This document shows, piece by piece, positions 1-33,191 of a stretch of 33,191 bases of DNA. This stretch comes from Xenococcaceae cyanobacterium MO_167.B27. Lineage in GTDB: Bacteria; Cyanobacteriota; Cyanobacteriia; Cyanobacteriales; Xenococcaceae. Position 1 is the first letter of the stretch. The number at the start of each line of letters is the position of its first letter. The notes below the pieces were generated by a model, which saw nothing but the letters and a program-made list of their open reading frames with translations, did no database searches and was not told where the DNA came from. Both the position numbers and the translations under genes were made by a program. The stretch is taken from NCBI GenBank assembly GCA_030065935.1, contig JASJCP010000041.1, positions 1-33,191 of the forward strand. The letters are read 5' to 3'.

Positions 1-42
1 ACCAGATTTAAAAGTAAACCCAATAATTAGAGGCGCGCATTC

Positions 43-68
43 GGAGCTCCGATAAATCGGGTGTCTCC
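43..68. repeat. GC-rich nested hairpin ahead of the first glycosyltransferase
   Basis: GGAG (43-46) can pair with CTCC (65-68), and inside it CCGAT (49-53) pairs with ATCGG (56-60) around a 2-base loop. It is a GC-rich patch in very AT-rich DNA. It overlaps the possible GTG start at 61, which argues for the downstream ATG at 82 as the real start. It may be a small dispersed repeat or an insertion-element end; this is inferred from appearance only. Confidence 0.4.
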
Positions 69-81
69 TGCGCGAAAACAG

Positions 82-2538
82 ATGAACGAGCAAAAAACAT
101 CATTATTAAGACTTAAATATTATAATAAGCAACAAAAAAAAAGAGCGATATTTACTATTTGCTCGAATAACTATTTACCTTATGTACGAGTATTATTTAA
201 TTCCCTGAAAAAATATCATCCAGAATCAGAATTATTCTTATGTCTAGCAGATAAAAAAGATCATAACTTTCCTTTAAAACTAGATAATATTCAGATAGTA
301 GAAGCAGAGAAACTAAATATTACTAACTTTTTAGACTTTGCTTTTCGTTACGATATTATGGAATTTAATACTGCCTTAAAACCCTTCATGATGCAGTTAT
401 TAATTGAAGAATATAAGTTTGAACAAGTTATTTATTTAGACCCTGATATTGAATTATTTGCTCCAATGGAGTCAGTAGTTTCTGCCCTAGATAATGGTGC
501 AGATTTTGTGATAACTCCTCATATTACTCAACCATCGGAAGGAGACGCATATCCAGGAGATATTGGAGTTATGCAATCTGGAATTTACAATTTAGGATTT
601 ATCGCAGTAAGTAATAGTAAAGACGTAATTAGTTTTATACATTGGTGGGGTAGAAAATTACGTTTTCAATGTGTTAACGATCAGCTAAATGGTATTTTTG
701 TCGATCAAAAATTTATCAATTTACTACCAGCTTTTTATGATAAAGTTAAAATTTTACGAGACACCAATCTTAATGTTGCTTATTGGAATTTAGTTCAGCG
801 CAAACTAGAGAAAAAAGATAACAATTGGTATATTGACGAAAAACCCTTGGTTTTTTTTCACTTTAGCGGTATTAACATTAATAATAATAAACTTCTATCC
901 AAACACACTACAGCTTTTAGCAATAATTTACCTGATGCTTTACAACTCCTCATTAATGACTATATCCAAAAAGTTAAACAAAATAGCTTTGCTGTAAATT
1001 GTGAACCTAAATATTCTTATGGCTATTTTGATAATGGAATTTTTATCCCTCCCATTGCTAGAAAAATATATCGAAACCTAGAAAATATTTGGTTTCCCAA
1101 TCCTTTTGCCAATTTTTATGAATATCTCAATTTATTGCATCATAAATATAAAGATGCTTCTTCTTTTCCCTTAACTAATTTAATGTTGGGATTTTTGGAA
1201 AACACTTCTTGTCTCGATCCCTACTTTAAAATAGATCCAGATTACGATTTAAAAGAATATCCTTACTTTAATATGGATAAAGATTATGATCGAGAAAAAT
1301 ATACTTCTTGGTTTCTCGATCATGCAGAAAAAAATGAAATAGATGATTTTTTTATTGAACCTATTTTAGATAATATTATCCGCAAATTTAGTTATTCTCG
1401 CTCTCCTATATCCCCTACTCGGGCAAACAAATCTCTTGTGAATGTTGTCGGATATTTAAGAACAGAAATAGGAATAGGGCAAGCAGCAAGAATGGTGATT
1501 AAAAGCCTTAATGCAGTTAATATTAGTACCCAAGGCTATCATTTAGATATCTATGACCACTTAGTTCCCCAAAATGATCGTCAGGTAGAAAGTCTAATAG
1601 TTTCTAAAATTTCTGCTCCCATACATATTTATAAATTTAATGCTCAAAGACTAGAGACCATAAAACAAGGAATAAAAAAGGATAGCAATAAACCAGATTT
1701 TGTTATTAATATGCCTGCATGGGAGTTAAGTAAATTTCCTCAAGATTTGGTATCTGGCTATCACGATATAGATGAAGTTTGGGTAGAGTCAAAATTTGTC
1801 CAAAGAGCTTTTCAAGCCAAACTCAATATCCCTGTTTTATGTATGCCACCTGCTATTAATATTGGAAATGTTCCTAATTTGAATCGCGATCATTTTAACT
1901 TACCAAAAGATAAATTTTTGTTTCATTTTAACTTTGATTTCGCTTCTTTCGACCATCGCAAAAATCCTCAAGATATTATTGATGCTTATCGAATGGCTTT
2001 CCGTAAACAATCACATATTCCTACAGCCTTAATAATCAAAACTAGAGGTTTCGATCCAGAAGGTAAAAGTTATCAGAAACTATTAGAAATAATAGATGGA
2101 GAAGACGATATCATTGTTATCAATGATTATTTTCGTCATGGTGAAACTATGGCTTTAATGAATTGTTGTGATAGCTATGTATCTTTACATCGTTCCGAAG
2201 GTTTTGGTTATACGTTAGCAGAGGCTATGTTACTAGGTAAACCAGTAATTGCTACGAATTATTCTGGAAGTCGTGATTTCATCAACCATCAAACAGGTTT
2301 TCCTGTAGATTATAAATTAATTGCTTTAAAACCAGAGGAATATCCTTTTGCAACGGGTCAAAAATGGGCGCAACCTGACTTACATCATGCAGCATGGTTA
2401 ATGAAAAAAATGGTAAATAACTCTCATGAAACTAAACAAATTGCTTTGGCAGGACAAGAGAAAATAGTTATCGATCATTCTCCTATAAATGCTGGTAAAA
2501 GGTATTTAAAAAGATTACAGCAATTAGGTCTGATTTAA
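82..2538 (+). CDS. Dual-domain glycosyltransferase (GT-A/GT8-like N-terminus plus GT4 C-terminus)
   Basis: A cytoplasmic sugar transferase of about 818 aa, probably for surface polysaccharide. The N-terminal third is a GT-A, GT8-like domain with the metal/nucleotide-sugar motif YLDPDIE. The C-terminal half, starting near GYLRTEIGIGQAARMV, is a GT-B GT4-type domain with the glycan-donor segment HRSEGFGYTLAEAMLLGKP. The frame is open from a GTG at 61, but the residues coded by 61-81 come from a GC-rich hairpin and the close paralogue at 13389-15752 starts right before the matching conserved block, so I chose ATG 82. The two paralogues are colinear and share long identical stretches. Two complete transferase folds in one chain suggest two linkages made by one protein, or one catalytic and one accessory domain. 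Acceptor and donor sugars cannot be told from sequence. Confidence 0.85.
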   Translation: MNEQKTSLLRLKYYNKQQKKRAIFTICSNNYLPYVRVLFNSLKKYHPESELFLCLADKKDHNFPLKLDNIQIVEAEKLNITNFLDFAFRYDIMEFNTALKPFMMQLLIEEYKFEQVIYLDPDIELFAPMESVVSALDNGADFVITPHITQPSEGDAYPGDIGVMQSGIYNLGFIAVSNSKDVISFIHWWGRKLRFQCVNDQLNGIFVDQKFINLLPAFYDKVKILRDTNLNVAYWNLVQRKLEKKDNNWYIDEKPLVFFHFSGININNNKLLSKHTTAFSNNLPDALQLLINDYIQKVKQNSFAVNCEPKYSYGYFDNGIFIPPIARKIYRNLENIWFPNPFANFYEYLNLLHHKYKDASSFPLTNLMLGFLENTSCLDPYFKIDPDYDLKEYPYFNMDKDYDREKYTSWFLDHAEKNEIDDFFIEPILDNIIRKFSYSRSPISPTRANKSLVNVVGYLRTEIGIGQAARMVIKSLNAVNISTQGYHLDIYDHLVPQNDRQVESLIVSKISAPIHIYKFNAQRLETIKQGIKKDSNKPDFVINMPAWELSKFPQDLVSGYHDIDEVWVESKFVQRAFQAKLNIPVLCMPPAINIGNVPNLNRDHFNLPKDKFLFHFNFDFASFDHRKNPQDIIDAYRMAFRKQSHIPTALIIKTRGFDPEGKSYQKLLEIIDGEDDIIVINDYFRHGETMALMNCCDSYVSLHRSEGFGYTLAEAMLLGKPVIATNYSGSRDFINHQTGFPVDYKLIALKPEEYPFATGQKWAQPDLHHAAWLMKKMVNNSHETKQIALAGQEKIVIDHSPINAGKRYLKRLQQLGLI

Positions 2539-2607
2539 TCAACAATAGTAACTAATATCTAATTTTTAAGATTTTCACCATCAATACTTTCAGCTATGGA
2601 TGAATAA

Positions 2608-3990
2608 TATTTATCTCTTAGGATAAAATTTAATCGAAAGTCATCTTTACTAACTACTTTTATATTTGCTTTTGCTACCAATACATGGGTAACAAATTCT
2701 CAAGGACTATGGCAACATGGAATATCTAATTTAGCTCTTGTAAGTATTATATTTTGTTTACTAAAAGCCAATCGCACTTCAGAAGAATATCAAAAAAGAT
2801 GGCTGCTATTAGCAGGATTAATTTGTGGATTTCTTCCAGGTATTCGTCCTACAAGCGCATTGTATGCAATTGCAGCGATTTTCTATTCAGTTTTTAGCTA
2901 TCGATTTAATGCTATTTTCTTTCTATGTGGTTTAATTACAGCAATTCCTAGCTTTGTTTGGAATTTATACTACTTTGATAACTTAACTGGGGGTTACTCT
3001 AATGTTTTATCAGGATCAGGATACATTTTTACTCTTAATCACTTTATAACTGCATCTTTAGGAATACTAATTAGTCCTAGTCGAGGGCTTCTTGTATTTT
3101 ATCCTATAGTTTTTTATTCACTTTTTGGAGCTTATCAAGTTTTTAAACATAGATTTTGTAGAGATGAAAAGTTAATAGGATGTATGACTATTGCTTCGAT
3201 ATTGCTACTTCTAAATTATTGTTTCTTTAGAATTTGGTGGGCAGGTCATGTTTATGGACCAAGGTTTATGACTGACATCATGCCTATACTATGTTATTTA
3301 CTTGGTTATTGTATTGCAGGCAATATAATTAGATTATTGCGAGTTAAAAACTTAATTAATATCAAAGTATTACTATTTATAACTTGTCTTATATTTTCCA
3401 CATCTACTCAAATTGCTGGAGCTTTTGGCTTTAATCCTGGTATGTTGTGGAATTCAGTTCCTTTAAATGTTGATATTTATCATCATAGACTATGGACTAT
3501 CAGAGATAGCCAATTAGAAAGATATTTTAGAGCTTTGTTTAATCAAATTATTAAACCAAATTTCAATAATCCTGATTATATCAATGGTCTAGATGGAGTA
3601 ATTAAACAAATTACAGATGAAAATGATCGAGTTATGAACTCAGTAATTTCAGTTCAACCTGGTTCTACACAATTATTTAAAGCGAGTCTTGAAAACAAAG
3701 GTGTATCAAGATGGTTTGGTTATAAAGCAGCTCTTCCGATAGGAGAAATAAAAGTAAGAGGATATTTATTTGATAGGGAAAATAACCAAATCAGAATCAT
3801 AACTCTTTATATTGCTGAAAATCTGAAACAGAATGAATCAACTACTGCTATTGGGTCTATTATTTTCCCCCAAAAACCAGGAAAATATAAACTTGTTTTT
3901 GAGTTGATATCTGAAGGAATTAGTAACTTTCCTAATAGGGATAATAATTTACCATATGTCCTAAATATTAATGTTGTAAATAAAACATAA
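2608..3990 (+). pseudogene. GT-C membrane glycosyltransferase, 5' end missing
   Basis: The frame is open from a stop at 2605-2607 to 3990, yet it has no ATG, GTG or TTG before the TTG/ATG at 2857-2860. Good protein sequence runs well upstream of that ATG: TNTWVTNSQGLWQHG, typical of the region after the first loops of polytopic GT-C (PMT/ArnT-like) enzymes, and GFLPGIRPTSALYAI. So the product beginning at 2860 would be an artefact, and the gene has lost its start, first membrane segments and the acidic catalytic loop. What remains is several membrane helices, a GPRFMTDIMPIL segment, and a C-terminal soluble beta-rich domain (from about VISVQPGSTQLFKASLENKG). It lies 69 bp after the first glycosyltransferase and converges on the methyltransferase at 4021. 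A non-canonical start is conceivable but would still lack the N-terminus. Confidence 0.7.
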
Positions 3991-4020
3991 TAAGGTGATA
4001 CTAAAAAAATATTCTTAAAC

Positions 4021-4827
4021 TTAAAAATCTGAAGTAATTTCTACTGGACTTGAATATTTTCTGCGAGCGACAAAGGATGTAACATCATAGTAAATGCTCT
4101 CTTCTGTTTCTGATTGCTCGCAAAGATGTTTGGATTTAACAACAGATTCTACTTCAAAACCCACTATATTTAACATTCTTTCTATAGATGCTTTGGAAAA
4201 ACACCACCAAGCATCTAGTGGTATAAGGGTATTATTGTTTGGCATTAATCTAACTACACAGTCTTCAGTTTCTTCAGTGACTGGATTAGACAGAATTATA
4301 TAATCTTTGACTAACAAGCTAACTGAAAATAAAGCTTGTATAGGGTCTCTTAAATGAGAAATAATCATTCCCATGACAGCTACATCAAATAATCCTATGT
4401 TTGAAGACAAATTATATATGTCTCCATAGTGACATTTTGCTTGAGATTCTAAAATTCTATGGGAAAACCAATATCCTTTTTTTACTATTTCAGCAGTATT
4501 TATATAATGCTTTCTAGCTTGTTCTAAATTATACTTTGGATTAATATAGGGAACTATATTCCATAATTTTCCGCTTGTAAGATCAAATGACGTTACTTTA
4601 GCTCCTTTACTTTCCATATGAAATGTCAAAAATCCCCCTGCTGTACCAACATCAAGTACAGTTTTTCCTGCAAAATCAAAGTTACCTAGGTATGCTTCAA
4701 TATTTTTCCTCAAATCCCAAGCACCATGAACAGTACCATATCCAGGTAAATCTATAGTGTGGTAAAAATAACATTCATTAATATCTTTAATAAGCCTGGG
4801 AGTTTCAAATAAGGAGGTTTCTGACAT
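4021..4827 (-). CDS. Class I SAM-dependent methyltransferase
   Basis: A 268-aa protein with Rossmann-fold motif I VLDVGTAGGFLTFHM (about residues 57-71) and the acidic end of strand 2 in KVTSFDL (Asp82), followed by FDVAVMGMIISHLRDP, the motif IV/post-motif region. The family methylates small molecules, sugars or wobble uridines; the FLTFHMESKGAKV stretch is like methyltransferases found in glycan gene clusters. Its setting among glycosyltransferases suggests a sugar-modifying role, which is inference. ATG at 4827 has AAGGAG-like bases only inside the gene, so translation start strength is unclear. It converges on the truncated GT-C gene, 30 bp apart. Confidence 0.8.
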   Translation of the reverse strand: MSETSLFETPRLIKDINECYFYHTIDLPGYGTVHGAWDLRKNIEAYLGNFDFAGKTVLDVGTAGGFLTFHMESKGAKVTSFDLTSGKLWNIVPYINPKYNLEQARKHYINTAEIVKKGYWFSHRILESQAKCHYGDIYNLSSNIGLFDVAVMGMIISHLRDPIQALFSVSLLVKDYIILSNPVTEETEDCVVRLMPNNNTLIPLDAWWCFSKASIERMLNIVGFEVESVVKSKHLCEQSETEESIYYDVTSFVARRKYSSPVEITSDF

Positions 4828-4884
4828 AATCTAAATTGTCGGATTTTAAATTAAGGAATAGCTAGTTTTACTAGACTTTGAATA

Positions 4885-5088
4885 TTATATATCTTTAGCG
4901 GAAACTAGAGTTCTTCTGTTTAATTGAAACATCGAGGCAGCTAGAATCATTACAATTATCAAAATGATTGATTTTGAGGCGAATTGAAGATTTTGTTTTT
5001 GTATCATTCCATGAAATACTTTGAATTGGCTTAATTGTTCCAGACTTGTAAAAAAGCAGAGGTTGATTTCAAAAAACCCTTCTAAATA
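4885..5088 (-). pseudogene. Possible C-terminal remnant of a membrane protein
   Basis: Within the 538-bp gap 4828-5365, the minus strand has an open 67-codon stretch ending at 4885. It contains one convincing hydrophobic helix (SIILIIVMILAAS) followed by a basic tail (QLNRRTLVSAKDI), as at the end of a polytopic membrane protein. Upstream, TAG at 5089-5091 closes the frame, and a plausible hydrophobic continuation (LFLICGLLVYVVFRRVF) appears in another frame, which suggests a frameshifted relic. There is no start codon in a sensible place. I see nothing else in the gap. The family is not recognisable, and a chance open frame in AT-rich DNA remains possible. Confidence 0.3.
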
Positions 5089-5365
5089 CTACATAAACAA
5101 GTAACCCACAAATTAGAAACAGAATAACATGAAACTAATGCAATAAACCTTCAGATTCATTGAGTATTAAATATAAAAAACCTAGTGTATTTGAAAATAA
5201 AACTTTACAGTTTTTTTTAGGTTTAACTATTTTTAACCTATAACGAATTTTCTTTTTGTAACAATAGCTGTACCAATAAGTTAAAGTAGATACAATAACA
5301 ATAAATAAAATAACTCAAATACCATGTTTTGCGTTTTTCCCCAATAATTTTTTGGTCTATTAATT

Positions 5366-6961
5366 ATGCTAAATCATTCAATAAATATAAATCAATATAG
5401 AAAAGTTATTTTAACTTTAATTTTTGCTTCTATTTTAATTTTACTTCCTTCCTTTATACTTTTAACAGCTTCATCATGGAATAGTGATGATTACAATACC
5501 GCCAAATTATATCAGGTTAAAGACTTATATGAGATAAATCATAGGATTTTTAATTGGAGTCCTAGGTTTTTTTCCGAGATGATTTTATATGTGTACTATA
5601 ATACTGTTCCTTGGTTGGGGAGACCATTGACAGGAGCTATGATATTGATAACTTGGCTGTTTCTTCTTTGCTCAATTTTTATTTTTAGTCGTAGTATAAT
5701 TAGCAACCATAGTTTATTTTTACGAGATACAGAAGAAAATTTAGTAACAAAACAAGCGGACAAAAACCATTTATTAAAAATTTTATTGCCACTGCTAATA
5801 ACATTGATTTTATTTATTTATTGTCTTTACTGTTATCTGCCTAGTGAAATGTATTATTTGGTTATAGTATCTGTTCCTTATATTTCAACATTGGCAGGTA
5901 TAATATTCAACTTAACTTTTTACATTAATCAAGCTAATTCTCCCAGTATTTCAAATAGTAAAATTTTACAATTAATTTTATTTGGTATAATTACTGCATC
6001 TTCATGGGAAATGGGAGCAATTTATCAATTTTTTTTGAGTATTAGCTTATTTTTTCTCTTATTGTTAACTAGTGTTTCTACTCAATTTCATGAATTGCCT
6101 TTTTCTCGTTTGAATAAACTGAATCGCTGGAAAATTGCGATCGCAAATTTCATACCCTTCTTCCTGTCTCTATATATTTTCTTCTTGCTTAAATTAGGGA
6201 GACTTACTGGTGTTGATCCGAGTAGTATTGGCTCTCAATTTGTAGATAATTTTCAAGCCAGTTTCATCACCTCTATATTACAGTTTTTTAAAGAACTTTT
6301 TTTCTTAAATCATCCTTCATTGGTAAACAGCAATGTTGATTTTTATTTTTTTAGCTATTCTGTAGTTTATAAATTAGGATTTTTATTGTTGCTGATTATA
6401 CTTTTTTCTTACGCAAAAATTATATTTAATAATATTACTAAAAATGCTTGTTTGATATCTATTATTAATTTATTAATAACCAACTTTATTACTACATTTT
6501 CTGGATATTATGAATTAGGTATTGCTTCTCCTGGAAGGCAAATGAGTTTTAAATTAGCATTAATTGGTTTAAGCTTTTTTCTCATTGCAATGATTCTTGC
6601 TTCTTCTTTTGTATCCCAAAAAACAAATATAAAGTTATCAATAAATTCACCAGTAACTTTATTGATAACTTTTAGCATAACTATTGCACTTTTGGTTAAT
6701 TTGCAGTTTAATAACCTGAAGCAAGATATTCTTAATATAAATAATATTATTACTGCTAATAATCAGGATTGGCAAAGTAACCTTGATTCTCATAAATCGT
6801 TCGCAACATATACTTATACGCCAACCTACTATATATTTAGAATGTATTTTGAACCTGGACTTTATCATGTAAGTAATAAACCAGAAAATTATCGAGAAAC
6901 AGCATACCTCAATTATTTTAATAAGCAAAAATTGTATGTTACTTCTTTTAACAACAAATAA
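5366..6961 (+). CDS. Multi-pass membrane protein, DUF6056-like (GT-C-like), short paralogue
   Basis: A 531-aa polytopic protein with about ten hydrophobic segments. A first helix is followed by the loop ASSWNSDDYNTAKLYQ, where the acidic pair fits the catalytic loop position of GT-C enzymes, then RIFNWSPRFFSEMILY. The end (FEPGLYHVSNKPENYRETAY) is outside the membrane. The pattern fits the DUF6056-type family, probably a lipid-linked-sugar glycosyltransferase or a membrane partner of one; this is inferred. It is colinear with the next gene (7044-9101) over its whole length, but stops where that one continues with about 130 more residues of a soluble beta domain. ATG at 5366 is the first start and gives a sensible signal-anchor helix. 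Confidence 0.75.
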   Translation: MLNHSININQYRKVILTLIFASILILLPSFILLTASSWNSDDYNTAKLYQVKDLYEINHRIFNWSPRFFSEMILYVYYNTVPWLGRPLTGAMILITWLFLLCSIFIFSRSIISNHSLFLRDTEENLVTKQADKNHLLKILLPLLITLILFIYCLYCYLPSEMYYLVIVSVPYISTLAGIIFNLTFYINQANSPSISNSKILQLILFGIITASSWEMGAIYQFFLSISLFFLLLLTSVSTQFHELPFSRLNKLNRWKIAIANFIPFFLSLYIFFLLKLGRLTGVDPSSIGSQFVDNFQASFITSILQFFKELFFLNHPSLVNSNVDFYFFSYSVVYKLGFLLLLIILFSYAKIIFNNITKNACLISIINLLITNFITTFSGYYELGIASPGRQMSFKLALIGLSFFLIAMILASSFVSQKTNIKLSINSPVTLLITFSITIALLVNLQFNNLKQDILNINNIITANNQDWQSNLDSHKSFATYTYTPTYYIFRMYFEPGLYHVSNKPENYRETAYLNYFNKQKLYVTSFNNK

Positions 6962-6973
6962 ATATAAATAAAA

Positions 6974-7008
6974 ATAATTTGTTTTTACCTCATGTAAAAA
7001 CAAATTAT
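6974..7008 (+). terminator. AT-rich perfect hairpin between the two DUF6056-like genes
   Basis: A 15-bp perfect stem (left arm 6974-6988, right arm 6994-7008) closed by a 5-base loop CTCAT, starting 13 bases after the first gene's stop. There is no U-run after the stem, so it is not a classic intrinsic terminator; it may protect the 3' end or attenuate readthrough into the next gene. Confidence 0.4.
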
Positions 7009-7043
7009 ACTGAGTTGTCTATTAGTCAATCAATTTGTGAATT

Positions 7044-9101
7044 ATGGAAAAGAATTTATTACATAAAAATAGACAAATTACAATAATAATAATAATATGC
7101 ACTTCCCTTATCATACTATTTCCTTCCTTTTTACTGTTAGCAGCTACATCATGGAATAGTGACGATTATTACGTAGCTCACTTGTACCAAAGTGAAGGTT
7201 TCCATGGCTTATTCCACAGAATTTTTACTTGGAGTCCCAGGTTTTTTTCCGAAATAATTTTATACTTTTATTACAATACTGTCCCCAAGCTGGGCAAGCC
7301 ATTTACAGGGTGCATGATATTAACAACATGGCTTTTATTGCTCGGCTCTATTTTTCTTTTTATTCAGACAATTATTAGCAAATATAGTTTACTTTTTAAC
7401 AGCAAAAATAAATCTGAAAATATTTGCTTTAAAAATTTACTAACACTACTCATTACCTTAATTCTATTTACTTATTTTCTTAATGGTCATAGATACCCTC
7501 CTGGTGAAATATATTATGTAATAGTGGTATCTGTAGCCTATCTTCCAACATTAGCAGGTATAATACTAAACTTGAACTTTTTCATTAGCCAAGCTGACTC
7601 CTCTAACCTTTCCAAGGCAACTATTTTTCAATTAATTTTATTCGGTATAATTACATCTTCTTCATGGGAAATGGGGACAGTCTATCAGTTATTTTTTAGT
7701 AGTTGTTTGTTTTTAATCTTACTATTGAGTAGTTCCTCAGCTAAATTTAATTATTTGCCTTTTTCTCGTTTAACTCATTTCAATCGCTGGAAGTTGTTTA
7801 TCGGCAATTTAATCCCCTTTTTGTTCTCTGTATATATATTATTCTTACTTCAGGTTAGCCGACTGACTGTTGTTGAAGATAGTAGTATTGGATCTCCACT
7901 GGCACGAAACTTTAATGCTAGTTTTATGGCTACTATAGTTCAGTTTTATAAAGAATTATTTTTTGCTTGGGAAAATCATATAGATTTGTATTCTTTTACT
8001 TATTCCTTGCTTTATAAATTAGGTTTTTTATTATTGTTAATAATTTTATTCTGTCAAGCAAAAATTCAAAAAATTAATACCGTTACAAAAAATGCTTGCT
8101 TTATATCAATAACTCTTCTGTTAATCATTAATTTCATCATTACATTTTCAGGATATTATCAATTAGGGATAAGTTCTCCTATAAGACAGATCAGTTTTAA
8201 AGTAGCTTTAATTGGTTTAGTGGTTGTAATAATAGCTTTAATTGTTTCTTCTTTTCTATGTTCCAACAAAAATCCTGTTACTTTCAAAAATCTAGATATC
8301 AATGTATTAATAAATTCGCGGTTTCTTTTACTAAGTAGTTTTTTCTTGACTTTTACTCTTCTAGTTAATTTTCAATTCGATAGTATAAAAACAGATGTTC
8401 TGAATTTGCCTAAAATTATTATAAGTAATAATCAGAATTGGCAAATCAATTTTAATTCAAATTTATCCTTAGCAGTATATACTCAAGTTCCATCATACTA
8501 TGTTTTTAGAATGTCATTTGAACCTGGAATATATCCAGCTTGTAATCATTCTGATAATGCTAGACCAGTTAGATATATTAATTATTTTAAAAAACAAAAA
8601 TTATATGTTATCCCTGTAACGGATAAAGTCTTTAGAGATGATGAAATAAATCATAAACTAGATAAAGTTTCTCAGGAAATCAACAAAAGTCTCGGAAATA
8701 AGATTGATTTTGTATGTTCTTTTGCATCAGGAAATGTGGAACATATCAATCAAGTCAGAATTTTAGACCAAGTTAGTGAAGTACATATAAACGAGACTTT
8801 GGAAATATCTGGCTGGGTTATAAATCCCGATAAAACTATTCCTAAAAGAGTAGTTATTACGATGGAAGATGACAAAAATTTGTTAGTCGATACTACTGTA
8901 GATATTCCTCGTCCTGATATAGCTGAATATTTTAAGAATCCTGCCTTGCTAAATTCTGGATGGAAAGCAACTTTTACTCCCAGAACAGAATGGGAGGGAA
9001 AAACTATTACCTTTAAAATTTGGGCTTACAATCCTGATATAAAGATAGCTAACTTGGCTAAAGATTTTACTATTAGGTTTTTTTCTAGTAAGCAAAATTA
9101 G
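7044..9101 (+). CDS. Multi-pass membrane protein, DUF6056-like, long paralogue with C-terminal beta domain
   Basis: A 685-aa protein. Residues 1 to about 530 mirror the preceding gene: LAATSWNSDDYYVAHLYQ after the first helix, RIFTWSPRFFSEIILYFYYN, and repeated motifs such as FGIITSSSWEMGTVYQ. The extra C-terminus (about residues 570-680) is a soluble domain with ISGWVINPDKTIPKRVV, RPDIAEYFKNPALLNSGW and a beta-rich ending. Similar GW...RPD...NPAxxNSGW domains end other cyanobacterial membrane glycosyltransferases, so I read this as a periplasmic module added to a GT-C-like core. Tandem arrangement 82 bp behind its paralogue points to duplication. It is convergent with the glycosyltransferase at 9130, 28 bp away. 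Substrate unknown. Confidence 0.75.
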   Translation: MEKNLLHKNRQITIIIIICTSLIILFPSFLLLAATSWNSDDYYVAHLYQSEGFHGLFHRIFTWSPRFFSEIILYFYYNTVPKLGKPFTGCMILTTWLLLLGSIFLFIQTIISKYSLLFNSKNKSENICFKNLLTLLITLILFTYFLNGHRYPPGEIYYVIVVSVAYLPTLAGIILNLNFFISQADSSNLSKATIFQLILFGIITSSSWEMGTVYQLFFSSCLFLILLLSSSSAKFNYLPFSRLTHFNRWKLFIGNLIPFLFSVYILFLLQVSRLTVVEDSSIGSPLARNFNASFMATIVQFYKELFFAWENHIDLYSFTYSLLYKLGFLLLLIILFCQAKIQKINTVTKNACFISITLLLIINFIITFSGYYQLGISSPIRQISFKVALIGLVVVIIALIVSSFLCSNKNPVTFKNLDINVLINSRFLLLSSFFLTFTLLVNFQFDSIKTDVLNLPKIIISNNQNWQINFNSNLSLAVYTQVPSYYVFRMSFEPGIYPACNHSDNARPVRYINYFKKQKLYVIPVTDKVFRDDEINHKLDKVSQEINKSLGNKIDFVCSFASGNVEHINQVRILDQVSEVHINETLEISGWVINPDKTIPKRVVITMEDDKNLLVDTTVDIPRPDIAEYFKNPALLNSGWKATFTPRTEWEGKTITFKIWAYNPDIKIANLAKDFTIRFFSSKQN

Positions 9102-9129
9102 CTATCGACTTTCTATTGAATTTTTTATT

Positions 9130-11274
9130 CTAATTTGATGAATAATTATTCAATAATATTTTTCCTATAACTTTATTAATAGCATGAAGTTGATAATGAA
9201 ATAAACAACGAACAAAATAGCTATTGATATTTTTTACTATCTCTATATCAGAAGGAACAGAGCCATGACATCTGCTACGTAAAATACTCATTTCTTTTTG
9301 TCCTGTCGCATTCCAAGATTGAGTTTTTTGCTGTTGATGAACACGAAAAACACCTAAAAACCTAGGTACACGATGAAAAACTGCTCCTGCATTACGAAAT
9401 CTTAGAATTAAATCCCAATCCATGGCAAACTTAAAAGATTCATCGATATAACCACCGACTTGTTCCCAAAGTTTCCGTCGCCAAAACAGGGTTTCTTGAG
9501 GCACATAGTCTGCCCATTGCAAAATGTTATTATCATGGGGAGGTAATACCCAACGACCTGTTTCCTGATTATGTTCGTTAATAATTATTCGATGACCATA
9601 AATCACATCGACTTCTGGGTGACGATTAAAATATTCAGCTACATAATATAGAGTACCAGGCAAAAGTAAATCATCAGAATTAAGCCATGCCATTATATCG
9701 CCGTCAGTAGCAGAAAAACCTTTATTAATAGCATTGCTTTGTCCTTGGTCTGTTTCACAATTAAACTGGAGACCATCGCTATATTTTGTGACTATTTCTG
9801 ATGTATTATCTTGTGAATTATTATCCTGAATAATGTATTGTAAATTGGGATAATTTTGGTCTAAAACACTCTTTATTGTGTCTTCGATAAAATGAGCTTG
9901 ATTATAAGAAGGGGTAACAATAGAAATCTTAGGTAGATTGGCTGGATTTTCTGTACTTTTTTCATAATAAAATTTTGATATTTCCAGGGTTCTGGGAGCA
10001 TATTGTGGAGTAATTTCCAACTTGAATCGGTGAAATATATAGGTATTGAATTTAGTCGGAATTTTGGGAATTAATTTACTCCATAGAATCAAGGTTTTGA
10101 GAGGTTGAGCAATTGAGACTAATTTCACTTTTAGTTTAAACCACTTTTGTCGTAGCTTCCAGAACTTACTACTTTCCATAGCACGAACTAATTCTTCACA
10201 AGTTGCTAAATCTTGTTGAGAATCTACTAACTTTTTTTTGAGGTAATCTGGGCTTTGTTGTTCTAGATATTTTTTATGGCTTAAATACCATTCATAAAAA
10301 GTATTGCCAAAAGGATTTAGATAGGTTTCTTCCAACTCTTTTACTTCTCGATAAAGCTTTCTGGCTTCATCAGGAATTACATTTCCATTATCAAAATAAG
10401 TATAGACACAAGATAGCTTGCTTAACTCATTTTGCCCCATTTGTTCACATTGCTGTTGATACCATTGTATTAATGAAGTGGTAGTTTGATTATGCAAATT
10501 ATACTTTTCAGGCATAATGGTTTGAGAGCTAGAAAAGTGATAAAAACAGAGTGGTTTACCATTAACCAATATCTTAGTTTCTAAATCTCCCTGTACATCT
10601 CGATTACTCAAATTCCAGTTAGCCACGTTATAACCAGGGTGTTTTAAGATATTGACACCTGTAAAGAAAGAAGGAACAAGATCAATCCAACGTTGATCGG
10701 TATATAAACCATAAGCTGTATCAGCATAACAAAAATTGAGACAACGATTTGCCCACCAGTCAATAAATTTTATTCCCTCTGAAGAATTTTTAACTCCTAA
10801 AAAACCCAAATTAAACGTACCATGACGTAGAAAAGAAATTTCATTATCAACAATAGCGGAAGATACTTTTTCTGGTTCTAGCTGATGGGGAGTAATCAGA
10901 ATATTACTAGTTTCAAAATTAGTGATTAATTCATCTAGAGGGTAGAATATGGCTATGTCAGGATCAAAAAATATGACATGATCACATTGATAATGATTCA
11001 TAATATATTGCAATGCTAAACCTTTAACTGCTGTACATAACTCCACTACTGAATGTTTAAATAACCATTTTTGCAAATCAGGTATTTCTAAAGCTTCTAA
11101 TGTAATGAGATTATCAAAGTATTCATTTTTTATATTAAATGATTCGTGAGGTTGATCGCATAATACTAAATGAATAGTAAAATGAGGATGAAATTTTTTC
11201 AGAGATTGAGCGAGAACTCTAGCCAATGGTAGATAGTTATTAGTACAACTAGTGAAAATGTGGGTATTGGGCAT
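9130..11274 (-). CDS. Dual-domain glycosyltransferase (GT8-like N-terminus plus GT2 C-terminus)
   Basis: A 714-aa protein. Residues 1-270 are the same GT-A, GT8-like domain as in the two large transferases of this window (FTSCTNNYLPLARVLAQSL, DxD at FFDPDIAIF, Asp104/Asp106). A short coiled coil around residue 350-365 ends in AMESSKFWKLRQKWFKLK. From about residue 445 comes a complete GT2 domain: PKISIVTPSYNQAHFIEDTI, NNSQDN, and WLNSDDLLLPG as its DxD, then QETLFWRRKLWEQVGGY. So the partner of the shared N-terminal domain has been swapped from GT4 to GT2. It is 24 bp downstream of the GT4 gene on the same strand and probably cotranscribed with it. The role in polysaccharide assembly is well supported; the sugars are not known. 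Confidence 0.85.
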   Translation of the reverse strand: MPNTHIFTSCTNNYLPLARVLAQSLKKFHPHFTIHLVLCDQPHESFNIKNEYFDNLITLEALEIPDLQKWLFKHSVVELCTAVKGLALQYIMNHYQCDHVIFFDPDIAIFYPLDELITNFETSNILITPHQLEPEKVSSAIVDNEISFLRHGTFNLGFLGVKNSSEGIKFIDWWANRCLNFCYADTAYGLYTDQRWIDLVPSFFTGVNILKHPGYNVANWNLSNRDVQGDLETKILVNGKPLCFYHFSSSQTIMPEKYNLHNQTTTSLIQWYQQQCEQMGQNELSKLSCVYTYFDNGNVIPDEARKLYREVKELEETYLNPFGNTFYEWYLSHKKYLEQQSPDYLKKKLVDSQQDLATCEELVRAMESSKFWKLRQKWFKLKVKLVSIAQPLKTLILWSKLIPKIPTKFNTYIFHRFKLEITPQYAPRTLEISKFYYEKSTENPANLPKISIVTPSYNQAHFIEDTIKSVLDQNYPNLQYIIQDNNSQDNTSEIVTKYSDGLQFNCETDQGQSNAINKGFSATDGDIMAWLNSDDLLLPGTLYYVAEYFNRHPEVDVIYGHRIIINEHNQETGRWVLPPHDNNILQWADYVPQETLFWRRKLWEQVGGYIDESFKFAMDWDLILRFRNAGAVFHRVPRFLGVFRVHQQQKTQSWNATGQKEMSILRSRCHGSVPSDIEIVKNINSYFVRCLFHYQLHAINKVIGKILLNNYSSN

Positions 11275-11298
11275 TTTGATTTTGGAAAAGATAATTTT

Positions 11299-12651
11299 TT
11301 AGTTAAACCATTGACTCTTTAGCTTAAACCATTGCTCTCTCATTTTCCAGAATTTACTAGTTTTCATAGCATTAATTTCTAGTTCTAATTCTTTGATGCG
11401 TATCTGATTTATTTGATAGTTTTTTTGATTAATCTTTAACTCTTGATAATACAACCTTGTTCTTGCTAAAGCATTGCGTAAAGAAGTGATTACTTTTTCT
11501 TCGGCAAAAAGACTTTCATAAAAGGAGTATAAATTCTTCCCACTATTAGCCCAACTTAAGTTTTCTTTAGCGAATTTCAAGGCATTTTCTGCCAGTTTCT
11601 CACTTACATGAGGATTATCCACAATAAAATCAATAATTGAAGGTAAAGAGTTTTCATCCACTGACTCTAAAATTATGGCATTTTCTTCATGAGTTAAGAC
11701 TTTACCAATATTGGTATTAGGAATAATCACTGGTTTACCCATAGCTAAAAATTCGGGAATTTTAGATGGAAAACGATAATCATTAAACTTATCCGATGTT
11801 CCTGGTTGTACTAAAACATCTGCTAAAGCCAGAATTTCGGGAATTTTCTTTCTGTTTATCCAACCTAACTCAATAACATATTTTTTAATCCATAATTGGT
11901 CTTGGGCTAAGAATTGTAGATCATTATCAATACCAGTACGAATTAAAACAGTTGGTTTGCCTTCTTGGTTGCGTTTACCAACTGCTAAATATAAACATCG
12001 AACTTCGTCTGCATTGGCTAGGTGAACATTTCCTGTATAACAAAGTATAGTACTATCATTTTGAATTCTTAAACGTTTAAGCAAATTGACATTTTTTGGT
12101 TGCGGATAAAATTCTTTTGTATCCACACCAGGGTAAAGAGTCATTGTTGAGGCTGAGGCTGGCGCAAATTCTGTTAGTTTATCGATGATGACAGTAACAC
12201 CATCGGCAGTTTCCATAAATTCTTTGTATTTGACAGGATGAGAAAAGTTATATGGTATTAAAGACTCGTATTCTGTTGACCAATTTTTTGAAGATATACC
12301 AAAAAAGCGTTCAATTAGTAACTCCTCATTATCTTCTAAATGAATAACTAATTTAAATTCGTACCTGATCGATAAAGCATAACAATAGTTTCTCACGTTT
12401 TCACGAGGAGTCCAAGCGTGAACCAAATCAGGGGGACAATGATTAGCAAAAAAATCTGTGATATTGTCGATCTGATTATATTGGGTAACTGAATATAAAT
12501 TGCCTTTTAAAGTAGAAATACTATTTTCATCATTAGGCACAGCTACAACACAGTCTAAACCTAATTTAACCAATTCATTGGCAAAATGATGGACATGGAC
12601 AGCACTATTGGTAGGAAAACGTGCATGAGAAACTAGTAAAATATTTTTCAT
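11299..12651 (-). CDS. GT4-family glycosyltransferase with C-terminal coiled coil and SKFWK module
   Basis: A 450-aa GT-B enzyme. It begins MKNILLVSHARFPTNSAVHV, the usual first strand and glycine-poor loop, and has the donor-binding region FPSKIPEFLAMGKPVIIPN near residue 300. The last 60 residues form a coiled coil (YYQELKINQKNYQINQIRI) that ends in AMKTSKFWKMREQWFKLK, the same module seen in the two other coiled-coil enzymes here. It is the first gene of a two-gene minus-strand unit with the GT8/GT2 fusion downstream. ATG at 12651 gives a normal length for the family. Confidence 0.85.
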   Translation of the reverse strand: MKNILLVSHARFPTNSAVHVHHFANELVKLGLDCVVAVPNDENSISTLKGNLYSVTQYNQIDNITDFFANHCPPDLVHAWTPRENVRNYCYALSIRYEFKLVIHLEDNEELLIERFFGISSKNWSTEYESLIPYNFSHPVKYKEFMETADGVTVIIDKLTEFAPASASTMTLYPGVDTKEFYPQPKNVNLLKRLRIQNDSTILCYTGNVHLANADEVRCLYLAVGKRNQEGKPTVLIRTGIDNDLQFLAQDQLWIKKYVIELGWINRKKIPEILALADVLVQPGTSDKFNDYRFPSKIPEFLAMGKPVIIPNTNIGKVLTHEENAIILESVDENSLPSIIDFIVDNPHVSEKLAENALKFAKENLSWANSGKNLYSFYESLFAEEKVITSLRNALARTRLYYQELKINQKNYQINQIRIKELELEINAMKTSKFWKMREQWFKLKSQWFN

Positions 12652-12708
12652 TTAGTTTAATGAGAAAAAGATGTGGCTTTAGGAAACTGGTAGCGTGTAA
12701 TATTACTC

Positions 12709-12777
12709 AGAGGTTGTCTAAAAAGTCTCGTTTACTACATCAACGCCCTCATGTTTCCCCCGCCTCTGGGAGACTTT
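12709..12777. other. Interlocked inverted repeats in the 12652-13012 gap, possible insertion-element relic
   Basis: The 360-bp gap contains no gene I can support. CAGAGG (12709-12714) is repeated inverted as CCTCTG (12763-12768), and AAAGTCTC (12722-12729) as GAGACTTT (12770-12777). Sequence reading GAGGTTGTCTAAAAAGTCTC looks like an insertion-sequence end, but no partner end or target duplication is visible. Just after it a G-rich stretch (12802-12815) occurs. Confidence 0.25.
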
Positions 12778-13012
12778 CAATCCTTTTATCCTCAAAGTTG
12801 GGGGGCTGGGGAGCAAAATCAACGACATACAAAAATAAAAGCAAGTTGTTTATCTAGTTAAACCCTTTGTTGACGACTATTTAATTCTAAATGGTAATAT
12901 AAAATAACTATGCTCAGTTAGAATCAAATTCAATAAAATGATTCAAATCCTACTTCTAGATGTATTTGAGAGAATGTCAGACTTTAGACTGAACCAAGTA
13001 AGAAGATATTTA

Positions 13013-13251
13013 CTACAATTGTGTTGTCATTATATTTCTCTACACTATTAAAAAAGATTTGGTTTACTTTAGCTGAAGGGATGCTTTTAAAGAAGCCTGT
13101 AATTTCGATTAACTATTCACAGGACACTGAATTTGTTAATAATCCCCAGAACACTAACAAAATAGCTAACGCAGGAAAACAACAAATACTGGAAAAACAT
13201 CCTCCCGTGGTAGCAGTTCAAAGATATTATGATCGTCTTTTACAGGCTTAG
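13013..13251 (+). pseudogene. Degraded duplicate of the C-terminal end of the neighbouring glycosyltransferase
   Basis: The translated frame 13021-13251 matches the last 115 residues of the gene at 13389-15752: TLAEGMLLKKPVIS corresponds to TLAEAMLLNKPVIS, and IANAGKQQILEKHPP to IADAGKQQILQNHSP. About 44 residues between TEFV and NNPQ are deleted in frame. Before it, CCHYISLH in another frame matches CCDCYVSLH, so a frameshift is also present. Homology continues past the stop: TACTTTAAATTATTTACTATT resembles the flank after 15752. It has no N-terminus and cannot be functional. It records a former tandem copy. Confidence 0.8.
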
Positions 13252-13388
13252 TGTACTTTAAATTATTTACTATTCATTGACCTACTTCCACCAGGCTTGC
13301 CTCCTAAACGTCGGCACTCCGTGGGGGATTCTAAAAATCACTTCTTAGATTTTCTCTTTCGTAAGGTAAATAACCAAAATTAAGAATA

Positions 13389-15752
13389 ATGAGTAATGAT
13401 TATAAAAGGGCTATAGTAACGATTTGTTCCAGTAACTATTTTCCCTACGCGAGAATTCTGTTTAACTCCCTCCAGAAATATCATCCCGAAGCCTCTCTAT
13501 TTCTCTGTCTAGCCGATAAACTCACTCCTGAAATTGATTTAGGAATAGAAGGAGTAGAAATTATCCCCGCAGAAAAATTAAGTATTAGTAACTTTCCTGA
13601 CTTTGCTTTTCGCTACGACATCATGGAGTTTAACACCGCAGTTAAACCCTTTGTGATGCAATTGTTGATTGAAGAAAGAGGTTTTGAACAAGTAGTTTAT
13701 CTCGATCCAGATATTGAACTATTTGCGCCAATGACTCCAGTCTTTGAAGCATTAAATAATGGAGCGCATTTTGTTTTAACTCCTCACATTACTCAACCAG
13801 CCGAAGGTAATGAATATCCTGGTGATATTGGGGTAATGAAAGCAGGGATTTATAATTTAGGTTTTATTGCTGTTGATAATAGTATAGATACTATTGAGTT
13901 TCTTCATTGGTGGGGAAGAAAGTTAAGATTTCAATGTATCAATCAACAAGATCAAGGAATCTTTGTCGATCAGAAATTTGTAGATTTATTACCAGCGTTT
14001 CACGACAATGTAGCTATTTTAAGGGATACGACTTTAAATGTTGCTTATTGGAATTTGACACAAAGAAAATTAGAGAAGGCTGAAACAGGATGGTTAGCAG
14101 ATGGTAAGCCTTTAATCTTTTTTCATTTTAGTGGGATTGATCCGAAAAATCCTCATCGTCTTTCTAAGCATACTGAAGGATTTAAGGATAATTTAGAATT
14201 ACCCGTACAAGCAATTATCCAGCATTATATATCCCAGTTAAAAGAGTTTGGCTACGATGAAGACATAAAATTAAAATACGGCTATGGGGTATTTAGTAAT
14301 GGTCTATCAATTACTACTATTATGCGTCGCTGTTATCGTAGTTTAGAATATCCTGGGTTAGATAATCCTTTTGATACCTTTTATGAATACCTCAATAAAC
14401 CATCTCAGTCCTTGTCTCCTTGGTTAGTTACTAATTTAATGTATTCTCTTTGGAAGGAAACGAGAGATTTACAAGTTGCTTTTGATTTAGATAATCCCGA
14501 TAGCTGTCTCAATTATTCTTTATGGTTTCTGGAAAATGCTCCCGATTATGGCATAGAATCTTACTTTTATAGTCCTGTCTTAGATGTTACGAGTCAACAT
14601 CTAAGTCCTGGTGTTATCAGTAAGCAGAATTTTAATTTTAATACTAAACAAATAGGCGTTATTGGTTATCTAAAAACTGAAACAGGAGTGGGACAAGCAG
14701 GAAGAATGGTAGCAAGAAGTTGCCAAAAAGTTGACTTTACTGTTGAAGGTTATAATGTTTCATTCAATGTAGTATCCAGACAAGAAGATTCTCGGCTAGA
14801 AGATATTATAGTTAATAAAATAAACTCCCAAGTTCATATATATAAAGTTAATGCAGATCAATTAACAATTGTCAGAAATAATATTAAAAAATATCTTAAT
14901 AAGCCAAATTTTATAATTAATATGCCAGCCTGGGAATTAAGAAGATTTCCTCAACAATGGGCAGCTAACCTACAAGATATTAATGAAATATGGGTTGAAT
15001 CCCGATTTGTTCAAGCATCTTTACAATCTGCCTTAAAAATCCCTGTAATTTGGATGCCTCCCGCTATTTCTATTGATGGAGTAGCTAATTTAGAAAGAGC
15101 GCGGTTTAATATTCCCGATAATTCTTTTGCTTTTCATTTTAATTTTGATTTTGCCTCTTTTTCTAGTAGAAAAAATCCTCAAGCTGTAATTGAAACTTAC
15201 AATCTAGCACAGCAGAAATATTTTAAAAATCTCCCCACAGTATTAGTTATCAAAACTAGAGGTTATGACCCAGAAGGAAAGAGTTATCAAAGATTAATGG
15301 ATTTAGTTGGCGATAATCCTAATATTATTGTAATTAATGAATACTTAACTCACCCTGAAGCACTAGGCTTAATGAATTGTTGTGATTGTTATGTTTCCCT
15401 ACACCGCTCAGAAGGATTTGGCTATACTTTAGCTGAAGCGATGCTGTTAAATAAGCCAGTAATTTCAACTAACTATTCTGGGACAACTGACTTTATCAAC
15501 TATGAGACAGGATTTCCCGTAAACTATCAATTAATTTCTCTCAAACCCGATGAATACCCCTTTGCTGAGGGACAAAAATGGGCTGACCCAGATCTTAATC
15601 ACGCTGCTTGGTTAATGAATAAAATAGTTAATAATCCCCAGGAGACTAAGAAAATAGCTGACGCAGGAAAACAACAAATACTACAAAACCATTCTCCTAT
15701 GGTAGCAGGTCAAAGATATCGAGATCGCCTTTTAAAAATTGGCGTACTTTAA
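13389..15752 (+). CDS. Dual-domain glycosyltransferase (GT8-like plus GT4), paralogue of the first gene
   Basis: A 787-aa protein. N-terminal GT-A domain from IVTICSSNYFPYARILFNS to about residue 290, with DxD at YLDPDIE (Asp106, Asp108) and the conserved FRYDIMEFNTAVKPFVMQLL. A linker follows, then a GT4-type GT-B domain from GVIGYLKTETGVGQAGRM (about 430) to the end, with HRSEGFGYTLAEAMLLNKP as the donor-phosphate region. It is colinear with the protein at 82-2538 and was also the source of the broken copy just upstream. ATG 13389 is used because conserved sequence begins a few residues later. The FkbM methyltransferase follows after 27 bp, so the two are likely one transcript. Role in surface glycan synthesis is inferred from family and context. 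Confidence 0.88.
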   Translation: MSNDYKRAIVTICSSNYFPYARILFNSLQKYHPEASLFLCLADKLTPEIDLGIEGVEIIPAEKLSISNFPDFAFRYDIMEFNTAVKPFVMQLLIEERGFEQVVYLDPDIELFAPMTPVFEALNNGAHFVLTPHITQPAEGNEYPGDIGVMKAGIYNLGFIAVDNSIDTIEFLHWWGRKLRFQCINQQDQGIFVDQKFVDLLPAFHDNVAILRDTTLNVAYWNLTQRKLEKAETGWLADGKPLIFFHFSGIDPKNPHRLSKHTEGFKDNLELPVQAIIQHYISQLKEFGYDEDIKLKYGYGVFSNGLSITTIMRRCYRSLEYPGLDNPFDTFYEYLNKPSQSLSPWLVTNLMYSLWKETRDLQVAFDLDNPDSCLNYSLWFLENAPDYGIESYFYSPVLDVTSQHLSPGVISKQNFNFNTKQIGVIGYLKTETGVGQAGRMVARSCQKVDFTVEGYNVSFNVVSRQEDSRLEDIIVNKINSQVHIYKVNADQLTIVRNNIKKYLNKPNFIINMPAWELRRFPQQWAANLQDINEIWVESRFVQASLQSALKIPVIWMPPAISIDGVANLERARFNIPDNSFAFHFNFDFASFSSRKNPQAVIETYNLAQQKYFKNLPTVLVIKTRGYDPEGKSYQRLMDLVGDNPNIIVINEYLTHPEALGLMNCCDCYVSLHRSEGFGYTLAEAMLLNKPVISTNYSGTTDFINYETGFPVNYQLISLKPDEYPFAEGQKWADPDLNHAAWLMNKIVNNPQETKKIADAGKQQILQNHSPMVAGQRYRDRLLKIGVL

Positions 15753-15779
15753 AATATTTACTATTAACAGATAATTACT

Positions 15780-16724
15780 ATGTTTATTTCCTACGCCCAA
15801 AACTTTGAAGATGTTATGTTAAATCGGGTTTTTTCTGGTCAAAAACCAGGATTCTATATTGATATTGGAGCGCATCACCCTGTATTAGATTCTGTTACCA
15901 AAGCTTTTTATGAAAGAGGTTGGCGCGGTATTAATATTGAACCTGTAAAAGAATACTTTGACTTATTACAACAAGATAGAGAAAGAGATATCAATCTCAA
16001 TATTGCTGTAGGAGAAACCGAATCAGAATTAGAATTTTTTGAATTAGAAGCTACAGGACTTTCCACCTTTGATCGAGAAACTGCTTATAGAATAGCTGAA
16101 GCGGATAATTATAGAGTTAATTCTTACAAAGTACCCCTCAGAAAGTTAGCAGATATTTGTCGAGAACAAGTAAATTGTCAGATTGACTTTCTTAAAATCG
16201 ATGTAGAAGGGTGGGAAGAAAAAGTAATTTTAGGACATGATTGGGAAAATTTTAGACCAGTTGTTGTAGTTTTAGAAGCAACTATTCCTAACTCTCCTAT
16301 TCGCACAGAAACTAATATTAAAACCATCTTAGAACAGCATAATTATACTCCTGTTTATTTTGATGGCTTAAATGATTATTATTTAGCAAACGAAAAAGAA
16401 TATTTAGCTCACTGTTTTTCTACTCCTCCCAACGTTTTTGATAAATTTGTTAGATACTCTTTAGTTGATTTACAACGTCAAAATCACATATTACACAATC
16501 GTCTCAAAGATGAATATTTTGAGATTAAAAGATTAAATCAAGTTTTGACTCAACTACAACAAAATAATAATGAATTACGCGATCGCTATCAAAATCAAAT
16601 AACTGATTTACAATCCCAACTATTTCAAGCCCAGCAAACTATAGCTGCAATGAAAACCAGTAAATTTTGGAAAATGCGCCAAGTTTGGTTTCGACTAAAA
16701 ACAGGAAAGAGTGATGAAGAATAA
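15780..16724 (+). CDS. FkbM-family methyltransferase with C-terminal coiled coil and SKFWK module
   Basis: A 314-aa protein. Residues 1-210 are an FkbM methyltransferase: FISYAQNFEDVMLNRVF, SAM motif YIDIGAHHPVLDS, GWRGINIEPVKEYFDLL, and FLKIDVEGWEEKVILG, all diagnostic for the family. FkbM enzymes O-methylate sugars or polyketides; among glycosyltransferases a sugar hydroxyl is the likely target. Residues 230-290 are a coiled coil rich in Asn, Gln and Leu, and the chain ends with AMKTSKFWKMRQVWFRLK. That tail is shared with two glycosyltransferases in this window and may bring the enzymes together or to the membrane (inference). It sits 27 bp behind the dual-domain transferase. Confidence 0.9.
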   Translation: MFISYAQNFEDVMLNRVFSGQKPGFYIDIGAHHPVLDSVTKAFYERGWRGINIEPVKEYFDLLQQDRERDINLNIAVGETESELEFFELEATGLSTFDRETAYRIAEADNYRVNSYKVPLRKLADICREQVNCQIDFLKIDVEGWEEKVILGHDWENFRPVVVVLEATIPNSPIRTETNIKTILEQHNYTPVYFDGLNDYYLANEKEYLAHCFSTPPNVFDKFVRYSLVDLQRQNHILHNRLKDEYFEIKRLNQVLTQLQQNNNELRDRYQNQITDLQSQLFQAQQTIAAMKTSKFWKMRQVWFRLKTGKSDEE

Positions 16725-16781
16725 AGATTTAAGAAAATTTATTTGACTGATAATAGCTGTAACTCTATCGCAATAGTCAAA

Positions 16782-17537
16782 ATGACCTCAATAAATCAAC
16801 AACAAGATATTGCTAAAGCTAATTTATTACAAGCACTTGCTAAATATGATGGTGATACTAAACATCAAGTTGTAGCAACTGCGATCCAAGAATTAGTTTC
16901 TTTCAATCCCAACCATTCACCTACAGAAAAAGAATCTCTATTGCAAGGAAATTGGTTATTAATTAATGCCCCAAATTTTCCAGATCGTCAACAAAATGAA
17001 CATCATAAATATGTTTATACCTTGGGGAGACTAGCATTTAATATGTTTGAACCAATTAATCTTAAAGTTGCGATCCAAGAAGTTACACAGCCAGTTTTTC
17101 CCACAAATCAAGACAAAGAATATACTCATCACATTGTAGTGAAATTTAAAACTATAGATGATAATATTCCTGAATTAAACGGTATTATAAAAAACCTTGC
17201 TGTCTGTCATCCTGTTGATGAGAATACCCTACAAGTTCAATTTACAGGAGGGGAGTTAATTCCTGCGGGAACCGACAACATTGAACAATGGTTATCAATA
17301 TTTGGTAATAATACCTCTGGCTCTTCCATGAGTATTCGAGAACGCTTGAATTCTTGGATTATTAAATGGATGTTTAGGATAACGACCCCATCAGAAATAG
17401 ATAGGAAAACAGGAAAAAGAACTTTTGTGATGCAAAAATCCCCCAAAGGATTATTAAAAGTACTGTACTTAGACGAAGAGTTACGAATTACAAAAGGAAA
17501 TCGAGAAACAGTTTTAGTCTGTCAAAGACAACAATAA
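16782..17537 (+). CDS. PAP/fibrillin family protein
   Basis: About 251 aa from the ATG at 16782. It shows the plastid-lipid-associated protein (PAP/fibrillin) pattern: helical start ANLLQALAKYDGD, then LLQGNWLLINAPNFPD, YTLGRLAFNMFEP, a beta-barrel core and the closing LYLDEELRITKGNRETVLV. The family binds lipophilic molecules at thylakoids or plastoglobule-like bodies and occurs in cyanobacteria and plastids. A TTG at 16743 would add 13 residues; I prefer ATG 16782 because family members start close to this helix. It follows the FkbM gene closely but its function is unrelated to glycan synthesis, so it probably marks the right border of the glycan island. Confidence 0.85.
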   Translation: MTSINQQQDIAKANLLQALAKYDGDTKHQVVATAIQELVSFNPNHSPTEKESLLQGNWLLINAPNFPDRQQNEHHKYVYTLGRLAFNMFEPINLKVAIQEVTQPVFPTNQDKEYTHHIVVKFKTIDDNIPELNGIIKNLAVCHPVDENTLQVQFTGGELIPAGTDNIEQWLSIFGNNTSGSSMSIRERLNSWIIKWMFRITTPSEIDRKTGKRTFVMQKSPKGLLKVLYLDEELRITKGNRETVLVCQRQQ

Positions 17538-17817
17538 TACAAAACTTGAGCTTTGGGGGCGAAGTTTAAATGGTAAGTCACACTTCCTTGCTGTAGGCGC
17601 AAATTTTATTCGCCAGCACTTTAGAAGTAAAAAAAGTTCAACTAAAATCATTGTGGCAGAGGCAACTTACCTATACAAATTAGCGTCTGTCAAGATAAAG
17701 TAATTTACGAAGTCCAAGCAGGTTAGAGTACTTCAGCTATATTTATAGTGGGAGATGGGCAACCCAAAGAAAAACTGGTAACAGCTTACTGTTGACTTCT
17801 AGCAGCTAATTATTATA
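17538..17817. other. Gene-poor gap with possible coding debris
   Basis: I see no intact gene. On the plus strand near 17690-17800, a frame reading DKVIYEVQAG, stop, STSAIFIVGDGQPKEKLV, stop, looks like a decayed coding sequence. The family is not recognisable. The gap ends at the hairpin that probably marks the left end of the TnpB-like insertion. Confidence 0.25.
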
Positions 17818-17854
17818 CATACTTATACAAAACTAACAACTATGTGTAAGTATG
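17818..17854. repeat. Hairpin, candidate left end of the TnpB-like element
   Basis: CATACTTATAC (17818-17828) pairs with GTGTAAGTATG (17844-17854) with one G-T pair and a 15-base loop. It lies 80 bp in front of the TnpB-like start, where IS200/IS605 left-end hairpins are expected. Confidence 0.45.
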
Positions 17855-17933
17855 CGACAGAGATGAATTTGCCAAACAGGTAGGAGTAGATGAAACTCTG
17901 TTAAAATGACACAACAAAATTCAGTGCTAAATC

Positions 17934-19520
17934 ATGTCAAGTAAAGGGCTAAGAATCGGAATCGAAGCAAAAATCGAATACAATCCCATTCTTGATGTCC
18001 TGGGCAACAAGTACGAGTCGATACGTCGTACAGGCTTGTTTGATATGCAGCATGGAATGAGGGAAAATGAAATCGAAAAATCATACCAGTCTCGTTTTAA
18101 TATTCAGTGGGCATGGGCTGATTCTATCGCCCGTGAGGTTAAGCAAACCTATTCACAATTAACCACAGCAAAGAAGCTGAATATAGCCCGAATTAAAGAA
18201 CAAATTAAAAAGAAAACAAGCTCGGCAAAAGCAATATTTAAAAGTTTATCTAAAATCAAGAATCCTACCGTTAAACAACAAAATCAACTTAGGGGTTTAA
18301 AATCAAAAATCCTCAAAATACAATCATTAAATAAGCAATTAATTGAGCTTGAATCTACAGATAGATTACATATTTGTTTTGGTTCAAAAAAACTGTTTAA
18401 TGCTCAATACCATTTATCAGAAAATGGATATAACAATCACTCTGAGTGGTTGCACGACTGGAGGAAGAAGCGAGGCGGTAGATTTTATTGTGTTGGCAAG
18501 TCCTCCGTTGGTGGCGGTACGATGATTAAAATTTTTCACATCAATGGAGATGATTTTAAAGCAGTTGTAATGTTGCCTCGCTTTATGCAGTCAGAGCAGG
18601 TCGAAAAATTAGAAATTTCTTTTCAGATAACAGAATGCCGTCGTCACAGAAAGTCATCTTTACTTTATGCCTTAGAAAAACAAAAGCCAATTACAGTACA
18701 GATTTTTAGAAGAGAACATAAATCTGACCAGTGGTATATCCATTTAACTACTTACATTCAAGAAGTCCCAATTACCACATCTTTTAATAATGGTTGTATT
18801 GGAGTTGATTTTAATAAAGATAGTGTTGAATGGGCTTATGTTTCAAGTGAGGGAAATATTAAGAAAAAAGGTAAGTTGAGCTTTAAATGGAAAGGTTTTA
18901 GTTCTGGTCAGCGACAAGTAATGATGCGTAATCTAGTAGTTAAACTTACAGATATAGCATTTAATTATCAATGTCCTATTGCTATTGAATCATTAGATTT
19001 TTCAAAAAAAAAAGCATCCATGTCTGAAGCATCTTGTGTTTATAATGAAATGCTTTCTAACCTCTCTACTCTAATGTTTAGAGAAGCATTAACTTCAAGA
19101 TGTAAGCGTTATGGAATAGGCTTGCATTTAAAAAATCCAGCTTTTACCAGTGTCATTGGCATGATTAAATTTATGCCTAGATATGGTTTAAATTCGGGAA
19201 CAGCAGCAGCAATGACTATTGCTCGACGAGCAATGGGATATAGCGAACGCCCCCCTAAATGCCTAGTAAGACCAGAGGATCGAACTAGGCATCCTTGGAC
19301 GACTTGGAATGTCGTGTCACGATATCTTAAATCTAACAAAGTTAGACGTTCAAACCTTTTTGATTGGACAAAAGCCCTAGGGAAAGTTCTTGTTAGTAGT
19401 GATATTAATGAGACGAGCTTGTCTCTCTCTCTTGTTAGTAGCCAATCAAATCGTATTATTTATGGGAAGTCACCGAGTCCCGACCCTAAATATGATCGAC
19501 TATGTTTAGGCTTTAAGTAG
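17934..19520 (+). CDS. TnpB-related RuvC-fold protein (IS200/IS605 accessory type), atypical
   Basis: A 528-aa protein related to TnpB, the RNA-guided nuclease of IS200/IS605 elements. RuvC-I is CIGVDFNKDSVEWAYV (Asp292) and RuvC-II is IAIESLDF (Glu352). The segment NPAFTSVIGMIKF (401-413) corresponds to the NPAYTSQ part of TnpB, but the CxxC...CxxC zinc finger that follows in ordinary TnpB is absent. At RuvC-III, YGLNSGTAAAMTIARR (417-432) has no acidic residue where TnpB has Asp. A basic helical region (80-135) precedes the core. It belongs to the TnpB-related branch with a RHxWxxW-like ending (RTRHPWTTW). Whether it cuts DNA is doubtful. ATG 17934 is the first start. It ends 41 bp before the lptA-like gene. 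Confidence 0.75.
   Translation: MSSKGLRIGIEAKIEYNPILDVLGNKYESIRRTGLFDMQHGMRENEIEKSYQSRFNIQWAWADSIAREVKQTYSQLTTAKKLNIARIKEQIKKKTSSAKAIFKSLSKIKNPTVKQQNQLRGLKSKILKIQSLNKQLIELESTDRLHICFGSKKLFNAQYHLSENGYNNHSEWLHDWRKKRGGRFYCVGKSSVGGGTMIKIFHINGDDFKAVVMLPRFMQSEQVEKLEISFQITECRRHRKSSLLYALEKQKPITVQIFRREHKSDQWYIHLTTYIQEVPITTSFNNGCIGVDFNKDSVEWAYVSSEGNIKKKGKLSFKWKGFSSGQRQVMMRNLVVKLTDIAFNYQCPIAIESLDFSKKKASMSEASCVYNEMLSNLSTLMFREALTSRCKRYGIGLHLKNPAFTSVIGMIKFMPRYGLNSGTAAAMTIARRAMGYSERPPKCLVRPEDRTRHPWTTWNVVSRYLKSNKVRRSNLFDWTKALGKVLVSSDINETSLSLSLVSSQSNRIIYGKSPSPDPKYDRLCLGFK
19485..19510 (+). repeat. Hairpin at the 3' end of the TnpB-like gene
   Basis: CCTAAA (19485-19490) pairs with TTTAGG (19505-19510) inside the last codons. 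In IS200/IS605 elements the guide RNA is made from this part of the gene and the right end, so this may be part of an omega-RNA; that is an inference from position. Confidence 0.3.
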
Positions 19521-19561
19521 GTGTTAAAGGGCGGAGTATCTTCAATTTATAATTAATAGCT

Positions 19562-20008
19562 ATGTTTTTTGACTTTTCTTATTTGACTCGTACTTCTCGT
19601 AATAACATAATAAAGATTGCTTCTACAATACTGATTAGCGCGATCGCCTTAACTTTTCCCGTTCGCTCTCTCTATGCTCAAACTCCCGTTACTGGAGGTT
19701 CAATTACCATTCGTTCGGATCTACAAGAAGCCAATTCCGAAACAGGAATAATTACCGCAAGAGGTAATGTACAAATTAATTATCCTGCTCGACAAATTCA
19801 GGCTACCGCAGCCCAAGCACAGTATTATAGTCGGGAACGTCGTTTAGTGCTGACGGGAAATGTCTATGTGATCCAAGAAGGGAATAGTATGCGAGCAGAA
19901 ACTATGACTTATCTGGTTGATGAAAGAAAATTTATTGCTACCCCAAAATCCGATCGTCAGGTAGAATCGACATACCTGATTACAGAGCCTACGTCTGTTA
20001 ATAATTAG
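19562..20008 (+). CDS. LptA/OstA-like periplasmic lipopolysaccharide transport protein
   Basis: A 148-aa exported protein. A basic start and hydrophobic segment (about residues 17-38, ending near SLYAQT) form a signal peptide. The rest is an OstA-like beta-jellyroll: ITIRSDLQEANSETGIITAR, GNVQINYPARQIQATAAQAQ, RRLVLTGNVYVIQEGNSMRA. LptA-type proteins form the bridge that carries lipopolysaccharide from inner to outer membrane. The lptB gene follows after 40 bp, as in many bacteria, which supports the call. A TATAAT lies at 19548-19553 only 9 bp before the ATG; with the insertion ending right upstream, the original promoter may have been displaced. Confidence 0.85.
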   Translation: MFFDFSYLTRTSRNNIIKIASTILISAIALTFPVRSLYAQTPVTGGSITIRSDLQEANSETGIITARGNVQINYPARQIQATAAQAQYYSRERRLVLTGNVYVIQEGNSMRAETMTYLVDERKFIATPKSDRQVESTYLITEPTSVNN

Positions 20009-20048
20009 TACAGTACAAAATATCAAATATTAATTATCGATTAAACTT

Positions 20049-20777
20049 ATGGCTCTAGTTTTAGAAAATGTCCATAAGACTTATGGCAAAAGATTAGTTG
20101 TTAATCGAGTTAATCTTAGAGTATCCCCAGGAGAAATTGTAGGTCTATTGGGTCCTAACGGAGCAGGAAAAACCACAACTTTCTATATTGCTACTGGCTT
20201 GGTAAAACCTAATGCAGGAAATGTCAGACTGGGAGAAAAAGAGATTACTACTTTACCTCTCCATCAAAGAGCCAAGTTAGGCATTGGTTATCTAACTCAG
20301 CAACCTAGTATTTTTCGTCAACTCAGTGTTCGAGATAATATCCAGCTAGTTCTAGAACAAACTAATATCCCCCAACCTGCTCAACCTATCCGCTTACGAC
20401 AACTTTTAGAAGAATTCCGTCTTGAAAAAATCGCAAACACTTTAGGCTCTCAGGTGTCTGGGGGAGAAAGAAGACGCACTGAGTTGGCTAGAGCTTTGGC
20501 TGCTGGGCTAGATGGTCCAAAATTCCTACTCTTGGACGAACCTTTTGCAGGAGTCGATCCCATTGCTGTTTCTGAAATTCAAGAAATTATTGCCCAATTA
20601 CGCGATCGCCAGATGGGAATTTTAATTACTGACCATAATGTCCGCGAAACTCTCGCTATTACTAACAGGGCTTATATAATGCGAGATGGACAAATCCTGG
20701 CTTCAGGAACAGCAGAAGAACTCTACAATAATACTTTGGTAAGGGAATATTACCTAGGGAAAAAATTTCAGATTTAG
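20049..20777 (+). CDS. lptB: Lipopolysaccharide export ABC transporter ATP-binding protein LptB
   Basis: A 242-aa ABC ATPase that powers extraction of lipopolysaccharide from the inner membrane with LptFG. Walker [10 protein letters not shown] (35-43), Q-loop in [18 protein letters not shown], signature [15 protein letters not shown] (136-150), Walker [14 protein letters not shown] with catalytic Glu, and switch His in [10 protein letters not shown] are all intact. The [16 protein letters not shown] and RRRTE segments are typical of LptB rather than other ABC proteins. It follows the lptA-like gene. Its stop overlaps the stop of the convergent hpnH by 4 bases. Confidence 0.95.
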
Positions 20778-21787
20778 CTAAACAAAGCTCCCATCGCTTT
20801 ACCCATGTTTTCTGGCTGCATAGCTGCGGTTGCTGCTGTTGGTTCGTAACCACAATGTACCATGCAATCTGCACATTTAGGATTACCACTAGCACGCCCG
20901 TAATTATCCCAGTCGGTGTTGTTAATTAGTTCTTGATAAGTTTTATAATGTCCTTCATTCAACAGATAGCAGGGTTTTTGCCAGCCTAAGACGCTATAGC
21001 TAGGACTCCCCCAAGGAGTACATTCAAAATCAACATCCCCCATGAGAAATTCCAGAAATAAGGGATTATGGTTAAAATTCCACTTTTTCTGACCCGATTT
21101 CCAAGGAGCAAGTATCTCTCTAAATAAAGCTTTAGTTTGCTCAAGAGAGAGAAAACTGTCTTGATCTGGAGCTAACTCATAGCTATAACCAGGAGAAATC
21201 ATCATACCATCAACGCCTAAATCTTCGAGGAAATCAAAGAATTCTTGCATTTGTTTGGGGTCTGCTCCTTCAAACACCGTGGTGTTAGTGGTGACTCGAA
21301 AACCCTGAGCTTTAGCAGCTTTAATGGCTGCGATCGCCTTTTCAAAGACTCCTGAGCGATCTACTAGGCGATCATGTTCTTCTCCTAAGCCATCTAAATG
21401 AACGCTGAATGTGAGATAGGGAGAAGGTTCAAATTTAGCTAAACTTTTTTCGAGGAGTAACCCGTTAGTACATAAATAGACGAATTTTTTTCGAGCCACT
21501 AATCCTCGGACAATTTCTCCGATTTGAGGATGTAGTAACGGCTCTCCCCCAGGAATGGAAACCACTGGTGCGCCGGATTCTTCTACCGCAGCAAAACACT
21601 CTTCAGGGGTCAGATGTTTTTGGAGAATTTCTGTCGGATGCTGAATTTTACCACAGCCAGAGCAAGCCAAGTTACAGCGAAATAAAGGTTCTAGCATTAA
21701 AACTAGAGGAAACTTTTTTTTCCCTAATAAACGCTGCGTCAATAAATATTTGCCTACTGTTAAAGCTTGTTGTAGTTGAATTGCCAT
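20774..21787 (-). CDS. hpnH: Hopanoid biosynthesis radical SAM protein HpnH (adenosylhopane synthase)
   Basis: A 337-aa radical SAM enzyme. The cluster motif is CNLACSGC (Cys38, Cys42, Cys45), SAM contacts follow in [13 protein letters not shown], and the C-terminus carries a second Cys set, [14 protein letters not shown]. The start [10 protein letters not shown] and [17 protein letters not shown] are hallmarks of HpnH, which joins the 5'-deoxyadenosyl radical to diploptene to make adenosylhopane, the first step in extended hopanoids. ATG at 21787 gives the usual length. The gene faces DUF1815 across a 254-bp divergent gap and converges on lptB with overlapping stops. No other hopanoid gene is in the window. 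Confidence 0.93.
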
Positions 21788-22030
21788 TTTTTCCTCTTAC
21801 ACCAAATATCAATTATCTTTATCTTGACAAATCACTGAGATTATAAGTCTTAGATAACAATTTTGTGAGCTATTTAGGGTCATTATAGGGGGAATAACCC
21901 TCAGCCCCGAAGTATTCTCTTAAAATTTTTGCCCAAAACACATAGGTAAAGTTTAGGTTTTGTCATAAAGTACATCAAGGAAACAAATATTAAAAAAATA
22001 TTAAATCGTCTAAAATAATTAGTGGTGTTC

Positions 22031-22035
22031 GGAGG
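22031..22035 (+). promoter_or_regulatory. Ribosome binding site that fixes a GTG start
   Basis: GGAGG six bases before the GTG at 22042 is one of the clearest Shine-Dalgarno sequences in the window and supports that start. Confidence 0.7.
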
Positions 22036-22041
22036 AACAAA

Positions 22042-22407
22042 GTGTTTATTAGACTCGCACAACAACACCGTCAATTCGTTCGCGACTTGGTGATGAATCT
22101 TCAGGCTTTAGCGATTGCCTTAGAGAATCGTGGTCATATGGCTTCCTGCTATACCTGCGGGGGGGAAATGAATAGTGCTTCTTTTATGGTGAGTTTAGGA
22201 GAAAATCACCTGATTCGTTTTTTAGTTTCTGATTACGGAATAACTTGGACGGAAATGCGTGATGACCGTGAATTGATGAAACTAGAAGGAGCAGAAGCCA
22301 TCAGTCAGCTACAAGAGTTAGCAGATTTACTCAAATACGAAGTTCCAATTCCTCAAAATCATAATGTAACTATCCAAGATAATTCTGAGTATCTGCAAAA
22401 AATTTAA
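22042..22407 (+). CDS. DUF1815 family protein
   Basis: A 121-aa soluble protein restricted to cyanobacteria as far as I know. It begins MFIRLAQQHRQFVRDLVMNL and contains SCYTCGGEMNSASFMV (a CxxC pair at a strand turn) and LVSDYGITWTEMRDDRELM, which define DUF1815. Function is unknown. The start is GTG, supported by GGAGG upstream. It lies divergent from hpnH and 103 bp before ppk1. Confidence 0.85.
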   Translation: MFIRLAQQHRQFVRDLVMNLQALAIALENRGHMASCYTCGGEMNSASFMVSLGENHLIRFLVSDYGITWTEMRDDRELMKLEGAEAISQLQELADLLKYEVPIPQNHNVTIQDNSEYLQKI

Positions 22408-22481
22408 TCAGTTTTAAGCATTGGGTTCTGATTCTGGTAATTTGTTCTAGAAATAAATTCTTACCTCATCTCAAGGTGCGC

Positions 22482-22497
22482 TACTATTTTTATAGTA
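22482..22497 (+). terminator. Small AT hairpin between DUF1815 and ppk1
   Basis: TACTAT (22482-22487) and ATAGTA (22492-22497) form a 6-bp stem with a TTTT loop, about 13 bases before the ppk1 start. No U-run follows. It could modulate ppk1 translation or be incidental. Confidence 0.2.
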
Positions 22498-22510
22498 ACG
22501 ATTTACCAAG

Positions 22511-24649
22511 ATGACTACTGCTAAAGCTGCTGATATTAACATTAACTTAAGTGACTCGAAATACTACTTCAATCGAGAACTTAGCTGGTTGGAGTTTAAT
22601 CGTCGAGTATTACAGGAAGCTCTAGACGAAAGGACTCCCCTGCTAGAACGTCTCAAGTTTATGGCAATTTTTAGCTCTAACCTAGACGAGTTCTTTATGG
22701 TTAGGGTTGCAGGTTTAAAGCAACAAGTAGAAGCAGGAGTTACTAAATTATCTCTGGATGGACGCACTCCAGCACAGCAACTAGAAGAAATCGGTAAGGT
22801 TTTGCGTCCCATAGTGATGAAGCAGCATCAGTTTTTTCAACAAGTCCTCATCCCAGAATTAGCTAAAAACAACATCCATATCCTGAATTATGTCGATTTG
22901 AATCAAGAGCAAAGAACTTATCTTAGGGATTTTTTTGAAGAACATATTTTTCCTGTTTTAACCCCTTTAGCAGTAGATCCGTCCCATCCTTTCCCCTACA
23001 TTTCCAATCTCAGTCTTAATCTAGCAGTAATTGTTAAAGACCCAGACATAGAAGAAGAATTATTCGCAAGGATTAAGATTCCTAAAGTACTACCTCGCTT
23101 CATTCCCCTACCAGAAGAATTGGGTCAAAGAGCTAAAAAACAAAAAGCCGTTTGGACTGGTATTCCCATCGAACAACTAATCACCCATAACTTAGAATCT
23201 TTATTTCCTGGGATGAATATTCAGGAATGCTATAGTTTTCGGGTAACTCGTAATGCAGACTTAGCAGTAGAAGAAGACGAAGCAGATGACTTACTACTGG
23301 CGATTGAAAAAGAATTACAAAAACGGCGTATGGGCGGTTCAGCAGTACGTCTAGAGATTCAAGCTTCCACACCCAAAGAACTTCGCTCCACGATTATGAG
23401 GGAACTATCTCTTGAAGAAAATGATGTTTATGACATTGATGGTCTATTGAGTTTAGGGGATTTAATGTTTTTTATGGGATTACCCCTACCCTCACTCAAA
23501 GATCAGCCTTGGTCTTCTGTTATACCATCAAGGGTAGAACGTCTGCAAAACGTCGAAGATGGACAGGATTTTTTGAAGATGATTCGTGAAGGAGACTTGC
23601 TGGTACATCATCCCTACCACTCCTTTAGCGGTACAGTGCAACGTTTTATCACCGAAGCAGCCAGGGATCCTAAAGTTCTGGCGATTAAAATGACCTTGTA
23701 TCGGACTTCTGGGGATTCCCCTATTATTAAAACTCTAATTGAAGCAGCAGAAAATGGCAAACAAGTAGTAGCCCTAGTAGAATTGAAAGCGCGTTTTGAT
23801 GAAGAAAATAACATTATCTGGGCAAGAAAGCTGGAACAATCGGGAGTTCACGTAGTTTATGGCTTAGTAGGGCTAAAAACCCATACTAAAATTACTCTGA
23901 TTGTTCGACAAGAAGACAGTAAAATTCGGCGTTATGTTCATATTGGGACAGGAAACTATAACCCTAAAACCGCTAGACTATACACTGATTTGGGTCTTTT
24001 TAGCTGTCAAGAAGATTTAGGAGCAGATTTAACCGACTTGTTCAATTTCCTAACTGGTTACTCTCGACAAAAATCTTATCGCAAAATGTTGGTTGCTCCC
24101 GTCAATTTACGAGATCGCATGATTGAGATGATTCAACGGGAAATAGACCACTCCCGCAATGGGGGAAAAGGTCGCATTGTCGCCAAGATGAATTCTCTAG
24201 TTGATGGACAAGTTATCGCTACTCTCTATGAAGCATCCCAAGCAGGAGTAGAAATAGATTTAATTATTAGAGGGATTTGTTGTCTACGTCCAGGGATTAA
24301 AGGAATTAGTGATAATATTCGGGTTATTAGTATTATTGGTCGATTTTTAGAACATTCTCGCATTTTTTACTTTCATAATAGGGGAGAAGAAGAAATTTAT
24401 ATTGGTAGTGCAGATTGGATGACGCGGAATCTTAGCCGTCGTGTAGAGGCGGTAGCTCCCATTGAGTCCCCTAATTTAGCTAAAGATTTACAAGAAATTC
24501 TGGGCATTATGTTGGCAGATAATCGCCAAGCTTGGGAACTAAAATCCGATGGGACTTATGTCCAAAGAAAACCAACAGCAGATGCTCAAGCCCATAGTAC
24601 CCATAATACTTTGATGGATATTGCTAAAAGTTCTGTCAAAAATAGTTAG
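22511..24649 (+). CDS. ppk1: Polyphosphate kinase 1
   Basis: A 712-aa enzyme that polymerises the gamma phosphate of ATP into polyphosphate. All PPK1 parts are present: N-terminal helical domain YFNRELSWLEFNRRVLQEAL, head domain, and two phospholipase-D-like catalytic domains. The autophosphorylated His lies in GLVGLKTHTKITLIVR, followed by RRYVHIGTGNYNPKTARLY, and the second in AKMNSLVDGQVIATLYEASQ and IRGICCLRPG. The length matches the family. ATG 22511 is preceded by a small hairpin. In cyanobacteria the product stores phosphate; no pho-box was recognised. Confidence 0.96.
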   Translation: MTTAKAADININLSDSKYYFNRELSWLEFNRRVLQEALDERTPLLERLKFMAIFSSNLDEFFMVRVAGLKQQVEAGVTKLSLDGRTPAQQLEEIGKVLRPIVMKQHQFFQQVLIPELAKNNIHILNYVDLNQEQRTYLRDFFEEHIFPVLTPLAVDPSHPFPYISNLSLNLAVIVKDPDIEEELFARIKIPKVLPRFIPLPEELGQRAKKQKAVWTGIPIEQLITHNLESLFPGMNIQECYSFRVTRNADLAVEEDEADDLLLAIEKELQKRRMGGSAVRLEIQASTPKELRSTIMRELSLEENDVYDIDGLLSLGDLMFFMGLPLPSLKDQPWSSVIPSRVERLQNVEDGQDFLKMIREGDLLVHHPYHSFSGTVQRFITEAARDPKVLAIKMTLYRTSGDSPIIKTLIEAAENGKQVVALVELKARFDEENNIIWARKLEQSGVHVVYGLVGLKTHTKITLIVRQEDSKIRRYVHIGTGNYNPKTARLYTDLGLFSCQEDLGADLTDLFNFLTGYSRQKSYRKMLVAPVNLRDRMIEMIQREIDHSRNGGKGRIVAKMNSLVDGQVIATLYEASQAGVEIDLIIRGICCLRPGIKGISDNIRVISIIGRFLEHSRIFYFHNRGEEEIYIGSADWMTRNLSRRVEAVAPIESPNLAKDLQEILGIMLADNRQAWELKSDGTYVQRKPTADAQAHSTHNTLMDIAKSSVKNS

Positions 24650-24722
24650 ATACAATGGTGAATTTCCAGAAATTTTCGGGCAAGTTAAAAATAGGTAACA
24701 GTATGGATTAATAACTTGCACT

Positions 24723-26603
24723 TTGAACACCATTAACTCTAGTCAAGAGCCATTAGCTAATATTCTGATTGTGGATGACACTTCATCTAACTTGAAGGCA
24801 CTCTCTAAACTACTTCAAGATGAAGGTTATGCTGTTCGTTGTGCCTTGGATGGAGCAACAGCTATAACTATAGCAGAAGCTCAATGGCCAGACCTGATTC
24901 TCCTTGACATTGTCATGCCAGAAATAGATGGTTATGAAGTATGCCAACAGTTAAAAGCTTTCCCCAAAACTTGTGATATTCCTGTAATTTTTTTAAGTAC
25001 CTTAGAAGATATTTTTGATAAGAAAAAAGCCTTTCAAGTTGGGGGAGTCGATTATGTTCCCAAATCTTATCAATCTGAGGAAATTCTCATCAGAATTAAA
25101 AATCAATTAATTATTCAATCAACTAAAGCGGAAATTTCTCGTCTCAATACAGAATTAGAAATTAGAGTCAAAGAGCGTACAGAAGAATTAGAAATTGCCA
25201 ATCAAAAACTTCATGAAGAGATTATCCAACGTCGTCAAGCGGAAGATAAAATGATCCGCAAAGCACTACAAGACCCCCTCACAGGATTAATCAATCGCAG
25301 TTCTTTTTTTGGCAAACTTACTCAAGCTATCCAACAGTTAAAAAAACAACCTACAGCTAAATTTGCCGTTTTTTTAATTGATTGTGAATCTTTTAAGGAA
25401 GTTAAAAATGATTATGGCATTTTTGAAGCTAATCAATTATTAATTGCTATTGCTAATCGTTTAATTTCTTGTTTTCCTCGCTCATCTTATATCGGTCGTT
25501 TTGAAGCAGATGAATACGCTATTATACTTTATGATGTTGAACAACTAGAATATATAATTAATATAGCTGAAAAAATCCAAAAAACCCTAGCATTACCCTT
25601 TGAATTAAAAAAGAGCAATACTTACGTTAATAATAGTAGTATCGGAATTGTTTTGCTCAATGACCAGTATCAACAAATAGAACCAATATTAGAAGATGCT
25701 AATATTGCTTTACAAGAATCTAAAGTTAAAAATGTCTATCAAATTTTTCATCCTGAAATGACTCTGACTAAATCCAAGGGAGTCAGTAGCACATCTTCTG
25801 AAGATGAATCCTATTTTAAACAGGCGATCGCCAATCAAGAATTTATCGTTGATTATCAACCAGTTATTTCTTTAACCACAGGAAAAATTTTAGAATTAGA
25901 AGCTTTAATCAGATGGAATCATCCTGTTTATGGTTTAATTAATGCTTCAGAATTTATTACCTTAGCCGAAAAAACAGGGTTAATTGTAGAATTAGGCTAC
26001 TTAGTAATTTTAGAAGCTTGCCATCAAATGATAGCTTGGCAACAAGAGCATCAAATAAACACTAAAGTTAGTGTCAATTTATCTGAACAACAATTTAATC
26101 AATCTGACTTAATAGAAAAAATCGATCAAATTTTAGATGCGACAGGAATTGAAGGGAAATATCTCAAATTAGAAATATCCGAAAAAGTAATCGCCAATGA
26201 CCCCCAATACGCTCTCAAAACTTTAGAAAAATTACAATCTCGCCAGATAGAAACCATCATAGATAACTTTGGTAATGGCTATTGCTATCTCAATTATATT
26301 GCCTTAACTTATTTAATAAATTTTCCGATTAAGAATGTCAAAATTAGTATAGATTCATCTAATAAATTCAACAATAAAACACCAGAAAAAAATTTAAGCT
26401 GGGATAAAACTTTACACGATATGTTTGAGTTATTAATTAATCTATCTCATCAGATGAATCTGAAAATTACAGTCAAAGATATTGAATCTAATCAACAACT
26501 CAAATACATTAAATCTTTAGATTGCGCTCATGGTCAAGGTAAAATTATTTCTCAACCTTTAAGAAAAAAAGCTTTAGAAGAAATGTTATTGTGGACTACC
26601 TAA
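24723..26603 (+). CDS. Response regulator with degenerate GGDEF and degenerate EAL domains
   Basis: A 626-aa cytoplasmic signalling protein. REC domain at 13-130 is complete: Asp18/Asp19, phospho-acceptor Asp62 in LILLDIVMP, Lys114. A coiled coil (about 133-180) leads to a GGDEF-type domain (DPLTGLINRSSFFGKL onward) whose signature reads RFEADEY instead of GGDEF, so cyclase activity is unlikely. The EAL domain keeps LELEALIRW, VNLSEQQFN and LEISEKV, but the metal-binding DDFG is DNFG and the ETE region is DIESNQQ, so phosphodiesterase activity is doubtful. The start is TTG 24723; an in-frame stop at 24696 and no other start before the first REC strand leave no alternative. It may be a c-di-GMP receptor or a scaffold. 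Confidence 0.85.
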   Translation: MNTINSSQEPLANILIVDDTSSNLKALSKLLQDEGYAVRCALDGATAITIAEAQWPDLILLDIVMPEIDGYEVCQQLKAFPKTCDIPVIFLSTLEDIFDKKKAFQVGGVDYVPKSYQSEEILIRIKNQLIIQSTKAEISRLNTELEIRVKERTEELEIANQKLHEEIIQRRQAEDKMIRKALQDPLTGLINRSSFFGKLTQAIQQLKKQPTAKFAVFLIDCESFKEVKNDYGIFEANQLLIAIANRLISCFPRSSYIGRFEADEYAIILYDVEQLEYIINIAEKIQKTLALPFELKKSNTYVNNSSIGIVLLNDQYQQIEPILEDANIALQESKVKNVYQIFHPEMTLTKSKGVSSTSSEDESYFKQAIANQEFIVDYQPVISLTTGKILELEALIRWNHPVYGLINASEFITLAEKTGLIVELGYLVILEACHQMIAWQQEHQINTKVSVNLSEQQFNQSDLIEKIDQILDATGIEGKYLKLEISEKVIANDPQYALKTLEKLQSRQIETIIDNFGNGYCYLNYIALTYLINFPIKNVKISIDSSNKFNNKTPEKNLSWDKTLHDMFELLINLSHQMNLKITVKDIESNQQLKYIKSLDCAHGQGKIISQPLRKKALEEMLLWTT

Positions 26604-26649
26604 TCTTAATAAGGAATGAGGAAAAGTTGCCAGACGATTTGGTTAATAA

Positions 26650-26937
26650 TCAGGATTTTTCTGAAGGATTAAGAGGAATAGGGGTTTCAGATGAATTATC
26701 TGAGTTAATTGCTTTTCTTTCTTCTATTAAAGATGCTGTTTGAGTAATTAGGTCTGCTGTTTCTGTTTTTTCTTGTCGAAAAAGGTTCATAATTCCCTTA
26801 TCGTAATTAGATGTGATCGCAATAAACGCTCCTGCTAAAATATAAATTGGTAGAGGTAAAATAAAGTTTTTTAGCCAGGAAAAAACTTCAAATACAACAA
26901 ATAATATTCCAACACTAACTAACCAAGCTTTCATCAA
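26650..26937 (-). CDS. Small membrane protein, function unknown
   Basis: A 95-aa protein with two hydrophobic segments (WLVSVGILFVVFEVFSWL and PLPIYILAGAFIAITS) and a polar, acidic C-terminal tail. The pattern resembles small conserved cyanobacterial membrane proteins. I do not recognise a named family. It lies convergent to the signalling gene and is separated from the DUF427 gene by a heptamer repeat array, so it may or may not belong to that operon. Confidence 0.6.
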   Translation of the reverse strand: MMKAWLVSVGILFVVFEVFSWLKNFILPLPIYILAGAFIAITSNYDKGIMNLFRQEKTETADLITQTASLIEERKAINSDNSSETPIPLNPSEKS

Positions 26938-26950
26938 TAAAATTAATTTG

Positions 26951-27060
26951 TTAATTGTTAATTGTTAATTGTTAATTGTTAGTAGTTAGTTGTTAGTAGT
27001 TAGTTGTTGATTGCTACTTACTACTTGCTACTTAATCAACTTCATCCTTCATCCTTCATC
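26951..27060. repeat. Block of heptameric short tandem repeats, several unit types
   Basis: TTAATTG is repeated four times (26951-26978), then TTAGTAG/TTAGTTG alternate twice (26979-27006), then CTACTTR three times (27014-27034), then CTTCATC three times (27040-27060). All units are 7 bases and phased. Heptameric STRRs are known from cyanobacterial intergenic regions. It fills the space between two minus-strand genes. Confidence 0.85.
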
Positions 27061-27070
27061 CTTTTAAAAT

Positions 27071-27574
27071 TTACCATCCCCAACTACCAGGTTCACCCTT
27101 AAAAGGTCCTACAATATCTTTAGTAATCCAACCTCCATAAAAACCTCCTGGTTGAGGCTGCACTTTCTCATCATCCACATAGCAACCATCCATCGGACTA
27201 GCATAGAAAGCAATATAGTTTTTAATTGCTGCAAAGTTTGCCGTAGGATTATCATAGCTCCAAGCAACATTTACTGCCTCTTTATCCCCCACTATAACAG
27301 TGTAGTAGCGAGCTAATCCTTTCCATTCACAAAAAGAAGGAGGTTGATTAGTTTGGGATAAATACTCGGTTTTAATATCTTGAGGTGGAAGATAATAGAC
27401 AGGGGGGTGACTGGTTTCTAGTACCCGATAACTGTTGTTAGTATCAGCAATGGTAACTCCATTAAAGACAATCTTAATCTGTTTTGGCGATCGCTCTAAG
27501 CGAGGGGGACGGGGATAGTCCCAGACAGATTCTTGACCTGGTTGGGGTGGAATAGGTTGGGGAAGTTGGTTCAT
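27071..27574 (-). CDS. DUF427 domain protein
   Basis: A 167-aa protein. KIVFNGVTIADTNNSYRVLE, HPPVYYLPPQDIK, SFCEWKGLARYY, AVNVAWSYDNP, and IKNYIAFYASPMDGCYVD are the successive conserved blocks of DUF427, a small beta-rich family whose biochemical role is unclear. A short Pro-rich N-terminus (residues 1-27) precedes it. Its ATG overlaps the stop of the ProA-like gene (ATGA at 27574-27571), so translation is probably coupled. Confidence 0.85.
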   Translation of the reverse strand: MNQLPQPIPPQPGQESVWDYPRPPRLERSPKQIKIVFNGVTIADTNNSYRVLETSHPPVYYLPPQDIKTEYLSQTNQPPSFCEWKGLARYYTVIVGDKEAVNVAWSYDNPTANFAAIKNYIAFYASPMDGCYVDDEKVQPQPGGFYGGWITKDIVGPFKGEPGSWGW

Positions 27575-28815
27575 CCTTGGACTACTTGTTTCACAGTGGT
27601 AAAAGTTTCTAAGCTAATTAAACCTTGACGATAGCCTTTTTGATTAGACATTCCCAAAAATACCGCTTCTCCACAATTGGGGTTACGGGAAAAACGAGGT
27701 GAAGTGTTGACATATACTAGCGCACTATTAACATTTTGTACAAAATAACGATTCTCTTGATAGGATTCTGTAATTAAGCAATCTGCGTGACCACTACTGT
27801 AACGGTTAATCCAGGCAATCGCCTCCTTAAAACTGTCAACGTAACGAAAAGAGACAATCTTACCAATATAGGGTTTTCTCCATTCGGAAGCTTGCATAGG
27901 CTGGAGGTACTCAGAAAATTCTTGGCATAATTGAGTATCAGCCCTTAATTTAAAACCTTGTTCTTGAAGACTAGTAAATAAAGCAATGAGGGAAGAGGGT
28001 TTTTTACTGCTATGAATTAAGACTTTTTCGATCGCATTTACCGCATCTGGTTGTCCATTATGACTATCTATAATGGCATGACGGGTCAAGTCTAAATCTC
28101 CACTAGCAGACCAATATAAATAACAGTTACCTATGGCTGTAGGTAAAACTGGCGCAGTAGCTTTTTCTGTAACTTTTCTGACTAAACTAGGACGACCATA
28201 GGGAATAATCAAGTTAATGTATCGATCTTGGACTATTAACTCTTCAATAGTACTTCCTGTTTCTGGGAAAATAACTTCAATAGATTGGGGAGGAAGATCG
28301 GTTTCTGCTAAAGCCTCCTGAATTATCCGACTCAAAGCCAGATTAGAATTACTTGCAGTACTACAACCTCGCAAAATCAAACTATTACCTGTTTTAAGAC
28401 ACATTCCCGCAGCAATTAACGCCAGTTCAGGAAAAGCCTCATAAATCAAAGCAATTGTTCCGAGGGGCATCAATTGGCTGTAAGATTGACAAGGTTCTAG
28501 CTGATAAGGCGCATTAATCAACCTGCGAGTTAAATCCGCAGATTTGGCAAGCTGCTTTAAGATCTTCACCGTCATCTCCAGTCTTTCTGGAGTTAGCTTG
28601 AGCCAGTCAAGTATCAATTCTGATACCGCCATTTCCCGACTCATTTCCAGATCGAGGGTGTTAGCTTCCAGAATTTCGTCAAAACTAGCTTCCATATTTT
28701 TAGCTAGTGCTGTTACACCCTGTCTGCGAGATGTTCCCGAAGCCATAGCAAGTTGCCGAGATGCTTGATAACTGTGCTTGGCAATTGTAAGTGTCAAGTT
28801 TGATGAACTGTCCAT
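27571..28815 (-). CDS. ProA-like protein (glutamate-5-semialdehyde dehydrogenase family) without the catalytic Cys
   Basis: About 414 aa, close to the ProA length. The fold is clear: MPLGTIALIYEAFPELALIA, LKTGNSLILRGCSTASNSN, and the ending VNSALVYVNTSPRF...FLGMSNQKGY...LETFTT. ProA converts gamma-glutamyl phosphate to glutamate-5-semialdehyde in proline synthesis. Its nucleophile lies in a TCNTVETLL-type motif; here that motif is AVNAIEKVL, with Val in place of Cys. The IPRGGAGL segment is also changed, to IPYGRPSL. So activity is doubtful and another role is possible. I chose ATG 28815 over 28860 because it avoids overlap with the upstream gene and matches the family N-terminus. DUF427 follows with a 4-base overlap. 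Confidence 0.8.
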   Translation of the reverse strand: MDSSSNLTLTIAKHSYQASRQLAMASGTSRRQGVTALAKNMEASFDEILEANTLDLEMSREMAVSELILDWLKLTPERLEMTVKILKQLAKSADLTRRLINAPYQLEPCQSYSQLMPLGTIALIYEAFPELALIAAGMCLKTGNSLILRGCSTASNSNLALSRIIQEALAETDLPPQSIEVIFPETGSTIEELIVQDRYINLIIPYGRPSLVRKVTEKATAPVLPTAIGNCYLYWSASGDLDLTRHAIIDSHNGQPDAVNAIEKVLIHSSKKPSSLIALFTSLQEQGFKLRADTQLCQEFSEYLQPMQASEWRKPYIGKIVSFRYVDSFKEAIAWINRYSSGHADCLITESYQENRYFVQNVNSALVYVNTSPRFSRNPNCGEAVFLGMSNQKGYRQGLISLETFTTVKQVVQG

Positions 28816-28831
28816 TACCCTATTGTAATAG

Positions 28832-29245
28832 TCAATGACGGTATGCCAACCAAAGTACAATTATCAAAGTGGCAATTAGTAAAGAACAAGCAATCGCCCA
28901 AAAAATAATATGGTCAGAAGAAAACCTCTGCAACACCAAGGGTAAAACAATAGCGGTAATTATCGGTAATAGTACAATTACCGTAAACAAAGCTGATAAA
29001 GATTTATTATTGAACCCAGGATAAACACTCGCCCAACGATAACCAGTCCATCTCCAAGCTTGTTTTTGATATATTGATGAGAGTTGTTCAATAACTTGAC
29101 CATCTTCTTTGACCACAAAGATTTGTTGACAGCGATCGCAACCTAAAGCCTCCGTGAGAATAATCGGTTTTAGGCAACCTCGTCGCCGACAAGGGCAAGG
29201 ATAATCTTTTTTCAGACTTATTTTTGGGTTTCGGTAGGGTCGCAC
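28832..29245 (-). CDS. Zinc-ribbon membrane protein, function unknown
   Basis: A 137-aa protein. Cys17, Cys19, Cys24, Cys36 and Cys39 (CPCRRRGC ... GCDRC) suggest a small zinc ribbon at the cytoplasmic N-terminus. Two hydrophobic helices follow (LFTVIVLLPIITAIVLPLVL and IIFWAIACSLLIATLIIVLW). The pattern YQKQAWRWTGYRW between them is characteristic but I know no function. It is the first gene of the unit with the ProA-like and DUF427 genes. Confidence 0.65.
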   Translation of the reverse strand: MRPYRNPKISLKKDYPCPCRRRGCLKPIILTEALGCDRCQQIFVVKEDGQVIEQLSSIYQKQAWRWTGYRWASVYPGFNNKSLSALFTVIVLLPIITAIVLPLVLQRFSSDHIIFWAIACSLLIATLIIVLWLAYRH

Positions 29246-29308
29246 AATATTAATAAAAAGTAAACTAGGTTATTGGAACGTTAAATTTTGATAGACAAGT
29301 ATATTCAT

Positions 29309-29410
29309 ATGGCTTTTTTCGCCTTTTCTGCTCGTTCTGAAGCTTATCTTAATAAAGTTGCCTCTTACTTCCCTTATCAACAGAAAATTTCCCTCTCATT
29401 ACAGGATTGA
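29309..29410 (+). CDS. Possible 33-aa open frame
   Basis: ATG to TGA encodes MAFFAFSARSEAYLNKVASY and 13 more residues. There is no clear ribosome site and no recognised family. It is the only candidate in the 298-bp gap 29246-29543 and may be chance. Confidence 0.15.
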   Translation: MAFFAFSARSEAYLNKVASYFPYQQKISLSLQD

Positions 29411-29543
29411 TTAGTGTTCCCTACGTAAAAAAATGTGCTTAAATGCAGATTAAATTAACTCCCCTTGACAGCAATCTCTATTAGACTGAAAGAGAAGCAA
29501 TCAACCAATCCCCATAAATAAATAATAAGTTTGGTAACAAGTA

Positions 29544-30398
29544 ATGCCTCTAATCAACATTCGCGGTGTGAATCACTATTATGAATGGGTTTCTCAGTCT
29601 TCTGGTGACAATTCATCAAAACCCGTAATGGTGTTTATTCATGGTTGGGGAGGTTCAGCTAGGTACTGGCTTAGTACTGCATCTGCCTTAACACCAAACT
29701 TTGATTGCTTACTCTACGATCTCAGAGGTTTCGGACGCTCTAGTTTACCAGAAAATCCTCCTAACTTGAGTTATGAATTAGAAGAGTATGCTGAAGACTT
29801 GGCAATTTTGTTAAATAAACTCAACATCGACAAAATCTTGCTTCATGCTCATTCTATGGGTGCATCTGTAGGAGCATTATTTGTTAATCGCTACCCTAAC
29901 TATGTTCGACAAGCTATTCTAACTTGCAACGGTATTTTTGAGTACGATCCAAAAGCTTTTGCAGCTTTTCATAAATTTGGAGGCTATGTAGTTAAGTTTC
30001 GCTACAATTGGTTTTTGAAAATTCCTCTAGCAGATAGGATGTTTATGGCTCGATTTTTGTCTCGTCCTATTAATAGTAGCGATCGCCGTGCTTTTCTCGA
30101 AGATTTTTTATTAGCCGATTACGAATCTGCTTTAGGCACTATCTATACCTCAGTAAGTAAACAAGCTGTAGAAAATATGCCCAGAGAGTTCGCCAATATT
30201 TCAGTCCCAACACTCCTGATTTCAGGGGAAAAAGACCGCATTATTCCAGCAGCTATGGGCAAAGAAGCAGCAAAACTTAGTGACCAACTCAGTTATGTAG
30301 AAATTTCTAATACTGGTCACTTCCCAATGCTAGAAGACCCTTCCAGTTATTTACGAACAGTAAAAGAATTTTTACAAGTTAATAGTGTTCTAGTTTAA
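29544..30398 (+). CDS. Alpha/beta hydrolase
   Basis: A 284-aa soluble hydrolase. The oxyanion region is FIHGWGGSARYW, the nucleophile elbow AHSMGAS gives Ser104, the acid is Asp231 in ISGEKDRIIP, and the base is His259 in ISNTGHFPMLEDP. A helical lid covers about residues 125-195. The sequence fits general esterase/lipase-like members of the fold; substrate cannot be predicted. It stands alone, with a heptamer repeat immediately downstream. Confidence 0.9.
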   Translation: MPLINIRGVNHYYEWVSQSSGDNSSKPVMVFIHGWGGSARYWLSTASALTPNFDCLLYDLRGFGRSSLPENPPNLSYELEEYAEDLAILLNKLNIDKILLHAHSMGASVGALFVNRYPNYVRQAILTCNGIFEYDPKAFAAFHKFGGYVVKFRYNWFLKIPLADRMFMARFLSRPINSSDRRAFLEDFLLADYESALGTIYTSVSKQAVENMPREFANISVPTLLISGEKDRIIPAAMGKEAAKLSDQLSYVEISNTGHFPMLEDPSSYLRTVKEFLQVNSVLV

Positions 30399-30410
30399 GT
30401 CAGTAGAAAC

Positions 30411-30434
30411 TAACCACTAACTAGTAACCACTAA
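30411..30434. repeat. Short heptamer repeat array
   Basis: Phased heptamers AACCACT, AACTAGT, AACCACT, then AAC. A 7-bp stem GTTTACT (30436-30442) with AGTAAAC (30460-30466) follows and could act as a weak 3' end. Confidence 0.5.
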
Positions 30435-30489
30435 CAGTTTACTTTTGCCAAGAATTTGTTAGTAAACAATTGTTAATTTTTGCAAAAAA

Positions 30490-30532
30490 GTAATTTATAT
30501 TACAGATTATGTTTTTGGTAGCAAAATATACA
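30490..30532 (+). promoter_or_regulatory. Candidate NtcA-activated promoter
   Basis: GTA-N8-TAC at 30490-30503, the exact NtcA consensus, is followed after 23 bases by TATACA (30527-30532) as a -10 box. That spacing is canonical for NtcA class II activation. The predicted transcript would start about 40 bases before the small gene at 30581. No experimental support; the hexanucleotide part alone can occur by chance. Confidence 0.5.
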
Positions 30533-30580
30533 GAAATTTCTGATAATCTATAAACTGTATAGAATATTGGGGTTAAAACA

Positions 30581-30778
30581 ATGAAGACTCATAAACCCGC
30601 TCATATCATCAGTGATGCTGAATATCATGACTATCAAATAATTACTATCTTATTTGCTATATCCACATCTTTAGTATTAGGACTAATTCCGATTATTTAT
30701 GGTCTGAGCTTAACCAATAACATTCAACAGCCAGTAACTACAGAAATATCTCCTTGGAGTGTATTAGGAGAAAGATAG
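30581..30778 (+). CDS. Small single-span membrane protein, possibly nitrogen-regulated
   Basis: A 65-aa protein: polar N-terminus, one hydrophobic helix (IITILFAISTSLVLGLIPIIYG, about residues 20-41), and a polar tail ending SPWSVLGER. A purine-rich GGGG lies 12 bases before the ATG. I do not recognise the family. The upstream NtcA-type promoter suggests induction under nitrogen limitation, which would fit known small regulatory proteins in cyanobacteria, but this is inference. Confidence 0.6.
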   Translation: MKTHKPAHIISDAEYHDYQIITILFAISTSLVLGLIPIIYGLSLTNNIQQPVTTEISPWSVLGER

Positions 30779-30844
30779 GCTGGGAATAAAGTTGACATAT
30801 TTAAGCACAAAATTAACACTTTTCCTTAACTGCCATCTCTTCTT

Positions 30845-30905
30845 CCGCGTGGGGACTCCAGACCTTACTCGGTAGAGTTAGCGGTTCTCGGAAACGCCGT
30901 CCTCC
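30845..30905. repeat. GC-rich structured patch beside the IscB remnant
   Basis: A GC-rich stretch with CTCGG direct repeats and short complementary segments (GCGT with ACGC) in otherwise AT-rich DNA. It lies on the downstream side of the minus-strand IscB remnant, where the right end of an IS200/IS605-type element would be. Assignment as a right end is inferred. Confidence 0.35.
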
Positions 30906-30921
30906 AAATATATTTCCAACG

Positions 30922-31119
30922 TCAAAAAGCATAATGATATCCGTCATTTCGATGAATATGAGTCAGATATTTAGGATGAACATCTTTAAGAATAATCGTG
31001 AAAGGATAGCGTCGAAAAACTGATGCTTTCCTTTGCTTTAATAGCAACCTTGCTTGTCCTGGATGAACGGGATTTAAAGGTTGTTTTTTAGTATCTATAA
31101 CAAATACAAAGTTGGACAT
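30922..31119 (-). pseudogene. iscB: Internally deleted IscB (RRXRR/PLMP N-terminus only)
   Basis: A 65-codon frame. Residues 1-45 are the start of IscB, the RNA-guided nuclease ancestral to Cas9: VFVIDTKKQPLNPVHPGQAR holds the PLMP motif as PLNP, and RKASVFRRYPFTIILK the RRXRR region. Full IscB is 400-500 aa with RuvC and HNH domains; all are missing. The last 20 residues (KYLTHIHRNDGYHYAF) resemble the C-terminal end of IscB-type proteins, so a large internal deletion joining both ends is likelier than a simple truncation; this is inferred. The gene cannot cut DNA. The sequence upstream looks like an intact omega-RNA scaffold. Confidence 0.65.
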
Positions 31120-31260
31120 AATTTTTTCCCGTTAGGGGTGATGTTTGCCTCGTTCGGTTATCTAATCTTGTTATGCCTAACTCACTTCTTTAACCCGTTT
31201 ACAGATGTTTAAAATTAGACGACAGTTGCTCTAAGCTGGCACGCACCTAGAGGTGTCATG
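31120..31260 (-). ncRNA. Candidate omega-RNA scaffold of the IscB element
   Basis: In IscB loci the guide RNA scaffold lies directly upstream of iscB. Here the 140 bases before the ATG are less AT-rich than their surroundings and can fold; for example GTTAGG and CCTAAC on the minus strand can pair. There is no coding frame. The position fits, but I cannot compare with a covariance model. Confidence 0.45.
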
Positions 31261-31275
31261 AACTAGATAACGGCT

Positions 31276-31290
31276 ACCAGAATTTCTGGT
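31276..31290. repeat. Palindrome at the outer intron's 3' junction
   Basis: ACCAGAA (31276-31282) and TTCTGGT (31284-31290) form a perfect 7-bp inverted repeat around one base. It spans or abuts the predicted 3' splice site (31289-31292) and may be part of the intron's target site. Confidence 0.5.
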
Positions 31291-31368
31291 GATTAGAGTC
31301 GAGAGGAGTGTTACCACTCGCTCCCTCTCCTCCGAAACCGAGCATGATAGTTTCCCATCACTCGGCTA
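31289..31368 (-). ncRNA. Group II intron domains V and VI (outer intron, 3' end)
   Basis: Domain V (31334-31368) begins AGCCGAGTGATGGGAAACTA on the minus strand: AGC catalytic triad, GGGAAAC loop and a complementary 3' arm (TATCATGCTCGGTTT). Domain VI follows as a GA-rich/CT-rich hairpin with a GTAA loop and an unpaired A near its 3' arm. The 3' end is at CTCTAAT or CTCTAATCAC (both AY). It lies 32 bases after the maturase stop. Confidence 0.85.
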
Positions 31369-31399
31369 CTCAAAATATCTACCTTTGTCATTAGGACAT

Positions 31400-32333
31400 C
31401 TAACTTTTCTTGTTAGAAAGTATTAAGATATCGTTGTCATCCCAGAACCAATCATGTTTGATTAATTCCTTGTTAATGACCTCCAAGTGATTACGGAGTT
31501 TGCGTTCTTTGATGTACTTTAAATCAAGAGAAGTCTTTTCGTCGTGGCAATGTCCATGAAGAAGTTGAAGGTTTTTATAATCATCTCTGCCACCAAGGGC
31601 AAGAGCTAATATATGGTCAACCTCTAGGTTGTCTCCTTCACGGAAGCGCAGGCAGCACCAGGGACATACTCCTCTTTGTTTATTAAGCAAGATTGCTTTT
31701 CGGTGAGGCATATCGGGACTACGTCCCATTCTGGTACTCCAATAAACTAGTTTTCCGTTAAACGGACTATCTTTGCCTTTAACTTTGACATACTTAGTAC
31801 TACTGCTTCCGAACTCAGTATGTTGTAGTAACCGTAGAAGGTTCGCGTCTTCTGACATGGTTGCTTTCGACCCAGTTATTGTTGCCTATTTTCTTCCAAT
31901 ATTTTTTGCGAGCTTTATTGTTTGAGCCAGTCTTTCGACGACCCCAGGCTCTTAGTTTCTGGAAGATTAGGTGGTCTTGCCGTGCAAGTTCTCCCACAGT
32001 CGAAGCATCAGAGTTAGAGTAATAATTTACCCATCCCCTAATAACTGGATTAAGCTTAAGTATTAGTACAGCTTGAGGAGCATTTTTATATTGTTTAATA
32101 ACATCTTTGATTTCTCTTTGATGTTTCTTACAGGCTTCCTTTGAAGGTGTTATGAGTGTTCTAAAACCAAGTGATTTCTTTGTAGTGGGGTGTACAGCAC
32201 TGCTGTATTTACCAACAGGGAATTGTTGGATGTGATGCCCCAAAAAGTCGAAACCAGCTTTGCAATCTTCACTTAATTCAGAGTGAAGTGTATGGGCGAT
32301 TCTGGTCTTTGACGGTTTTAGTTCCAATCCCAT
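31400..32333 (-). pseudogene. ltrA: Outer intron maturase C-terminal half, frameshifted and interrupted
   Basis: The first frame (32333-31815) reads MGLELKPSKTRIAHTLH, which is the reverse-transcriptase thumb/tail start, then GFDFLGHHIQQF and domain X (LNPVIRGWVNYYS). It ends in a nonsense tail after NNWVESNHV. The second frame (31858-31400) continues with LLRLLQHTEFG, VKVKGKDSPFNGKLVYWSTR and an HNH domain (CPWCCLRF, VDHILALALGGRDDYKNL, HGHCHDEKT). A one-base shift near 31850 separates them. The part before GLELKPSKTRI, including the YADD catalytic site, is missing here because the inner intron is inserted at that point. Unless repaired by frameshifting, the product is non-functional. Confidence 0.85.
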
Positions 32334-32412
32334 GAGTAGAGTCGATGGGAGCTATTATGCTCCGCACCTCTCTCTGAAATCTGAGCGTGCAGGTTTCCCC
32401 GCACTCAGCTTC
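32332..32412 (-). ncRNA. Group II intron domains V and VI (inner intron, 3' end)
   Basis: Domain V (about 32377-32410) reads AGCTGAGTGCGGGGAAACCT on the minus strand with complementary arm GCACGCTCAG, giving the AGC triad and GGGAAAC loop. Domain VI is the hairpin around GGAGCATAATAGCTCC followed by CGACTCTACTCAT. The 3' end is CTCTAC or CTCTACTCAT; right after it the outer maturase frame resumes. Domain V starts about 10 bases after the inner maturase stop. Confidence 0.85.
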
Positions 32413-32420
32413 CGAAAACC

Positions 32421-33191
32421 TTAACTTTCGTTTTTGCTCATGTGGACATATTGGTGACAACTTCTGTGAACCGCAAGGAGATTCTGGGTTTTCCAGTTGT
32501 TGTGGTTGCTATCTATATGATGTAACTCTATTCTTTCTCCATCGAGAAATTTTAATCCACAATGTCCGCATGAATGACTTTGTTTTCTAAGTGTTTTTGA
32601 TGTCGCTCCGTCGTATAAGACGCTGTTTCTCTTTGACCAGTAGTTTAAGTCTCCATCAAAAGGTGATTTGTCTCCTTTGACATTGACAAATTTGTTTTCT
32701 GAGTAACTAACGCTTGGGAATGCCTGTTTTACCATCTTTTCTGCTTGATGTTTATTGATGGTTTCCTGTTTAAGAAATACTTTGTAGGTTCTGTTGTTCA
32801 TGTGCCATAAACTGAACCTACTTCCATCCATCTTGCAGTATTTATGATAATTCCTCCACCCCCTGATAATAGGAGCTAATTTTGCTACTTTTGTTTCCGC
32901 GCCATAGTTTGAATTGTTGACGACGTTTTTGACCTTTTTTCGGAACGCTTTGAAGTTATCCTTAGATGGTATGCTTCTAAACTTTCCGTTGTTTTTTTGG
33001 ACATAGAAATGCCATCCGAGGAAGTCAAAACCATCTGTCGAGGCTGTTACTTTCGTCTTCTTCTTACTAACATTCATTCCCCTAGCTGCAAGAAACTCCT
33101 CAACTAATACAAGTAATTTTTCAGCACTATCATTTGGTTTTAAGATAAATACCATGTCATCCGCATATCTTATGCTTTGCCCTAATGATTC
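32421..33191 (-). CDS. ltrA: Group II intron reverse transcriptase/maturase, partial (N-terminus off the window)
   Basis: The frame is open to the window edge and reads ESLGQSIRYADDMVFILKPN, so it starts at the YADD catalytic motif of the reverse transcriptase and the apparent ATG at 33155 is internal. It continues with thumb FLAARGMNVSKKKTKVT, GFDFLGWHFYV, domain X (LAPIIRGWRNYHKYC), then VKGDKSPFDGDLNYWSKR and an HNH endonuclease (CGHCGLKF, ELHHIDSNHNNWKTQNL, HRSCHQYVH). This part is intact, so it could support splicing and retrohoming of the inner intron. Confidence 0.9.
   Translation of the reverse strand, partial: ESLGQSIRYADDMVFILKPNDSAEKLLVLVEEFLAARGMNVSKKKTKVTASTDGFDFLGWHFYVQKNNGKFRSIPSKDNFKAFRKKVKNVVNNSNYGAETKVAKLAPIIRGWRNYHKYCKMDGSRFSLWHMNNRTYKVFLKQETINKHQAEKMVKQAFPSVSYSENKFVNVKGDKSPFDGDLNYWSKRNSVLYDGATSKTLRKQSHSCGHCGLKFLDGERIELHHIDSNHNNWKTQNLLAVHRSCHQYVHMSKNES

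Follow-up and report, generated by a model that had tools for sequence, protein, structure and literature searches.

Two group II introns at the end of the contig

The window (the whole stretch of DNA analysed, 33,191 nucleotides) is the entire contig C190 (JASJCP010000041.1) of Xenococcaceae cyanobacterium MO_167.B27, and its right end, position 33191, is the end of the contig. The genome assembly of 7.02 Mb is divided into 282 contigs and is 98.55% complete. At least 29 matches to the Rfam group II D5/D6 model were found in it at E ≤ 1 (150 of 305 candidates scored), 28 of them exceeding the curated cut-off, together with 41 HEARO matches at E ≤ 0.01, of which 28 were above the cut-off. Parts of two group II introns adjoin each other at the right end, on the minus strand like all window features described below; the families of the inner and outer introns are referred to as type I and type O, respectively.

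The inner intron is represented by its 3' part (32335..33191), which is cut by the contig end and has a 96% copy on contig C201 and a 78% copy on C60, the latter with an open frame of 533 codons. The 5' end expected of such an intron (GUGCG) and domains I-IV would lie outside the contig. By ORF and Pfam analyses, it encodes the C-terminal 256 residues of a maturase (32421..33191): the RT end with YADD, the X domain, and an HNH-like end. The frame is open from 33191 to 32421 and runs past the contig edge, with the N-terminal half off the contig; RVT_1 (end only) and GIIM were above the Pfam cut-offs, and HNH was just under it (20.9 vs 21.4 bits). Domains V and VI (32335..32413), identified by fold and by Rfam RF00029 (55 bits; model span 32336-32413), end in CGACTCTACT. 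The dN/dS values of this maturase were 0.135 against C201 and 0.065 against C60, the latter with saturated dS. Since the copy on C201, the only close one, is 5'-truncated, that in the window could also be 5'-truncated. The truncated maturase on C201 (8378-9520; L050) lies in a single open frame of 381 codons whose upstream part is TnpB-like (by eye).

As described in the earlier note, this maturase C-terminus and its domains V and VI directly precede a second maturase that lacks its earlier part and ends in domains V and VI of its own. The second maturase past the junction (31869..32334) consists of the RT end and X domain, with 92% identity to residues 349-503 of a type-O maturase on C155 and a GIIM match of 58.9 bits. 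Its HNH endonuclease region (31400..31864; ATG at 31858) shows 86% identity to C155 residues 505-658 and an HNH match of 43.8 bits, and is in another frame because of an extra base relative to C155 at 31868, a position good to a few bases in the alignment; the frame entered at the junction stops at 31815. GIIM and HNH were accordingly found in two frames. Homology begins at residue 349 of the 658-residue C155 frame, the N-terminal half of the RT is absent from the window, and no match to outer-type sequence was found upstream of the junction within it. The outer domains V and VI (31292..31370; Rfam RF00029, 53 bits) end in CGACTCTAAT. Type O has two relatives in the genome: that on C155 (88%) has a 658-codon frame and D5/D6, and that on C169 (83%) has a 628-codon frame whose end differs after approximately codon 609, and no D5/D6 on C169 was matched in the Rfam search.

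The dN/dS values of the outer maturase against C155 (Nei-Gojobori method, custom script) were 0.085 for 31869-32333 and 0.171 beyond the frameshift; therefore, both parts appear to have been under constraint until lately, which suggests that type O was functional until recently. The extra base near 31868 may be a sequencing error, and the portion comprising RT and X might remain usable as a splicing maturase.

The outer intron is followed by a 3' exon (31138..31291) that belongs to a HEARO (omega) RNA, of which it forms the 3' portion. The Rfam RF02033 match scored 83.3 bits, barely above the cut-off of 83, with the first ~60-70 model positions falling on the intron. An intact HEARO on C174 can be aligned with the window beginning at the splice site (91% over 192 bases), and the outer intron therefore sits within a HEARO RNA. 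An ORF at 30922..31119 resembles by eye the N- and C-terminal ends of a 448-residue ORF on C174 joined together, with the middle lost; we take both ORFs to be IscB-like. Thus at 30922-31343 the interrupted HEARO adjoins the two-ended IscB-like remnant, and the intact pair is present on C174 (L149, L201).

The junction between the introns

The inner intron's 3' end and the outer maturase meet at 32334..32335, where the latter continues with the final base of a Gly codon (GG^C ATG GGA), so that the inner intron directly abuts an internal site of the outer one. C155 and C169 are uninterrupted across this point (TGGCTAAATGGCATGGGATTAGAACTA and TGGTTAAATGGCATGGGACTAGAACTA, respectively; both reading ...AAATGGCATGGG), and the window reads ...CGACTCTACTCATGGGATTGGAACTA. 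Homology between the window and C155 starts at 32334, the C of CATGGG; among the O-type rows listed in a family search, 19 of 28 started at this base and 7 one base later, the remaining 2 starting elsewhere (our count). The earlier note had placed the start of the second sequence at GLELKPSKTRI; the start is indeed in mid-gene, although four bases earlier (C ATG GGA TTG).

The inner 3' end was placed at 32335 (CTACT), whereas the Rfam model for D5/D6 stops one base earlier (CTAC, 32336). The copy on C201 cannot by itself fix the end because its match continues through CTACTCA and it therefore shares two bases after CTACT with the window. The shorter end was rejected on three grounds. A pyrimidine followed CTAC in all 20 distinct type-I 3' ends among the loci examined, the window's included; these were picked by a pattern itself written from type-I ends. 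In genome G172, two identical 2183-base type-I units (zero differences) stand head to tail with CTACC abutting GTGCG (L236, C2:68500-74500, 492-4857). Finally, when folded with ends at 32335 and 31292, the two D6 were alike, with three-base tails of ACU (inner) and AAU (outer). With CTAC as the end, the frame could still be preserved with a different codon before ATG.

Provided that the upstream outer exon resembles C155, removal of the inner intron would restore AAT GGC ATG GGA. The earlier proposal that this removal restores the outer maturase thus applies to its RT and X part, but not to HNH, before which the frame is broken by the extra base near 31868.

A pattern scan of genome contigs gave no match to the junction elsewhere. 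In the 27 genomes of the family, the window's was the only one among the rows listed to cross the junction by more than 4 bases. Among the matches listed for 388 genomes of the order, with at most two candidates scored in each, the junction was not found, which is a weak negative; in the 3' flanks of ten matches running past it, no maturase gene was present, three (G306 twice and G131) showed D5-like sequence of another intron by eye, and one was the tandem of G172. None of 32 plasmid records covered 80% of the query in one place; the plasmid matches were, by sequence, cyanobacterial (Nostoc, Aulosira, Dolichospermum, and others).

The insertion of one intron into the maturase gene of the other is well supported because the junction sits where C155 and C169 run through without interruption, as precise reverse splicing would leave it. 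Truncated and tandem copies do exist in this genome (that on C201 fused to a TnpB-like N-terminus, an internally deleted one on C267, and a double D5/D6 on C65), and two adjacent truncated introns that were never nested might look similar; nevertheless, chance would hardly make one intron end exactly where the other is continuous in both relatives, and we regard this as very improbable. An assembly chimera of the two introns would fit with a window terminating in a repeat family and an assembly of 282 contigs, but a k-mer mis-join needs a long sequence common to both introns at the junction, and none was seen by eye; this explanation is, if anything, more improbable still. In circularly permuted group II introns, domain I is placed after domain VI. 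This type of rearrangement (PMC8637638) was dropped because nothing at the locus has domain I after domain VI.

With the two 3' ends, the 3' junction, the uninterrupted type-O relatives, and the frameshift demonstrated, the locus is, in our judgement, quite probably the 3' half of a bacterial group II twintron, whose outer 5' half would lie beyond the contig. An ORF-bearing type O would first have inserted into the HEARO RNA of an IscB-like element, and an ORF-bearing type I would later have retrohomed into the O maturase gene between the second and third bases of the Gly codon, two residues before GLELKPSKT and approximately 25 residues past YADD. The O 5' half and RT N-terminus are predicted upstream of the type-I 5' end: beyond the contig, the type-I 5' end GTGCGATTC would be preceded by the O RT N-terminus ending in ...TGGCTAAATGG or similar, and further upstream the O 5' end GTGCGATTC would follow a HEARO 5' half whose last bases resemble ...TGACCAGT(T). 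Type I would be the first to splice, using the maturase that it encodes and restoring AAT GGC ATG GGA, and O could then splice with an RT and X protein without HNH or with a maturase from an intact O copy such as that on C155.

The missing 5' half and other nests

The earlier note had proposed nested introns, one inserted in the maturase gene of the other. While the insertion is borne out by the 3' junction compared with C155 and C169, only the 3' half is present, and the outer N-terminus was not found in the assembly. In the genome, a search with the RVT_1 profile (19 matches; 25 of 25 candidates scored) gave O-type N-termini on C155 and C169 only; the same two were the only ones in a DNA search with type O (at least 46 matches; 40 of 86 candidates scored) and in one with its ORF part alone (at least 26 matches; 40 of 46 scored), where the next rows covering more than 80 bases were at 73% or less. 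The predicted 5' junction pattern, with one mismatch allowed, was found in none of the 27 family genomes, including this one. Searching this genome with the type-I 5' region did not yield the missing half, and the HEARO 5' half of C174 gave no partner, its matches on C235 and C50 having no intron there. C22 was dropped as a 5' partner because its flank is without the HEARO empty-site ending, and a shared TTAAATGTCA was set aside because the sequence preceding GTCA varies among HEARO copies.

In this assembly, contig ends fall within intron repeats (the last 139 bases are common to C84 and C22, and the first 139 to C172 and C107), and the shortest of its contigs among the loci examined is 6023 bases; a short piece bounded by repeats, such as a 1-kb N-terminus, may therefore be absent from the assembly. 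An O contig reaching unique flanking sequence should have been assembled; that none was found suggests an N-terminus either flanked by repeats at both ends or no longer existing. For this reason, we regard a full twintron as quite probable and not more than that.

The N-terminus may instead have been lost if the introns were nested once and two type-I copies in a single O, one ahead of the ORF (as on C84 and C22) and one at the window's site, recombined and deleted the RT half, leaving a dead chimera. No orphan O N-terminus was found in the assembly searches, and the O-type 5' halves on C84 and C22 stop at a type-I 5' end in the same place, both of which speak for such a loss. However, the 5' exon of C84 is a type-I maturase and not HEARO, and the 5' flank of C22 is without the ...TGACCAGT(T) of the empty site on C174, so that neither is a clean partner; moreover, a repeat-bounded N-terminus of 1 kb could merely be missing from the assembly. 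We therefore consider the deletion unlikely, although less so than the two explanations discussed for the junction, and prefer a full twintron continuing beyond the contig.

Further nests were each seen from one side only; those on C84 and C22 and in genome G007 show comparable insertions and thereby favour nesting in the window as well. On C84 (L056, C84:1-1461, minus strand), a type-O 5' end interrupts a type-I RT gene after LDIKKC; the gene has 68% identity to residues 26-208 of C60, and the type-O part matches C169 at 598 of 714 and C155 at 623 of 721 aligned bases. In turn, a type-I 5' end (121 of 135 bases matching C60) interrupts this type O upstream of its ORF, and there the contig ends. 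The locus on C84 thus consists of three layers, represented by their 5' sides only, and its type O in type I is the reverse of the order in the window; C22 carries the same type-I-in-O junction ahead of the ORF. At the ends of C172, C107, and C118 (L180, L181, and L182), the 3' end of a third intron type is followed by D6-like sequence of a host intron, which on C172 matches type O of the window over 40 of 40 bases and on C107 and C118 was recognised by eye. The 3' exon of the host intron on C107 resembles another reverse transcriptase gene (RYVDDF, by eye). An O-type maturase in genome G007 is interrupted at KTAGVDG by the third intron type (C121; L136, first ~420 bases of the reverse complement); beyond the 3' end of that intron, the O-type frame remains open for 553 codons. 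In genome G306, D5-like sequence of another intron (recognised by eye) lies downstream of a tandem pair of type-I introns. Type-I-like introns followed by an apparent D5 3' strand of another group II intron were also seen by eye at L233 (G306:C36), L234 (G306:C143), and L244 (G131:C35). On C65 (9401-12100; L138), an internally deleted maturase and its D5/D6 precede another maturase C-terminus, which likewise has D5/D6 of its own.

Tentatively, types I and O may each target the reverse transcriptase gene of the other, I cutting the RT of O in the window and O cutting that of I on C84; we find this possible, but doubtful. If true, C84 would represent I in O in I, with I also cutting O ahead of its ORF (C84 and C22), and each intron would need the removal of the other before its own maturase is made, a stacked mutual dependence with an IscB-type guide RNA as the outermost host in the window.

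Relation to known twintrons

Bacterial twintrons, also inside a maturase gene, have already been described in cyanobacteria (Thermosynechococcus and Trichodesmium), and the principle is known. The present locus is an ordinary kind of nested mobile intron, real and well explained, with some unusual company; it is particular in that the insertion lies in the RT gene beyond YADD, the inner intron carries an ORF, and the host is a HEARO RNA.

In Thermosynechococcus elongatus, TeI4a-e with TeI3a-e similarly place one group II intron in the maturase (RT) ORF of another and are described as spreading by entering introns (PMC2882425). According to the same account, the inner introns are ORF-less and inserted right at the beginning of the outer maturase ORF, between two start codons, making the outer protein possible without splicing (PMC2882425). 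In contrast, the inner intron of the window is ORF-bearing and interrupts the RT gene past YADD. The twintron of Trichodesmium erythraeum Tery_4732 also consists of two ORF-bearing group II introns in a cyanobacterium, and its sequential splicing has been reported (PMC4649490). Its host intron starts with GUGCGAUUC, as do the type-I and type-O copies here; however, as described there, the inner intron is in domain I of the host intron, which interrupts a protein gene (PMC4649490), whereas that in the window is in the outer maturase gene, with the outer intron in a HEARO RNA. The mat1f twintrons of the Porphyridium plastid likewise have an ORF-bearing inner intron within remnants of the outer maturase gene, but are eukaryotic, and their outer maturase is described as already largely deleted (PMC4476101). 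Nests in Methanosarcina acetivorans also arose from group II introns repeatedly entering group II introns, but form archaeal arrays of up to five introns, as summarised in a review (PMC4424553). The pipeline of PMC8919778 is described as missing the outer intron of twintrons.

With this locus, the cyanobacterial examples come to include an ORF-bearing intron that interrupts the maturase gene of another intron in its RT part. Since this part is cut, splicing of the outer intron should need either splicing of the inner one or a maturase supplied in trans from intact copies in the cell. Judging by the neighbouring nests, group II introns here appear to use each other as landing sites.
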